Assembly (NCBI GenBank): GCA_028712895.1
Contig: JAQTPL010000003.1
Location: 1 to 64,000 of the forward strand
DNA from: a bacterium
GTDB lineage: Bacteria; CAYTYR01; UBA6262
Reading direction: 5' to 3'
Length of the DNA: 64,000 nucleotides
Every line of letters begins with the position of its first letter. Positions within the stretch are counted from its first letter, which is position 1. This document shows positions 1 through 64,000 of this stretch, piece after piece. The translations under genes and the position numbers were made by a program. A model generated the notes under the pieces. It did not search any database. It worked only from the letters and a program-made list of their open reading frames with translations, and was not told the origin of the DNA.

Positions 1-545
1 AAACCAATACCGAGGGTAAGCAAAATAATAGGGATCAATACTAGTGGAGCGAGTAGGACGGTTTTAGCGGGAACAATGCGGTATAACACGAATAACACAG
101 TGATCAGGATCAATTGGATGAAAAAGGAAATGAGCGGCTTGCCGATGCTGGTTAAAACCAATGATTTACGGGAAAAATTGATCCTGGTGATCATATCCCC
201 AGACGCGGTCAGGGAGTTTCCGCCTGAAGTCACACCGGTAGCAAATAATTGCCAGAAAGTCATGCCCAGCAGGGCATAGAGAGGGTAAGGGACGTTTATT
301 TCGCCGACATTGAAGATACCGGAACGGTTCAACATGGCAAATATCGCAACATTGATTATCGGCACGATAAAGATCCAAAGGAACCCGATCAGAGATTGTT
401 TGTGCATAGTCGCGAAATCGCGCTTGAAAAGCTGGAAGGTGAGCCACCTGTTTTTAACTATTTCAGAATATATTTCCGGTAAAATGGACCAGAATCCTTT
501 TTTTATAGAATTATCCGGTTCATAGGTAACAGTATTGTTATTCAT
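1..545 (-). CDS. ABC-2 type transporter permease, polysaccharide/O-antigen export (Wzm/TagG-like), truncated by window edge
   Basis: Minus-strand translation from ATG at 545: MNNNTVTYEPDNSIKKGFWSILPEIYSEIVKNRWLTFQLFKRDFATMHKQSLIGFLWIFIVPIINVAIFAMLNRSG...; the frame stays open to position 1. Not in the ORF track because it runs off the edge. Confidence 0.85.
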   Translation of the reverse strand, partial: MNNNTVTYEPDNSIKKGFWSILPEIYSEIVKNRWLTFQLFKRDFATMHKQSLIGFLWIFIVPIINVAIFAMLNRSGIFNVGEINVPYPLYALLGMTFWQLFATGVTSGGNSLTASGDMITRINFSRKSLVLTSIGKPLISFFIQLILITVLFVLYRIVPAKTVLLAPLVLIPIILLTLGIG

Positions 546-559
546 AGGAGGTTTATCCT

Positions 560-1687
560 TTATTTTTGGAGTACTGATAAATATAAAGCTTCATAGCTAC
601 TGATCATTTGTTTCAGGCTAAACTTTTCTTGTACCCGGAAAAATCCTTTTTCACCCAAAGTTTTTTCCAAAACAGGATTATTAAGAATACTTAAAATTGC
701 GGCAGCTAAAGATTGGCTGTCAGCCAGCGGTACTAGGATGCCGGTTACTCCGTCAATTACTGCTTCCGGATTTCCACCAACATTGGTGGCAACCACTGGC
801 TTAGCCACAGCCATAGCTTCGATGATAGTATTGGAAAACCCTTCACTCAAGGAAGGGACTACAACAATATCTAATAAATGTATTATTCTTGAAATGTCTT
901 TCTGGAATTCCACGAATTTAATATTCTTACTGCTGGCTTTGGTTTCTAATGAAAGGTCATAGGGCCGGTCATTTATAGCCGCTTTACCTATTATCAGGAA
1001 CTGTATGTGTTGATTTTCCCTGGCAATAATATCCGCGGCTTCGATAAAATATTCAAGACCCTTGATCTTTCTGAAAGTCGCCAAGGTTCCTACCAATTTC
1101 TTGTTCTTATCTATCCCCAGCCGCGTTAATTCCTCAACCGTAAAAACATTTACATCCCTGGTCCGGGCAAAATCAACCCCGTTGTAAATAGTGACCATTT
1201 TACTGGCAGGGACCTTTTCTCTTTGAGCTATGATTTGGGCAACGGATTGAGATACGGTGACGATCTGGCGGAAATACTTATTTATGATCCTGTATATAAA
1301 AATATGGTGCTTTTTTAACTGGTAGCCCATATCCCGGCGGGAGGAAATAACAGCTTTAATGCCAGCCAACTTGCCTAACAATACCGCCAATATATCCGAA
1401 CCCTCATGGTAGCTGACAATAATATCAACATTTTCTTTTTTGACAAATTCAACCAGTTTAAAAAGGCTCTTTATCCCTTTGGGGCTGTAAATCCTTTTAA
1501 CATCCAGGTTTTCCGCGAATACGCCTAATTTGTTGAACTCAGCGAATTCTGGCCCAGCTTTTAAAACAAAGACATAGGGCTCGAATTTTTCTTTGTCAAT
1601 ATACTTAACAATGTCAAAAAGATTTCTTTCAGCGCCGCCAAAAGCATAGAATACATCTATTAGATATAATATCCTTATTTTTCCCAT
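560..1687 (-). CDS. Glycosyltransferase family 4 (GT-B)
   Basis: N-terminal LYLIDVFYAFGGAERNLFDI and C-terminal VVPSLSEGFSNTIIEAMAVAKPVVATNVGGNPEAV are typical GT4 motifs. Confidence 0.93.
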   Translation of the reverse strand: MGKIRILYLIDVFYAFGGAERNLFDIVKYIDKEKFEPYVFVLKAGPEFAEFNKLGVFAENLDVKRIYSPKGIKSLFKLVEFVKKENVDIIVSYHEGSDILAVLLGKLAGIKAVISSRRDMGYQLKKHHIFIYRIINKYFRQIVTVSQSVAQIIAQREKVPASKMVTIYNGVDFARTRDVNVFTVEELTRLGIDKNKKLVGTLATFRKIKGLEYFIEAADIIARENQHIQFLIIGKAAINDRPYDLSLETKASSKNIKFVEFQKDISRIIHLLDIVVVPSLSEGFSNTIIEAMAVAKPVVATNVGGNPEAVIDGVTGILVPLADSQSLAAAILSILNNPVLEKTLGEKGFFRVQEKFSLKQMISSYEALYLSVLQK

Positions 1688-1699
1688 CTTTACCCTTGC

Positions 1700-2686
1700 T
1701 TATTCAACGCCGATTTTCAATTGGAGGTCCACCCGGTGCTCAACACCCAAATCACCATGGGACAGATAAGCATAGTTGATCGCTAGTTCAGAAACCGGCA
1801 GAAAGGAAAAATCAAACTCATGCAGGTTTACACCTACTCCAGTAGTTAATCTGTTACCGAGATCATTCTTGGTATTATAGCCCAAGCGTAGTGCCAGGAT
1901 CTTGGTCACCCAGCATTCTCCGCCCAAAGCCCAATAATAGAAATCATGTAAAGGTTTATTCAGGTCAGCTACCAGAGTTAGACGGTTTCTAAACAAATTT
2001 ATGGCTCCGCCAAGCACATATACTCTGGGTAGAGGCTGGGTCTCTTTTTCCAAAGCTATCCCCGAGCCCATATTTTTGGCGGCGAATCCGATACTTAATC
2101 CATCCATCAACTTGTTGAACAGCAGACCGGCATCAAAACTATATCCCCTGGTTTTTATAGCGTAAATATCTTCATGAAACTCCTTGCCAGTTATCCCGAT
2201 ACTAAAATATTGATTAAAGGCTTTACCATACGATAAACTGATGACCCGGTCTTTGGCGCCAAATTCACCAGTGTCAACTCCGTTTATATCCCGGCCCATT
2301 ATCCGGCCATAGTCCACAAAAGTAAAGCCTCCAGCTAAAACACCCATATCTTCCACGTCTTTGGCATGAAACTCGGTCAAAGCATAAACCCAATTTATAT
2401 TGTTAGATATAACTTCGTCAAAATATTTGTTCTGGTTGAATTGCAGTTCATTCTTGTGTAAAAAGCCCAATCCAGCCGGGTTATAATCTATAGCATTGGC
2501 GTCATCGGACAGCGCGACAAAAGCCCCGCCCATTGCCGCAGGACGCGTGCCGGAACGAATTTCGAGGATCTGCGCTGTATTTGTGCCGGATTTTTTGTGG
2601 CTTTGTGCAAAAGCCGTTCGTAGTTGGTCGTTCGTCGTTAGTAGTATTAAGACGAATACCAAAATAAATTTAAATCGTAAATTCAT
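1700..2686 (-). CDS. PorV/PorQ-family outer-membrane beta-barrel protein
   Basis: EIRSGTRPAAMGGAFVALSDDANAIDYNPAGLGFL motif; signal peptide. Confidence 0.85.
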   Translation of the reverse strand: MNLRFKFILVFVLILLTTNDQLRTAFAQSHKKSGTNTAQILEIRSGTRPAAMGGAFVALSDDANAIDYNPAGLGFLHKNELQFNQNKYFDEVISNNINWVYALTEFHAKDVEDMGVLAGGFTFVDYGRIMGRDINGVDTGEFGAKDRVISLSYGKAFNQYFSIGITGKEFHEDIYAIKTRGYSFDAGLLFNKLMDGLSIGFAAKNMGSGIALEKETQPLPRVYVLGGAINLFRNRLTLVADLNKPLHDFYYWALGGECWVTKILALRLGYNTKNDLGNRLTTGVGVNLHEFDFSFLPVSELAINYAYLSHGDLGVEHRVDLQLKIGVE

Positions 2687-2698
2687 AATAATTCTCCT

Positions 2699-3047
2699 TT
2701 ATTTTTTGATGGAATTGATAAGCCCGTTTAACATTTTGTTTATACGATCAGCTTTTACGAGTAATAAATCGTATCCTTTCGTGTTTATATACTCTAAATT
2801 CAAAGATACATCTAATAGAGCAACTACTTCGTATGAAGAACCTCTAGCTATTCGTAAAAACTGGGTAAAATCTTTCGGGTGATATCTGCCGCAGCCTTCG
2901 GCTATATTAGCTGTGATTGAGATAGCTGCGGTCGATCAGTCCGAATTTTTCATCTCTTGGATAATTTTTTGCTACTTGATAAATTTCTTTTATATATTCT
3001 TGGCTTATTTTATATACATCTAGTTGCTGAAAATTAGGCAAAATCAT
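2699..3047 (-). pseudogene. Four-helix-bundle protein (23S rRNA intervening-sequence-protein family), frameshifted
   Basis: Frame 1: MILPNFQQLDVYKISQEYIKEIYQVAKNYPRDEKFGLIDR..; frame 2: AAISITANIAEGCGRYHPKDFTQFLRIARGSSYEVVALLDVSLNLEYINTKGYDLLLVKADRINKMLNGLINSIKK*. The expected FGL..Q.RRAAISI..NIAEG core is broken by a small out-of-frame deletion near 2935. Confidence 0.8.
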
Positions 3048-3083
3048 CTCCTCTTTGTATTTACGATGAACTACGAACGGTTT

Positions 3084-3428
3084 CTATTTAATAAGCTTCG
3101 TTATCTTTTTTATAGACAATTTTAAGGCAGGTATATCTTCTTCAGCCACTTTCCACAGTATTTCCTTATCAATTCCAAAATACTCGTGAATCAGTTTATC
3201 ACGCATTCCGGCCATTTTCTTCCAGGGAATATCAGTATATTTATCTCTAAATGCTTTTGGCAGTTTTTTTGTTGCTTCACCTATTATTTCAACGCTTCTT
3301 ACTACGGCGTTTATGGTTTTCTTATCTTTACTGAACTTAACATAATCCATGCCAGTAATAAACTTTTCTATATCATGAATAGATTCTATAATATCCTTAA
3401 TATAATCCCGGAAATCTCTTTTAATCAT
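3084..3428 (-). CDS. HepT-like HEPN (DUF86) protein, toxin of an MNT/HEPN pair
   Basis: MRDKLIHEYFGIDKEILW contains the R-X4-H-x-Y HEPN motif; ATGA overlap with the upstream nucleotidyltransferase. Confidence 0.88.
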   Translation of the reverse strand: MIKRDFRDYIKDIIESIHDIEKFITGMDYVKFSKDKKTINAVVRSVEIIGEATKKLPKAFRDKYTDIPWKKMAGMRDKLIHEYFGIDKEILWKVAEEDIPALKLSIKKITKLIK

Positions 3429-3718
3429 ATATATTTGACCTCCTTGAGGATATATTTACTAATATAAGGCCTTAAAGCTTTTTTTGAGACTAGATCTATT
3501 TTAACCTGCAATTTATTATGTAAATGGTCTTCTAAATCCATAAATTTAAACAAACTGATAGGCTCCGCGAACTCAACGAGTATATCAAGATCACTTTTGC
3601 TTTTGGCTTCACCTCTAATATATGAGCCAAATATTCCGATTTTATTTACTTTATAGTCTCTTTTTAGCTGCTTCTTATCATGCATTAGAATTTCTTTTAT
3701 TTTTTGTAGCTTTGTCAT
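3425..3718 (-). CDS. MntA-like minimal nucleotidyltransferase (antitoxin)
   Basis: GSYIRGEAKSKSDLDILVEF = GSx(10)DxD nucleotidyltransferase motif. Confidence 0.9.
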   Translation of the reverse strand: MTKLQKIKEILMHDKKQLKRDYKVNKIGIFGSYIRGEAKSKSDLDILVEFAEPISLFKFMDLEDHLHNKLQVKIDLVSKKALRPYISKYILKEVKYI

Positions 3719-3803
3719 ACTTCATTCCTTTTGCATCTCGATTATTTAGTCTACTTATAAGTGCTTTCGACTAACCACGAACCATTAACCACGAACGGTT
3801 ATA

Positions 3804-4163
3804 TTATCTAATTACCGCTAATTTGCCTTTAAATTTTTGGCCAGCGGGATTCGTGATCAGATATAAATATATTGCACTGCCGACTTTCTCCCCGCTGTCA
3901 TTGGTCAGATCCCAAGTTGCAATGCCATTGGTGTCATTAGCTTCTATCTCTTTCACTAGGCTACTGTTTATTTTGAATATTTTAATGGTAACATTACTGG
4001 TTAAATTATTAAAGGTAACTTGATCATTTCCTATTGCAGTGCGCACCGGGTTTGGATAGGTAATGACATCGTTCAGATCGGTGCGAAGATCGCAGAATAC
4101 CGTTCGTGGTTGACCGATCATCGTTAGTAGTAAAAACATTGCAAAAACAATTAATTTATTCAT
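3804..4163 (-). CDS. Signal peptide plus a stand-alone FlgD-Ig/T9SS-CTD-like domain
   Basis: MNKLIVFAMFLLLTMIG.. then VITYPNPVRT...VTIKIFKINSSLVKEI...ATWDLTNDSGEKVGSAIYLYLITN..GKLAVIR. Confidence 0.75.
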   Translation of the reverse strand: MNKLIVFAMFLLLTMIGQPRTVFCDLRTDLNDVITYPNPVRTAIGNDQVTFNNLTSNVTIKIFKINSSLVKEIEANDTNGIATWDLTNDSGEKVGSAIYLYLITNPAGQKFKGKLAVIR

Positions 4164-4201
4164 TTTGTTCTCCTTTGGATTTTAATCTTTAATATTCGTT
4201 C

Positions 4202-4957
4202 TTAAACGTAACGGTAATAGTAGCTTGGGATATAGTATTCCACATTGGTTAAGACATAGCCGAGAATATTGCACCCGGCTTGCGTTAAGAGAAGTTCTGA
4301 TTGATGTATTACTTCTCTTTTGGTCCGTCCGGCCTGAGCTACGATCAGCACTCCATCTACGCTAGCGCCTAGGACCGCAGCATCGGTCAGGGGGATAATG
4401 GGCGGCGTATCTATGATGATAAAGTCATACTTTTGCTCCATTTCCCAAAGAAAATCTATCATTTTCTTTGAGCCTAGCAGTTCACTGGGACTTTCCGGCA
4501 CAAAGCCACAGGTCACAATATCCAATCCATTAATCGGGCTTTTCCTGACGATATCGTTTTCGGTTGCTTCCCCTTCCAAATAATTGGAGAGCCCTTTTAG
4601 ATTTCCTAAGCCGAACAGTTCATGAACCCGGCCTTTTCTTAGGTCAGCGTCTATGAGCAGGATTTTCTTATCCAGCTCATAGGTCATGGCTACAGCCAAA
4701 TTGACAGAGGTTGTACTTTTGCCTTCATTATGAATAGAGCTGGTCATAATAATGCATTTCACCGGGTTTTCTTTGTTTATTCTCTTAATATTGGTCCTTA
4801 AAGTACGATACTGTTCCGCTACTACCCCCTTCGGCTGATAATAAGTAACAATATTGTTGTCTATGCCTAAGGCAGAGTTAGGAACTATTACTTTTTCGTT
4901 TGCTGTTACTTTAACTTTACTTAAGCTTATTCTATCGGTATTATTGTTTTTTTCCAT
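4202..4957 (-). CDS. CpsD/CapB-family bacterial tyrosine kinase
   Basis: SSIHNEGKSTTSVNLAVA (Walker A), LLIDADLRKG (Walker A'), FIIIDTPPI; tyrosine-rich tail YYIPSYYYRYV. Confidence 0.92.
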   Translation of the reverse strand: MEKNNNTDRISLSKVKVTANEKVIVPNSALGIDNNIVTYYQPKGVVAEQYRTLRTNIKRINKENPVKCIIMTSSIHNEGKSTTSVNLAVAMTYELDKKILLIDADLRKGRVHELFGLGNLKGLSNYLEGEATENDIVRKSPINGLDIVTCGFVPESPSELLGSKKMIDFLWEMEQKYDFIIIDTPPIIPLTDAAVLGASVDGVLIVAQAGRTKREVIHQSELLLTQAGCNILGYVLTNVEYYIPSYYYRYV

Positions 4958-4958
4958 T

Positions 4959-6332
4959 TTAACCTCTTATCATTCTTGTGACTTTTTTTGCTGCATCTTC
5001 ATCCAGTTCTATTTTAGAGATGGCACCTAGTAACGGTTTTTTAAAAAAGGCTTTGGCATCTTCCACATTACGGAGGGAATGATCCATTGATTCAGCAGTG
5101 TAAATGCCGGCAAAACCCAAACTCAAACCCATCACCATGCTGATCAACATCATTTTCATAATATCAGGCTTATAAGGTTTGACCGGCATCCTGGCCGGGT
5201 CAATGATCTTGAATTTAGTCCCCTTATCCACATTTTCCAGTTGTTGGGAAATACGGGCGCTTTCCAAAGTGGATAACAGATTAGTATATAAATTTTCATT
5301 TACTTTGGCATCCCGGTCCAAAGCTGCCAATTCTGAATCACTTACTCCTGCTAATTTATATTTACTGGTCTTGGTTTTTATATCTTCCTGCCTCTGCAGC
5401 AGGCTCAATCTTCTCAGCTCCAGTCTTTTTAGTTGCTGATCAAGATCAGCGTAGATTGGATTGGCTGAAGATTTTTCTTCCACATTAATGGTCTTGCTCT
5501 TTTCTTCTTCCTGGGCCATTTTATCTCTTGTTTTGGCAATTTCCCGGCGCAATTCTTTCACCATTGGATGGTTTTCAGTAGAATCTATCAATAGCTTGCT
5601 TAATTGTTGCTCCAGATCGGCGATATGGTCATTTAACTGCTTGATCAATGGGTTTTGTTCTCTCTTGACTTCAGAGATGACCACCTTTTCCTGTTTGGCC
5701 AATTGTTCTTGCACTTGTTGCTTTTGGTTGTCGATAGATTCTATCTCTGCCTTTACTTTGAGCTGGGTGAGATCTTTTTCAGAAGACTCCAAACGGGTAC
5801 GATAGACATCCAGCTGACTGCGGATAAAATCAATAGCTTTAACTGCTTCTTCATTCTTAATTTCCGTTGACTCGTTGATGAAACTATTAGTCAAATAATC
5901 CACTACCTGTTTGGACAGGTAAGGATCCTTGTCTTCATAGGAAATTTTGATCAAATCCTGTTCATACATTGAAATTTCCACTTTCTGTCTTAATCCCATA
6001 ACATAATTTTCAAAATCCAACGGTGTTTTAATTGCTAAATTCATTTTAAGATCTGCAACCATATTAACTATACGCGGCCAGCTTAAAATACGCGCTCTCA
6101 TGGTTCTGAGCCGTTCCCCATACTTTGTGGTCACTGCCATTTTATCCATCAAAGGATTAAGCATCCCTTCGGACTGGATAGAGATCAATGAGGATGCCTG
6201 ATAGACTTTAGGTGCGAAAATCACATAGAGGAATCCCCATATAACAGATATTAAGAATAACATGATAAATATCCACTTACGTCTAAAAAAGATCATCACA
6301 TAATCGCGTAAATTCATTGGTGTCTGTTGCAT
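4959..6332 (-). CDS. Wzz/GumC-family polysaccharide chain-length determinant
   Basis: N-terminal Wzz domain with TM, long coiled coil, C-terminal PARMPVKPYKPDIMKMMLISMVMGLSLGF. Confidence 0.92.
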   Translation of the reverse strand: MQQTPMNLRDYVMIFFRRKWIFIMLFLISVIWGFLYVIFAPKVYQASSLISIQSEGMLNPLMDKMAVTTKYGERLRTMRARILSWPRIVNMVADLKMNLAIKTPLDFENYVMGLRQKVEISMYEQDLIKISYEDKDPYLSKQVVDYLTNSFINESTEIKNEEAVKAIDFIRSQLDVYRTRLESSEKDLTQLKVKAEIESIDNQKQQVQEQLAKQEKVVISEVKREQNPLIKQLNDHIADLEQQLSKLLIDSTENHPMVKELRREIAKTRDKMAQEEEKSKTINVEEKSSANPIYADLDQQLKRLELRRLSLLQRQEDIKTKTSKYKLAGVSDSELAALDRDAKVNENLYTNLLSTLESARISQQLENVDKGTKFKIIDPARMPVKPYKPDIMKMMLISMVMGLSLGFAGIYTAESMDHSLRNVEDAKAFFKKPLLGAISKIELDEDAAKKVTRMIRG

Positions 6333-6354
6333 AGCTTCTCCTTTTTATTAGCTA

Positions 6355-7983
6355 CTAATTTGTGGTATCTACCGATTCTGTTGCAGTCTCTAATAAAGGC
6401 TTAGTTGTAGACAACGGGGTAACTACACTTCTGGCCTTAAAGAAGGGATCAAGCAAATAGCTTAAAGAATAGGACAGTTTCCCTAATATTGTGGCCGGGA
6501 CATAAACCACGTCATCCGGAGTTAGTAATACATTATTAGCCAATTTGCCCAGATATAAAATATTGTAAAGATTGACTACACGGTAGGTAGGCTTTAAAGT
6601 ACTAGGCTTTATAATATAGACCCGCCAGGTAGCAGCCAATCCAGTAGGGAAGCCCGCGGCTGCAATAGCATCCCGCAAGGAAATAAAGTCACCCTGAATA
6701 GGGTATTTCCCAGGGCTACGCACTTCGCCTAATACATAGATAATATTACTCCTATACTTTATTGTGGTGACAAGTACCACTGCGTCCTGTACATATTTAT
6801 TTATTTCCTGTCTCAGTTTTTCGGTCATTTCTTTCTTCGTCAATCCTTCTAATTCTATTTCCCCGATCAACTGTATCATAATCTTGCCGTAAGGATCGAT
6901 GGTGAATGTACCGCTGAATTCATCGTGGTTACGGGTGATGATCTGGATAACATCATCCGGGCCAAAACGATAAGGAGTCACCCTGGTCTCTTTGACCGGT
7001 TCTTCAATAGGAGTTGGCTCTGTTCTCCTGGTGAATCTGAGGGAGATCATATGCAGGCGGTCATTCAAGTCCTTATTATAGCTATAGACAAAAGAATAAT
7101 CTATACCGATTGAATAATTAGCAGCTTTGATCGCGGCCAGGGAAATACCGACACTGGCCTCATCGGAATTTACTCCGCTCCGCAGGGCCAACTGGTTATC
7201 AAAACAGGATACTTCTGCGCCAAGATTGGTTTCCCAGTCATTATTTTTCCTGACCAGGTCCAAAGCCGGCGTGATCCGGTTGATGCCAAAGAAACTCAGC
7301 AGATCATTTTCGTTAATATTAAAGGAAGTCCCGATCCTGGTTTGCGCCGGGAGCCGGGGAGAATCATCCGTCAAACGCAGGGGGGGGCGATTCAGGTTGA
7401 GGACAGCGATGCCAAGATTAAAATCCCTCGTGACTTCGTAGCAAGCGCCAATATCCAACCCGAAGGCGCTTTTAGTACTTGAGCTGTCACTGAGAGAGTC
7501 GAACAAGTCATTGCCAGATTTATATGTTGAATGGAATAATCCCTTCAGGTTGGTACCAAGATACAGGTCATTGATGGATGGGATGAACTGGTTTAACTTG
7601 CCAGACAGGTTAAGAAGAATGGTATTTTCCTGGTAGCTATTCTTTACCCAGTACCTGTTCCAGCCTAATCCCCAGGCAAATTCCCTCTGATACGGAAAGA
7701 CATAAACAAGGGATTGAGCGGTATAAGACGGTTTGTTTTCCTTGTTAATATAAGGAAATAAAATATTGTACCTACCCTGTGACAACTCCAGCATGCTTGT
7801 GCCGGCCGGGTTAAACCAGATAGTCGATGGATCATATGCCAGCCCAGTAAAGGCATTGCCCATCCCGGCGCTGCGTGCTGACCAGTGATCCTGTGTGAAA
7901 GGCTCGGCATAAAGACAGATAGCAGATAGCAGATGGCAGATGGCAGTTAAAGCAATAATAAGGAAAAAGATTCTTTTTTTCAT
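6355..7983 (-). CDS. Fusion of an N-terminal PorV/FadL-like outer-membrane barrel with a C-terminal Wza-like polysaccharide export (PES + SLBB) domain
   Basis: N-term WSARSAGMGNAFTGLAYDPSTIWFNPAG; C-term YRFGPDDVIQIITRNHDEFSGTFTIDPYGKIMIQLIGEIELEGLTKKE...YVLGEVRSPGKYPIQGDFISLRDAIAAAGF. Confidence 0.85.
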   Translation of the reverse strand: MKKRIFFLIIALTAICHLLSAICLYAEPFTQDHWSARSAGMGNAFTGLAYDPSTIWFNPAGTSMLELSQGRYNILFPYINKENKPSYTAQSLVYVFPYQREFAWGLGWNRYWVKNSYQENTILLNLSGKLNQFIPSINDLYLGTNLKGLFHSTYKSGNDLFDSLSDSSSTKSAFGLDIGACYEVTRDFNLGIAVLNLNRPPLRLTDDSPRLPAQTRIGTSFNINENDLLSFFGINRITPALDLVRKNNDWETNLGAEVSCFDNQLALRSGVNSDEASVGISLAAIKAANYSIGIDYSFVYSYNKDLNDRLHMISLRFTRRTEPTPIEEPVKETRVTPYRFGPDDVIQIITRNHDEFSGTFTIDPYGKIMIQLIGEIELEGLTKKEMTEKLRQEINKYVQDAVVLVTTIKYRSNIIYVLGEVRSPGKYPIQGDFISLRDAIAAAGFPTGLAATWRVYIIKPSTLKPTYRVVNLYNILYLGKLANNVLLTPDDVVYVPATILGKLSYSLSYLLDPFFKARSVVTPLSTTKPLLETATESVDTTN

Positions 7984-8008
7984 TTTGTGTCCTTTGCTAT
8001 TTTTTATT

Positions 8009-8185
8009 TTATCTTTCTTTGGTGATGTAAGCTTCGATCCTATTGATGTCGTCTTCGGTGTAAATGCGATAGTTACGGTAGTCCCGTTTAACGCGTAGGC
8101 TCAGCCGTTTTTCCCATCTTTTGAGAGTGTTAGGATGGCAATGCAGTCTTTGGCATACTTGACATACAGTCAAATGACCATTCAT
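8009..8185 (-). CDS. Small (58 aa) MerR/excisionase-like helix-turn-helix protein
   Basis: Minus-strand MNGHLTVCQVCQRLHCHPNTLKRWEKRLSLRVKRDYRNYRIYTEDDINRIEAYITKER*; not in the ORF track (below its length cut-off). Confidence 0.75.
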   Translation of the reverse strand: MNGHLTVCQVCQRLHCHPNTLKRWEKRLSLRVKRDYRNYRIYTEDDINRIEAYITKER

Positions 8186-8207
8186 ACTAAAGTAACCTCC
8201 GATTTAT

Positions 8208-8262
8208 TAAGTATAGCTATACACTTTTGTAGCCTGTAGATGATCTACTAAACTACATTTTA
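8208..8262. repeat. Structured direct repeat, copy 1
   Basis: TAAGTATAGCTATACACTTTTGTAGCCTGTAGATGATCTACTAAACTACATTTTA; closely matches 9088-9142, same orientation. Confidence 0.9.
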
Positions 8263-8994
8263 GGATCGTAAAAAGGCAAAATCAAGTACCATATCCAGGT
8301 ATTTATATTGTTTTGGCACAATTTCATAAGAGATGTACTGCAAGGGTAATCTCCCCCTGTTAAATACTTTGTGTACTGAACGGGCAAATTTGCTTTCAAC
8401 CACATTATTGGATGGCGGAGGCCCCATCCAGATGACCAGGTCAACTCCCTGATTATGGGACATACCCACCATTTCCACGATATCGCCATAATTCAGATGA
8501 GCATTTGGAGCATATGTTTCGGCAAAGGTTTGATCCAGTTTACATTTTATATTATGTTTTTTAATGGTTTTGGTGAGATTATTGATCATCTGGTCCAATT
8601 CTTTATCATTACCGGCAGGATAAAAAAATCCTGTCCGCAAGTTAGAGTGATCTTCTCCCCTGGCAGGTATCGCACGTACATTTCGCGTGTCCAGTGTATA
8701 AACCGGCTCTGGTACAGATTTCCTTTTTGGCGGAAGAACCAGTTTGCCATTGAGGATGGTATTGTCCATCCCCTTAAAATCGTAATTGTGCTTTTCAGAA
8801 GTATGTTTCATGACCCGTCCCGGGCCAAACGGGGTATTAATTATGTTAAAGCTGTCGGTGTCAAAATCATTCTCTTGGTGCCCGGATAGGGGCTTCAGGT
8901 ACATAGTTTCTTTGATATAACAGAGGATATAACCATGTTTATCCTTAGGCCCTTTGACTGTTTCTGGTCTGGTATATTTTGCGTGACGTTTCAT
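8260..8994 (-). CDS. Uncharacterised protein; C-terminal half resembles an Argonaute MID domain (low confidence)
   Basis: LRTGFFYPAGNDKELDQMINNLTKTIKKHNIKCKL...VDLVIWMGPPPSNNVVESKFARSVHKVFNRGRLPLQYISYEIV has the alternating beta/alpha order and K-x9-Q spacing seen in Piwi/Ago MID domains; no PIWI domain follows. Confidence 0.45.
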   Translation of the reverse strand: MKRHAKYTRPETVKGPKDKHGYILCYIKETMYLKPLSGHQENDFDTDSFNIINTPFGPGRVMKHTSEKHNYDFKGMDNTILNGKLVLPPKRKSVPEPVYTLDTRNVRAIPARGEDHSNLRTGFFYPAGNDKELDQMINNLTKTIKKHNIKCKLDQTFAETYAPNAHLNYGDIVEMVGMSHNQGVDLVIWMGPPPSNNVVESKFARSVHKVFNRGRLPLQYISYEIVPKQYKYLDMVLDFAFLRS

Positions 8995-9087
8995 TCAACG
9001 CTCCTTGACAAAATGGGAAATATATATGGTTTTATACGATTTGGTTATACTAGGTTGTACTAATTGTATTGAAAATAAAAAGCCACA

Positions 9088-9142
9088 TAAGTGTAGTTAT
9101 ACACTTTTGTAGCCTGTAGGAACCCTACTGAACTACATTTTT
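9088..9142. repeat. Structured direct repeat, copy 2
   Basis: TAAGTGTAGTTATACACTTTTGTAGCCTGTAGGAACCCTACTGAACTACATTTTT; see 8208-8262. Confidence 0.9.
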
Positions 9143-9180
9143 AGTCCGCGAGTCACGAGTCTGTGAGTCGCGGGGCTAGT
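9143..9180. repeat. GAGTC/GACTC ~7-mer repeat array (family H)
   Basis: AGTCCGCGAGTCACGAGTCTGTGAGTCGCGGGGCTAGT; same words as 16842-16920, 17866-17953, 59402-59493. Confidence 0.65.
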
Positions 9181-9308
9181 ATTTGCGAAAAAAAGATATT
9201 TAAAGATACATAAATATATAACAGACAAAACGGCTTTTGTCAAGCGGTTTACGATAGGTTTCTCTTTACAAACATTATAGATTTAGTTATAATAGTTTTG
9301 GAGGATAT

Positions 9309-9806
9309 ATGCTTGATTATTTAGGTATTTTTAAAGAACTAAACAAAAAGAAGATCAAGTATCTCGTGGTTGGCGGCCTGGCAGTGAATCTTTATGGCAT
9401 TCCCAGGATGACTTATGATATTGATCTATTACTGTCATTTGACGATGATAATATGAGTAATTTCTTAAAACTGATCAAAATTTGGGAATTTAAGCCAAAA
9501 GTACCGGCTAATATACTTGACTTGAAAGATGAGAATAAGCGTAATGATTGGATTAAAAACAAAAATATGAAGGCTTTTTGCCTTGTTAATCCGGCTTGGG
9601 CTATCGCGGAAATTGATATCCTAATCCAGTCTCCCGTTGATTACCAGACAGCTATTAAGCATTGCCGTCGTATAGGAGTCAAGGATATTTCAGTGCCGGT
9701 TATTTCCATTAAAGACCTGATCAAGATGAAACAGGCCTCTGACCGGCTGCAAGATAAAGAAGATGTGAATAATCTCAGGAGAATAATAGCTGATGAAAAA
9801 GAATAA
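9309..9806 (+). CDS. Nucleotidyltransferase superfamily protein (AbiEii/MNT-like)
   Basis: IKYLVVGGLAVNLYGIPRMTYDIDLLLSF; good SD (GGAGG). Confidence 0.75.
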   Translation: MLDYLGIFKELNKKKIKYLVVGGLAVNLYGIPRMTYDIDLLLSFDDDNMSNFLKLIKIWEFKPKVPANILDLKDENKRNDWIKNKNMKAFCLVNPAWAIAEIDILIQSPVDYQTAIKHCRRIGVKDISVPVISIKDLIKMKQASDRLQDKEDVNNLRRIIADEKE

Positions 9807-9957
9807 AGGATTTCGTTATTATTTAACTGATGAACAGATACTCGAGTACCAAAAGATCCCGCCATACAGAAGACTGCTCTGGCTTTATCAAGGCAACGTC
9901 TTCAGAAAATACTATCCTAAAAGCACCATTGCCCTCCAGGAATCATTCCGAAAATAA
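9793..9957 (+). CDS. Small hypothetical protein (54 aa) overlapping the nucleotidyltransferase gene
   Basis: MKKNKGFRYYLTDEQILEYQKIPPYRRLLWLYQGNVFRKYYPKSTIALQESFRK*; overlaps upstream stop, suggesting translational coupling. Confidence 0.6.
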   Translation: MKKNKGFRYYLTDEQILEYQKIPPYRRLLWLYQGNVFRKYYPKSTIALQESFRK

Positions 9958-10042
9958 TATGTCAAGCGGATATGCGTTTAAATTCTGCCTCTATTTGTAA
10001 CTGTTTTAGTTCAGCAGTTGATAAATACATGGCAATATTCCT

Positions 10043-11347
10043 TTATAATTTAACTACATTATTCCTTTTGCCAAGTGATTTGGTCGCATTACGGGTATCG
10101 ATGACTAATTTAGCATTGGCAACCAGCCACTTGTAATCGATAGCCTTGTGCCTGGTAATAACAACAACCGCGTCTACAGACTTTACTATGCTTTTCGTCA
10201 GGGGCACAGACTTCATCGGGACGCCTTCATGGCCAAGATTCGGGATAAACGGGTCATGATAGTTGACTTTGGCGCCCTTTTTCTGCAGGAGCTTGATGAA
10301 ATCTATAGCCGGCGATTCGCGGACATCATCTATATCATTCTTGTAAGCCACTCCCAGTACCAGGATCTTGGCATTTTTCACTGATTTACCTTTATTATTC
10401 AGGGCATCATTGAGCTTGTTGATGACATATTCAGGCATGGACCGGTTGATCTGTCCGGCCAACTCGATGAATTTAGCATCATACCCTTCCAATCGTACCC
10501 GCCAGGATAGGTAATGCGGATCGAGAGGGATGCAGTGACCCCCTATTCCAGGTCCTGGATAGAATGGCATGAATCCGAATGGCTTGGTCGCTGCGGCATC
10601 GATCACTTCCCAGACATTGATGCCAAGCTTGTTGCAGATAATGGCCATTTCATTGACCATGCCGATATTGACCGAGCGGAAGGTATTCTCCAACAGCTTG
10701 ACTGTCTCAGCTACCCGGGTAGAGCTGACCGGCAATACTTTGTCGATGGCCTGACTGTAAAGAGCAACTGCCAGCGCGGTACATTTCGGAGTATAGCCGC
10801 CTACTACTTTGGTAATATTCTTGGTGTTGAACTGGGGATTGCCCGGGTCCACACGCTCAGGCGAAAAAGCCAGGTGGAAATCACGGCCAGCTTTGAGGCC
10901 TTTAGCTTCCAGCATAGGCTGCATTACTTCCTCGGTGGTGCCAGGATAGGTAGTGCTTTCCAAAATGATCAGTTGGCCCTTATGCAGGTACTTGGCTATT
11001 TCTGTAGTAGCAGCTAAGATATAGGAAATATCCGGGTCTTTGGATTTGCGCAAGGGAGTCGGGACACAGATATTGATCGTATCTATGTGCTTGAGCACGC
11101 TAAAGTCAGTAGTAGCCCTAAGCTTGCCGGCTTTGACCAGTTCCCTGACTTCTGCTGAAGGCACATCCTGGATATAAGAAATGCCTTTGTTGATGCTGTC
11201 TGTTTTGCGCTGATCCACATCAATGCCAGTGACATCAAAACCGACCTTGGCCAGTTCCACGGCCAGGGGCAAGCCGACATAGCCTAGCCCGATTATACCA
11301 GCTTTAGCTTTTTTCTCCAGGATCTTTTTCAGTCTTTCCTCATGCAT
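10043..11347 (-). CDS. Nucleotide-sugar dehydrogenase (UDP-GlcNAc/UDP-ManNAc 6-dehydrogenase, WbpA/WecC-like)
   Basis: GIIGLGYVGLPLAVELAKVGFDVTGID; ESTTYPGTTEEV; GPGIGGHCIPLDPHYLSW; start trimmed to MHEERLKK with GGAGG SD. Confidence 0.93.
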   Translation of the reverse strand: MHEERLKKILEKKAKAGIIGLGYVGLPLAVELAKVGFDVTGIDVDQRKTDSINKGISYIQDVPSAEVRELVKAGKLRATTDFSVLKHIDTINICVPTPLRKSKDPDISYILAATTEIAKYLHKGQLIILESTTYPGTTEEVMQPMLEAKGLKAGRDFHLAFSPERVDPGNPQFNTKNITKVVGGYTPKCTALAVALYSQAIDKVLPVSSTRVAETVKLLENTFRSVNIGMVNEMAIICNKLGINVWEVIDAAATKPFGFMPFYPGPGIGGHCIPLDPHYLSWRVRLEGYDAKFIELAGQINRSMPEYVINKLNDALNNKGKSVKNAKILVLGVAYKNDIDDVRESPAIDFIKLLQKKGAKVNYHDPFIPNLGHEGVPMKSVPLTKSIVKSVDAVVVITRHKAIDYKWLVANAKLVIDTRNATKSLGKRNNVVKL

Positions 11348-11348
11348 C

Positions 11349-12287
11349 TTATTTTCCTCCAGTAATGAACCAGTGAATAGTGCGGCGCAAGCCTTCATCA
11401 AAGTCAACTTTCACTGAATATTTTAATATTTTTTTGGCTTTGCGGATATCAGCCAGCGAATGTTTTACGTCGCCGGGGCTGGCCGGGCCAAATTCCGGTT
11501 CCAGGGTCATGCGCAGGATCCGGGCTATTTTTTCTGCCAGCTCAAGTACAGTATAGCGTTTGCCGCAAGCGACGTTAAACACTTCGCCTGATGCGTGGGG
11601 AGCGGTACAGGCCAGGATATTGGCTGATACTACATTGTCAATATAGGTAAAGTCACGGCTTTGCCGGCCGTCACCATTGATATGCGGTGATTCCCCCTTG
11701 AGCATGGCACTGATAAACTTTGGGATTACCGCGCTGTAGAAGCTGGTCGGGTCCTGTTTGGGGCCAAAAACATTGAAATAGCGGAGACAGACTGTCTCCA
11801 GGTTGAATATTTTAGCGAAATTGCGGCAATAAAACTCTCCGGTCAGCTTGGCAGTGGCATAGGGAGATTGGGGATTAGAGACCATAGTTTCTACTTTGGG
11901 TAATACTGGTGTATCGCCATAAGCAGAGCTCGAAGCAGCATAGACTACACGTTTGACTTTATGATCGCGGGCAGCAAGCAGGACATTTAAAGTACCTCCC
12001 ACATTTACTGCATTGCAGGTAGCTGGATCAGCGACCGACCGGGCCACTGAAGGCAAAGCTGCCTGGTGCAAGACATAATCTACGCCTTTGACTGCTGCGT
12101 TAACAGTTTTAATATTACGGATATCGCCTTTGATAATATCTATCTTGGAACGAAAGCCGGCAATATTTTCTTTTTTGCCTGTCGAAAAATTGTCCAGTAT
12201 ACGGACTTTATGCTTTTTATTGAGCAGGGCTATGGTGATATTGGAGCCGATAAAACCAGCCCCGCCTGTAATCAAGAACTTTGACAT
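11349..12287 (-). CDS. NAD-dependent epimerase/dehydratase (UDP-sugar 4-epimerase, WbpP-like)
   Basis: ITGGAGFIGSNI; SSSAYGDTPVLPKVE; SPYATAKLTGE (YxxxK). Confidence 0.93.
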   Translation of the reverse strand: MSKFLITGGAGFIGSNITIALLNKKHKVRILDNFSTGKKENIAGFRSKIDIIKGDIRNIKTVNAAVKGVDYVLHQAALPSVARSVADPATCNAVNVGGTLNVLLAARDHKVKRVVYAASSSAYGDTPVLPKVETMVSNPQSPYATAKLTGEFYCRNFAKIFNLETVCLRYFNVFGPKQDPTSFYSAVIPKFISAMLKGESPHINGDGRQSRDFTYIDNVVSANILACTAPHASGEVFNVACGKRYTVLELAEKIARILRMTLEPEFGPASPGDVKHSLADIRKAKKILKYSVKVDFDEGLRRTIHWFITGGK

Positions 12288-12301
12288 ATTTAAAATCCTT
12301 T

Positions 12302-12390
12302 GTGATTACACAGATTTCCAAGAAAGATTACACAGATTAGAACTAGTACGATTACCCTGATTCGACCAAAAGCTTGTAATCGGTGTAATC
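12302..12390. repeat. GATTACACA ~9-mer inverted repeat element (family I, copy 1)
   Basis: GATTACACAGATTTCCAAGAAAGATTACACAGATTAG...TTGTAATCGGTGTAATC; second copy 20264-20347. Confidence 0.75.
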
Positions 12391-12439
12391 ATTTTATCAA
12401 ATATAGCAGATATTCCAGTTTTGTCAAGGGGAGATAACC

Positions 12440-14980
12440 TTAAGCGCGCTTTTTCAGGACAATGAAATACCGCTTGAAATTATCACTGATGTCTTCAGCG
12501 AGAAAGGTAATATGTTCTTCATGGGCCACGAACAAAACCGGTTCCCGGATCCCGTTATTATCCAGGGCAAATAAATTCTTGATGCTGCTGACCGCAACAG
12601 GCACGGTCACCTCGGTACAATCCTTACCGGCAATATTAGTGACGCTAACTTCCATATAATCACCATGATCAACAAAAGCCAGGTCACAGTGACAGTCTGA
12701 ACCCAAGGCCTGCTTTTGGACAGAAAGGAACGGCTTGGCGCTGGTTTTTTCCTGGTCATTGGTACATTTGAGCAAAGCAGAAGAGATACGTCCTTTTTTA
12801 ATAACCACAGCAGATATTGAATTACTGCACATATTGACTTCAAAATAACGCTGCTGGCAGCGCTCATTAGTATAGCGGATAGTTTGTAATTTGCTGGTCC
12901 GGGCACGATTGATGACAAACAAGACCTGCTTTTCATCGGCCAGGTGGTCATATTGTATCACTTCGACCCGCGGCTGGTAGCTGCAGTTGACTGCCCGGCT
13001 GACTGGCTTGACATTGAGCCGGTCCAGGAGATATTCAACCAACCCTTCATTGGTCCAAATATTGTCGTTGGCTAACCAGGGGATATAGCCGAGATATACA
13101 GCCTTACCCCTGCCGTTTTTGAGAATATAGCCGCAATTAATTTTCTTGCCCCGATAGACAGCCTGCGCTAACAAGTCGGCATTGTCTTGGACAAAAACAT
13201 GGACCAGGGTTTTATGCGCCCGGCAGGTAAATTTGTTTTTATCCAGCATGACCCGCGTTGATTCAGCCAAGGCTATCCTTTCCGTGCGCGGCGAGCCAAA
13301 GGCTTGTTTTAATATCGTATATGGTTCCATATTCTCATCCAGGACCGGGAGCGTGCCGGTGAGCACTAGGATACCGCCTTTATTAATGTAAGCTGCCAAT
13401 GTGCGCTGGGTAGCGCGGTCCATCCATTCATAGCCATTGGTAAATATTATTTTATGCTTTAATAATGAGTTAAGATTGTCTTCCTTGAGGTAGGCTAATC
13501 CGCTTTCAGTATTATTCCTGGAAAGCAGGCGCAAGAATGAATCCCAGCCATAATGCACTGAACTCACTCCCCCATGCCAGGCGCCTTCCTGGCAGTAGGG
13601 TGTGTATAATCCCCAGGCAGTTGACGGCTTTTCCTGCTCCCTGACCAATGAAGGCCCTTCCTGGTTAAAGAAAGAAGTCATCTGGTACAAGGTCCAATAT
13701 TTTTGGCGGAACAGGCCGCTTTGCTTAATCGGCGGGTGATGAGGATATGGCGGATAATGATTGGCATCCAGCTCTTTGGTCCAATGGTCAGTAGCAGCTG
13801 CAGTATATATATTCAAACCAGTGGCGCCGAAGGCAATATAGGCCATGGACTGGAAATAACTGGGCTGGCAGTATTCATAAGCCGGGTCGTAGAGCTTGCT
13901 GAAGCCCCAGTTCTCTTCCAGGCAAATACCGCGCGCTTTCCTGGCCAGTAGGCGATAGCGACAATAGTCTTCATGATTTTTATAGATCACACCGAGCCAA
14001 TTAGTGAAGCCATACTCTGCTACCGGCGCCAGTGTCCGCGGATTATTCCGGGCAAAATATGCTTCTTTCAGGGTAGCGGTCGGGCCGGGAGGATTATAGT
14101 TAGTCAGGAACGGAATCTTGATCCCTTTCATGTATTTCCTGTATTCACTGATGATCAAGGGAATGTACAAACCGGAAAATTCTGCCCAATCCCGGTACCA
14201 GATGAGCTCCTTGATCCGCTTCACTCCGGCCCATTGGCGGGGCGGATCAATGCGTTCCCAGGATTTGTAGGCCCTGCCATATATTTTATTCAGCCGGGAC
14301 AGCGACTTATATTTCTTTTTCAGGAAAAGCTGGTAGCGTTCGACCGCCGTGTCAGAATAGTCATAGGCATCAATGGATTGGCCGGCATCCGAGTAAATTC
14401 CTTCATTCAATATCTGCACGGCGACAATAGGCCCGCGCGGATATTGCCAGGGCGCCAGGATCTCCCTGGTCACGGTTTCCAGCCAGTATTGCACATAGCG
14501 CAGGAATTTCCGGTCCAAGGGCGCCGGCAGGGCATTTTCCTGCAGCCCGCTCCAGGTACGCGCCTTGCCGTCCGCATTTAGCATAGGTTCGATGCCAGTA
14601 TCTTTTCCGGCCCGGACATATTCCGGCAAACCGCCGAAATTCAGCTCAGCATGAACGAATGGCCCGGGTTTGGCAATGACCCGTAATTCCAGTTTTTGGC
14701 AGATGTGCAGGAGATACTTGATATCGGCACTACCCTGGTCTTCACCGGTGAAATCAGCTTGCGCCTTTTCCGCAAACGGGTCCCGCGGCAAATGATGGCG
14801 CCAGGGGATATAGAAAGAGACGTATTTGATCCCCAGCTTTTTAATGCCGCTTAATTTCACTGCCCAGTCTGCCCGGTAGTCGCGGTAATACGGATAATCA
14901 GCGCTCAGGCAAAAATCAGGTTGTCCATCTATCTGCATTACTCCGTCGCTAATGACACTTTTCTTGGCGCGCCTATTCAT
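12440..14980 (-). CDS. GH35-like beta-galactosidase
   Basis: KLGIKYVSFYIPWRHH; RVIAKPGPFVHAELNFGGLPEYV; VAVQILNEG. Confidence 0.8.
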   Translation of the reverse strand: MNRRAKKSVISDGVMQIDGQPDFCLSADYPYYRDYRADWAVKLSGIKKLGIKYVSFYIPWRHHLPRDPFAEKAQADFTGEDQGSADIKYLLHICQKLELRVIAKPGPFVHAELNFGGLPEYVRAGKDTGIEPMLNADGKARTWSGLQENALPAPLDRKFLRYVQYWLETVTREILAPWQYPRGPIVAVQILNEGIYSDAGQSIDAYDYSDTAVERYQLFLKKKYKSLSRLNKIYGRAYKSWERIDPPRQWAGVKRIKELIWYRDWAEFSGLYIPLIISEYRKYMKGIKIPFLTNYNPPGPTATLKEAYFARNNPRTLAPVAEYGFTNWLGVIYKNHEDYCRYRLLARKARGICLEENWGFSKLYDPAYEYCQPSYFQSMAYIAFGATGLNIYTAAATDHWTKELDANHYPPYPHHPPIKQSGLFRQKYWTLYQMTSFFNQEGPSLVREQEKPSTAWGLYTPYCQEGAWHGGVSSVHYGWDSFLRLLSRNNTESGLAYLKEDNLNSLLKHKIIFTNGYEWMDRATQRTLAAYINKGGILVLTGTLPVLDENMEPYTILKQAFGSPRTERIALAESTRVMLDKNKFTCRAHKTLVHVFVQDNADLLAQAVYRGKKINCGYILKNGRGKAVYLGYIPWLANDNIWTNEGLVEYLLDRLNVKPVSRAVNCSYQPRVEVIQYDHLADEKQVLFVINRARTSKLQTIRYTNERCQQRYFEVNMCSNSISAVVIKKGRISSALLKCTNDQEKTSAKPFLSVQKQALGSDCHCDLAFVDHGDYMEVSVTNIAGKDCTEVTVPVAVSSIKNLFALDNNGIREPVLFVAHEEHITFLAEDISDNFKRYFIVLKKRA

Positions 14981-15816
14981 CCTTTGACTGCCCCCATAGT
15001 GATCCCTTTTATAATGTATTTTTGCATGATCAGGAAAATAATGACCATTGGAATGATCGTGATCGTGGCCCCAGCCAGCAGGAGATGGTATTTACTGCCA
15101 GACTGGGTCATTAAAGCGCCCAGGCCCAGGGGCAAGGTAAAATTATTCCGGCTGATGATCAGCACCAGGGGCCAGGTAAAATTGTTCCAGTTGAACATGA
15201 AAGTAAAAATACCTACCACGGCCAGCACTGGCTTGGACAGCGGCATGATAATACTCCAGAAGATGCGGAAACGCGAACAGCCATCCAGGGTCGCGGCTTC
15301 TTCCAATTCTATCGGAATACCGACAATAAATTGCCGGATCAGAAAGACATTATAAACAGACATGCTGACCGGGATGATCAAGCCCCACAGTGAGTCATAC
15401 ATGCCCAGGTTCTTGGTAATAAATACCAGCGGGATCATGATCACATAGAATGGGATCATCAGCGAAGCCAGCATCAGGCTAAAGATCTTTTCTTTGAACG
15501 GGAAATTTATCCTGGCAAAAGCATAGGCTGCCAGGGCGTTAAAAAAAAGATTGCAGGCTGTCGCTATGACGGCCACGAAAAGACTGTTCAGGAACATCCT
15601 GCCAAATGGCAGCTGGGTGGTTACTTCCCGGTAGTTATTCAACGTAGCGCTTATTTTACCAGTTACCTGGTCAACAGGCAAGAGTTTTACACCGCTGGTA
15701 TAGATATCCTGCGGCTGGCGCAAGGAAGCGCTCAGCATCCAGATGAATGGCAGGACCATCATTGCGGCAAAGATAGTTAGTACTAGGTAGATGAAGAATC
15801 TTGATATCTTGTCCAT
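14977..15816 (-). CDS. Carbohydrate ABC transporter permease (MalG-like)
   Basis: EAATLDGCSRFRIFWSIIMPLSKPVLA = EAA loop; 6 TM. Confidence 0.95.
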   Translation of the reverse strand: MDKISRFFIYLVLTIFAAMMVLPFIWMLSASLRQPQDIYTSGVKLLPVDQVTGKISATLNNYREVTTQLPFGRMFLNSLFVAVIATACNLFFNALAAYAFARINFPFKEKIFSLMLASLMIPFYVIMIPLVFITKNLGMYDSLWGLIIPVSMSVYNVFLIRQFIVGIPIELEEAATLDGCSRFRIFWSIIMPLSKPVLAVVGIFTFMFNWNNFTWPLVLIISRNNFTLPLGLGALMTQSGSKYHLLLAGATITIIPMVIIFLIMQKYIIKGITMGAVKG

Positions 15817-15839
15817 AATTTTTCTTAAACCTCGTTTTG

Positions 15840-15914
15840 GCGTATAGCGTATGGCGTAGAGCGGATAGTTTGAAGCATTTCTATACGCTTAACGCTACCC
15901 GCTATCCGCTATTC
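15840..15914. repeat. Heptameric inverted repeat element (GCGTATA)n/(CGCTATC)n
   Basis: GCGTATA GCGTATG GCGTAGA GCGGATA .. TACGCTT AACGCTA CCCGCTA TCCGCTA TTC. Confidence 0.8.
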
Positions 15915-16814
15915 AACTTCTTGCGGAACATACTTGAACTGGACCCAGGTAATGATCAGGATGATCACAAACAAGATATAGCTCATGGCGCAAGCCAGGC
16001 CCATGCGGTAATAGCGGAACGCCTGGTTATATAAATTCAGGATATAGACAAACGTGGAATGCTCCGGTCCGCCCAGTCCGCTGGTCAACACATAGATCTG
16101 GTCAAATACCTGGAACGAGCCAATGATCGTAGTGATCAAAAGAAAAAATGTCACCGGCCGCAGCAAGGGCAAGGTAATGTTCCAGAATTGCTGCCAGGCA
16201 TTAGCGCCGTCGATCCTGGCTGCTTCATAGAGTTCTTCGGGTATACCTTTTAATCCCGCCAGGAAAATGATCATGCCATACCCTGCGCCCTGCCAAACGC
16301 TCATGGCCGCAATAGACGGCAAAGCAGTGCTTGTATCATTAAGCCAATTCTTAGGCGGCAGGGAAAAACCAGCCAGGAACTGGTTAATAAAACCAATGAT
16401 CGGATCATAGAGCCATTTCCATAACACCGCCACCGCAATAGCTGACGTGATCATGGGGATGAAATAGCACAGTTTAAAAAAATTCTCCCCTTTAATGCGG
16501 CTGTTCAGGAATAAAGCCAGGATCAAGGACAAAGCCAGGCCTGCCGGTACACGCAGGACAATATACTTCACGGTCACCAGCAAGGACGGCCAGAAATATG
16601 GCTGTTTCTGCGCGTTGAATAGCAGTTCAGCGTAATTTTTCAACCCGGTCCAATGCGGGGCAGACCGCATGTTCCAGTCAGTAAAACTATAGTAAAAAGA
16701 AATTATGATCGGGATCAGCACAAAAATAGTAAAATAAACTAACAGCGGCATCACGAAGAGATACCCTGTTATCCCATCTCTAACTTTCCTATTTGAGAAT
16801 ACCGATAATTTCAT
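15909..16814 (-). CDS. Carbohydrate ABC transporter permease (MalF/UgpA-like)
   Basis: EELYEAARIDGANAWQQFWNITLPLLRPV EAA loop. Confidence 0.95.
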   Translation of the reverse strand: MKLSVFSNRKVRDGITGYLFVMPLLVYFTIFVLIPIIISFYYSFTDWNMRSAPHWTGLKNYAELLFNAQKQPYFWPSLLVTVKYIVLRVPAGLALSLILALFLNSRIKGENFFKLCYFIPMITSAIAVAVLWKWLYDPIIGFINQFLAGFSLPPKNWLNDTSTALPSIAAMSVWQGAGYGMIIFLAGLKGIPEELYEAARIDGANAWQQFWNITLPLLRPVTFFLLITTIIGSFQVFDQIYVLTSGLGGPEHSTFVYILNLYNQAFRYYRMGLACAMSYILFVIILIITWVQFKYVPQEVE

Positions 16815-16841
16815 AATACTCCGAATTAATTAATCTGTCCA

Positions 16842-16920
16842 TCGAGTCCCGGATCCGCGGGTCAAGGTTCACAATTAATAATTCCAGACTCGAAGACTCG
16901 CGACTCGCAGACTCGTGACT
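16842..16920. repeat. GACTCG heptad repeat element (family H)
   Basis: CGAGTCCCGGATCCGCGGGTCAAGG..CCAGACTCGAAGACTCGCGACTCGCAGACTCGTGACT. Confidence 0.8.
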
Positions 16921-16924
16921 GCAT

Positions 16925-17848
16925 TTATTTAGCGAAATATATCGTCACAAAGGATTCACTGATAGTGGCGAATCCGGCAATATCGCCCGGCTGGCTGCTA
17001 TCATTGTAGCCGGCTAATTCTTTTTCCTGTATTTCCTGAGATGGGCTGGCCAAGTCATAAATATCCGGATCTACCCCATCTTCATTGTCTTTACCTTCAC
17101 CGCCGCCGCCATGCCATTCATTACCTTCTTCGTATATCTCCCGCAAGTGGCCATTTTCTTCATGGCCGATACCAACAATTACCTTCCAGGTTTGCCCGGC
17201 AGGATTGCCGATAATAGCTATAGGAACAGCAACTTCGATAGCGGTCCATTTATCATCATCGATTAAAAATCCTTTGGTATCGCCATTTTCACCAAGTTTT
17301 CTGGCAATCAGCTTGCCGGTTTCATCCCAGATAAATCCTTTATAAGTGCCAGCGATGGCTATCGTGCAATGGAGACCCAGGTCTTCAGAAACCCGCAATT
17401 CACCGAAGGCCCCGGTAGTTGCGTCCAGCGAGTCACTATCCCCTTGCGGGAAAAATGACAAGCCGCCGTTTTGCCCTTCTTTATGGATACCGATCAACTT
17501 GAACGGCGCCCACCAAATACCAGGACGGGTAGATTTAATTAGAAAATAGACATTCTTAGCATCATACGTTACCCTGAATTCCAGCAGGTCAGCACCCCTG
17601 GCCAATTCCTGGTTCGCCGGATAGTAGTATTTACCATTGCCAGTGTCATCGCCTTTGACGTCTTTCCAGATAAATTCACTATTGGAAACACACGAGGTGT
17701 TTTCATCTACCGGCGGAGTACCGGTCCAGTCATTGATATTCTTGTCAACCTTAATTGTTTTTGGTTTGACCATATCCAAACCATAAACTGCCTGCGCCGC
17801 GAGGATTACAGCTAGTAACACCAGGAATACCACTTTTGCTTTGCGCAT
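16925..17848 (-). CDS. Secreted glucodextranase-C/DOMON-like domain protein (paralog 1)
   Basis: Signal peptide MRKAKVVFLVLLAVILAAQAVYG; INDWTGTPP...EFIWKDVKGDDTGNGKYYYPANQELARGADLLEFRVTYD; start trimmed to 17848. Confidence 0.75.
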   Translation of the reverse strand: MRKAKVVFLVLLAVILAAQAVYGLDMVKPKTIKVDKNINDWTGTPPVDENTSCVSNSEFIWKDVKGDDTGNGKYYYPANQELARGADLLEFRVTYDAKNVYFLIKSTRPGIWWAPFKLIGIHKEGQNGGLSFFPQGDSDSLDATTGAFGELRVSEDLGLHCTIAIAGTYKGFIWDETGKLIARKLGENGDTKGFLIDDDKWTAIEVAVPIAIIGNPAGQTWKVIVGIGHEENGHLREIYEEGNEWHGGGGEGKDNEDGVDPDIYDLASPSQEIQEKELAGYNDSSQPGDIAGFATISESFVTIYFAK

Positions 17849-17865
17849 AAAGCCTCCTTTTTTGT

Positions 17866-17953
17866 CTTCGGGTCCCGAGTCCCGGGTCTGCGGGTCAAGG
17901 TTCATAATTAATAATTCCAGACTCGAAGACTCGCGACTCGCTAACTCGTGACT
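17866..17953. repeat. GACTCG heptad repeat element (family H)
   Basis: Near-copy of 16842-16920. Confidence 0.8.
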
Positions 17954-17956
17954 TTT

Positions 17957-19171
17957 TTATTGCTTTTCTTCAGCTAAGATAGCATCGCAATCTTTAGCCG
18001 CTTTATTAAAAGCCTCGGCTACGCTCAGCCGTTTATTCAAGGCCTCGTCAATAGCTTTGGCAATAATTTCATCGTTAATTTTGGTCCAGGATTCAATTGT
18101 CGGCTTGCTCACCGCATATTGAATCTGATCCATGAACATTCTTTTGTCCGGGTCATCCTTGAACTGGGGATGATCGATGAGCGTCTTTTTAACGGGGAAA
18201 TTACCAGATATCTCACTCATCACTACCTGGTTTTCATCGAGCATCAGATAACGGATAAAATCCCAGACCGCAGGCGGATCTTTGGCATTCTGGTAGATAA
18301 CCAGGCTTTCGCCGCCAATATTTGTGGCATACTGCACTTTTTTCGGGATCAGGGCTATCCCGTATTTTAGTTTAGGGAAATTGGTCTTAATACCCTCGAT
18401 AGCCCAGGGCCCGTTCAACACCATGGCCACCCGGCCCAGTTCAAAAGCATTGGCGCTGTCAGTGATCAAGCGCGGGGAATACAGCAGGAGCTGGGCCCAG
18501 AGATCCATAGCTGCCAATCCTGGCGGCTGGTTAAATATGGCTTTAGTTTCAGAATCATTGAGCATCGCTCCACCTGCGCTGGCGACAAATGCCGGGAACA
18601 TCCAACCGCCATAGCCATCACCTTTGGGCACGGCAAAAGCAGCGACCTTACCCGGCACATAGACTTCTTTGGCTGTCTGCAGCAGTTCATCCCAGGTCGT
18701 AGGAACTTTTTTTATCAGTTCCTTGTTATAAAACAGGGCTATGCATGTCTGGTTCAAGGGAATACCATAATATTTCTGGTCATACTTGACCATCTTCATG
18801 GCGCCGGGATAAAAATCTTTCAGGTCAAGATCGCCGCCATTGACAAAATCATCCAGGCAGAACAGGATATTATCCTTGGCAAAACGGGACACCAATCCGC
18901 TGTCCAGGTAAGAACAGTCAGGATTGGCGCCCACAGCAATAGAAGTATTGATCTTGGTATTAAAATCATCTTTGGGTACAAAAAATATTTTAACGCGGAT
19001 GCCAGGATGCTCCTGGTTATATTTATTCACCAGAGCTTCAACCTGTTGTGTCCGGACCTGGTCGCCGGGAGCATAAGCCCAGAAAGTGATCTCTCTTCCT
19101 GCCGGCTGTTTGCTCCCGCACCCAGTGAGTAGTAACAATCCCAGTGTAATTATGGTTAATACTTGTCTCAA
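17957..19171 (-). CDS. Extracellular sugar-binding lipoprotein (ABC SBP family 1)
   Basis: Lipobox LLLLTGCGS; EITFWAYAPGDQ..; WDELLQTAKEV; AMVLNGPWAIEGI. Confidence 0.93.
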   Translation of the reverse strand: MRQVLTIITLGLLLLTGCGSKQPAGREITFWAYAPGDQVRTQQVEALVNKYNQEHPGIRVKIFFVPKDDFNTKINTSIAVGANPDCSYLDSGLVSRFAKDNILFCLDDFVNGGDLDLKDFYPGAMKMVKYDQKYYGIPLNQTCIALFYNKELIKKVPTTWDELLQTAKEVYVPGKVAAFAVPKGDGYGGWMFPAFVASAGGAMLNDSETKAIFNQPPGLAAMDLWAQLLLYSPRLITDSANAFELGRVAMVLNGPWAIEGIKTNFPKLKYGIALIPKKVQYATNIGGESLVIYQNAKDPPAVWDFIRYLMLDENQVVMSEISGNFPVKKTLIDHPQFKDDPDKRMFMDQIQYAVSKPTIESWTKINDEIIAKAIDEALNKRLSVAEAFNKAAKDCDAILAEEKQ

Positions 19172-19202
19172 ACTGGCCTCTTTTTTTATCAGTAACAGTT
19201 GT

Positions 19203-19313
19203 TAGGTGTAAGTTTTGGAAGTAAGTTTAGTTTAAAGTCTAAGGGTTTAAGTTTCAAACCGAAGACTTATAACCTACTTCCATACCTACTTCTACAACCT
19301 TCACCCTTTTACT
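19203..19313. repeat. Heptameric inverted repeat element (AAGTTTTGGAAGTAAGTTTAG.../...ACCTACTTCCATACCTACTTC)
   Basis: Complementary degenerate 7-mer arms between two minus-strand genes. Confidence 0.65.
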
Positions 19314-20235
19314 ATTTTGCAAACGTTACCGTCACATATGAATCTTTAATAGTGCAAAAGCCATCCGGGTCTCCGGCATGGGCTGAGGCTTTGTAGCTAC
19401 CTAACTCCTGTTCTTGTATTTCCATGCTTGGGCTGGCCAGATCATAAATATCCGGATCACTGCCACTCTCATCTTCATCACCTTCGCCGCCACCGCCATG
19501 CCATTCAGTGGCTTCTTCATATACTTCGCGGAAATGGTCAGCATCCTGCATACCAGTGCCAACTACGATCTTCCAGGTTTGTCCGGCAGGATTGCCGATC
19601 AATTCTATCGGTATAGCTATTTCCACAGCATTCCAATTATCATCTGCCACTAAGAAACCAGGAGTATCAGTGCTCTTTTCACCTGTCGCCCGGGCGATAG
19701 TTTTCCCTTTGGCATCCCACATCCACATTTTATAAGTACTGGCAATACCAATGACATATTGGCAAGCTAATGATTCATCAACTTTGATCTCACCAAAGCA
19801 TCCGCCCTCAGGATCCATCTCATCCGGGTCTCCCTGGCCCAACACCGTCATACCATCTTTTTCCCCTTCTTTGTGGATGCCGATGATACGATACGGAGCC
19901 CACCAATTGCCTGGCCTGGCGCACTTGATCAGAAAATACACATTATACTTATCCCAGGTGACCCTGAATTCTCTCAGGTCAGCACCCTTAGCTACATCTT
20001 TGCTGGTAGGATACGTGTACTTGCCAGGACCAGTATCATCGCCTTTGGCATCTTTCCAGATAAATTCGCCGCTGGAAATGATGGCGGTATTTTCCTGTTC
20101 AGCCGGGGTCCCGATCCAGTCATTGTCATTCTTATCAACTTTGATCGAATGACCTTTCAATCCTTCAGCTGCAAAAACTATGCTGCTGATCGCCAGCATT
20201 ACTGCCAGTGTTACCAAACCAACTCTCAATTTCAT
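19312..20235 (-). CDS. Secreted glucodextranase-C/DOMON-like domain protein (paralog 2)
   Basis: NDWIGTPAEQENTAIISSGEFIWKDAKGDDTGPGKYTYPTSKDVAKGADLREFRVTWD; close paralog of 16925-17848. Confidence 0.75.
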   Translation of the reverse strand: MKLRVGLVTLAVMLAISSIVFAAEGLKGHSIKVDKNDNDWIGTPAEQENTAIISSGEFIWKDAKGDDTGPGKYTYPTSKDVAKGADLREFRVTWDKYNVYFLIKCARPGNWWAPYRIIGIHKEGEKDGMTVLGQGDPDEMDPEGGCFGEIKVDESLACQYVIGIASTYKMWMWDAKGKTIARATGEKSTDTPGFLVADDNWNAVEIAIPIELIGNPAGQTWKIVVGTGMQDADHFREVYEEATEWHGGGGEGDEDESGSDPDIYDLASPSMEIQEQELGSYKASAHAGDPDGFCTIKDSYVTVTFAK

Positions 20236-20263
20236 GGTTCTTTACCTCCCCCTTTTTAGAATA

Positions 20264-20347
20264 TGATTACACAGATTTCTAAGAGAGATTACACTGATTA
20301 GAGCAAGATGATTACACCGATTACAAGCTTTTGATCTAATCTGTGCC
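20264..20347. repeat. GATTACACA ~9-mer repeat element (family I, copy 2)
   Basis: GATTACACAGATTTCTAAGAGAGATTACACTGATTAGA..GATTACACCGATTACAAG. Confidence 0.75.
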
Positions 20348-20381
20348 GCGCCCGCCGGCGCTTTAGTGGCGGGTAATCGCT

Positions 20382-23300
20382 TTACTCAAAGGTCACGGGA
20401 ACGAACGACCGTTCTATAATAGCATAGCTGGCAGCATCGTTCTTTGGCCCCGCAGCTTTATAACTGCTTAGTTCTTTCTGCTGGATTTCACTGGATGGGC
20501 TGGCCAGATCGTAGATATCTGGATCTGAGCCGGTTTCTCCTTCATTGCCCTCACCACCACCACCATGCCATTCAGAGGCAAATTCATTTACTTCCCGGAA
20601 GTGGTCATTATCCTGTTGACCGATACCGACAATAAAACGCCAGGTCTTGCCTGGCGGCTGGCCGCCCAGCATTTGCCAGGGGATTGCCACTTCTACATTG
20701 TTCCAGTTGTAATCATCAATTAAAAAGCCGGCAGTGTCACTATCCTTGCCTTCTTTCCTGGCAATAACCTTGCCTTCTCCATCCCAGACAAATCCTTTAT
20801 AGGTACTGGAAATACCCACAGCATATTCACAAGCCAGGCCGGGTGCCACATTGACCTCTCCCAGGCCAGGCAGAGTAACCTCTCCCTGTTTTTCCAATCC
20901 CCCTTCAACCCCGTTGGTATCAATACCGATCAAGCGGAATGGCGCCCACCAGTCACCAGGACGTGAACATTTAATGAGAAAATAAAGATTGTGGTCATCA
21001 TAGGTGACCCGGAATTCCCTCAGGTCAGAAGATTTGGTAAATACTTTGCTGGTCGGATAAGTATATGTCCCGGAGCCGTTATCATCACCTTTGGCATCAG
21101 TCCAGATAAACTCATCCGCGCTAATGGCCCAGCTGTTCTCAGCAGGAGCAGTGCCGACCCAATCCCTGACGTCTTTATTTACCTTGATGTTATGCCCATG
21201 TAAGGGTGTGCCAATGGCCACCGGAATGGAACAGGATTCCTTTTTGCCTTTCTTATCCACTTGGATAACAGTAATGGTGTGTTCAGAACCTGGTTTGAAT
21301 TTTTCCGATACCAGCCACACTGCTTCATAAAAACCTTTATCCGTGGCAGTCAGCGGCGCTTCTTTCATTTTATCTATCTTATACAGCATTTTATCGACTT
21401 GGCTGTGCGCTTTGGGAATAGCCATTATCTTGCATGATTTATAGACCGGAGCATTGGGTATGGGACCGACAATGTTTACCCGGTTAAAGACATTGATCTT
21501 TTTTTCCGCGGTGCCGATCTGGTCATATTTGTCAAACGCCCTGACAGAAAGTGTATATGGCCCGTCTTTTAGTGTCGTCGTATCCAGGGTCCCGATATAG
21601 GCATCATTGCCGTAAGGCTTCAATCTGATCCAGGTGTTAGCGTTCAGCGCATATTCAGCTTTCGTGATAGTTTCGCCTTTGATCACGAAGTCTAATGTTT
21701 CTTTGCCGCCATAAATATTCCCGGCAGGACTTTGGAAGGCGATCTCCGGAACATTAAAATCGATCTTTTCGCCTTCCAGGGAAATTGCGAAAATATGCAC
21801 CCTGGGATCATTGGGCGTGCCCAACCCGTTCATTATTTTCTTGGGATCAATAATAATGGTCTGGGAAAAGATCGCGACTCCCGGTTGGCGGATGCCTTCT
21901 TTTTCATGATGATAGGAAGTGACAACAGCCGGCTCATCATCAAAAACAGGCTTGCCTCCCCACCAGTCAGAAAAGGCGGTCTTTTTCACTTCAGTGGTAC
22001 CGTCAGTGTAGCACAAAGTAAAATCTACTTTGCTGCTGCCATTATGCATCGTCGCCAAGATATGCACTTTAGTATACCGGCCATTAGGCACTTTGAGGAC
22101 CTGGCCAATACATTCGACATTGTTATTTTGCCCGTCTTCTTTCGGACCGAATTTATATTTTATTTTTTCCTTGCCCATAAAAATAAAATCACGGTTAGAA
22201 TCAGGCAGTTCTTCAGCCGGGAAATCCCAACCAGTACCATCAGCGAGACTTGCCTCGGTAGAGATCATATCTGTATCAAAAGGCAGATCCACGTACAGGC
22301 CTGGTGAGTTATCAATAATAACTTTGGTTAGATTTTCGACTACATTCTTGCCCGTATCTTCGATGCGGAATTTAATGCCATGCACAGAACCGTCGTTGAG
22401 AGCAGAAGCATCCCACCTGGCCTGGTAGTTCCCTTTGCTCTTGTCAGCCATATCGACTAACGGTCCGGCATCGATAGCATATTTGACCGAGGCGATACCG
22501 CGGTCATCCTCGGCATGGACGCTCAAAATCACATTATTCATCACATATGAGCCGTCTTTGGGGCCAAACTGTACAAGCGGCGGCTCGTCAATATTATCCA
22601 CTACCACGTTGAACGCCTCGGATACAGCAGTGCCGGACGAGCTCCAGGCTTTGAAAACGAGAGAATGCATGCCCTCTCCTAGCAGCTTGGTGTCCAGGTC
22701 GTAGCTGTAATAGCTGTTGCCTAATGCCTTCATGGCATATTTTTTCTCATTATCAATGACGATCTCTTTGGTCGGCCAGTCTTTGCCTACCATAAAAGCT
22801 GCTTTGACCGGGACTTTACCGGCCAGCTTCTCTTCCTGCTTGGGACTGACCACCTGGATATTGCCCGTGGTCTGCCCATATTCTTTCTGCAAAGAAGAGA
22901 AAACTTTCTTATACAATTTCCGGTCCATGGTCATCACTCCCATGGTACCCGGATCATTGATCATAGTGTGCCAGTCAAATGCAGTCCACCAAACCGTACC
23001 AGCCAGTGCCGGGACTTTATTGAAAGCATTCATGGTTTCCTTGAACAACTCTACTTGTTTCAACTGCATTGTGTCTTCTTTATAAGGCGCCCAGACACCA
23101 AACTCAGTGGCTATGATCGGCTTATCCGGGAATGTCTTATGCATGGTTTCCAAGGCAGCCAGGGTATCTTCAAAATAATCCTTGCCGTAAAATACACCGT
23201 AATACATGGTAAACCCAAGCACATCCATATCTTTCTGGCTGGGATCCTTGTCGTCACTGCCAGACGCAGATTGCGCCACAAACCTGGTCCCGTCGATCTG

Positions 23301-24851
23301 GTAGGCGATATCGCGCAGTTCTTTGACGAACAGGGCCCGCTCGGTCTGCCAGCTACATTCATTACAAGTGCCCCAAATACCTACAGAGGCGCGGTTATAA
23401 TCCTGGTAGATCATTTCCTGCCACATCTGCCGGGCAATACCCCGCTCCTTGCGCTGGATATCAAACTCCGGCCCGCCGAACCAGTAAACCGGTATTTCTT
23501 CCCAGACCACCAGTCCCAGGCGGTCAGCCATGACCTGAGTAAAAGGATGATTAGGATAATGCGCGGTCCGGATGAAATTACAATTTGCTTCCTTGATCAG
23601 CATCAGATCATTATAAATGATCTGTTGGGGTGATTTCTTCCCCGGGACTTCCTCGCTGCCTGGGTACACTTCATGCCTGGCCAGGCCATTTAGCTTGAGC
23701 GGCTCACCGTTAAGCAGGATAGCAGCTTTTTCTTTGTTAATGGTGAATTCCCTGATACCGAATTGGGTATAATATTTATCCACCAGCTGTTTATTCTTAA
23801 GATCATAGATCTTGACCTGCAGAACATACAGATTCGGCTGGGCCGGGGTCCAGAGCTCGGGCCAATCAGCAGAGAGAGTGAAAGTGCAGGCCACTGTATC
23901 TTTGCCCAGGGCAGTCAATTCAGTATTCTGTTCGCCCCATACGGACAGGGGCCGGGACAGGTCTATTATGTCTTTGGCGCTTTCCGCCATAATATTTTTT
24001 TCAGTCAGTTTCGCTTTGTAGATGAACACTTCCACTTTTAGCGTGACATCAATTTCCGAACGGTTATCGATCACTACATTAGCCGAGAGCTGCGCTTTTT
24101 CCGGGCTGACTGGTTTTGTCCTGATATCCGTCCGCACAATATTTATGGCCGGGCAAATTTCAATATAGACATCTCTCTTGATGCCGCCATAATTCCACCA
24201 GTCCCCGATATAACAAGGTACGGTTAAGTTTCGCTGGTCACGGTTACCGGACGGTACCCAGGGGATATTATCCACCCGGACAGCCAGGGAATTTTTTTCC
24301 CCGAATTTGACATACGGGGTCAGATCCAGGACAAAAGGAGTATAGCCGCCTTCATGGCAGCCGATCCATGTGCCGTTGACCCAGACATCGGTGAAATAGT
24401 TGGCAGCCAGGAAAACCAGTCGCAGGTGTTTCCCCTCGTTTTCCTTGCTTATCTCAAAATTCCTCCGGTACCAGACTCCGCTTTCATAACGGTCAGGAGC
24501 AGGATTTTCAACTCCGGGGATCACTTTGTTTTCCCAAGCGCTATCATCAAAGGCCGCCAGATGCCGTCCCTTGCTCTCTTGCTCTAACGCGGCAATAGTT
24601 TCTGCTGTTCTTTTTTGCAGGGTTAATTCCTGGTTCATCACCAGCCGTTCTTTCTTCCAGGTGCCGGCCAGGCTGAGCTGTGTCTGGTCCTGCTTTTCAA
24701 AACCAGGCAAAGGCAGATCATTCTGGAACGGGACGGTAATACTGTTAATAGTTCTTAATTCGAAAGTAGGCGGCTGTAATTCCGCGGCAGCCATATTAAC
24801 GGCCCAGCTTATCGCTACCAGGAAAAAAATTTCTGCCCATCTACGCTTCAT
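20382..24851 (-). CDS. GH2 beta-galactosidase-like enzyme with C-terminal glucodextranase-C/DOMON-like module
   Basis: GH2 sugar-binding/TIM barrel: GVWYRRNFEIS, RTAHYPNHPFTQVMADRLGLVVWEEIPVYWFGG, IIATEFGVWAPYKE; last ~270 aa paralogous to 16925 and 19312; start trimmed to MKRRWAEIFFLV. Confidence 0.88.
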   Translation of the reverse strand: MKRRWAEIFFLVAISWAVNMAAAELQPPTFELRTINSITVPFQNDLPLPGFEKQDQTQLSLAGTWKKERLVMNQELTLQKRTAETIAALEQESKGRHLAAFDDSAWENKVIPGVENPAPDRYESGVWYRRNFEISKENEGKHLRLVFLAANYFTDVWVNGTWIGCHEGGYTPFVLDLTPYVKFGEKNSLAVRVDNIPWVPSGNRDQRNLTVPCYIGDWWNYGGIKRDVYIEICPAINIVRTDIRTKPVSPEKAQLSANVVIDNRSEIDVTLKVEVFIYKAKLTEKNIMAESAKDIIDLSRPLSVWGEQNTELTALGKDTVACTFTLSADWPELWTPAQPNLYVLQVKIYDLKNKQLVDKYYTQFGIREFTINKEKAAILLNGEPLKLNGLARHEVYPGSEEVPGKKSPQQIIYNDLMLIKEANCNFIRTAHYPNHPFTQVMADRLGLVVWEEIPVYWFGGPEFDIQRKERGIARQMWQEMIYQDYNRASVGIWGTCNECSWQTERALFVKELRDIAYQIDGTRFVAQSASGSDDKDPSQKDMDVLGFTMYYGVFYGKDYFEDTLAALETMHKTFPDKPIIATEFGVWAPYKEDTMQLKQVELFKETMNAFNKVPALAGTVWWTAFDWHTMINDPGTMGVMTMDRKLYKKVFSSLQKEYGQTTGNIQVVSPKQEEKLAGKVPVKAAFMVGKDWPTKEIVIDNEKKYAMKALGNSYYSYDLDTKLLGEGMHSLVFKAWSSSGTAVSEAFNVVVDNIDEPPLVQFGPKDGSYVMNNVILSVHAEDDRGIASVKYAIDAGPLVDMADKSKGNYQARWDASALNDGSVHGIKFRIEDTGKNVVENLTKVIIDNSPGLYVDLPFDTDMISTEASLADGTGWDFPAEELPDSNRDFIFMGKEKIKYKFGPKEDGQNNNVECIGQVLKVPNGRYTKVHILATMHNGSSKVDFTLCYTDGTTEVKKTAFSDWWGGKPVFDDEPAVVTSYHHEKEGIRQPGVAIFSQTIIIDPKKIMNGLGTPNDPRVHIFAISLEGEKIDFNVPEIAFQSPAGNIYGGKETLDFVIKGETITKAEYALNANTWIRLKPYGNDAYIGTLDTTTLKDGPYTLSVRAFDKYDQIGTAEKKINVFNRVNIVGPIPNAPVYKSCKIMAIPKAHSQVDKMLYKIDKMKEAPLTATDKGFYEAVWLVSEKFKPGSEHTITVIQVDKKGKKESCSIPVAIGTPLHGHNIKVNKDVRDWVGTAPAENSWAISADEFIWTDAKGDDNGSGTYTYPTSKVFTKSSDLREFRVTYDDHNLYFLIKCSRPGDWWAPFRLIGIDTNGVEGGLEKQGEVTLPGLGEVNVAPGLACEYAVGISSTYKGFVWDGEGKVIARKEGKDSDTAGFLIDDYNWNNVEVAIPWQMLGGQPPGKTWRFIVGIGQQDNDHFREVNEFASEWHGGGGEGNEGETGSDPDIYDLASPSSEIQQKELSSYKAAGPKNDAASYAIIERSFVPVTFE

Positions 24852-24861
24852 AAAATCTCCT

Positions 24862-25398
24862 TTACCATGAAGTATAATATTCTCCCCTGCGGTCACTGCC
24901 AAAAACATTAATATGTATTCTGCCTCCAACAGCCAATCCACTCACCGTATCAGTAGAACGGCAATACCACCAGCCCACATCGTCATCGTGCGGCTCTGGA
25001 AACGGTGTATAGCCAGTTAACCCTTTGTGATAAACGTTTCTTCTGGTTTTCATCCAGGCATTAGGCGCAGGGCCAAGGGTGCAATTAGGAATATCTTCAA
25101 TATAATTTTTAAAATCATCTTGTATTTGAAAGGCATACCCATCAGCACCATCCAGAGATCCCGGGTTATCAGGATCAATAGCTATGACCAGCGGGAAATG
25201 CTGAGCATCTGCATAGTATATGCTTATCGCTGACCGTATTATCCCTAGATTTCCCTTCGTGTTTGCTTCTTTGGAACGTTGTATAAAACTAATATAGCGG
25301 GGTACGGCGATACCTGCTATGATGCCAATGATAGCCACAACGATCATTAACTCCACTAATGTAAATCCTGTTCTTTTTTTAAATTTTAAAAAGGCCAT
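24862..25398 (-). CDS. Type II secretion-like pseudopilin (paralog B)
   Basis: MAFLKFKKRTGFTLVELMIVVAIIGIIAGIAVPRYISF prepilin motif; start trimmed to 25398. Confidence 0.9.
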   Translation of the reverse strand: MAFLKFKKRTGFTLVELMIVVAIIGIIAGIAVPRYISFIQRSKEANTKGNLGIIRSAISIYYADAQHFPLVIAIDPDNPGSLDGADGYAFQIQDDFKNYIEDIPNCTLGPAPNAWMKTRRNVYHKGLTGYTPFPEPHDDDVGWWYCRSTDTVSGLAVGGRIHINVFGSDRRGEYYTSW

Positions 25399-25429
25399 AT
25401 TTATGCTCGACTTTCTTATATATTCTCTT

Positions 25430-25966
25430 TTACCATGAACTATAATACGTCCCTGTATTATCTGTCCCCTCGACATAAACAAAAAACTTGCCCAGGTAAG
25501 CAAGTCCTCTTATTGTATCAGTGGAACGAAAATACAACCAGCCAACATTATTAGAACCGGGATCGATCGGGCCAGGGGAAGCTATCCCCAGGTGGTAAAC
25601 ATCAGACCGGGTGTGCTGCCAGGGCAGTGACGGTTCAGGGCCGATCTTACATTCGGGAAGCTCGTACACATATTGCTGGAAATCGTTGTGTATCTCCCAG
25701 CCTAAACCGTCATTAGTGTATAAACTCTGTGCGTTAGCAGGGTCGCAGGAAATAAACAAGGGATAGGATTCCGTATCTGCATAGTAAAGGCCTAACGTTG
25801 AACGTAACACACCCAGGGTACCCTTAGTAGCCCCTTCTTTGGCCCGTTTGGTGAAACTAATATAGCGGGGTATGCCAATACTTGCCAGTATACCGATAAT
25901 GGTTACGACGATCATCAGTTCAATCAAGGTCAGGCCGTTTTTGTTTTTTACTTCTGAAAATGCCAT
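25430..25966 (-). CDS. Type II secretion-like pseudopilin (paralog A)
   Basis: NGLTLIELMIVVTIIGILASIGIPRYISFTKRAKEGATKG. Confidence 0.9.
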   Translation of the reverse strand: MAFSEVKNKNGLTLIELMIVVTIIGILASIGIPRYISFTKRAKEGATKGTLGVLRSTLGLYYADTESYPLFISCDPANAQSLYTNDGLGWEIHNDFQQYVYELPECKIGPEPSLPWQHTRSDVYHLGIASPGPIDPGSNNVGWLYFRSTDTIRGLAYLGKFFVYVEGTDNTGTYYSSW

Positions 25967-26985
25967 ATCCGGACACTCGACTCTCTTATGATCAGCTCTG
26001 TGGGCAACACTAAATGCAATGGCTTATTTTCTTCCGGGTTCTGCTCGATCAGGAAACTGGCAGCTTCTGTTCCCAGCCTGAACATCGGCTGTTTCACCGT
26101 GGTCAAAGGAGGAACCAGATGAGCCGCTATGTCAATATCATCAAACCCGACCAGGGAAATATCTTTAGGCACCTGGAGGTTGCTTTCCTTGACTGCCATC
26201 AGCGCGCCTTTGGCCATGAGATCGTTAGCAGCAAATACCGCGGTTGGCCTGGTGGGCTGGATCAATAAATGCAGCATCGCCTGGTAACCGAGGTCTTCCT
26301 TATAATGGCCACAGACAACCAGGTTCTCGGAAATAGGTATCTTTTTATCAGCCAGCGCCTGGCGAAATCCAGCTTCGCGTTCGCGAGCGTCACCGCGTTC
26401 CGGCGGCCCGGCGATGAAACCGATATGCTTATGACCCAGGTCAATCAGGTATTTGGCTGCTTTATAGGCCCCGGTATAATTCTCGACATCCACAAAACTA
26501 CTGCCTTTAAAGCCCCTGCTGGCGCCGATCAGCACGAAAGGCACATCAGCTTCCCTCATCTTTTTGACCAGCACAGAGTTCTCCGGCGGAGCCAGCACCA
26601 GGAATCCCTTGACGAACTTGCCGAAATACCAACTGGTGATCCTTTCCACAGCATCTTCTTCCTGGGAAGTGACATTCAGGATAACCAGGTTATAAGAACA
26701 TTCATCCACTATTTTCTCTATGCCCTGCAGTATCTCGATAAAATAATAGGTAGTAAATAAATGTTCATACTGGATGACCAGGGCAATGGTTTGGGGAGAT
26801 TGACGGGAAAGATTAACCGCGGTAAGATTCGGATGGTATTTAAATTTCTTGATCAGGTTGAGTATTTTGGAACGGGTTTCGGATTTGACATACGGATGGT
26901 TATTAATGACCCGGGAGACTGTCATCTTGGAAGTCCCGGCCTTTTCTGCGATCGTATCGATGGTAATATTTTCTGGTTTGTTCAT
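25948..26985 (-). CDS. LacI-family transcriptional regulator
   Basis: ITIDTIAEKAGTSKMTVSRVINNHPYVKSETRSKILN; LVGFDDIDIAAHLVPPLTTV; start trimmed to 26985. Confidence 0.95.
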   Translation of the reverse strand: MNKPENITIDTIAEKAGTSKMTVSRVINNHPYVKSETRSKILNLIKKFKYHPNLTAVNLSRQSPQTIALVIQYEHLFTTYYFIEILQGIEKIVDECSYNLVILNVTSQEEDAVERITSWYFGKFVKGFLVLAPPENSVLVKKMREADVPFVLIGASRGFKGSSFVDVENYTGAYKAAKYLIDLGHKHIGFIAGPPERGDAREREAGFRQALADKKIPISENLVVCGHYKEDLGYQAMLHLLIQPTRPTAVFAANDLMAKGALMAVKESNLQVPKDISLVGFDDIDIAAHLVPPLTTVKQPMFRLGTEAASFLIEQNPEENKPLHLVLPTELIIRESSVRIWHFQK

Positions 26986-26998
26986 ACGCCACCCTTTA

Positions 26999-27012
26999 TG
27001 ATACCGGTAACA
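26999..27012. promoter_or_regulatory. Putative LacI-family operator
   Basis: TGATACCGGTAACA, near-perfect palindrome centred on CG, just upstream of the lacI-like start and just downstream of the promoter. Confidence 0.65.
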
Positions 27013-27025
27013 TATTACTAGCACA

Positions 27026-27053
27026 AATATACCACAAATGCTGTTTTTGTCAA
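27026..27053 (-). promoter_or_regulatory. Sigma70-type promoter for the lacI-like operon
   Basis: Minus strand TTGACA - 16 nt - TATATT. Confidence 0.7.
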
Positions 27054-27129
27054 GGATTATTACGGAAGGAGGGACTTAAGTAGTTTACCATAAGAACTGT
27101 TGCCAGTCAATGTTAAGAACAGTTCCAGA

Positions 27130-27264
27130 TCAGATCGTGAATCCATAATATGCGGCACTGGACGCACCTTGAGAGAATGGCTGCGCTTCTTCTAAGGCCA
27201 AACACTCAGCTGAACACAGCAAAACGAGAAAGACACAAAAAAAATGGGCAAGCTTGCGGCGCAT
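27130..27264 (-). CDS. Small secreted peptide (44 aa) or remnant of a secreted protein
   Basis: MRRKLAHFFCVFLVLLCSAECLALEEAQPFSQGASSAAYYGFTI*; GGAGG SD embedded in the end of the upstream gene. Confidence 0.5.
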   Translation of the reverse strand: MRRKLAHFFCVFLVLLCSAECLALEEAQPFSQGASSAAYYGFTI

Positions 27265-27269
27265 AATGT

Positions 27270-28769
27270 TTACAACCTCCTTCCGTAATTTTTTAATTCT
27301 TTTTTCATAGTGACCCGCATTTTGGGCGCGGTTTGCCGTAATCTCCCGATGCTTCTTTGTTCTTTAACGAGGGGATTGAATCCGCTAAAACCAAAAACCC
27401 GCCAGATCGTGCTGGAGAGAGCTGTTACCCATTGCCCATTCTTGCCGCGGGGAATTTCCCAGCCAAAGAAAAACGTATTGATTACTTCACGGTCGCCGGG
27501 CTGGATGCTGGTATACGGCAATACTCCTTTGGGCATGCCGGCCAAGTCATTCATCTTATTCATTTCTGCCAAGTAGCGGAAAGCTTTCTCCTCGTATTCT
27601 TCCGCTTGCTCAGGAGCCTGGTTACGCCGGCAAAAATCCGCCATCACCCGGTAAGTGATGACCATTTGTCCCGTCCCTTCCCACCAGATCAGCCGGGACC
27701 GTTTTGGATCTTTGCCCTTTTCATCAGTAAAATCAAAACCAGAGACAGCGATATTGTTAATGTCGTGCTGTACGAAAAAGTTGTCTTCGGCAGATTTAAT
27801 CATTTTGACCGGGTCTAAGCCCCACTTGACCAATTCCTCCGGCCCGATGGCGGCAATGCCCCAGGTAACGGTATCCAACGCTTTGGTAGAATCAACACCA
27901 GACTCGTTATAACCGCAATGAAAGATCTGATTTTGGCGGCTATAAACAATCTCCAGCAGCCATTTCTTGATGCAGGATTTTTCGTACCTGATCTTTTTCA
28001 AGCTAAATTTGCGTTGCTTAAACAACTGCTGGTATTGGCCCGGATCTTGCTGGTATATCTGTTCTAAAATAGTAAGCACGGCATAGTTATCGATCACATT
28101 TTCCGTAGAATAGACTTTACTCCAGTTAGCCCCCCAGCCGCTGCCCATACTAACTGCTCCGCGGCTCCCGTCAGGGAATTTAAAATGCGGCAAGTCATAG
28201 GCCCAGCGGGCAATATCAAGCGCAAATTTAAGGTATTTATGAGTATGATTGATCTGGTCATATTGCAGCGCCGCCAGGGCCACCCACATATTCGGCCCGA
28301 CATGTATCCTGTCGCCGTCAATACCGGCTAAAAGAGTACCTTCCCCCCAATCATCAAAACCAGTGACGCGGTAGGAATTAAGTAGTCCGTTATAGCCGTT
28401 TTTGACCGTATAAAAATTGTTCTTCAAGATCTGCAGGATCTGGTCAGCCTTACTTTTTTGATTATTGATGGTGTACATGATCACGGCCAAAGCCAGATCA
28501 TAAGTAAAAGCCTGCTGGTCCAGCAGGCCTTCGTTTTGCTGATAATATCTCTGGGTAGCGTCATCAAAATAGCAACCGGATGTACCACGAAAACTTTCCA
28601 CTAATCCGGTATCCGGATTACTTTGCTGATCTAAATGCAGCAGTACCGACTTGCTTAGATCAAGCAATGATTGCTGATATATATTGGCTTCTTGCGAATA
28701 AACCTGAGATAAGGACGTAGCCAGATAAAGCGATATTATAAAGATAATGAAATATATTTTGTTTACCAT
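27270..28769 (-). CDS. Secreted protein, putative (alpha/alpha)6-barrel glycosidase-like
   Basis: Signal peptide; DQQAFTYDLALAVIMY, RVTGFDDWGEGTLLAGI, GAVSMGSGWGANWSK, WEGTGQMVITYRVMADFC resemble six-hairpin glycosidase repeats. Confidence 0.5.
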   Translation of the reverse strand: MVNKIYFIIFIISLYLATSLSQVYSQEANIYQQSLLDLSKSVLLHLDQQSNPDTGLVESFRGTSGCYFDDATQRYYQQNEGLLDQQAFTYDLALAVIMYTINNQKSKADQILQILKNNFYTVKNGYNGLLNSYRVTGFDDWGEGTLLAGIDGDRIHVGPNMWVALAALQYDQINHTHKYLKFALDIARWAYDLPHFKFPDGSRGAVSMGSGWGANWSKVYSTENVIDNYAVLTILEQIYQQDPGQYQQLFKQRKFSLKKIRYEKSCIKKWLLEIVYSRQNQIFHCGYNESGVDSTKALDTVTWGIAAIGPEELVKWGLDPVKMIKSAEDNFFVQHDINNIAVSGFDFTDEKGKDPKRSRLIWWEGTGQMVITYRVMADFCRRNQAPEQAEEYEEKAFRYLAEMNKMNDLAGMPKGVLPYTSIQPGDREVINTFFFGWEIPRGKNGQWVTALSSTIWRVFGFSGFNPLVKEQRSIGRLRQTAPKMRVTMKKELKNYGRRL

Positions 28770-29698
28770 TTATATCCTACTGATATGCGGTGGGTATCGC
28801 CGAGGATCCCGTACGGCATCCAGGCATAATGTAAATTAAAACCAGCTATCTGGAAACCCAGCCCGGCAGTAATGCCGTTAAAATTGTCAATATCGGAAAT
28901 GTTCGCCGTATCGTAACCGGCACGGACAGCCAGGTTTTGATTGATCCAATATTCCAGCCCTACATTCTCGCTGATCTTGCTGTCTTCCTTGGGTTGGTAT
29001 TTCACATCCGCAGACAAGGTCAGTGTGTCGGCTACAAAAATATAGGCAGCTCCGGCCTTGATGGTTAAAGGCAAGGGATCTGTTTCCTGCACAAATTTTA
29101 CCCCAGGACCCAGGTTCTGCACATTAACACCGGTAGAGAAGCGCGGCCAGAATTTATATATGACGCCAAGATCCATAGCATAACCATTAGCCTTTTCCTG
29201 CTCTATTTTCTGCTGAAATACTTTCAAGTTGCTGCCCCAGGACATTTTTGACCCAAGAGTCCTGGCATACGTCATTAAAAGCAGGCTCTGGGTACTGGAA
29301 AAAGTCCCGATCGCGCTGCCAGCCAGGTCAGTTTGGTCAATTGAGCCTGAATCAAGATACGCCAGGGCCAGACCTAAGGTACTGCCGTTCGGCAGCGGGT
29401 GAATATAGCCGACATAGCCATAGCTAATGCCTTCCAGATAATCGATATAACTGGCTATCGCCTCTTTGTGCTTGGCCCAGGCAATACCGGCAGCATTATA
29501 CTGCGGCCCGTTAGCATCATCAGCGATCGCAGTGAAAGCATTGCCCATAGCGACCGGACGGGCTCCGGCTCCGAGCCGCAAGAACTGGGCTCCGGTCGTG
29601 CCGGTTCCACTGGCTCCGGTATAGGAAGGCATCGTGGTAAGGAAAGCCAGCGTAATTTCAATTGCTCTTATCAGTATGCTGATTCTTTTTCTGGTCAT
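28763..29698 (-). CDS. PorV/PorQ-family outer-membrane beta-barrel protein
   Basis: GTTGAQFLRLGAGARPVAMGNAFTAIADDANGPQYNAAGIAW. Confidence 0.88.
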   Translation of the reverse strand: MTRKRISILIRAIEITLAFLTTMPSYTGASGTGTTGAQFLRLGAGARPVAMGNAFTAIADDANGPQYNAAGIAWAKHKEAIASYIDYLEGISYGYVGYIHPLPNGSTLGLALAYLDSGSIDQTDLAGSAIGTFSSTQSLLLMTYARTLGSKMSWGSNLKVFQQKIEQEKANGYAMDLGVIYKFWPRFSTGVNVQNLGPGVKFVQETDPLPLTIKAGAAYIFVADTLTLSADVKYQPKEDSKISENVGLEYWINQNLAVRAGYDTANISDIDNFNGITAGLGFQIAGFNLHYAWMPYGILGDTHRISVGYKW

Positions 29699-29710
29699 TA
29701 ACTTCCCCTC

Positions 29711-32215
29711 TTATTTAATGATCGCTAATTTGCCGGTCTTATGCTTACTGTTATTGCTTTCTACTAAGAAGATATACAGTCCACTGGCTACTTTCTGGCC
29801 AGTTTCATTGGTGGCATCCCAGCTAAGCTCCCCCCGAGCCAGGTCATCGCGCAAAGTGCGCACGAGTTCGCCGGTCAGGGTGTATATTTTAACTATTGAT
29901 TCGTTCATGATGTTGGTAAAGGTGATCTGGGTATGACCTAAACCGCTATTGGGTTTGTAAGGATTAGGATAGACTTTCACTTCATCAAGGTTTTCCAGTG
30001 CGCCAGCTGGCGAGAAAAGACGATAGACCCGGCCAGCGGCTAATTCACTGCCGGCTATTTCTATGGCTACCGTATGATTGTTGCGAAGGACCAATTGGCT
30101 GCCCGGGACTTCTTCCCAGTTGGCAGATCTTTCATTTAGTTGATAGATCCGCAGATTTGATTCCTGCCAACCAGATATAGCGCTGGGATAGCTGAGATGA
30201 ATAGTGAGCGGTCCGCTGATCACATCGCTGGTCTTGAACTCAACGATACTGGCATCAAGTTCTTCTTCAGAAGCCAGTTTCATAGCCTGGTATAATTTGG
30301 TATCAGCAGCGCTGACCAGGGAAGTTTTTCCCTGTTGCGGAATGGTGATATTCAATATTTTGTTATTATTTTCAGGATTCTGCGGGATCACAGCCCTGGT
30401 TTGCCAATCCTGGTCCCAGGAGATGGCATCAGCACTGGTATTGCTTCTTATAATATTGTGCACGGGATATACTGGCTTGCTGGCAGAGAGCAAATTGGTA
30501 TTTGAAGTTGATGTTACATAAGCTTTATTATCTGAATCCAGCGTGGCAACTACAGCTATATAATAGCCAGTACCTTCCTGTAAGCCGGAAATAGTGCAGT
30601 TCTTAGCCTGTGGATCGTTCACCGGTGAATCTGTTGCAAACTGCACTCCATCGTCTGAAATACCGGCAAATGGCGCCGTCGCATAATATATGGAAAAACC
30701 TTCGACCGTCATGACCGAAGAAGCAGTCCAGGTAACATCTAAACTGTCACCATCGTCGCTGGGAGTATCAATAACATTAAAATCAGTGACCCTAACCTGC
30801 TCTCCCTTGCCCAGGACCATGGCTTGGGCGGCATTTATCCGGCCGTAACCGTAATAATCATCCTTGCCGCTGGAACCAAGATCTTCACAAGAAGCAATGA
30901 TTTTTGCTTCAATTTCCAGATTGGTCAGGCTGCGGTCACTGGCTATAATTAAGGCAGCCAAACCGGAAACAAATGGGGTAGCCATGCTGGTCCCGCTGGC
31001 ACGATAATACTCGCCGCCAACAATATTAACCTCCGTACGGCACATATCCGTTCCCTTCGCCTTAAGGGAAAGGATGTCAACGCCAGGGGCGGTAACATCC
31101 ACATTAGGACCGTAATTTGAAAAAGAGGCTCGGACATCGTTGGCATTGCAAGCAGCGACTGTGATCGCTTGACTGTAGTTGCCGGGGAAGAACTTTTCAG
31201 CATTGGTGTTGTTGTTTCCGGCGGCTGCCACTATGACACAATTATGATCGTAAGCATACATCAGGGCATCCTGGATCAAAAGGGAAGTACCATACCCGCC
31301 CCAACTTAAATTAATGACTTTGGCTCCGTTGTCAACCGCGTACTTGATGGCCTGGGCTAATTGGTCAGAAGCACCGGTACCGCTGTCAGTCAGGCCTTTA
31401 ATGACCATGATCTTGGCCTGCCAGCACACTCCGGTAATACCCTGCCCATTGTTCCCGACTGCGGCAATGATCCCGCTGAGATGCGTACCATGACCATGCG
31501 TATCCATAGGATCATTGTTATTATCAATAAAATCCCAACCCATAGTGTCATCGATATAACCATTGTTATCGTCATCGATCCCGTTGCCGGGGATTTCACC
31601 AGGATTAGACCAGATATTGGCACTCAGGTCAGGATGTGTAGAGTCAACGCCGGTATCTATTACCGCTACAATAGCATCACTATTACCGCGGGAGATGTTC
31701 CAGGCTCTTTCTGATTGGATATTCTTTAATCCCCACTGGTCATCATACTGCTGGCCCCAGGTGCCGGAAGAACTATAATACGGATCATTAGGAACAGCGG
31801 CTATACTATATATATAAATCGGTTCTGCATATTCCACCAGGCTGCTGCCAGTGCAGGCGTCCAAGGTGTCCTGCAGATCCTGGCCATCTTTAACGGAAAC
31901 AGTGAACCACCGTGAAAGTCCTTCGTCCAGAGGGGAATTCTGGGGACTCAATTGCTTTTGGCTTGAACCGCTACTTTGGGGGGCGGCGGAGAAAACCGGT
32001 TGCATTTCCTTGAGCATCGTTGCGCTTATGGAATCAATACTTGAAGAAACGTTTTGCCGGTGGCTGGAACCACTAGCTCTTAACTTGACCAGGATCTCCC
32101 CTGCCTTCCGCGGTGGTTCATTCACTGCTTGATCAGCGGCTATAGAGAACGTCGGGCTGTTTACCAGTCCCATCAGTATCGCTATTCCTATCAGTCCTCT
32201 CTTCAAGCCGCTCAT
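29711..32215 (-). CDS. Secreted S8 subtilisin-like protease with Fn3-like region and C-terminal FlgD/T9SS-CTD-like domain
   Basis: VIAVIDTGVDSTHPDLS (D), HGHGTHLSGIIA (H), SGTSMATPFVSGLAALI (S); C-term EVKVYPNPYKPNSG..VKIYTLTGELVRTL..WDATNETGQKVASGLYIFLVE. Confidence 0.94.
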   Translation of the reverse strand: MSGLKRGLIGIAILMGLVNSPTFSIAADQAVNEPPRKAGEILVKLRASGSSHRQNVSSSIDSISATMLKEMQPVFSAAPQSSGSSQKQLSPQNSPLDEGLSRWFTVSVKDGQDLQDTLDACTGSSLVEYAEPIYIYSIAAVPNDPYYSSSGTWGQQYDDQWGLKNIQSERAWNISRGNSDAIVAVIDTGVDSTHPDLSANIWSNPGEIPGNGIDDDNNGYIDDTMGWDFIDNNNDPMDTHGHGTHLSGIIAAVGNNGQGITGVCWQAKIMVIKGLTDSGTGASDQLAQAIKYAVDNGAKVINLSWGGYGTSLLIQDALMYAYDHNCVIVAAAGNNNTNAEKFFPGNYSQAITVAACNANDVRASFSNYGPNVDVTAPGVDILSLKAKGTDMCRTEVNIVGGEYYRASGTSMATPFVSGLAALIIASDRSLTNLEIEAKIIASCEDLGSSGKDDYYGYGRINAAQAMVLGKGEQVRVTDFNVIDTPSDDGDSLDVTWTASSVMTVEGFSIYYATAPFAGISDDGVQFATDSPVNDPQAKNCTISGLQEGTGYYIAVVATLDSDNKAYVTSTSNTNLLSASKPVYPVHNIIRSNTSADAISWDQDWQTRAVIPQNPENNNKILNITIPQQGKTSLVSAADTKLYQAMKLASEEELDASIVEFKTSDVISGPLTIHLSYPSAISGWQESNLRIYQLNERSANWEEVPGSQLVLRNNHTVAIEIAGSELAAGRVYRLFSPAGALENLDEVKVYPNPYKPNSGLGHTQITFTNIMNESIVKIYTLTGELVRTLRDDLARGELSWDATNETGQKVASGLYIFLVESNNSKHKTGKLAIIK

Positions 32216-32240
32216 TTCTGTTTCCTTCTTTCTTAAAATG

Positions 32241-32282
32241 AAAAACCGAGCTTTCCTGGATCTTCGATCCGAAAGCCCGGCT
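32241..32282 (-). terminator. Intrinsic terminator of riboswitch 2
   Basis: AGCCGGGCTTTCGGATCGAAGATCCAGGAAAGCTCGGTTTTT. Confidence 0.85.
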
Positions 32283-32294
32283 GGCTTGAACAGA

Positions 32295-32402
32295 GGTATA
32301 GCATACGATCTTCGGTAGCAACGGCTGGCTTAGAATACTGTCTTTAGCCCCTTTGGCTTTGCGTCCCCGCCTTTCGGCGGGTTTGCCTTTATCGGATCCT
32401 AT
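32295..32402 (-). ncRNA. c-di-GMP-I (GEMM-I) riboswitch, copy 2
   Basis: GGATCCGATAAAGGCAAACCCGCCGAAAGGCGGGGACGCAAAGCCAAAGGGGCTAAAG...AAGCCAGCCGTTGCTACCGAAGATCG; GNRA-capped stem and GACGCAAAGCC core. Confidence 0.93.
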
Positions 32403-32446
32403 TTAATTGTATGCTCGGTTTTCCTCCCTTTCTCTTAAGCTTGCCC

Positions 32447-32492
32447 TAAAAAACTAATGCCGACCTGTCTCTATAATATCCGACAGCTCGGC
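32447..32492 (-). terminator. Intrinsic terminator of riboswitch 1
   Basis: GCCGAGCTGTCGGATATTATAGAGACAGGTCGGCATTAGTTTTTT. Confidence 0.82.
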
Positions 32493-32512
32493 TGGCATTG
32501 ATAAGTCGTGTC

Positions 32513-32617
32513 CATATTTCGGCGGCATGCGGCTGGCTTAAATAAGCTTGGCTTATTCTTAGCCCCTTTGGCTTTGCGTCCCCTGATTTCTCAGGGTTTG
32601 CGTTTTCGGATATGTGC
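32513..32617 (-). ncRNA. c-di-GMP-I (GEMM-I) riboswitch, copy 1
   Basis: CATATCCGAAAACGCAAACCCTGAGAAATCAGGGGACGCAAAGCCAAAGGGGCTAAGAATAAGCCAAGCTTATTTAAGCCAGCCGCATGCCGCCGAAATATGG. Confidence 0.93.
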
Positions 32618-32666
32618 ATTAGTTTTGAAAGAACCGTAACAAACGTACTTCAACTACCCCACTATA

Positions 32667-32694
32667 AACTTAGCACGGATCAACAGTTTGTCAA
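32667..32694 (-). promoter_or_regulatory. Putative sigma70-type promoter upstream of the riboswitch leader
   Basis: Minus strand TTGACA - 16 nt - TAAGTT (alternative TATAGT overlapping). Confidence 0.55.
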
Positions 32695-32703
32695 GCGATT
32701 TTT

Positions 32704-35046
32704 TTATTTTTCCGGCGAAGGATTATTCCTCTGCTTATCCAGCTGATTTTGAGCTTTTTTGATATACTTTTGCGATTTTTTCGTTAATACTTCATCTGTC
32801 CCAATATCGATCACTTCTTGCCAATTATCGATGGCTTCCTGGTATTGGTCCTTTTTGTAATTAGACAAGCCCAGTAGGAATGATTCCTTCGCGGCGGTCC
32901 GATAAGGGGTATTCTTAATTTTAATCTTGGATTCTTCGGTCTTGGTTATATCTTCCGCTTCCTGATAGTTTGTTACCACATACGGTGTTATAAACACCAT
33001 TAATTCCGTCTTTTCCTTGGTATTGCCTTGTTTTTTAAACAACCATCCTACCAGGGGAATATCTCCTAATAATGGGATCTTACTGTCAGAAACGGAATTA
33101 TCATCTTTCATCAATCCACCAATCACGATGGTTTGCCCATCTTTGACCACGACGCTGGTTTTGGCTTCGCGGCTGGCCAGTATGGGAGCATTCAAGTCGA
33201 CATTGGTGCCGAGGATATTCTTGATGGTCAAGAGTACATCCAGCGCTACGTCTTTTTCCATATTAATACGGGGCGTTACGACCAGTTCTATGGCTACGGT
33301 CTTATAGTCATAGCTCTTGACGATCTCGCCGCTGACGGAAGCATCTGTTTTGACAAAGCTCACGTCTTTTAAAACAGGGATCTCTTCGCCTACCCTGATC
33401 GTCGCCTGCTGGTTGTTACTGGCCAGCACTTGGGGGGTGGACAGGATGTTCGTTTTTTGGTCGGTGGCCAGCATTTGTATTAAGGCGGATAGCGTTTTTG
33501 CGCTGTTAACCACCGAATATTTAATCCCGTCGCCGACAAAACTGGACAAGCCGAACCCTTGTGTAAGTGTTCCGGTTATATTTGGATTGTGCTCTCCCCA
33601 GCCCTGGATATAACTCCATTCCAGACCGAATCTATTTTCTTTGTTCAGGGTTACTTCCACTAATAAAGCCTTGATCAGCACTTGCGGGGTCCGCACATCC
33701 AATTGATCCAGCAAACGCTTAATACGCGCAAAATTCTGGGTGGCAGTGGTGATGATCAAAGCATTCGTCCGGTTATCAGTGACCATGTTAATATTACCGT
33801 CGATCAGGGAATTAGCCCCAGGCTTGAGCATTTCCCCTAAGATCTTGGCCATATCTTCGACCTTGGAATTCTGTAAAAAAAAGACCTTGGTATTATCACC
33901 GCTTTTAGTCGATTCCTTATCCAGCCGGCTGACCAGTTCTCGTACGACGTCTATATTACTCTGGTTAGTTATTACGATCAAAGCGTGTAAGCGGGCATCG
34001 GGAACAATTTCCAGGTAATTTACGAGGCGGGGTTTGCTGCCCATGAGAATATTTTTAATTTTAGCGGCTAAAGCGGTCTCTTCAGCATTGTGCAGGCTGA
34101 TTATCTCTACTTTAATTTTGCCGCCATAAACCTGTACATCCAACTGCTCCAAGACTTTCATTATTTTCCTGATATTGGAAGCTACATCGGTCAAGATCAG
34201 AGCATTGGTGCGGTCGTCGGTCATCATGTTGCCGGAACGCGAGATCAAAGGCTGGAGATCATTTTTGACCTCCGAAGCTAAGATATACCGCAGAGGAATG
34301 ATCTGGGTAATCACCCGGTCGCCATCCGCCAAATTGGTACTTCCAGTCCTGATCTCTATGCTCTTCTGCGTGGCTTCAGTCTGCGTTACGATCTTGATTA
34401 CCTTATCATAACGCACCATGGCATAACCCTTGATCTCCAAAATGGATTGTAACATATCCAAGGCTTCATCCACGGGTATTTTTTTGTTGCTGATCACGGT
34501 TACGGGACCACGCACATTATCACCCAGGATGAAAGTCAAACCAGTTACATCACTGAAAAAATTAATTACCAGGTTGATATCAGTGTTCTGGAAATTAAGG
34601 GAAATCAAGTTACTGCCGTCTTCCGCAGTAATAGTTGAACTGGAGGTTTCGATCCCCTTAGATCCATCACCCGGGATAACAACGCCAGTATCCGGGGTGC
34701 TCGCTATTCCCAGCGAAGGAGTAGCCTCAAGCGCTGGAGATACAGCCGGGGCTTCCTGAGGAATGATTACCTCCTCCCCCAAAGGTGCTGCTGTTTTATC
34801 TGTAGAAGGAGTCGGGACCGCCGAGGTGTTTTTAACCGGCTGCACCGGTTGGCTCGGGTTTTTCCGGCGCGACGGTGGTCCAGATGACCCAGGCTGATGC
34901 GGTGGGAGGGCCTCAACAAAATTCACTCCCATAGGTTGGTTCCAAAGATCCTGGTCAGGCACCGGGTTCTCCGCCCAACCGATACTACTCATACCTAAGA
35001 CCAAGCTGCCAATAGCCATTATTTTAATGAGCTTATTTGTTTCCAA
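32704..35046 (-). CDS. gspD: Type II secretion system secretin GspD
   Basis: N0-N3 repeats (NALILTDVASNIRKIMKVLEQLDVQ) and secretin core TSVVVKDGQTIVIGGLMKDDNSVSDSKIPLLGDIPLVGWLFKKQGNTKEKTELMVFITPYVV. Confidence 0.96.
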   Translation of the reverse strand: METNKLIKIMAIGSLVLGMSSIGWAENPVPDQDLWNQPMGVNFVEALPPHQPGSSGPPSRRKNPSQPVQPVKNTSAVPTPSTDKTAAPLGEEVIIPQEAPAVSPALEATPSLGIASTPDTGVVIPGDGSKGIETSSSTITAEDGSNLISLNFQNTDINLVINFFSDVTGLTFILGDNVRGPVTVISNKKIPVDEALDMLQSILEIKGYAMVRYDKVIKIVTQTEATQKSIEIRTGSTNLADGDRVITQIIPLRYILASEVKNDLQPLISRSGNMMTDDRTNALILTDVASNIRKIMKVLEQLDVQVYGGKIKVEIISLHNAEETALAAKIKNILMGSKPRLVNYLEIVPDARLHALIVITNQSNIDVVRELVSRLDKESTKSGDNTKVFFLQNSKVEDMAKILGEMLKPGANSLIDGNINMVTDNRTNALIITTATQNFARIKRLLDQLDVRTPQVLIKALLVEVTLNKENRFGLEWSYIQGWGEHNPNITGTLTQGFGLSSFVGDGIKYSVVNSAKTLSALIQMLATDQKTNILSTPQVLASNNQQATIRVGEEIPVLKDVSFVKTDASVSGEIVKSYDYKTVAIELVVTPRINMEKDVALDVLLTIKNILGTNVDLNAPILASREAKTSVVVKDGQTIVIGGLMKDDNSVSDSKIPLLGDIPLVGWLFKKQGNTKEKTELMVFITPYVVTNYQEAEDITKTEESKIKIKNTPYRTAAKESFLLGLSNYKKDQYQEAIDNWQEVIDIGTDEVLTKKSQKYIKKAQNQLDKQRNNPSPEK

Positions 35047-35063
35047 TGCTTCCTCCTAAGTAT

Positions 35064-35534
35064 TTACGGATTGACCCCTACTTTCAGAGTAATGTTGAAT
35101 TTCCCTTCGTCGCTTAAAGTGACTGTCTTATTATCGGCATCTATAACCGTAACCTTGATATCGCTGATGATATCACCGACCTGGTAGTTTCCTCCTAAAC
35201 TGGTGCGTCGGTCAGTGATCAGAGCGCTGTATTTTTTACCATTATACACTATCCCGCTAAGAAATAGTACTTTTTGTAGTTCCTGTTTTTTGGCTTCCAG
35301 CTGCTTTTGCTCATCGGCGGCTTTCAACTCTGCCTGCCTTTGTTCTTCAGCTAAGCGGGCTTTTTCCAATTCCGCCGCACTGCCGCCAAGGCCTTTAATA
35401 TCCCATAATGGTTTGAAGATATTGCGCTGGATTATAGGCTGGTAATAAGCAATGGACTCAGCCTGGCCCAGGCGCGGGACCAGTATACTTAATCCTATCA
35501 TTAAACACGCCAGGAGCAGTCTTTTTAGGCTCAT
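35064..35534 (-). CDS. GspC/PilP-like periplasmic protein
   Basis: Signal/TM, coiled coil, YSALITDRRTSLGGNYQVGDIISDIKVTVIDADNKTVTLSDEG. Confidence 0.75.
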   Translation of the reverse strand: MSLKRLLLACLMIGLSILVPRLGQAESIAYYQPIIQRNIFKPLWDIKGLGGSAAELEKARLAEEQRQAELKAADEQKQLEAKKQELQKVLFLSGIVYNGKKYSALITDRRTSLGGNYQVGDIISDIKVTVIDADNKTVTLSDEGKFNITLKVGVNP

Positions 35535-36097
35535 TTTTTCTCTCCCGATGTCATAAAAACAGTGGAGACCAGGACCTGGTTTTTCAGGACAGCCGGCGTA
35601 TCAAAATTGTTATCTATCTGTAATCTTTCTATATTCAATAAATAGCCGGTTTTGGTTAAATTATAAACAAATTTTACCAGCCCGTTGATACTGGAGTCAA
35701 AATTGACCTGGATCTCTAATATCTGATAATCTTTTTCATCCTTGACCGGTAAGGGGGTGAAACTGGTGATCTGCACACCTTCCACTTTTTGGCTCAGTTT
35801 TTCCAATTGCCATAAAACTTTAGCCGCATATTGTTCTATGTTACCATAATTCGCGGTGGCGCTTTGCAGGCGGGTTAAATCCTTCTGTAAAACCTCTTTT
35901 TTCCGGAGTAAAGCGCGGCTTTTTTCCAGTAATAATTTCTTGGCATTGATCTCTTCATTAACGACAGACCATTTTTTGTACGCTGGCTCCAGAATCAGGT
36001 TATAAAGGGTCGCGGCAACCACCGTCGCCAAACAAATGACCGATATTACTTTTTCCCTCTTTTTTAAAATCATAATGTCCTTATGGATTCCTGACAC
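35531..36097 (-). CDS. PilO/GspM-like protein
   Basis: N-terminal TM and ferredoxin-like core; position between PilM/N-like and PilP-like genes. Confidence 0.78.
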   Translation of the reverse strand: MSGIHKDIMILKKREKVISVICLATVVAATLYNLILEPAYKKWSVVNEEINAKKLLLEKSRALLRKKEVLQKDLTRLQSATANYGNIEQYAAKVLWQLEKLSQKVEGVQITSFTPLPVKDEKDYQILEIQVNFDSSINGLVKFVYNLTKTGYLLNIERLQIDNNFDTPAVLKNQVLVSTVFMTSGEKK

Positions 36098-37634
36098 TGC
36101 ATTCTATCTCAAATTCTACCAGCTTGATATTCCCCAGCTTATTCTCCCGTGATCCTTTGTTGACCACATTCTGAAAATATGGCGATTTCTCCATCGCCAT
36201 GACTAAAGTCGCAACCGGCGCGTAATGTTCGGTTTTGCCGCGCAAATTAACCTGGCCTTGCCGGGCAAACACTAAGTGTTCAATATAGACATTAGCGGGA
36301 GCCAGCAGGCTTAACTGCCGTAAGGCGTCCAGGAAGAACTCTGCCCCCTGGCTCCTTTCCTGCAGGAGTTGTATCTTGGCCTGTAATTCCCTGGCCACTG
36401 TTACATCAGGCTTAATAGCCGCGAGCTCACGATCCAAAGCCGCTGCCTCCAACTGTTTTTTCTCCATATTCGAGTAACCCTTTAAGCCAAAAACCAATAG
36501 CGTTAAAACTGCTCCCAACGCGGCTGATAGCAGGATTTTTTTCCGCTGTTGCTGTTTTTTGGCCAGGGTAAATTTCTTGGGCAAAAGGCTTAAATCCAAC
36601 TTGGCCTGGCCACTGCCCTGACTGGTCAATCCAGCTGCTACCGGAAAATAATATCCCGGGATCCCGTCACTCTTTATTGTATTGACACCAGGCAATGGAA
36701 AAGGATCAAAATATTCTACTGGCAGGCTCAGTTTGCGGCCCAGGTATTCGGCCAGCCCGGCCAGCCGGCTGCCGCCACCGCTTAAGAGCACTTTTTCTAC
36801 TTTTTCTTGCTGCCGTTCAGCATGGAACGTTTCGAAAGTATGGCTAATCTCCGTGCGTAATAGCCTGCCCCATTCTTCTCCGATCACGCGTAAATCGTTT
36901 TTTTCAAAAAGCTGTCCGTTAAACTTCAGTTGCTCAATTTCGGTCAGGCTCAGATTTAGCTCATCCTGCAGCATATGATCCAGAGTGAGACCACCGACCG
37001 GGGCACTACGCGAAAATTTAAGCAAACCATTTACCAGGATATTGATCTCTGTACTTTGACTGCCAATATCCAGCAGAGCCAGAGTGCTCTTATCCGCAGG
37101 ATATTTTTGGACAAAAGCATTGTAGAGGGCTACGGCGCTGAGGTTAATGCAATCCGGCTCCCAGCCCAACTCGCAAAAAAACTGCATTTGACGGTCAATG
37201 ATGTCCTTCTTGACCACCACAGCCAGAATCTCGCTCAGGTGATCTTCCCCCTGCTCCTTAGTGTCGAGCACTTGGTAATCCAGATGCACTTGGTCCAGGG
37301 CAAGCGGAATCAGTTTTTCTATTTCAAACGGCAGCATATGGCTGATCTCGTCCTGGTCCAGCGAAGGCAAAAACAAGTATTTAAAGATGGCTACGTTTCG
37401 CGGGATAGCAATGAAAAGTTTGCCGGTCTTGAGCGACGGGTCATTTTTCAGAGCATTAACGATGAATTCCTTAATGAAAGCGGCCCGGCTTTCTTCATTA
37501 AAGGCGATCTCCAGCGGGATCTTTTCAAGAATAACTCCCTGGAGATACCAGCGAGCCCAAGATCTCTTTAGCACTACTAATTTTATATTTTGTGTCCCCA
37601 GGTCCAAGCCTGTTATTACGTTGTGCCTAAGCAT
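36081..37634 (-). CDS. GspL-like PilM-PilN fusion protein
   Basis: Actin-like PilM (GLDLGTQNIKLVVLKR, ALLDIGSQSTEINI, LLSGGGSRLAGL) followed by TM and PilN-like domain in one ORF. Confidence 0.85.
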   Translation of the reverse strand: MLRHNVITGLDLGTQNIKLVVLKRSWARWYLQGVILEKIPLEIAFNEESRAAFIKEFIVNALKNDPSLKTGKLFIAIPRNVAIFKYLFLPSLDQDEISHMLPFEIEKLIPLALDQVHLDYQVLDTKEQGEDHLSEILAVVVKKDIIDRQMQFFCELGWEPDCINLSAVALYNAFVQKYPADKSTLALLDIGSQSTEINILVNGLLKFSRSAPVGGLTLDHMLQDELNLSLTEIEQLKFNGQLFEKNDLRVIGEEWGRLLRTEISHTFETFHAERQQEKVEKVLLSGGGSRLAGLAEYLGRKLSLPVEYFDPFPLPGVNTIKSDGIPGYYFPVAAGLTSQGSGQAKLDLSLLPKKFTLAKKQQQRKKILLSAALGAVLTLLVFGLKGYSNMEKKQLEAAALDRELAAIKPDVTVARELQAKIQLLQERSQGAEFFLDALRQLSLLAPANVYIEHLVFARQGQVNLRGKTEHYAPVATLVMAMEKSPYFQNVVNKGSRENKLGNIKLVEFEIECSVRNP

Positions 37635-37640
37635 AAGAGT

Positions 37641-38528
37641 TTAATTTTCTTTCCAATACTTTATTTTAACTACTTTTTTGATCGGGTCATAATGCAGAAA
37701 AACAGTGATCTGCCTGGCATTGTTCGTTAAGCTGCCGACCGCGGTTATTTTATAAGACTCGCCGCGATAACAAATTCTATCCCTTAAGACCGACAGGACC
37801 CTGGAACCAAGCATATCAGCGATATTGTTTGAATCCAAAAACTGGTCATCGGCGGTCCCGGCCAGGCAGTCATTCCCCAACCGGAAACTGTTTATTTCCT
37901 TGATCTTATTTTCAGTCATGCCGGGTAGAAGCCGCAGCACCTCCGGGGGAGCTGCATTGATGTTGATCTTACCACTGCTGTACACAGTAGCCCAGGCCGC
38001 CAATTTGGTTAGGCTTACCTGGTCCAGTCCTGCCAGCATCAATTCCTGCAGAGTGTCTAAACCGCCGCGCTTATCCCGCCAATTGAAAATAAAATCAGCC
38101 AGGTTGCCCACAGTGTTAATCCCGTTATTATTCAATAATTGATGCAACTGCTCTCGCGAACAGGTATTAATATTCAATTTTCCTTCTTCGTTATCAAGGA
38201 CCACTCTATATGAGCCTTCACCCAGGTCCCCAGTCAGGGTCACGGGGAAAGTTTCCGGCGTATTCTCCTTGAGCAAGATTGTTTTTTTCAGGTTATCTAT
38301 ATAATTTATCCCTTGTGCCACGCCGCCCCGGGCCAAGGCAAAAGCTTTCAAAGTTTCCACTTGGTAACCAGCGATCTTGGTCTGCAGGCGGGAAACATAT
38401 ATGAACCCGCCTACGATTGATTCCAGGATCAACACCACCCATAAGACCAAGATCAGAGCGATGCCTTTATTATTCTTGCGTCGCTGGGATTTATTTAACA
38501 TCTTCTGACCATATGGTTTCATTAGCAA
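37641..38528 (-). CDS. gspK: Type II secretion minor pseudopilin GspK
   Basis: GIALILVLWVVLILESIVGGFIY; EEGKLNINTCSREQLHQLL; NINAAPPEVLRLLPGMTENKIKEI. Confidence 0.9.
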   Translation of the reverse strand: MLMKPYGQKMLNKSQRRKNNKGIALILVLWVVLILESIVGGFIYVSRLQTKIAGYQVETLKAFALARGGVAQGINYIDNLKKTILLKENTPETFPVTLTGDLGEGSYRVVLDNEEGKLNINTCSREQLHQLLNNNGINTVGNLADFIFNWRDKRGGLDTLQELMLAGLDQVSLTKLAAWATVYSSGKININAAPPEVLRLLPGMTENKIKEINSFRLGNDCLAGTADDQFLDSNNIADMLGSRVLSVLRDRICYRGESYKITAVGSLTNNARQITVFLHYDPIKKVVKIKYWKEN

Positions 38529-39117
38529 AAATCGGGACTACGGCGCTGAAAGTTCTTTCTGACAAGGATTTCTCTTCCGGCCCCTTGACTTTTATAGTCA
38601 CTGCCACAGCTTGCGGCAGTTTCTTGAACACCGTCATATCCCAGGTGTCCAACCATTGTTGTCCATCATAATATTTAAGCTTCAGCCCGCTAACTAAAGG
38701 CGCTAGTTTAGTGCTGGTTTCCTTTTCACTATCCGCGTCTGGCCACGGTACTATTTCCGACCGGTTAAGCCCGTTCTCAAGGTAGTATTTTACTTCGATC
38801 GCGCCATAATCCTTGCCTGCCGGCCTTAATTGGGCATTACTGGTGATAAAACTAAAGTCGTCTTTCCCGGTAGTCAGCCGGCCAAAAGCCCCGCGCAAAT
38901 CAGCGCTGATCCTTTCCAAGCTTACTAAACCGTTTTGATACATTTCTAACTGCCGGTAAGCCTTGCGGGAGTTACCAATAGCCGCCGAAGACGTAAAATA
39001 TACCGTAGTTATGACCAGCGCTATTATCACGCTGGTGATCATCAACTCTATCAAGGTAAACCCAGCCTCAATAGATTGCCCGTAAGGTATCGATCTGTAA
39101 TTCTTTTTTTGAGCCAT
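38491..39117 (-). CDS. gspJ: Type II secretion minor pseudopilin GspJ
   Basis: AGFTLIELMITSVIIALVITTVYF; LKYYDGQQWLDTWD. Confidence 0.85.
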   Translation of the reverse strand: MAQKKNYRSIPYGQSIEAGFTLIELMITSVIIALVITTVYFTSSAAIGNSRKAYRQLEMYQNGLVSLERISADLRGAFGRLTTGKDDFSFITSNAQLRPAGKDYGAIEVKYYLENGLNRSEIVPWPDADSEKETSTKLAPLVSGLKLKYYDGQQWLDTWDMTVFKKLPQAVAVTIKVKGPEEKSLSERTFSAVVPIFANETIWSEDVK

Positions 39118-39421
39118 GTTCTGTCCAAGAAATTATTATTACTTTTTTTTCCAAATCAGCGCTTACGGCCTGTGCCTCCACATTAACCTGGAATTTATCG
39201 GAACTGATCTCATCGTTTTCTGCTGTAAAATCAGGCAGCACTTCCAGGTAATAATAGCCTTTCAGAGACGCCAAGCTAAGATTACGCGCTGTTTCATTAT
39301 GGCGCAGTGCCGCGGCCTGCGACTGGATCAAGACCACCAGTCCGATGGAAAAGATAGACACTGCCAGTAAAACTTCTATCAATAAAAATCCACTATTGGA
39401 TTTAATCCTCGGCATGGTCAA
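39068..39421 (-). CDS. gspI: Type II secretion minor pseudopilin GspI
   Basis: SGFLLIEVLLAVSIFSIGLVVLIQSQAAALRHNETARNL. Confidence 0.85.
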   Translation of the reverse strand: MTMPRIKSNSGFLLIEVLLAVSIFSIGLVVLIQSQAAALRHNETARNLSLASLKGYYYLEVLPDFTAENDEISSDKFQVNVEAQAVSADLEKKVIIISWTEHGSKKELQIDTLRAIY

Positions 39422-39896
39422 ACACCTCCACCCGCCCGGTCAACCCGTTGAACTTGATAGTGTATATATCTCCCACCTCATTCGCCAGCTGGACGTCCAT
39501 ATTATCGGCCGAACCATTGGGGTAAACGAAAAAATATGGCCGGCTTAGCTTTTTAAAATAAACCCCGTTAGACAGTATTCGGTCCTTGATCAGCGAGGTT
39601 TTGATCTCCTGGAATCCTATTCCCGGCAATTCTTGTTCCAGCCGGTAACTACCGCTTGACTGGTCACAATATATCTTGTATTTATTCTGCCGGTTTACCG
39701 CCGCCTGGTAAGCATAGCGCAATGTTTCCGCCAAATCCTGCGTATCTGTTCTGAGCTGGGTCCCGGCGTACATCTTGCTTAAGGTCGGCATGGCCACCAC
39801 CAACAGTATCGCTATTATCGTGACCACTATAGATATCTCGATCAGGGTAAAGCCAGCCAGTTTATTTAGGTTTTTCCGTCCAGTTGCCAATATCAT
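39402..39896 (-). CDS. gspH: Type II secretion minor pseudopilin GspH
   Basis: AGFTLIEISIVVTIIAILLVVAMPTLSK; start trimmed to MILATGRKNLNKLAGFTLI. Confidence 0.85.
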   Translation of the reverse strand: MILATGRKNLNKLAGFTLIEISIVVTIIAILLVVAMPTLSKMYAGTQLRTDTQDLAETLRYAYQAAVNRQNKYKIYCDQSSGSYRLEQELPGIGFQEIKTSLIKDRILSNGVYFKKLSRPYFFVYPNGSADNMDVQLANEVGDIYTIKFNGLTGRVEVFDHAED

Positions 39897-40284
39897 CCCC
39901 GCCGCCTTCCGCGCCATTCGGCCCATATGAATACAGGTCATAATCAGTATTATGAGTGCCAGGGCAGACGTACACATAATTATTTCCCCAAGGATCCTGT
40001 GGAACGTCTTTTTTCAGGTAAGGGCCGGTCCACTTTTTTAAGTTTCCCGGGTTACTGCGCAGACCCTGTAATCCTTCGGCATTAGTGGGATAACGCCCAT
40101 TATCTAGTTCATAGGAATCCAGGGCCATGCCAATAGTCTCGATCTGCAGCCTGGCGGCGGAATTACGGGCTTGTTCGGTTTTGCCGGTAAAACGCGGCAG
40201 GACCACAGTCACTAATATGCTGATGATCACCACCACGAGCATAATCTCTATCAAGGTAAACCCCTGTTTATTATTTAGTTTCAT
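39862..40284 (-). CDS. gspG: Major pseudopilin GspG
   Basis: QGFTLIEIMLVVVIISILVTVVLPRF; GRYPTNAEGLQGL; GPYLKKDVPQDPWGNNYVYVCPG. Confidence 0.96.
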   Translation of the reverse strand: MKLNNKQGFTLIEIMLVVVIISILVTVVLPRFTGKTEQARNSAARLQIETIGMALDSYELDNGRYPTNAEGLQGLRSNPGNLKKWTGPYLKKDVPQDPWGNNYVYVCPGTHNTDYDLYSYGPNGAEGGGDDIGNWTEKPK

Positions 40285-40316
40285 CTTAACTCCTTAATGA
40301 TCAACTCAAACTCGCT

Positions 40317-41519
40317 TTATTTTATCGCCCCGCTGATCTCAAAGATCGGCAGCAGCATCGCTAAAACAATAAAACCGACAACCAATCCCATGCCCAAGAT
40401 CACCAGGGGTTCCATTAAACTGGTAGCGATCTTCACGGTGTTTTCCACTTTTGTTTCATAGGCATCGGCAGCTTTTAGCAAAGAATTCTCCATGCTGCCC
40501 ACTTCTTGCCCGGCGGCCACCAGATCGCTTAACACGGTCGGAAATACCTTGCTCTTGCTTAGCGGTTCAACTAATCCTTTGCCCACTTTGATCTCTTCAT
40601 AAATACGGTCGATCTCTTCCGTAATGACCGTATTACCTACCACTTTCTTCACCATCTCCAGGGCATTGATGAGCGGGATGCCGTTGGCCAACAATATTCC
40701 CAATGTCCTGGTAAAACGCACGACCATTTCTTGTTGCATGATCTTACCGATAATAAATATTTTTAATTTAAACCGGTCAAACTTCTTGCGGCCGGCAGCC
40801 GTGTCCAGGTACCGTTTGACCAGGATGAAGGAGAAGATGATCACCAAAAGGAAAAGCCACCACCAATGTTGCAAAGCACTGCTCAAAAAGATCAATATCC
40901 TGGTCGGCAAGGGTAAAAGCTGTTCCATGTCCTGAAAAATCACGGCAAAACGGGGTATCACGAAAACCAGCAGGAAGGTAACTGTCGCTAATCCCACCAA
41001 TAACATGGCCGCTGGATAGGCCAGGGCAGCTTTGATCTTGTTCATTAAATCCTGTTCTTTCTCTTGATACTGCGTGACCCGTTCCAGGCTGGTTTCCAGT
41101 AAACCGCTAGATTCACCGGCCTTGATCAAACCAATATACAGCGAATTAAAAACCTGGGGATATTTACTGAGCGCTTCAGAGAAAGAAGTCCCTTTGTGCA
41201 ACTGGTTGTTTAGGTCTAAAATGATCTCTTTCAGGTTTTGGTTTTCCGTCTGCTTAAAAGCTAATTCCACGGCCTTGGCAATAGGCAACCCGCCTTTCAG
41301 CAGGTCAGTCAGCTGGCGGGTAAAGATCAACAGGTCCGAGGCGCCGATCCTTTTCCTGAGCATGAAGCTCTTGCTTCTGCTTTTTTCCTCGGTTACGCTA
41401 ACGGGATAAAAACCCCGGCTGTGAATATGCTCCACCACTATTTTGTCATTATCAGCTTCGATTATATCGCTGATCAATTCTCCGGAAATACTTTTGGCGC
41501 TATATTTGAAATATGGCAT
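40317..41519 (-). CDS. gspF: T2SS inner-membrane platform protein GspF
   Basis: FTRQLTDLLKGGLPIAKAVEL; FTRTLGILLANGIPLINALEMV; SLMEPLVILGMGLVVGFIVLAMLLPIFEISGAI. Confidence 0.96.
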   Translation of the reverse strand: MPYFKYSAKSISGELISDIIEADNDKIVVEHIHSRGFYPVSVTEEKSRSKSFMLRKRIGASDLLIFTRQLTDLLKGGLPIAKAVELAFKQTENQNLKEIILDLNNQLHKGTSFSEALSKYPQVFNSLYIGLIKAGESSGLLETSLERVTQYQEKEQDLMNKIKAALAYPAAMLLVGLATVTFLLVFVIPRFAVIFQDMEQLLPLPTRILIFLSSALQHWWWLFLLVIIFSFILVKRYLDTAAGRKKFDRFKLKIFIIGKIMQQEMVVRFTRTLGILLANGIPLINALEMVKKVVGNTVITEEIDRIYEEIKVGKGLVEPLSKSKVFPTVLSDLVAAGQEVGSMENSLLKAADAYETKVENTVKIATSLMEPLVILGMGLVVGFIVLAMLLPIFEISGAIK

Positions 41520-41521
41520 AT

Positions 41522-43237
41522 TTAGGTTACCCTAAGCACTTCGTCCAGGCTGGTGACTCCCTGCAACACTTTGCTCCATCCATCCATGCGCAGGGTTTTC
41601 ATCCCCAGCGCAATTCCCTTTTCCCTGATAGTGCTGACTGCTCCCCGTTCCAGGATCACTCTTCTAATATCGTCGTTGATCATCAATAATTCATAAATAC
41701 CGGTACGCCTCTTGTATCCCATATGATTACAGTGATCACAGCCGTCTTCAGCGGCCCGATAAATAGTCAAGTTTTGAGAATTAGCAGCGTTTACTTCCAT
41801 TTCGTCCAGGATCTGCTGGTCAGGATGGTACGCTATCTTACAGTGGGGGCATAATACCCGGACCAGCCTCTGCGCCAAAGCCGCTTCCACTGAAGAAGAA
41901 ACCAGGTATGGAGCGATACCCATATCGATCAAGCGGGTGATCGCGCCGCAGGCATCATTGGTATGCAGCGTGCTGAAAACCAGATGCCCAGTCAGGGAAG
42001 CACGGATAGCGATCTCCGCTGTTTCCGGATCCCGGATCTCTCCGACCATGATTATATTGGGATCCTGCCTTAGGATCGAACGCAACCCTTCGGCAAACGT
42101 CAGGCCGATCTTGGGCTTGACCTGGATCTGGTTTATGCCTCCTAATTGATACTCTACGGGATCCTCGATGGTAACGATCATTTTCTCCTGCGAGTTGATC
42201 TTATTCAAGCACGCATAAAGTGTGGTTGTTTTCCCGCTGCCTGTCGGCCCGGTCACCAGGACTATGCCATGCGGTATCTTGATCAATTTTTCGATGTTCT
42301 TCAGATCGCTCTCCTGCACCCCCAGCTGTTCCAACCCCAGCAACACCCGGTTGCGCGGCAATATTCTCAGGTCCACGCTCTCGCCCCAAATGGTCGGAAT
42401 GGTGGAGATGCGGATATCGATCTCTTCTTCCTCGAGGCGTAGTTTTATGCGGCCATCCTGCGGCAGTCTTTTTTCCGCGATATTTAATTCAGCCATGATC
42501 TTGATCCGGGAAACTATCGCGGCCTCAAATTGTTTGATGGCTGCCGGAGCAGAGATTCTATGCAAGACACCGTCTATGCGATAGCGAACTCGCAGTTCGC
42601 CTTCAAAAGGTTCAATATGAATGTCGGTGGCGCGGCTGTGATAAGCATCGACGATCAACTGATTAACAAATTTAATGATCGAGGCTTCATCGCCTTCTGC
42701 CTTCTTTTCCAGTTCCGCCAATTCCGCAGTAGTAGCAGTATGGATAATCGTTTCTGTCCCCTGGGTCCGGGCGATATCCTCCATAGTGTCTGCGCCAATA
42801 CCGTAATATTCTTCTATCGCTTCTTCAATCTCCTTGCTGTTGGCCAAATAGATCTTGATGTTCTGCCCTATCAACAGCCTTAATTCATCTTGTAATTGAA
42901 TATCCAAAGGATCAGAGACAGCAATCAGAATAGTGCCTTTCTCTTCCCGTAAAGGGATGATCTTATGATGAGTCGCGTATTTCACGGATACTTTTCTCAC
43001 TATGGCCAGATCCAGTTTTTCTTCACTAATCTTGATATAGGGTATATTAAAGATCTGGGAGAAAGCTTTAAATATCTGTTCTTCCTTGACAAAATTAAGG
43101 CGGAGCAAAATACGGTCTATCCGCTCGCCTTCTTCTTTCTGGATTTCCTTGGCATAGAGCCACTGCTCATCTTCAATAAACTTGTCTTTTAGGAGAAAAC
43201 TTTGCAGGCTGTTTTCCCAATTAGTAGGCATTATCAC
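41522..43237 (-). CDS. gspE: T2SS ATPase GspE
   Basis: GIVLVTGPTGSGKTTTLYACL; IVTIEDPVEYQLGGINQIQV; RASLTGHLVFSTLHTNDA; tetracysteine CPHC..CDHC. Confidence 0.97.
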   Translation of the reverse strand: MIMPTNWENSLQSFLLKDKFIEDEQWLYAKEIQKEEGERIDRILLRLNFVKEEQIFKAFSQIFNIPYIKISEEKLDLAIVRKVSVKYATHHKIIPLREEKGTILIAVSDPLDIQLQDELRLLIGQNIKIYLANSKEIEEAIEEYYGIGADTMEDIARTQGTETIIHTATTAELAELEKKAEGDEASIIKFVNQLIVDAYHSRATDIHIEPFEGELRVRYRIDGVLHRISAPAAIKQFEAAIVSRIKIMAELNIAEKRLPQDGRIKLRLEEEEIDIRISTIPTIWGESVDLRILPRNRVLLGLEQLGVQESDLKNIEKLIKIPHGIVLVTGPTGSGKTTTLYACLNKINSQEKMIVTIEDPVEYQLGGINQIQVKPKIGLTFAEGLRSILRQDPNIIMVGEIRDPETAEIAIRASLTGHLVFSTLHTNDACGAITRLIDMGIAPYLVSSSVEAALAQRLVRVLCPHCKIAYHPDQQILDEMEVNAANSQNLTIYRAAEDGCDHCNHMGYKRRTGIYELLMINDDIRRVILERGAVSTIREKGIALGMKTLRMDGWSKVLQGVTSLDEVLRVT

Positions 43238-43332
43238 CTCAGGCTCAGTACTTGATATTATTATTTCATTATAAGGATTCTATAAGCATAAAGTCAAGTA
43301 AAATAAAGTCGAGAAAACAACCAATAAATCCT

Positions 43333-44829
43333 TTATTTTTTCAGGTTAGCCAGCAGTCTCAGATTGGCTATCGCTACTTCGCTATATGGATCAAGAGCTA
43401 ATTCATTCTGGAATTCTTTTTCAGCCTGAACTAAATTCCCTTGGCGCAGATAGATCAAACCTAAATTATTATGCACCAGTTTTTCCTGGTGATTGAGGGC
43501 CAGAGCTTGGCGCCATGCTGCTTCTGCCCCGGCCAGGTTCCCAGCCAGGTAATACATGGCTCCCAGATTATTAAGATTAAAAGCAGACGAAGGCGAAGTT
43601 TGCGCTGCGTTGCGCCAAAAAGCAGTTTTGTCCTGAAAAACCCGGTTATGTTGAATGTTCAGGCCAGCCAAAAGCACTAGGGTCAGACCAGCGCAAATGG
43701 GTTTCCATTTGACCACAGCAAAATCCCTGAACCAGTCGAGCTCCAGGCAGACCATAAGTATACCGATAAAAGCCAGGTATATTCTATGCTCGGAGAAATT
43801 GGCTGTTTGCGAGCTGCTCTGTATGAGCGACGGTGATAAATAAAAGAGGAACCAGGCCGCGCCGAATAATATATACTTGTTCCGCCTGTGTTTTGACCAG
43901 GATAGCGCTATGACCAGGAGCGACAGGCTCAATAGACCTGGCCAAAGAGGCAGGTCCCGCATGACCGGCAGGACAGATAGCCTGAACGGGATGAATATTT
44001 TGCCGAAATAGGAAAGAAGCGCGGGGCAATTCTGCCATAAAGAGCGGAAGATCTGGAAATCGGCTGTGCCGACCAGGGCGCCCAGGACTGCGGCCCGGAT
44101 AAAGAGCCAGGGTAATATCACTGCACCCCAAAGAATAACAAAATAAATTTTAGCCATTAAGGACGTGCTCTTCCGGTAGATGAATTGCAGGTATAATAAA
44201 ATAAGCAGAGGCGTTACGATCGCATTCTCTTTAGTAAACAGGGCCAAAGCCAGCAGCAGCAAATGAGCCAGCAGAAACAGCCATTTCCTGTAGGTTAAGT
44301 AGCGTAGGAAAGCCAGGAAAGATAACAAAACGAAAATGGTCAACAGAGAATCATTGCGGCCAGGCACCCAGGCAACTGCCTGGGCCAATAGCGGATGCGC
44401 GATAAAGACCAATGAACATAACAAGGCTAAGTTCCGCCGGTACCCGAGCCTGGCCAGGAACAAAAATAAAAGGACCCCAGCTAAAAGATGTAAAATTAAA
44501 TTATCCAGGTGATAGACGAAAGGGACTGTGCCTCCCAGTAAAGCATCAATCATAAAAGAGGTCGTCAATAGGGGACGGTAATAAGAGCCCCTCAACGGCG
44601 TGTGAAAAACATCTTCTTGGAAAAACTTGGGGAGGTTGTCGGGATTACTAATATGATCATAATGATCAATAATAAGGACATTATCATCTAAATAATTAAA
44701 ATCAAAAAACAAGGCCGGTAAATAAATAAAAAAACCGACCGCTATTATCCACGCGTATGGTCGCCAGGATCGCAAAAATAACCTGGACAGCCAATTCTGT
44801 TCATTTTTTTCATCATCTTTATGTTTCAT
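43333..44829 (-). CDS. GT-C-fold membrane glycosyltransferase with C-terminal TPR (TMTC-like O-glycosyltransferase)
   Basis: NYLDDNVLII, SYYRPLLTTSFMIDALLGG, HPLLAQAVAWVPGRNDSLL, TKENAIVTPLLIL; TPR AFNLNNLGAMYYLAGNLAGAEAAWRQALAL. Confidence 0.8.
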   Translation of the reverse strand: MKHKDDEKNEQNWLSRLFLRSWRPYAWIIAVGFFIYLPALFFDFNYLDDNVLIIDHYDHISNPDNLPKFFQEDVFHTPLRGSYYRPLLTTSFMIDALLGGTVPFVYHLDNLILHLLAGVLLFLFLARLGYRRNLALLCSLVFIAHPLLAQAVAWVPGRNDSLLTIFVLLSFLAFLRYLTYRKWLFLLAHLLLLALALFTKENAIVTPLLILLYLQFIYRKSTSLMAKIYFVILWGAVILPWLFIRAAVLGALVGTADFQIFRSLWQNCPALLSYFGKIFIPFRLSVLPVMRDLPLWPGLLSLSLLVIALSWSKHRRNKYILFGAAWFLFYLSPSLIQSSSQTANFSEHRIYLAFIGILMVCLELDWFRDFAVVKWKPICAGLTLVLLAGLNIQHNRVFQDKTAFWRNAAQTSPSSAFNLNNLGAMYYLAGNLAGAEAAWRQALALNHQEKLVHNNLGLIYLRQGNLVQAEKEFQNELALDPYSEVAIANLRLLANLKK

Positions 44830-44854
44830 ATCGCTTTTAATATACCATAATTAT

Positions 44855-44891
44855 GGAAAAACTACAGGGGGCAGTGTTAACTGCCCCCTGT
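44855..44891 (-). terminator. Intrinsic terminator downstream of the 414-aa secreted protein gene
   Basis: Perfect 12-bp stem ACAGGGGGCAGT-TAAC-ACTGCCCCCTGT followed by AGTTTTT. Confidence 0.85.
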
Positions 44892-44934
44892 AATATCGCG
44901 CTTCTTATTGTATCGTTGTAGGAGTGTCCTACGT

Positions 44935-46179
44935 TTACCAATATTCCAAGGTACTGCCCGTCTTAACCACTATGCCGTTAGCAGTGGCTGTTTCCGGCGC
45001 AAACCGTAAGATAACTGTGCCGCTGGCAGACGGAGTGATCACTCCTTTGATAACGGCAATATTACCGCCAGTCTCTGCCGAGTTCAAATTCGTGGCTGTG
45101 CCATTGTACGTGGTAGCATAGTCGACACTGGTATTATCTGTACCCATTGTTCCTGAAAGAGCAGCTTCAGTGCGATATGCCAGTGAGGTAAGAGCAGGTC
45201 CATTTAGCGACCAGCGCGAACCTATCGTGGTGGCCGAGCAGGTATACCTGATCAAAGCTTCAAATCTGTAGGTCTGTCCTGCGGTCACTGCAAAAGACAT
45301 CCCGGTAATATCTTGGAAAGATGTCGACGCAGTGCTGGCTACATCACTGCCTAAGACAACCAAATTCCGGTAGCTGCCGCCGCCACCGGCGGCCGTAGTC
45401 TGCGTTGTGCCATCAGGGAATTTGAATCCGCCGGTCGTAGATTCGATCGTGCCGGCAACGCTGAGCTTTTGGGCTGGGGCAGTCGTGCCTATACCGACAT
45501 TACCGTTTGAACTTAAGCGCAGTAATTCGGTAGTCGGGGTCTGGGTATCTACCCCATACTTAAATACCAATGAGCCAACCGGATTGGCAGAACCAGCCGC
45601 GGCTGACAGGAATACGTTCCAACATAGATATCTGCTGCTGCTATCACTGCTCTTCCAACCTTTTCCCTTAAAAAATATATAGGGAGAGAATTGATCGTAG
45701 GAAGCCGTGGCATCTGCATCGTTACCAAGAGAGAAAGCTTCTTGTTCAGTTTCTCTCGCGTCGTAGTAAGCATAGCGCACCGGGCTTTCAAATTGTCCGG
45801 CAGAATCCATGCTTTGTACCGGTTCCCAACTGCCGCCAGCCCTACGCAGGAAAAATCTTAAGGTTGGATTGTTCCAGGTAGTCGGGTCATTAACTATACG
45901 CCATTCCACTGTCTGGTCGGCAGAACCGGTCCAGCCATGGCCGAACAAATTGATTGACGGCGCATATTGACGAGTGCCGGAAGTCGCAGCAGTGTTGTTT
46001 TTCAGTATTAAGCCATCAGTGATCGTCTCCCCGGTAGCATCTTTCCTGATTTCCGCGCTGGCGCTTGGCGCAGTGGTGCCGACGCCGAGTTTGCCGTCGA
46101 TCAACATGTCTCCTGCTGCAAACACTTGCGTGGCTATTGCGCATAGCATCATTGCCAGTACTAAACTTTTCTTCTTCAC
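44935..46179 (-). CDS. Secreted repeat protein with GIGTTAP-type (tail-fibre/adhesin-like) motifs
   Basis: LGVGTTAPSASAEIRKDATGE and NVGIGTTAPAQKLSVAGTIESTTGGFKFPDGTTQTTA. Confidence 0.65.
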   Translation of the reverse strand: MKKKSLVLAMMLCAIATQVFAAGDMLIDGKLGVGTTAPSASAEIRKDATGETITDGLILKNNTAATSGTRQYAPSINLFGHGWTGSADQTVEWRIVNDPTTWNNPTLRFFLRRAGGSWEPVQSMDSAGQFESPVRYAYYDARETEQEAFSLGNDADATASYDQFSPYIFFKGKGWKSSDSSSRYLCWNVFLSAAAGSANPVGSLVFKYGVDTQTPTTELLRLSSNGNVGIGTTAPAQKLSVAGTIESTTGGFKFPDGTTQTTAAGGGGSYRNLVVLGSDVASTASTSFQDITGMSFAVTAGQTYRFEALIRYTCSATTIGSRWSLNGPALTSLAYRTEAALSGTMGTDNTSVDYATTYNGTATNLNSAETGGNIAVIKGVITPSASGTVILRFAPETATANGIVVKTGSTLEYW

Positions 46180-46260
46180 GTTTTCCTCCTTTGTTTTATT
46201 GGTACTCTTTTAACCTCTATAATTAATCTATCACCTCCTAATAATCCTATTTTAACTATC

Positions 46261-49200
46261 TTATGGCTTCATCCTGAATCCGCCAGTCTTGGTATTAACA
46301 CTGCCTGCGGTCAAGCTTAACGTGCCGGTATTAGCCGTAACACCGGTAGTAGTAGCCCAGGAACTATCATACCCAGCCTCAATGTTCACGTTGATCGCCC
46401 GGTTGAAGGTCAAGGTTTCAGTAAAGTCCCCTTGTTGTACCTGGATCGTCTGTCCGGTCGTGGCCGCGTTGTAAGCAGCCTGGATCGTGCTGTAATACGT
46501 ACTGCCGATCCGTACTTTATCACTGCTGCCACCACTGCTCATGGTCACATAGACATCTTTCTGCACTCCGTTGTCATAGGTGATGGTCACCTTACCTGTC
46601 TGGTCCGTAGTGTAGCCAGTGTGGTCTACCGTAACTGTGATGGTATCAGACTCAGTTGTAGTCGTCCCGCTATTAGGCGAAATATTGGTGATCCACGGCT
46701 CATTTTCAGTGATCGTCCAGTTCATGGTGCCGCCGCCGATGTTGGTGATATCTACCGTGCCTGTCGTGCCTGATATTACCACATGTTCAGGAGCAGTACT
46801 ACATATTGGTTTGATATCTTTTCCTACCAGCAAGGTCACCTTGACTTTATGACTATAATTACTAGAGGTAAAAGTAATATAATCAGTGTAAATACCATTG
46901 GCCAGATTGTTCCGGCTGATATTTACCGTAATCTGAGTGCTGGATCCTGCTGACAACCCGTTGCCACTGCTGGGTGACACGCTGGTGATCCAGGAAGCAT
47001 TCTTAGCCGCTGACCAGTTGATCGCTGTGCCATCCAGTGACACATTTTTAATATAGAAGGTTTTACTAGTCTCGCTGTCGACATTGAAAAGCACTTCATT
47101 AGTACTGGTCAAGAATCTCTTGCCCAAGATGATATACGATTGCCCGCCTAAGGCTATTCCTTCGTTATTATTCTCCATAACTATGGCTAGATCGCCATAT
47201 CCGTCACCATTGAAATCGCCTGAATCGACAGGCTGGTACCAATCACAATCGCCGCCCTTCTCAGCCAAGAAGCTGGCATTGGCATCTGTATCCATATACA
47301 CATTAGACGGGAAAGAACTCCGGCCTAGGTAGATATAGTTCTCGGAAATAGCATATGCATTACCGGCCCCGGCAATCACTACTTCATCATACCCGTCACC
47401 ATTCATATCTTTGGCAATATGATGCCAAATTCCACACTCCTGGTAATATGTATAAGGTATATACTTTTCCGGGAAGGAGAAAGTCACATTAGCGTCAGCC
47501 GGTAGATTCTTGGCTGCGGTCCATTTGGTGGTAGAACCAAAAAGCGCGAAGCTGGTGCCGCCGCCACTGGATATAAGAATATCATAACAGCCATCGCCAT
47601 TGATATCACCCTCTGTTCCCGGCCATGAAGGATTAGTTTCCACGCCATTACAAATTATCGGAATTGCCACATTCAGATTGTTATATACATCCAAATCTGA
47701 TCCCCAGGTAGATTCTTTGCCAGCTTTACCGTAAATAACATAGCTATAGACCTTGCCATTCCAATCACCTGTATCTTGGTTATAACCCATCCAGATATCA
47801 TCATAACCGTCATTATCAAAGTCACCAACTTTTACTTTATCCACCCACGTATTAGATGGATTAAGCTGGCCGCTATTGTAGAACTTAGTCACATCTGGCA
47901 ATATAATATCTCCTGGACTATCAACATGCGGAGTAGTGGATGTCAACGTACAATTTTCCTGCAGATAATCGTGCCAATCAGTATCAGAACGGCCGAAAAT
48001 AACATACGCTGCCCGAATCTGGTTATCACTGCCTACGACCAGGTCATCATAACCGTCGTTGTTAAAGTCACCGGCAGCTACCACATCACCAAAATCAGCC
48101 CAAGAAATTTCAGGAGCCAGGATCACGATATCCGCATCCATAATCGTGTATTGCTGTTTCCAGCCCTCTTCTTTGCCTAAGAAGATGAAGACCGCACCAG
48201 CAGGGCTGTCTGACTGCTCATATCCAGGGAAATCCCCAGTTATGTACGCGCACTTATCGCCGATGACCACATCCTGCCGGCCATCGCCGTTGACGTCGGC
48301 CATAGCCACACCAGTGCCAAGAAACCCGGTATTATCTTCTGGTCGGCCGACACCGAAGAACCTGGTGGCGGAGGCTACGGTATCATCCATATGCCAGCCG
48401 TCTTTCTTGCCCCAGATAATATAGGCCTTACCTTTTGTATTCTGGTCCCAGGATAAAGCGCCGATGAGGATATCATCATAGCCATCGCCGTTTAAATCTC
48501 CGGTATCAATGGCTTCACATTGTTCATAATCATATTTTTCCAGACCTATATAAGAAGCGTCTACATCACTTATAGTAGCGTCTAGACAATAACGGTTATG
48601 TTGATAAGCATTAACCTTGATGTACTTCACCCCGGCTGTTCCGCCGTCTACTTTGACTATGGTTGACGTATCTGCAGTTAAACCAGTCCAATTTACAGTC
48701 AAGTCGATAAGATCAGTTTCCGTAGTCGCTGAACCATTGGTAGGATCGATCGTCAACCAACTAACTGGCATGGTTTGGGATAACGAATAACTTAATGTGG
48801 CAGTACCGCTATTCTCGACATATATTTTGCTGTCAGTATCAGGTGTTTTTATATCAATATTCTCTGGATAGGCTTTCAGCTCCGGCGCGATCGGTACGCT
48901 GACATTGATCACCTGACTACCCGAAGCAGAGCCATCATCATCATTGGCTGTGATCGTTACCGTACCAGAGTAGGTCTGTGCCGTAGTCATAGTGGATGTG
49001 TCTACCAGCACCTGTAGGACATAGTCGTCCAAGTCCTTGTACAGGTACGAACCGGTTGTGACTGCGGTCCAGGCTTCATTACTAGCATGGTTGCGGTACT
49101 TTATTGTCAGCCAACCACTACCGTTGGTGTAATTAATGTCCACTTTATATGAAAGGTATTCCCCACCATCATTTTCGATATAGAGATAACGGTCTTTACC

Positions 49201-51975
49201 TGACTGGATCTCACTGTTGCTGTAAGCCAGTACCTGCGGCTTAACGATCAGTTTAGCCTGGGTATCAGTGGACAGTACTTTGCTGTCCGGATTCCGGGCA
49301 TTGGTATTGTTGGTCACTTCAGTCGAGTCGCTGTAGGTATCAGCATCAGTGTCAGCATTCAATGGGTCTGTACCATAACGGAGCTCTTGCGCGTTGGTCA
49401 GACCATCCCCGTCAGAATCAGTATCATTGACATTGGTAACCCCGTCATTGTCAGTGTCCAGGTCTATGGCCAGGGATACTTCAGCCAGGGAATTGGCGCC
49501 AATACTCTCTTTCTTGGCTGTGCTGCTGCCATTGACTACATGTGTAACAAAAACCCATGGATCACCGCTGCCAGCAGTGGTGTACATAGTAGAGCCTATG
49601 GTCCCCAGCTTGGTACAACTGCTCAGGAACCCTACATTGTTGAACTTAGTAAAACTTAGCACATAATCATCATCATTGTTGTCGTATTGGTCTACCCAAT
49701 TGTTAAGGCTGGTATAGTCTGTAAAAGTGCCTGTTGATATCGTACGACCGGTTTTCGGATTGAGTGCTACAGATAGGATACAGGGATTGGAAACTGTATC
49801 AGTAGAGGTCAGGATGCTGTAGTTCTTGGTTAGCCGGGCATATTTAGGCGTGCCCATATAGGAAACAGCCCCACTCTCAAATACTGTCTTGAGGTAAGAG
49901 AAATTGTTGAACTTATTACGGTAATCTATTAGTGCTGGCCGGGCGGTACGGTTATACACTGTGGTAGCATTGTCCCAACGCACGTTATCTACCCAGAACT
50001 GGGTATTAGTTTCCCCTGTTCCGAGTTTAGGACCGGTGAAGGAAAAGACCATTTTCATCCTGGCTAAATTTAAGCTAGCTATATGACTGCCATCAGCGGC
50101 TACCTTAGTATTATTAGCATCCAACCAGGAAAATGAATGCCCATCAGATAGAGCGCTGATAGGGATAGTGATCTCTTGCCACGCTGTACTGGTAGCGTCA
50201 AATTCACTACAATAGCTCTCATCTAAAAAGATCAAAACAGCCTTTTCCGGACCGTTTTCATCCTCAAATTTAATACTATAGTTAGCTTTCGCCGTATCGC
50301 CAATAGCGGTCGGCGGGGTGCCGGCTTTTTGCAGCTTCAACCAGAATTTTAAATTACCACTGGCAAATTGGGATAAGTTAATAGTATCATTAGTCCTAAA
50401 TAAGCCCCAACCTCCACCCCAACTGGTGCTCCAGAGTTCAGTATACATACAACGGTGGCCTTCAGGAATAGTATTACCAGTCCCAGTCCCTCCTGTATAT
50501 GAATATTCGGGATAGGGGCTGTAGGTCTTCCTGACCCCGTAATCCGGGGAACCAGAGGCTACATAATCCGATTGGGCATTGATCTTGCCATAGCCATCAC
50601 CGCCAATCGGCAATCCCCAGGTATAAATATCCCAGGATTGAGACCCATACCTGGTTTCGCCGATCAGTCCACAGTCTGCGAAAAAAACCTGATTGATATT
50701 TCTTGTGTCTTGTTGATTTATACCCCACCATTCTTCTTGCATACAACCGTCAGGCCAGAGATATGAATTGGCTTGGCCTTCGGTATTCACCGGATAGCCG
50801 GGAGTGTTCTCATGGAGTAAAGGAGTACCACCTTTTAATTTCCACCATTCATCAACCCATTCAAACAAACAACTGCCTAATAACATATCATTGGAGTTGT
50901 TGGCTGATAGCCGAGAATGGATCTCATCCCACTGCCACGCTTCCCCTTCTTTTTGGCTGGCAATGTCTTCAAATTCTTTAGTCGAATCAGTATTATAGCG
51001 CCAGGCATCTACCCCATATTCACTGAAGAATATCGGTTTAGTCCAAGTCACGGTATCCGCGTACATTTCATAGACATTACCAAAACTCCTGCCCCGGTAT
51101 GAGTTCTCTCCGATAATATCGATATCGGTTAGATTGGCTACTCCTGCCTTATAAACCTCATAACTTGGATAATGCGGTTCACCCAGGCAGGCCACTACCG
51201 GGTGATTGGAATCATTGTTCTTGATCCAGTACGCTATGTCATTGACCGCCGTACAAGCTTCTTGGAAGGTATCATAGCGCCACATATATAATTCCTGGTC
51301 GTTGAAGTTGTAATTGAATTCATTGCCGAGCATCCACATCAGTATCGCGGGATGGTTCTTGTAGGTGGCAACGATCTTCTGGGCCAGGGCAGAATTAGCA
51401 TTAAAACCATCGACTATCATGATAACTTTGAGACCATTCTTATAAGCTTCATCTAGTACTGCCAGGCCATGGGTAACTGACTGCGAATTTAGGTCCCCGA
51501 CCGTGGCCATGCCTTCCAGCCAATCTTCCTGGTTGTCATTGTCATCATCCTGCGCCGTACCGTCAGCGTTCCAGATCACCCCGTTGGTGTCTTCGTCAAA
51601 GTACAGACTACTGTCAGTGTCTAATCCCAGGTCAGAATACAGTCTGATCGTATTGAAGCCAGCTTCCTTGATCCGGGGAAAATCGTATTGCGCCATTTCC
51701 CAGGAGCGCCGCCGGTCATCGTTTTCAAAAGGCCCTCCAGGCGGATACGTCTCTACCGGCCAGACAGTGGCTACGCTATAACACACTCCTTTAATAACAT
51801 AGTTCACTGCGGCTTTTAGGGTATTGTCTTCCCGACGGTGCTGTACCCTCATCTGCTTCCCGTTCATAGTCACTACGCTCGGACTCGCAGGCACTGTGGC
51901 CATTGCTTCCACTACCATCAGCAGAACTATCAGCATGCTAAGCGCTAACCATACGTATTTCTTCATCTGCTTCAT
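46261..51975 (-). CDS. Large secreted multidomain protein: TIM-barrel glycoside hydrolase-like + CBM-like + TSP3 Ca-binding repeats + BACON-like domains + FG-GAP/VCBS-type beta-propeller
   Basis: FPRIKEAGFNTIRLYSD, MWMLGNEFNYNF, IFFSEYGVDAW; DTDNDGVTNVNDTDSDGDGLTNAQELRYGTDP; NGDGYDDILIGAL/DFNNDGYDDLVVGS repeats; SWLTIDPTNGSATT. Confidence 0.85.
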   Translation of the reverse strand: MKQMKKYVWLALSMLIVLLMVVEAMATVPASPSVVTMNGKQMRVQHRREDNTLKAAVNYVIKGVCYSVATVWPVETYPPGGPFENDDRRRSWEMAQYDFPRIKEAGFNTIRLYSDLGLDTDSSLYFDEDTNGVIWNADGTAQDDDNDNQEDWLEGMATVGDLNSQSVTHGLAVLDEAYKNGLKVIMIVDGFNANSALAQKIVATYKNHPAILMWMLGNEFNYNFNDQELYMWRYDTFQEACTAVNDIAYWIKNNDSNHPVVACLGEPHYPSYEVYKAGVANLTDIDIIGENSYRGRSFGNVYEMYADTVTWTKPIFFSEYGVDAWRYNTDSTKEFEDIASQKEGEAWQWDEIHSRLSANNSNDMLLGSCLFEWVDEWWKLKGGTPLLHENTPGYPVNTEGQANSYLWPDGCMQEEWWGINQQDTRNINQVFFADCGLIGETRYGSQSWDIYTWGLPIGGDGYGKINAQSDYVASGSPDYGVRKTYSPYPEYSYTGGTGTGNTIPEGHRCMYTELWSTSWGGGWGLFRTNDTINLSQFASGNLKFWLKLQKAGTPPTAIGDTAKANYSIKFEDENGPEKAVLIFLDESYCSEFDATSTAWQEITIPISALSDGHSFSWLDANNTKVAADGSHIASLNLARMKMVFSFTGPKLGTGETNTQFWVDNVRWDNATTVYNRTARPALIDYRNKFNNFSYLKTVFESGAVSYMGTPKYARLTKNYSILTSTDTVSNPCILSVALNPKTGRTISTGTFTDYTSLNNWVDQYDNNDDDYVLSFTKFNNVGFLSSCTKLGTIGSTMYTTAGSGDPWVFVTHVVNGSSTAKKESIGANSLAEVSLAIDLDTDNDGVTNVNDTDSDGDGLTNAQELRYGTDPLNADTDADTYSDSTEVTNNTNARNPDSKVLSTDTQAKLIVKPQVLAYSNSEIQSGKDRYLYIENDGGEYLSYKVDINYTNGSGWLTIKYRNHASNEAWTAVTTGSYLYKDLDDYVLQVLVDTSTMTTAQTYSGTVTITANDDDGSASGSQVINVSVPIAPELKAYPENIDIKTPDTDSKIYVENSGTATLSYSLSQTMPVSWLTIDPTNGSATTETDLIDLTVNWTGLTADTSTIVKVDGGTAGVKYIKVNAYQHNRYCLDATISDVDASYIGLEKYDYEQCEAIDTGDLNGDGYDDILIGALSWDQNTKGKAYIIWGKKDGWHMDDTVASATRFFGVGRPEDNTGFLGTGVAMADVNGDGRQDVVIGDKCAYITGDFPGYEQSDSPAGAVFIFLGKEEGWKQQYTIMDADIVILAPEISWADFGDVVAAGDFNNDGYDDLVVGSDNQIRAAYVIFGRSDTDWHDYLQENCTLTSTTPHVDSPGDIILPDVTKFYNSGQLNPSNTWVDKVKVGDFDNDGYDDIWMGYNQDTGDWNGKVYSYVIYGKAGKESTWGSDLDVYNNLNVAIPIICNGVETNPSWPGTEGDINGDGCYDILISSGGGTSFALFGSTTKWTAAKNLPADANVTFSFPEKYIPYTYYQECGIWHHIAKDMNGDGYDEVVIAGAGNAYAISENYIYLGRSSFPSNVYMDTDANASFLAEKGGDCDWYQPVDSGDFNGDGYGDLAIVMENNNEGIALGGQSYIILGKRFLTSTNEVLFNVDSETSKTFYIKNVSLDGTAINWSAAKNASWITSVSPSSGNGLSAGSSTQITVNISRNNLANGIYTDYITFTSSNYSHKVKVTLLVGKDIKPICSTAPEHVVISGTTGTVDITNIGGGTMNWTITENEPWITNISPNSGTTTTESDTITVTVDHTGYTTDQTGKVTITYDNGVQKDVYVTMSSGGSSDKVRIGSTYYSTIQAAYNAATTGQTIQVQQGDFTETLTFNRAINVNIEAGYDSSWATTTGVTANTGTLSLTAGSVNTKTGGFRMKP

Positions 51976-52025
51976 TACTCAGTATCCTCCCTTGGATTAT
52001 TTGTTCTTTCCTATCTTCATTATAT

Positions 52026-52063
52026 AAAAGAAACGGCCAATACCGTTTTCATGGTACCAGCCG
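52026..52063 (-). terminator. Hairpin plus U-rich tract in the leader of the 1904-aa gene (attenuator-like)
   Basis: AACGGCTGGTACC-ATGAAAAC-GGTATTGGCCGTTTCTTTT; 13-bp stem if G-U pairs are allowed. Confidence 0.5.
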
Positions 52064-52185
52064 TTCTGATGGTTAATCCTGTTCATGAGTTCCCTTAAAA
52101 CTCTTCTCTTCACCCAAGCATCCTTAGAATAAACCAAATAATTAAATTCAACTAATTGCTATTTGTATCCCCAAATAAAATAAAA

Positions 52186-52212
52186 AAGGTTACCCTGATT
52201 AAGAGTAACCTT
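52186..52212. terminator. Bidirectional intrinsic terminator
   Basis: AAAAAAGGTTACCCTGATTAAGAGTAACCTTAAAAA. Confidence 0.8.
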
Positions 52213-52438
52213 AAAAATATGGATCCTGTGCGCGCAACTAATTATTATATTGCTTTCTACTTTTTGTTTCATTTTTCCTTTCCGGAAAAACAAAGCACAA
52301 AATATAAATCAATAAAAATTATTTTATTTATTAAAACATTAATTATATATAATAAATATGAAAAGATGTCAAGAAATATTTTCCTTTCCCATAGAGATTT
52401 TTAACTTGCCGGCATCGGGCTTTTAGGGTATACTTATC

Positions 52439-54397
52439 TTGCTTATGCTTATTATATTACCCACAGCAATTATCATAGCAGGCGTAATTAATTTTGTGCT
52501 TGGTTTCTTTATCCATTACCAGGCCAGACCTGGTTCATTCAATCGGGCTTTAGAAATTTTTACTTTTACAACCTCAGCTTGGTGCTTCAGCAATTATTTC
52601 CTATCCAAGTTTCCTTCCCTTTTCTGGTTCCAAACTTCTTATGCTCTGGGCGCGCTGGTTATGGCAATTGCTTTGATCTGGGTTTCAGGTTTTGCCGACC
52701 GGACCATCCATAAAAAAGACATATTTGTTTTTGGCGGATTAGGCTTGCTTTTTACCGTACTCTGCTACCGCAGCAACCTGCTTATTAATCACTTTGCCAA
52801 AACCGGGCTGGGACACAAGGGAGAACCAGGCGTCTTGATGGGCTGGTATGGCATCTATATGACGGCTGTCTTCGTCTTTTTGATTTTCAAAATATTGCGG
52901 CATCACCGGAAAGTAATGGACTTGTCTGAAAAAAAGAGAAGTTATTATATGTTTTGGGGCTCTTTCATCTTCACCGCCACTTTTTTTATTTTCGCTATTC
53001 TCCTGCCATTATTGAAGATCCCTGAGTATTCGATGCTAGCGAGCCCCTTTTCTTTATTTTTTGTAATCGCGATGATAGTCGCGATCTTTCGTTACCAGCT
53101 CATGGATATCAAGATCGTGCTAAGAAAAGGGTTCATCCATGCTATCCTGAGTGGCGTTATTACCGCTCTCTGGGTGCTTATCGTTATTGCCATAGAACGT
53201 ACCGTACGCATGTATACCGGCCATGCATCGCTCTTAACCGTGGTCATAGCCGCCATCACCATTACCATCACTTTCCAGCCGCTCAAGCACAAAGTGGAAA
53301 TGTTCGTCGATAAAATATTTTTCCGGGGCCGGTATGATTACCAGGAAGCCCTGGCTGATTTCACCCGTACCCTGGTCTCTATCCTTGACTTGCGGGAATT
53401 GCTGAACCTAATCGTATCCATGAGCGGTATTCTCGGTACCAAACAGATATCGATCATGATGTACGATGACGAAACAAGCCATTTCAAGATCATGTCCTCT
53501 ATTAATCTGGAGAAAGAGACTAAGGCTATTGAACTTAATCTGCAGAGCGATCTGGTCAACCTGCTGAAAAAAACCAAAAGCGTGGTTATAAAAGAAGAAA
53601 TTGAAAAACTATCAGAACATTCTACCTACCAGATCATCAAGAAAGAAATGGATTCCCTTCAAGCTGAAATTTCTATCCCAATATTTATCAAAGGGGAGTT
53701 ATACGGTATCTTATCCCTAGGACCTAAATTATCAGGGGAAATTTATAACCGGGAAGATGTCAATTTGCTGCAAACTCTGGCTGATGAGGCAGGGATCGCT
53801 ATTGAAAACGCCAGGCTATACGGCGATTTAAAACGGACCTATTTTGAAACTGTCCAGGCTTTAGCGCAGGCGATCGAAGCCAGCGACAAATATACCCGCG
53901 GCCACTCTGACCGGGTCACCCATATAGCCATGGAAATCGCTAAACGCTTAAAACTAAGCCGGGCAGATATAGATACGCTCAAATACGCCTGTATTTTGCA
54001 TGACGTGGGGAAAATAGGGATCTTGAAAGAAATCTTGAACAAGCCGGGTGCGTTGACCCCGGAAGAATTCGAGCAGATCAAAAGACACCCGGCCCTGGGA
54101 GAAGAGATCATTTCCCCGGTAGCCTTCCTGGAAAACATTAAGCCCATCATCCGGCATCATCACGAACGATATGACGGCACCGGCTATCCGGATCAAATAA
54201 AAAGTGACCATATCCCTTTTCTTTCCAGGATCATCGCCGTTGCCGATACGTATGACTCCATGACCAGCCAAAGACCCTACCGGCCAGCCTTGGCCGTCGA
54301 ATTAGCCATTGCCGAAATAAGAAAATGCTCCGGAACACAATTCGACCCAGAGGTAGTAAAAGCTTTCCTGGAAATACACCCAAAATTACAACTGTAG
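52439..54397 (+). CDS. Membrane 7TM-like sensor + GAF + HD-GYP c-di-GMP phosphodiesterase
   Basis: ACILHDVGKIGILKEILNKPGALTPEE; RHHHERYDGTGYPDQIK; GAF-like NLLQTLADEAGIAIENARLY; N-terminal TM helices. Confidence 0.93.
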   Translation: MLMLIILPTAIIIAGVINFVLGFFIHYQARPGSFNRALEIFTFTTSAWCFSNYFLSKFPSLFWFQTSYALGALVMAIALIWVSGFADRTIHKKDIFVFGGLGLLFTVLCYRSNLLINHFAKTGLGHKGEPGVLMGWYGIYMTAVFVFLIFKILRHHRKVMDLSEKKRSYYMFWGSFIFTATFFIFAILLPLLKIPEYSMLASPFSLFFVIAMIVAIFRYQLMDIKIVLRKGFIHAILSGVITALWVLIVIAIERTVRMYTGHASLLTVVIAAITITITFQPLKHKVEMFVDKIFFRGRYDYQEALADFTRTLVSILDLRELLNLIVSMSGILGTKQISIMMYDDETSHFKIMSSINLEKETKAIELNLQSDLVNLLKKTKSVVIKEEIEKLSEHSTYQIIKKEMDSLQAEISIPIFIKGELYGILSLGPKLSGEIYNREDVNLLQTLADEAGIAIENARLYGDLKRTYFETVQALAQAIEASDKYTRGHSDRVTHIAMEIAKRLKLSRADIDTLKYACILHDVGKIGILKEILNKPGALTPEEFEQIKRHPALGEEIISPVAFLENIKPIIRHHHERYDGTGYPDQIKSDHIPFLSRIIAVADTYDSMTSQRPYRPALAVELAIAEIRKCSGTQFDPEVVKAFLEIHPKLQL

Positions 54398-54539
54398 AAA
54401 ACACAATTTACTTTACAATTATACATTATTTCGTTATAATGATCGTGTCTTTATAAAACTACAAATTAGCATGGGGTGCCTTTTTTTATGAAATCAATGT
54501 GCGGAGCAGCAGTTGATTTTATAAAAGGAGGTACATACG

Positions 54540-54629
54540 ATGAGAATCAAGCTTTTTATATTTCAGATCATTTCGTTATCCATCCTCGCAAACCCCGCAA
54601 GTAAGAAATTCCTTTTACCAGATACTTAG
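54540..54629 (+). CDS. Small hydrophobic peptide ORF (29 aa)
   Basis: AAAGGAGGTACATACG-ATG; MRIKLFIFQIISLSILANPASKKFLLPDT*. Confidence 0.4.
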   Translation: MRIKLFIFQIISLSILANPASKKFLLPDT

Positions 54630-54687
54630 CTTTAATTTTCTCTGAAACTCCTATTCATAAAGTTCAATCCCAAATCAAGGAGAAATT

Positions 54688-56409
54688 ATGTCAGAGAAAA
54701 ACCTATCTTTACAACGCAGTATCCAACAAAACGATCTTTCATCATCTACTATCTCTTCCGATCAAAACGCCGAAATTGGTTTTAAGGCGGAACTATCGTT
54801 ATTAAGAAGAACCCTTCCTCGTTTTTTACCAACAAAACAAATTCCCATTAAATTCAATGTAGTATCAGGAATGAACCTAAGAGATAGTCTAATCTCAGGG
54901 AAGATTGAAAATATTAGCGCCACAGGCTTGCTCATAAGTACTAACAAATATTTTCCGATTTCCATGAATGTAAAAATTAAAATTATGCTATCACAAGATG
55001 TTTTTATTTTTGGGAAACTAGTCTGGCATTATGAAATGTCTTCACACAAATCTCTTTATGGAGTAAAGACAACAGCAAACTCCACCAAAGATAACCTTGC
55101 GCTATTAAATTTCATAGACACCAATTTATCCGCAAAAAACGCTATAGACCGCAGAAAGGGTAACCGTCGCTTGAATGATAAATTTAAAATTATCGTTGAT
55201 AAAAGAAGTTTTGATCGAAGATTAAAAAATAATTTATTCGGTAAATGTATTAAATTTAGTCATTGGTACAATTATATAAAGCAAAATAACTATTTTTTGC
55301 TAAGAGAAACCTCTTCAGCTTCAGCGGCACGGGTAATTGTTAAAAAGAAAAAAATGCTCATGCTAGGATCAAATAATTATTTAGGTTTATCAACACATCC
55401 AAAAGTAAAGGAAGCGGCTATTAAAGCAATAAAAAAGTATGGACTTGGTTCTGGAGGATCCAGATTACTAAGCGGAACAACGGATTTGCATAATGCTCTG
55501 GAGGAGAAGCTTGCTAAATTCAAAGGAGTAGAAGCAGGTATCGTTTTTACAGCAGGATACATGACTAATGTTGGCGTTATATCAACTTTAGTTAATGAAG
55601 GAGAATTTGTTATAGTTGATGAAAAAAGTCATGCCAGCATAATTGACGGGACATCATTGTGTAATGGTAATTTACGCATTTTTAGGCACAATGATATGGA
55701 AAGCTTAGAAAAAGAACTCAAGTTTTGCGGCAAGGAAAGCAATAAACTTGTTGTAACAGATGGTATTTTTAGTATGGATGGAGATATGTGCAAATTGGAT
55801 TTGATTTATGAATTGACACAAAAATATAATGCTGCTATTATGATAGACGATGCTCATGCCACTGGTGTTATTGGAGAAAGAGGATCGGGGACCGCAGAGC
55901 ATTTTGGGTTAGCAGGAAAAATAGATTTAGAAATAGGCACGTTAAGTAAATCACTAGGGAGCATAGGTGGTTTTGCTGTAGCCTCTAAAAGAATAATTTT
56001 TTACTTGAAACACGTTGCCAGATCTTTCTTATTTGCTACGAGCCAGCCACCAGCAATATGTGCAGCAGTTATCGCAGCGATTAAAGTAATTGAAGAAGAG
56101 CCTCAATTAAAACTAAACTTATGGAGAAATATAAATTTTCTCAGAGAAGGTCTTATAGACATAGGTTATAATTTGCAGGAAAGTCAATCTGCTATTTTAC
56201 CCATTATTTTAGGAGATGAAGGAATAACTTATAAACTTGCTAAAATGCTTGAAGAGCAAGAAATTTTTACAAATGCCGTTGCCTATCCAGCAGTACGAAA
56301 AAGAGAAGCTCGCATAAGATTAACTCCGATGGCGACACACACCTTGGAAGATATGGAAACAACTATTTCGGCTTTTAAACAAGCCGGAAGAAAACTAAGA
56401 GTTATTTAA
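54688..56409 (+). CDS. PilZ domain fused to alpha-oxoamine synthase (AONS/KBL/SPT/CqsA superfamily, PLP-dependent)
   Basis: PilZ: RRTLPRF..IPIKFNV..SGKIENISATGLLIS; AOS: GSNNYLGLSTHPKVKEAAIKAIKKYGLGSGGSRLLSGTTDLHNALEEKLAKFKG, MIDDAHATGVIGERGSG, GTLSKSLGSIGGF (PLP Lys). Confidence 0.92.
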   Translation: MSEKNLSLQRSIQQNDLSSSTISSDQNAEIGFKAELSLLRRTLPRFLPTKQIPIKFNVVSGMNLRDSLISGKIENISATGLLISTNKYFPISMNVKIKIMLSQDVFIFGKLVWHYEMSSHKSLYGVKTTANSTKDNLALLNFIDTNLSAKNAIDRRKGNRRLNDKFKIIVDKRSFDRRLKNNLFGKCIKFSHWYNYIKQNNYFLLRETSSASAARVIVKKKKMLMLGSNNYLGLSTHPKVKEAAIKAIKKYGLGSGGSRLLSGTTDLHNALEEKLAKFKGVEAGIVFTAGYMTNVGVISTLVNEGEFVIVDEKSHASIIDGTSLCNGNLRIFRHNDMESLEKELKFCGKESNKLVVTDGIFSMDGDMCKLDLIYELTQKYNAAIMIDDAHATGVIGERGSGTAEHFGLAGKIDLEIGTLSKSLGSIGGFAVASKRIIFYLKHVARSFLFATSQPPAICAAVIAAIKVIEEEPQLKLNLWRNINFLREGLIDIGYNLQESQSAILPIILGDEGITYKLAKMLEEQEIFTNAVAYPAVRKREARIRLTPMATHTLEDMETTISAFKQAGRKLRVI

Positions 56410-56445
56410 TAATACCTTTTGTTTTAATAACCTACAAAGGGAATC

Positions 56446-58389
56446 ATGTATAATTGGTACTTACCTACTACAATTATAGCGGCAATATCTTGTATCCTTA
56501 TTGGAGTCTTCGTATATTTAAATAATAAAAGGAAATTAATCAATAAATATTTTTTCCTGCTAAATATAAGTATTGCTATTTGGGCTATCGAAGATTTATT
56601 GGCTTATTCTAGCCTTGGCTTGTTGTGGAGCAGGATTTGTTACATGGGAGGTTCTTTTATCCCTTCCTTTTTTTTAGCATTAACTTACTCCTTAATAAAA
56701 ACTGAGAAGGAACAACAGTCTAAAAGAATATTAAATATTGCTTATATAGCATCAACTATTTTTTTAATACTTTCTCTAAGTCCCTTCATTGTAAAAAGCT
56801 TACCCGCTACAAACCAATATAATGAAGTCCCGGGAATTCTTTATCCTGTATTAGTCTTGTTCTTTGTTCTGTGCTTAGGTTATAGCCTATACCTTTTAAT
56901 ACGAGCCTTTATTAAAACTAAAGGCCTTATACATCAGCAATTAAAATATGTATTTATAGCTATAGCCGTAGGATTAGTTGCTGTAGTAATCTTTTTCCTT
57001 TCTTTAATAAATTCTCATGTTCCTCCTATCCATTATATTGTTGAAACACTTTATGTATTATTTTTTGCCTATGCCATCCTTCGTTATCAATTAATGGATA
57101 TAAATATAATTATTAAAAAAACAGCTGTCTATACTATTCTAAGTACTTCTATAATTGGTATATATATAGCCACCATATTAGTATTTGAATCTCTTTTTCA
57201 TAACTTAACCGGCATTACCTCGCTAACAATAAGAATAGTTGCCGGTTTCTTAATCACCGCTACCTTCCAGCCTTTGCGTAGCCGGATCGAGATCATTATC
57301 GATAAATTATTTTTCCGGGGCAAGCTTGATTATCAAGAGGCGATCTCCGAATTCACCCGCTCATTGGTCACTGTTCTGGACTTACGGGAATTATTAAATT
57401 TAATTGTTTCTATGTCAGGTTTATTGAATACCAGGCAAGTTGTGATATTTTTATTTGATGAAACTTCTGCTCAATATAAAATAAGAGCTTCAACCGGGCT
57501 GGATCGAATAGCAAAAGAAATAGCCTTCAACACGGAAAGTGACCTGGTTAAATTATTAACCACTACCAGGAAAGTCGCTCTAAGGAGTACTATAGACAGC
57601 TCCCCTGCTTATAGCGGCTATACTATATTACGGACTGAACTAGATTCACTGCAAGCAGTGATCGCGATCCCGATCTTGGTTAAAGATATGTTGAAAGGTA
57701 TTTTATTACTCGGAGAGAAATTATCAGAAGAACCTTATAGTAAGGAAGATATTAATATGCTGACGACTCTGGCTGATGAAGCAAGTATCGCCATTGATAA
57801 CGCGCAATTGTACGAAGAGCAGAAAAGGACTTATCTGGAAACCGTACAAGCTCTCGCCCAGGCGATCGAAGCCAGTGATGAATATACCCGCGGCCATTCT
57901 GACCGGGTTACAAAATTCGCTATTCAAATTGCCCGGCAGCTTCAACTTGGACGGACATTTATTGATACTTTGAAAATTGCCTGCATTTTGCATGATGTCG
58001 GCAAGATCGGCATCATCAAAGAGGTATTAAACAAACCAGGTAAATTAAATGACGCGGAATTCGATATAATTAAAATGCATCCAGTGCTAGGAGAACAGAT
58101 AATAGCGCCTGTGGCATTTTTAGCACCGATCAAGCCGATCGTCAGGCACCATCATGAACGTTTTGACGGACGTGGCTATCCTGACGGACTCAAAGGAGAA
58201 ATTATCCCCTATTTATCCAGGATAATTGCAGTTGCTGATACTTATGACGCCATGACCAGTGAACGCCCCTACCGTCCGGCACTTAGCACTGAAATTGCTT
58301 TAGCGGAAATAAGAAAATGCTCCGGGACACAATTCGACCCGGAGGTGGTAAAAGCCTTCCTGGAAATACACCCGACATTACAATTGTAA
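56446..58389 (+). CDS. Membrane sensor + GAF + HD-GYP c-di-GMP phosphodiesterase (paralog)
   Basis: ACILHDVGKIGIIKEVLNKPGKLNDAE; RHHHERFDGRGYPDGLK; C-terminal two-thirds strongly similar to 52439-54397. Confidence 0.93.
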   Translation: MYNWYLPTTIIAAISCILIGVFVYLNNKRKLINKYFFLLNISIAIWAIEDLLAYSSLGLLWSRICYMGGSFIPSFFLALTYSLIKTEKEQQSKRILNIAYIASTIFLILSLSPFIVKSLPATNQYNEVPGILYPVLVLFFVLCLGYSLYLLIRAFIKTKGLIHQQLKYVFIAIAVGLVAVVIFFLSLINSHVPPIHYIVETLYVLFFAYAILRYQLMDINIIIKKTAVYTILSTSIIGIYIATILVFESLFHNLTGITSLTIRIVAGFLITATFQPLRSRIEIIIDKLFFRGKLDYQEAISEFTRSLVTVLDLRELLNLIVSMSGLLNTRQVVIFLFDETSAQYKIRASTGLDRIAKEIAFNTESDLVKLLTTTRKVALRSTIDSSPAYSGYTILRTELDSLQAVIAIPILVKDMLKGILLLGEKLSEEPYSKEDINMLTTLADEASIAIDNAQLYEEQKRTYLETVQALAQAIEASDEYTRGHSDRVTKFAIQIARQLQLGRTFIDTLKIACILHDVGKIGIIKEVLNKPGKLNDAEFDIIKMHPVLGEQIIAPVAFLAPIKPIVRHHHERFDGRGYPDGLKGEIIPYLSRIIAVADTYDAMTSERPYRPALSTEIALAEIRKCSGTQFDPEVVKAFLEIHPTLQL

Positions 58390-59385
58390 ATTAGGCTCAG
58401 CTTTGAAAGTCAGCATTTTCTGATGGTATTTTAATTTCTTTTTTCTAAACCGGTAATAGGCTGCACACCCGATCATAGCCGCGTTATCAGTGCATAGTAT
58501 GGGACTGGGATAATATAATTTTATCCCGGTCTTTTCTATTTTTGCGGCAAAAAGGCTGCGGAGCGCTGAATTCGCTGCCACTCCGCCGGCGAGGACTATC
58601 TTCTTCATTTTTAGTTTTTGCGCCGTCTGGATCGTCTTATTAACTAAAACCTCTATCACTGATTGTTGGAAAGAGGCGACGATATCTTTAGTACGCGGAT
58701 GGCGGACGGCGGATGGCAGTTTGGAAACATAATTAACAACGGCGGTTTTCAAACCGGAGAAACTGAAATCATAGGTGCCAGGCAAATACGGCCGGGGGAA
58801 TTTTACAAAATACGGATCCCCTTGTTTTGCTAACCGGTCTATGACCGGGCCGCCAGGATAGCCAAGATCAAGTAATTTAGCCACTTTATCATAAGCCTCG
58901 CCGACCGCATCATCCCTGGTACGGCCTAATATCCGATAATGAGCCAGATCGCGCTGGATGATCAATTCGGTATGGCCGCCGGAAATAACTAAAGCCAGAA
59001 ATGGTGGTTTGAGCTGATGCTCGATGAAATTGGCATAGATATGTCCTTCAATATGATTCACCGGCAATAAGGGCAACCGGTAGATCAAGGCTAATGTTTT
59101 GGCCGCCATTATACCAGCCAGCAATGAACCGACCAGGCCTGGCCCTTGCGTCACGGCCAGGGCATCAATATCCGTCATCCGCAGATGCGCTTTTTTCAGG
59201 GCTGCGGCAATAACGAAATTAATATTCTCCAGATGATGCCGTGATGCCAGCTCCGGCACTACCCCGCCATATTTGGAATGGATCTCGATCTGGGAGGAAA
59301 TAACATTAGAAAGGATGCTTCTGCCGTTCTGTATTACGCCGGCACTGGTATCATCACAGGAAGTCTCAATAGCAAGAATGTTCAT
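58378..59385 (-). CDS. tsaD: tRNA N6-adenosine threonylcarbamoyltransferase TsaD
   Basis: MNILAIETSCDDTSAGVIQNG; VVPELASRHHLENI; VNHIEGHIYAN; VLAGGVAANSALR. Confidence 0.98.
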   Translation of the reverse strand: MNILAIETSCDDTSAGVIQNGRSILSNVISSQIEIHSKYGGVVPELASRHHLENINFVIAAALKKAHLRMTDIDALAVTQGPGLVGSLLAGIMAAKTLALIYRLPLLPVNHIEGHIYANFIEHQLKPPFLALVISGGHTELIIQRDLAHYRILGRTRDDAVGEAYDKVAKLLDLGYPGGPVIDRLAKQGDPYFVKFPRPYLPGTYDFSFSGLKTAVVNYVSKLPSAVRHPRTKDIVASFQQSVIEVLVNKTIQTAQKLKMKKIVLAGGVAANSALRSLFAAKIEKTGIKLYYPSPILCTDNAAMIGCAAYYRFRKKKLKYHQKMLTFKAEPNLQL

Positions 59386-59401
59386 AAAATCCTTTAAAAG
59401 A

Positions 59402-59493
59402 AGTCCCGGGTCTCGGGTCCATCGAGTCCGCGGGTCATGGTTAAAAAGATTTATCCAGATTCGAAGACTCGCGACTCGTGACTCGCAGACTGG
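59402..59493. repeat. GACTCG heptad repeat element (family H)
   Basis: GTCCCGGGTCTCGGGTCCATCGAGTCCGCGGGTC..CAGATTCGAAGACTCGCGACTCGTGACTCGCAGAC. Confidence 0.8.
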
Positions 59494-59495
59494 AT

Positions 59496-60596
59496 TTATT
59501 CTACTAACTGCGATACCGGCACGATAGCTATACCTAATTTCCTAAATTCAGGAAGTTTTTCCTGCAGGGCCAGTATGGTTTCTTTCCGTTGGCAATGACC
59601 GATCGCCACCACCTGACCGTTCTTCATAGCTATTTTTGCCACCAGATCAAGCTGCTTTTTAATATAATCCAGATCATTCTCATTATCTAAAAAAACCTGG
59701 TTATAGGCTGTTTTTAAACCGATTTTCTTAGCTGTTTGATAAGCTACTGACTTAGCGCTGGTACGGCTATCGACAAAAAGCAACTTTTGCTCTTTCAGGA
59801 TATTCATGATCTCTTGCATTTTAGGTCCATTCTCAGTTAGTTTTGAGCCCATATGATTATTGACACCATTGGCAAACGGAACATCGCTAATGTTCTTGAG
59901 CAGCATAGCTTTAACTTCCGTTGCGGTCATTGTCAGCAAAATAGCCCGTTTGCCGGGATTGTCTTTAGGATAACCCAAAGGCTCCATAGGTTGATGCAGG
60001 AACACTTCATATCCTGCTTTAGTCACTTGTTCAGCTATAGCCTTGCTATAACGCTCCCCTGGTAAGACAGCAAAGGTCAATGGTTCATGCAAAGACATTA
60101 ATTGGGTAGCTACCTTCAGATCATAACCCAGGTCATCAATTATGATCGCCGCCCGGTATTTAGGCGCAGCAGATTTGCGGCGCAATACCAGTATCTCCAT
60201 GACAATATTTTTTACCCCGGCCTTCAGGTTCAGTATACTTTCAGCAGGATCCAGTGTCAATGATATGACCCTGGCTCCTTGGTCTTCAATAACTTCTTCT
60301 AAAGCTTTGCCAGCCTCTTTTAAGTCGATAGTCTCCGCTAACCTGATCTCCTTGGTAGTCTGGATCCAGGTAATTTTACCCAGTTCTTTTTCTTCTTTAA
60401 AAACCTTAATAATATTTAAGTTACTGGCTCCATAGGATACCAGCACCTGGTCGATCGCCTGATCCACCTTATTGCTGATCCCGTCATAATCCACAACTGG
60501 GGGATTGATATACGTCAGGTAAACGTAATAAACTCCCAATCCCAGAATAGACAGGATGATCAGCGCTCTTAAAAAAGCTTTGGCTTTTTTCTTCAC
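59496..60596 (-). CDS. Divergent polysaccharide deacetylase family protein (YibQ-like)
   Basis: RAAIIIDDLGYDLKVATQLMSLHEPLTFAVLPGERYSKAIAEQVTKAGYEVFLHQPMEP. Confidence 0.92.
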   Translation of the reverse strand: MKKKAKAFLRALIILSILGLGVYYVYLTYINPPVVDYDGISNKVDQAIDQVLVSYGASNLNIIKVFKEEKELGKITWIQTTKEIRLAETIDLKEAGKALEEVIEDQGARVISLTLDPAESILNLKAGVKNIVMEILVLRRKSAAPKYRAAIIIDDLGYDLKVATQLMSLHEPLTFAVLPGERYSKAIAEQVTKAGYEVFLHQPMEPLGYPKDNPGKRAILLTMTATEVKAMLLKNISDVPFANGVNNHMGSKLTENGPKMQEIMNILKEQKLLFVDSRTSAKSVAYQTAKKIGLKTAYNQVFLDNENDLDYIKKQLDLVAKIAMKNGQVVAIGHCQRKETILALQEKLPEFRKLGIAIVPVSQLVE

Positions 60597-61816
60597 TATT
60601 TACCTTTTTTCGCGGTGTTAGGATCTTTCACTGGTTGTAATAATTCTATAGCCTTTTCCAAAATAAGATCTTTAACCGGTTTCTCCCCGGCTTTCAGCGG
60701 GATCCCTTCATGCTGCATCATGAGCTTGACTTCATCTTCGCGGGGTATTTCCACAATTATATCCGGAGTGACACCGATCTCGTGGATCGAACGCCCGCTG
60801 GGCAGGTAATACTTGGCCGTAGTCAAACGCAGACCGCTGCCATCGCTCATCGGCATTACGGTCTGAACACTTCCTTTGCCAAAAGTCTTAGCGCCCAATA
60901 TCCTGCCGCGTTTATAATCCTGGACTACGCCGGATAATATTTCGCTGGCACTGGCACTGCCCTTATTGACGAGGATCACCATTGGCCATTTTTTATGTTT
61001 CGCGTCCTTATCAGCAATAAACTGCTGGTTCATCTTAGTATCACGGCCCCGGATCGAAAGCAGGAGCTTGTTATCGCCGATAAATTGCTTACAGACTTCG
61101 ATACAGGTATTGAGCAATCCGCCGGGATTATTGCGGAGGTCCAGTATCAGTTTTTCAGCGTTTTGTTTTTCCAGCGCGGTGAGTGCTTTATCCAAGTCCA
61201 AAGCGGTTTTTTCGGTAAATTCATTGATCTTGATATATCCCAGTTTTTCATTGAGCATCTTATATTTTACGCTTTCGATCTTAATCATATCCCGGACAAT
61301 GGTAAATTCAAGCAGGTCCTTGGCACCTTCCCGGTAAATAGTAATACTGACTTTGGTCCCTTTAGCGCCGCGCAGCCGCTTGACTGATTCCAGCAAGCTC
61401 AATCCCTTAGTTTCTTTGCCGTCAATTTTGGTGATACGGTCACCGGGCAGAACACCCTGCTTGTAAGCCGGAGTTCCTTCTATCGGCGCCACCACGGTGA
61501 GAATTTCATCCTTGATCTCGATCCTGAGACCTAAGCCGCCAAACTCACCTTCAGTTTCCACTTTGGTTTCATTATACATATCCGGTTCCATAAACTGCGA
61601 ATATGGATCAAGTGACCTGGCCATCCCGCTTAAAGCGCCATAGATCAGCTTCTTGGGATCGACTTCCTCCACATAATTACTCTGGATCCGCTCCAGTCCT
61701 TCGCTAAATAGCTTTAGCTCGTCATACATTTTAGTGGTAGTACCGGTAAAGCTGACCATGCCAAATACGACAATGAATAAAACCATGAAGATGTATCTTT
61801 TGCTCAAGTTACGCAT
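60596..61816 (-). CDS. ctpA: S41-family carboxy-terminal processing protease
   Basis: PDZ GLGLRIEIKDEILTVVAPIEGTPAYKQGVLPGDRI; LILDLRNNPGGLL; VILVNKGSASASEILSGVVQDYKRG. Confidence 0.95.
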   Translation of the reverse strand: MRNLSKRYIFMVLFIVVFGMVSFTGTTTKMYDELKLFSEGLERIQSNYVEEVDPKKLIYGALSGMARSLDPYSQFMEPDMYNETKVETEGEFGGLGLRIEIKDEILTVVAPIEGTPAYKQGVLPGDRITKIDGKETKGLSLLESVKRLRGAKGTKVSITIYREGAKDLLEFTIVRDMIKIESVKYKMLNEKLGYIKINEFTEKTALDLDKALTALEKQNAEKLILDLRNNPGGLLNTCIEVCKQFIGDNKLLLSIRGRDTKMNQQFIADKDAKHKKWPMVILVNKGSASASEILSGVVQDYKRGRILGAKTFGKGSVQTVMPMSDGSGLRLTTAKYYLPSGRSIHEIGVTPDIIVEIPREDEVKLMMQHEGIPLKAGEKPVKDLILEKAIELLQPVKDPNTAKKGK

Positions 61817-61835
61817 TTCTCCTCCCGGTAAAGCA

Positions 61836-61924
61836 GTTTTGAATTTTGAATTATGAGTTTTGAATTATGGTAAAAGTTCTTTACCTAAACTCAAAACTTA
61901 AAACTTATAACTTAAAACTATTTT
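61836..61924. repeat. Heptameric inverted repeat element (TTTTGAA)n/(CTTAAAA)n
   Basis: TTTTGAA TTTTGAA TTATGAG TTTTGAA TTATGG .. CTCAAAA CTTAAAA CTTATAA CTTAAAA CTATTTT. Confidence 0.8.
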
Positions 61925-63132
61925 CATTTTAGCCACAAAAGTGGGTCTTCAGGCTTACCGTTCTGCCTGACTTCAAAATAGACATTAGCACTGCCATTGC
62001 GGCTGTTCTTCCCATAACCAGTGTCCCCAATAGCCTGCCCTTTGATCACGATGGCCCCTTCTTTGACCAAGACTTTGCTCAGATGGGCATAGACAGTGTA
62101 GAAATCATCATCATGGTCAACAATGACCATTTGGCCATATCCTTTAAACTCTCCAGCGTATAATATTTTCCCTTTTTCAATGACCGAGACCGGGGTCCCT
62201 TCATCGGCCTTGATCTCGATCCCGTTATTGACCACGATGGTATTCAAGGTAGCATGCTTTTGCTTGCCAAATTTACTGACCACATTACCTTTGGCCGGCC
62301 AGTCATACGAACCTTTTTTAGCGGCTTGGATCTTTTGCCGCTGTTTAATTTTCTGTTTTTCCAGTTTACTGATCCGGGAGCGGAATTTATCCACCAGGTT
62401 CTGCAGGTCAACAGCTTCTTTCTTTAATTGGGAGATCTCGTCATCAGTATTCCGCCGTTGCTTCTTTACCTTGGATAATAATTCGTTTTTCAGGGTTTTC
62501 TGCTTAACCGCTACTTCTTCCTGTCCTTTGACCTGGGCTTGCAGCACTTCCAGTTGTTTTTCCTGCGTTTCCAGCTCTTTTTTGATCGCGCTGATCTCTG
62601 CTTCCTGCCCTTTTAATTGCTGGAATAATTTTAAGTTTTTCTGGGTAATGATTTTCAGGTATTTTTCGCTTTTTACCAACTGATCATAGGGAACATTGGC
62701 CAGCACTGCCGGCACGTACCCCAAGCTGCTTTGCTGGTATTTGTAAAGTACCCGCAGATGCTTGCTGAGCAGTTTGCGGGTCTGGTCAGCCGCGACCCGT
62801 TTTTCTACAATCTTAGCCTGGGTAGCATTTATTTTTTGCTGGGTTTGCGCGATCTTCTTATTTAAACGATTTATTTCGCCTTGGATCTTGGCCAGTTCCC
62901 GGTTGATCCGCCGCAGTTCCGCAGTGATATCAATTTCCTGCCCTTTCAGCTTTTCTGAGTAAACGCTCTTTTCTTTTATCTTATTTTTGATCTCAGCGAG
63001 ATTTTTATTATTCTCCTGTACTTCTTTCTTGGCCTTGTTAAGGCTGGCATCAATACCGGCCGCGGCACCAATCCTGCCCGTAAAAGTAAATATGAGCATT
63101 ACACTGCCTAAAAAGAATACTTTATTTTTCAT
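61924..63132 (-). CDS. EnvC-like murein hydrolase activator (coiled coil + M23 peptidase domain)
   Basis: Long N-terminal coiled coil; GIEIKADEGTPVSVIEKGKILYAGEFKGYGQMVIVDHDDDFYTVYAHLSKVLVKEGAIVIKGQAIGDTG. Confidence 0.92.
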   Translation of the reverse strand: MKNKVFFLGSVMLIFTFTGRIGAAAGIDASLNKAKKEVQENNKNLAEIKNKIKEKSVYSEKLKGQEIDITAELRRINRELAKIQGEINRLNKKIAQTQQKINATQAKIVEKRVAADQTRKLLSKHLRVLYKYQQSSLGYVPAVLANVPYDQLVKSEKYLKIITQKNLKLFQQLKGQEAEISAIKKELETQEKQLEVLQAQVKGQEEVAVKQKTLKNELLSKVKKQRRNTDDEISQLKKEAVDLQNLVDKFRSRISKLEKQKIKQRQKIQAAKKGSYDWPAKGNVVSKFGKQKHATLNTIVVNNGIEIKADEGTPVSVIEKGKILYAGEFKGYGQMVIVDHDDDFYTVYAHLSKVLVKEGAIVIKGQAIGDTGYGKNSRNGSANVYFEVRQNGKPEDPLLWLK

Positions 63133-63144
63133 GGGCCCTTATCT

Positions 63145-63897
63145 TTAGTTTGTGACTTTGGGATGTCTTGTGGCCGCAGCCAGGCTGACAGCCTGCAGGA
63201 TCAGGCACCAGAGAGCAAAATACAAGCTTTGTTCCAGACTAAAAAAGGCAAACCGGCCAATTTTAGCAATAGTAAGCTTAAACAAACCCAGGAGAAACAC
63301 ATAAGCCCCGGCATTGCTGGCCAGGTACAGCCATAAACTCTCGTTCAGTATTTTCCCCCGGGCTAAAGACGTGGCCGTAGCCAGGTCAAAACTATAGACA
63401 TAGAATAAGAGCAGGAAACAACACAGGAAAATAATGCCACCCACAATATTCCTGGCCTGAAAAAGATTGGCGATGATGCCCTGGACCTTGGCAGCTTCCT
63501 GTTCCCCGAATTTAATTTCGTCAATGCCCGGCATTTCCTTGATCCGGGCCACCAGCGGCCGCACCCTGGCCAATTGAGAGTTATTGACTTTGATGGTAAA
63601 AGAGCCGGGTAAAGGATTTTCCCCTACCACCTGCACTTGCTGGGCAATAGCCGCATCCAAAGAAAAATCAGCCAGCGCTTGGTCTGGTGAAATATAATCA
63701 ACGCTTTCGACATTGGCCAGGACTTTTACCTGTTCCAGTAACGACGCAACCTGCTGGGCCGGAAAATCAGTTTTAAGGAATACTACGACTGACAGTTTTT
63801 TTTCCAGCCGGCCAATAAGGCTGTTCAGATTAGCTGCTCCCAACAGGAATAAACCAATAATAATAAAAACCAAACCAGTAATCCATTTATTGAACAT
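63145..63897 (-). CDS. ftsX: FtsX-like cell-division ABC permease
   Basis: LEKKLSVVVFLKTDFPAQQVASLLEQVKVLANVESVDYISPDQALADF; TM segments; adjacent to EnvC-like gene. Confidence 0.8.
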   Translation of the reverse strand: MFNKWITGLVFIIIGLFLLGAANLNSLIGRLEKKLSVVVFLKTDFPAQQVASLLEQVKVLANVESVDYISPDQALADFSLDAAIAQQVQVVGENPLPGSFTIKVNNSQLARVRPLVARIKEMPGIDEIKFGEQEAAKVQGIIANLFQARNIVGGIIFLCCFLLLFYVYSFDLATATSLARGKILNESLWLYLASNAGAYVFLLGLFKLTIAKIGRFAFFSLEQSLYFALWCLILQAVSLAAATRHPKVTN

Positions 63898-64000
63898 GTT
63901 AGCTCCAAATTCAGTGTCAAAGTGTCAGAGTGTCAAGGGGTCAAAGATTTTCCGATGACCCTTTTTAGTTTTTAGTGACCCTCTTTTTTGATACTTTTCA

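Follow-up and report, generated by a model that had tools for sequence, protein, structure and literature searches.

In one survey, tandems of a single riboswitch class were most often of c-di-GMP-I, with 347 doublets and 12 triplets (PMC9481103), and the doublet arrangement itself is known. The usual riboswitch mechanism is strand exchange through P1 (PMC10907184). In the numbering of Vc2, G20 lies in J1-2, C22 and A23 form the start of P2, A47-A49 lie in J2-3 and C92 lies in J3-1 (PMC3764141). Position 20 is the selectivity base, which is A in c-AMP-GMP switches (PMC9481103, PMC9262584). For Vc2, a loss of binding of up to 30,000-fold upon mutation of G20 has been reported (PMC4744006). In Cd1, changing G11 (equivalent to G20) to A or C had no large effect on binding, and the base was called a selectivity factor (PMC9262584).

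We scanned the window (the whole stretch of 64,000 nucleotides analysed, from an uncultured bacterium) with Rfam and obtained exactly two matches, both on the minus strand and both inside a leader that a preliminary description had reported as tandem GEMM-I. The two minus-strand matches were those it expected from the covariance model. Against RF01051 (gathering threshold 35 bits) aptamer 1 scored 60.2 bits and aptamer 2 scored 72.2 bits. Aptamer 2 also exceeded the cut-off of RF03167, c-di-GMP-I-GGC (63.5 vs 59 bits), yet it gained more bits against RF01051; aptamer 1 was assigned to RF01051. The idea that the RF03167 match signals an altered ligand was dropped, and we found no source in the literature that explains the GGC label. 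A 22-mer common to both units, GACGCAAAGCCAAAGGGGCTAA, had 2 copies in the window and appeared in 0 of 100 shuffles of it. The same genome holds only one further GEMM-I copy, on contig C10. Below, G000 is this genome, G001, G002 and G003 are relatives with the tandem leader, and G004 is a more distant member of the same class. The features of the locus are as follows.

32689-32694, minus strand: -35 element TTGACA, invariant in four genomes
32667-32675, minus strand: extended -10 element TGCTAAGTT, with TGCTA..T mostly conserved in four genomes
32640-32664, minus strand: conserved 5' leader stretch, within TATAGTGGGGTAGTTGAAGTACGTTTG, near-invariant in G000-G003
32606-32613, minus strand: P1 5' strand of unit 1, AUAUCCGA, common to the ligand-binding fold and the decoy helix
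32521-32612, minus strand: aptamer 1, c-di-GMP-I (GEMM-I), RF01051, E 2.8e-9; its P1 3' strand extends to 32513
32602, minus strand: nucleotide 20 of aptamer 1 (Vc2 numbering from PMC3764141), C instead of G, C in 4/4 orthologues
32476-32498, minus strand: decoy 1, AUGCCAGCCGAGCUGUCGGAUAU, whose UCGGAUAU (32476-32483) complements the P1 5' strand over 8 bp
32448-32492, minus strand: terminator 1, a conserved hairpin (32459-32492), then AUUAG, then U6 (32448-32453)
32392-32398, minus strand: P1 5' strand of unit 2, GAUCCGA
32310-32396, minus strand: aptamer 2, c-di-GMP-I / c-di-GMP-I-GGC, RF03167 E 1.2e-12, with the canonical G20 at 32387
32266-32287, minus strand: decoy 2, AAGCCAGCCGGGCUUUCGGAUC, which repeats AAGCCAGCCG of the aptamer 3' half and whose UCGGAUC (32266-32272) complements the P1 5' strand over 7 bp
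32241-32280, minus strand: terminator 2, a strong hairpin (32246-32280, CCGGGCUUUC...GAAAGCUCGG-UUUUU, -22.6 kcal/mol) with U5 at 32241-32245
29711-32215, minus strand: secreted S8 (subtilisin-like) protease of 834 aa (PF00082, 212 bits) with FN3 and a T9SS-type-A-like C-terminal domain
28763-29698, minus strand: PorV/PorQ-family outer-membrane protein (NF033709, 205 bits, cut-off 90; PF19572)
27270-28769, minus strand: probable third operon gene without a family match, which follows PorV in G003 too (63% identity)

The order given earlier (promoter, aptamer 1, hairpin 1, aptamer 2, hairpin 2, S8, PorV) was correct. A terminator had been claimed for each aptamer. This holds well for terminator 2; terminator 1 is a real, conserved hairpin, which we regard as weak and sub-standard because a gap of 5 nt (AUUAG) separates its stem from the U-run. 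The leader thus contains two complete units, each with its own expression platform, the first terminator being weaker than the second. These observations support the reading of the leader as tandem c-di-GMP-I riboswitches that would control the S8-PorV unit. The P2 stems, said to differ completely, differ in 3 of 6 pairs and have CCC in common. Within a genome the two P2 copies (window 32366-32381 and 32581-32596; L033, L034) look homogenised, being identical in G002 and both of GCAU type in G001, which suggests gene conversion between the units.

The promoter proposed earlier, TTGACA-16-TAAGTT, was upheld in part. Relatives keep TTGACA and an extended -10 TGCTA(A/T)GTT, less clearly in G003, and the hexamer TAAGTT itself matches the consensus at 3 of 6 positions. 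A consensus promoter and terminator scan detected neither this promoter nor the two terminators, since its loop and hexamer limits were too strict here. The near-invariant stretch at 32640-32664, 25 bases long, lies where transcription probably starts. We consider it unlikely that another promoter stands between the units, as the TACAAT-like stretch there is without conservation.

With an exact 22-base core pattern we found tandem relatives in three public MAGs that carry the NCBI label Elusimicrobia (UBA6262, fen_1175, NC_groundwater_1672). All five genomes of this phylum that were examined had c-di-GMP-I matches. UBA6262 is also the name of a small phylum-level group in GTDB. G000-G003 all have the tandem leader ahead of the S8 gene (89, 79 and 60% identity for S8). 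PorV follows S8 in G002 and G003; the contig of G001 ends inside S8. Alignment of the four leaders showed that both aptamers and both hairpins are kept. The unit had been described as beginning right after gspD and as controlled separately from the T2SS genes. Its position after gspD is found only in this genome, with no gspD match in the upstream stretch examined in three relatives. Since the upstream gene differs among relatives and the unit travels without gspD, the S8-PorV unit is not part of the T2SS genes; separate control is supported, and we rejected a T2SS linkage. In G004 an S8-PorV pair is preceded by one decoy-type switch alone, of the same design and with a decoy helix of only 5 bp. 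The single switch there suggests that duplication within the G000-G003 family gave rise to the doublet. On contig C21 of G004 (L041 2214-9131), three GEMM-I switches lie within 7 kb, and an S8 protease and two GH113 family proteins follow them; of these switches the first looks ON-type, and the second and third look OFF-type.

In the published Vc2 numbering, the first G of GGCAAA is nucleotide 20. This motif is intact in aptamer 2 (G20, 32387), and aptamer 1 has CGCAAA in its place (C20, 32602). The statement that both aptamers keep the core is therefore wrong at a ligand-contacting base, which was overlooked because the motif used began at G21. In aptamer 2 we found all three pocket bases G20, A47 and C92 (GGCAAA, GACGCAAAGCC, CCGAAG). 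Aptamer 1 keeps A47 and C92 and has C20 instead of G20; its scaffold is that of GEMM-I, its pocket is a variant, and it should not be labelled a canonical c-di-GMP-I member. The A20 of c-AMP-GMP (GEMM-Ib) switches is present in neither. Among 79 surveyed aptamers, the four tandem leaders were the sole source of C20, in each case in aptamer 1. A strict core pattern run on 386 genomes gave 75 aptamers, 71 with G20 (from 40 genomes) and four with C20, all four being aptamer 1 of the tandem leaders. The C20 core was not found in viral contigs, and widening the survey through the phylum of G062 yielded one genome only. A sequencing error is a very unlikely source of C20, as four separate genomes share it. 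No precedent for a C20 aptamer beside a G20 sibling was found in the literature searched, the coverage of which was partial. In one other genome (G065, C3 and C36; L057, L058) we noticed triple tandem c-di-GMP-I arrays with a spacing of ~157 bases and A at position 20 in all copies, as in c-AMP-GMP switches.

Each terminator region contains a second copy of the aptamer's own 3' half (GCCAGCCG...), which ends in UCGGAU(AU or C). This decoy copy is exact over 8-12 nt in 6 of 8 units (shuffle p <= 0.04). UCGGAU(AU/C) pairs perfectly with the P1 5' strand in all eight units, which are not independent of one another (8 bp in unit 1, 7-9 bp in unit 2). The outer decoy pair is U-A in unit 1 (4/4) and G-C in unit 2 (4/4), amounting to one compensatory change. 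No other of the 79 surveyed aptamers had a decoy helix of at least 7 bp seated at the terminator. For the unit 2 decoy helix alone, the shuffle p was 0.035-0.065 in three genomes. We dropped the idea that decoy mimicry is unique to this lineage, as other genomes (e.g. G080, G076 and G004:C27) are likewise predicted to have terminator arms that pair with the 5' half.

Folding of transcripts of increasing length gave the decoy helix a probability of ~1.0 in 8/8 units from its emergence, and it was lost when the terminator 3' arm appeared; in unit 2 of G003, the exception, the decoy helix won at full length too. With tertiary contacts, pseudoknots and ligand left out of the energies, the decoy fold came out 12-17 kcal/mol ahead at the decision point, and once the terminator was complete the terminator fold was equal or better by 0-10 kcal/mol. 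Computed folding thus gave mutually exclusive folds, aptamer plus terminator vs antiterminator, clearly in unit 2 and more weakly in unit 1. The decoy strand of unit 1 lies mostly in the terminator loop and not in the arm (arm pairing with the 5' half only 0.17), so termination would be blocked less directly there. In these models unit 2 looks a convincing, clean OFF case, and unit 1 has the weaker terminator.

The genome contains c-di-GMP synthase genes: twelve GGDEF matches were found, several with an intact GG(D/E)EF and the usual selectivity Asp. A DAC domain is also present, so c-di-AMP is probably made. The S8 protease scored 21.8 bits against TIGR04183 (T9SS type A sorting domain), just under the cut-off of 23; the S8 protein of G004 scored 33.7 bits. 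An SprA-like gene lies elsewhere in the genome, below its family cut-off. Together with the adjoining PorV/PorQ-family gene, these features make T9SS-like export plausible.

We propose, with a probability of roughly 60%, that the leader consists of tandem class-I c-di-GMP riboswitches, each a transcriptional OFF switch and the first of lower affinity, ahead of an S8 protease-PorV operon. The observed base of this explanation comprises both aptamers, conservation, the complementarity of the decoy, C20 and the diguanylate cyclase genes. In each unit, a single 5' half would be contested by two 3' halves, of which the first (...CCGAAG, with C92) would build the ligand-binding aptamer. The second, the decoy, 22-36 nt further downstream in the terminator hairpin and without the C92 context, would pair fully with the P1 5' strand through UCGGAU(AU/C). 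Without ligand, the decoy would oust the first 3' half, the terminator would be hindered and polymerase would read on (ON). With c-di-GMP bound, the aptamer would hold P1, the decoy would be left free and the terminator would form (OFF), so that c-di-GMP would repress the protease. Unit 2 would do so with a standard G20 pocket. Unit 1, with its lineage-fixed C20, most likely would have a lower affinity for c-di-GMP, so that repression by the pair would extend across a broader range. From the anatomy, in which the decoy fold opposes a bound aptamer that leaves the terminator free, we predict the OFF direction (the preliminary description had given none). Kinetic strand exchange, ligand binding in either unit and the lower affinity of unit 1 are inferred as well. 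We speculate that repression of a secreted protease by c-di-GMP would fit a sessile state that spares its matrix.

The preliminary description took the aptamers for two equivalent sensors in series that sharpen the response. As stated this is not supported, C20 being fixed in aptamer 1: unequal bases at position 20 imply unequal pockets, and a sharpened response need not follow. In a toy calculation with a first unit 100-fold weaker, the response curve was spread out and not steeper. Equivalent sensors with C20 as a tolerated neutral change would agree with the frequency of tandem c-di-GMP-I switches, with one natural triplet that is more digital (PMC9481103, PMC4759541) and with the Cd1 substitutions (PMC9262584), which would make C20 neutral. 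We consider this unlikely, given C20 in 4/4 copies of aptamer 1 against the 71 G20 aptamers of the strict-pattern survey, and given the binding loss in Vc2 (PMC4744006). A fixed C at the ligand-reading position suggests instead that the affinity or the ligand of aptamer 1 differs, and each unit may answer a different signal or a different dose. If the ligand differs, aptamer 1 would sense another cyclic dinucleotide or a related ligand and aptamer 2 would sense c-di-GMP, either of them shutting the operon (NOR). The role of position 20 in selectivity, with A20 in c-AMP-GMP switches (PMC9481103, PMC9262584), the DAC domain and the otherwise kept pocket of aptamer 1 (A47-A49, C92, C44, GNRA loop), which makes decay unlikely, would fit such a two-input gate. 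It is nevertheless quite improbable in our view: no SMODS nucleotidyltransferase was found in the genome, no GGDEF with Ser at the selectivity position occurred among the GGDEF matches read, and the unchanged C92 means that guanine is still expected in one site. We also know of no C20 ligand. The bolder form, in which aptamer 1 represents an unrecognised C20 subclass of GEMM-I with a new ligand, making the leader a natural NOR gate through which two ligands control an exported protease, is a long shot.

It is also conceivable, if doubtful, that unit 1 is a ligand-unresponsive, leaky constitutive attenuator and that regulation falls to unit 2. C20, the 5-nt gap of the weak terminator 1, the lower RF01051 score of aptamer 1 and an A.C mismatch in P2 of G003 unit 1 all point that way. 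A dead unit should drift, however, and the core of aptamer 1, its decoy and its hairpin are otherwise kept in four genomes. Tandem ON switches, in which c-di-GMP prevents termination, are highly improbable in our view, although the characterised Bc3-5 triplet is ON-type (PMC4759541) and 32 of 61 surveyed terminator-bearing switches look ON-type. ON-type members use the aptamer 3' strand as the terminator 5' arm, as the C10 switch and its orthologues do; the terminators here lie fully downstream of both aptamers, and a bound aptamer leaves them free. Judged by layout, the same genome apparently has GEMM-I switches of both polarities.

The C10 switch (L002 1502-1715, G000:C10; orthologues L036, L037, L039) lies ahead of a 390-aa protein with a signal-like hydrophobic start and without a family match. 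Between its terminator and the start codon stands a strongly conserved element, GCCACGAAAGUCACGGAUGUGCUUUUGGGGC, which matched no Rfam family. In a Bacillota MAG (L056 6117-6300) we observed two GEMM-I aptamers that adjoin directly, leaving no space for an intervening terminator; the locus also carries a TPP riboswitch.

Compared with known systems, the locus shares its aptamer class and its complete units in series, each with a terminator, with the Bc3-5 triplet of Bacillus thuringiensis (PMC4759541) and other tandem c-di-GMP-I switches. The Bc3-5 units are ON, whereas OFF is predicted here and the first aptamer has C20. What appears to be new is that a C has become naturally fixed at the selectivity base of GEMM-I, with a canonical sibling in the same leader. 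The C20/G20 pair offers a built-in comparison for asking whether the units of a tandem may have different thresholds or ligands. The c-AMP-GMP (GEMM-Ib) switches, e.g. pilM and D. acetoxidans cluster 3 (PMC9262584, PMC9481103), likewise change position 20 within the c-di-GMP-I scaffold; theirs is A20 and not C20, and pilM is ON-type. The leader would also tie c-di-GMP to a secreted protease and a PorV-family partner in a poorly known lineage, through a concrete OFF mechanism in which the decoy imitates the aptamer's own 3' half. A close parallel to that mechanism is the Cd1 switch of Clostridioides difficile (PMC9262584), a transcriptional OFF switch with kinetic competition and a terminator fully downstream of the aptamer. 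The antiterminator of Cd1 captures the aptamer 3' strand, whereas the decoy of unit 2 would imitate the 3' half and capture the P1 5' strand.
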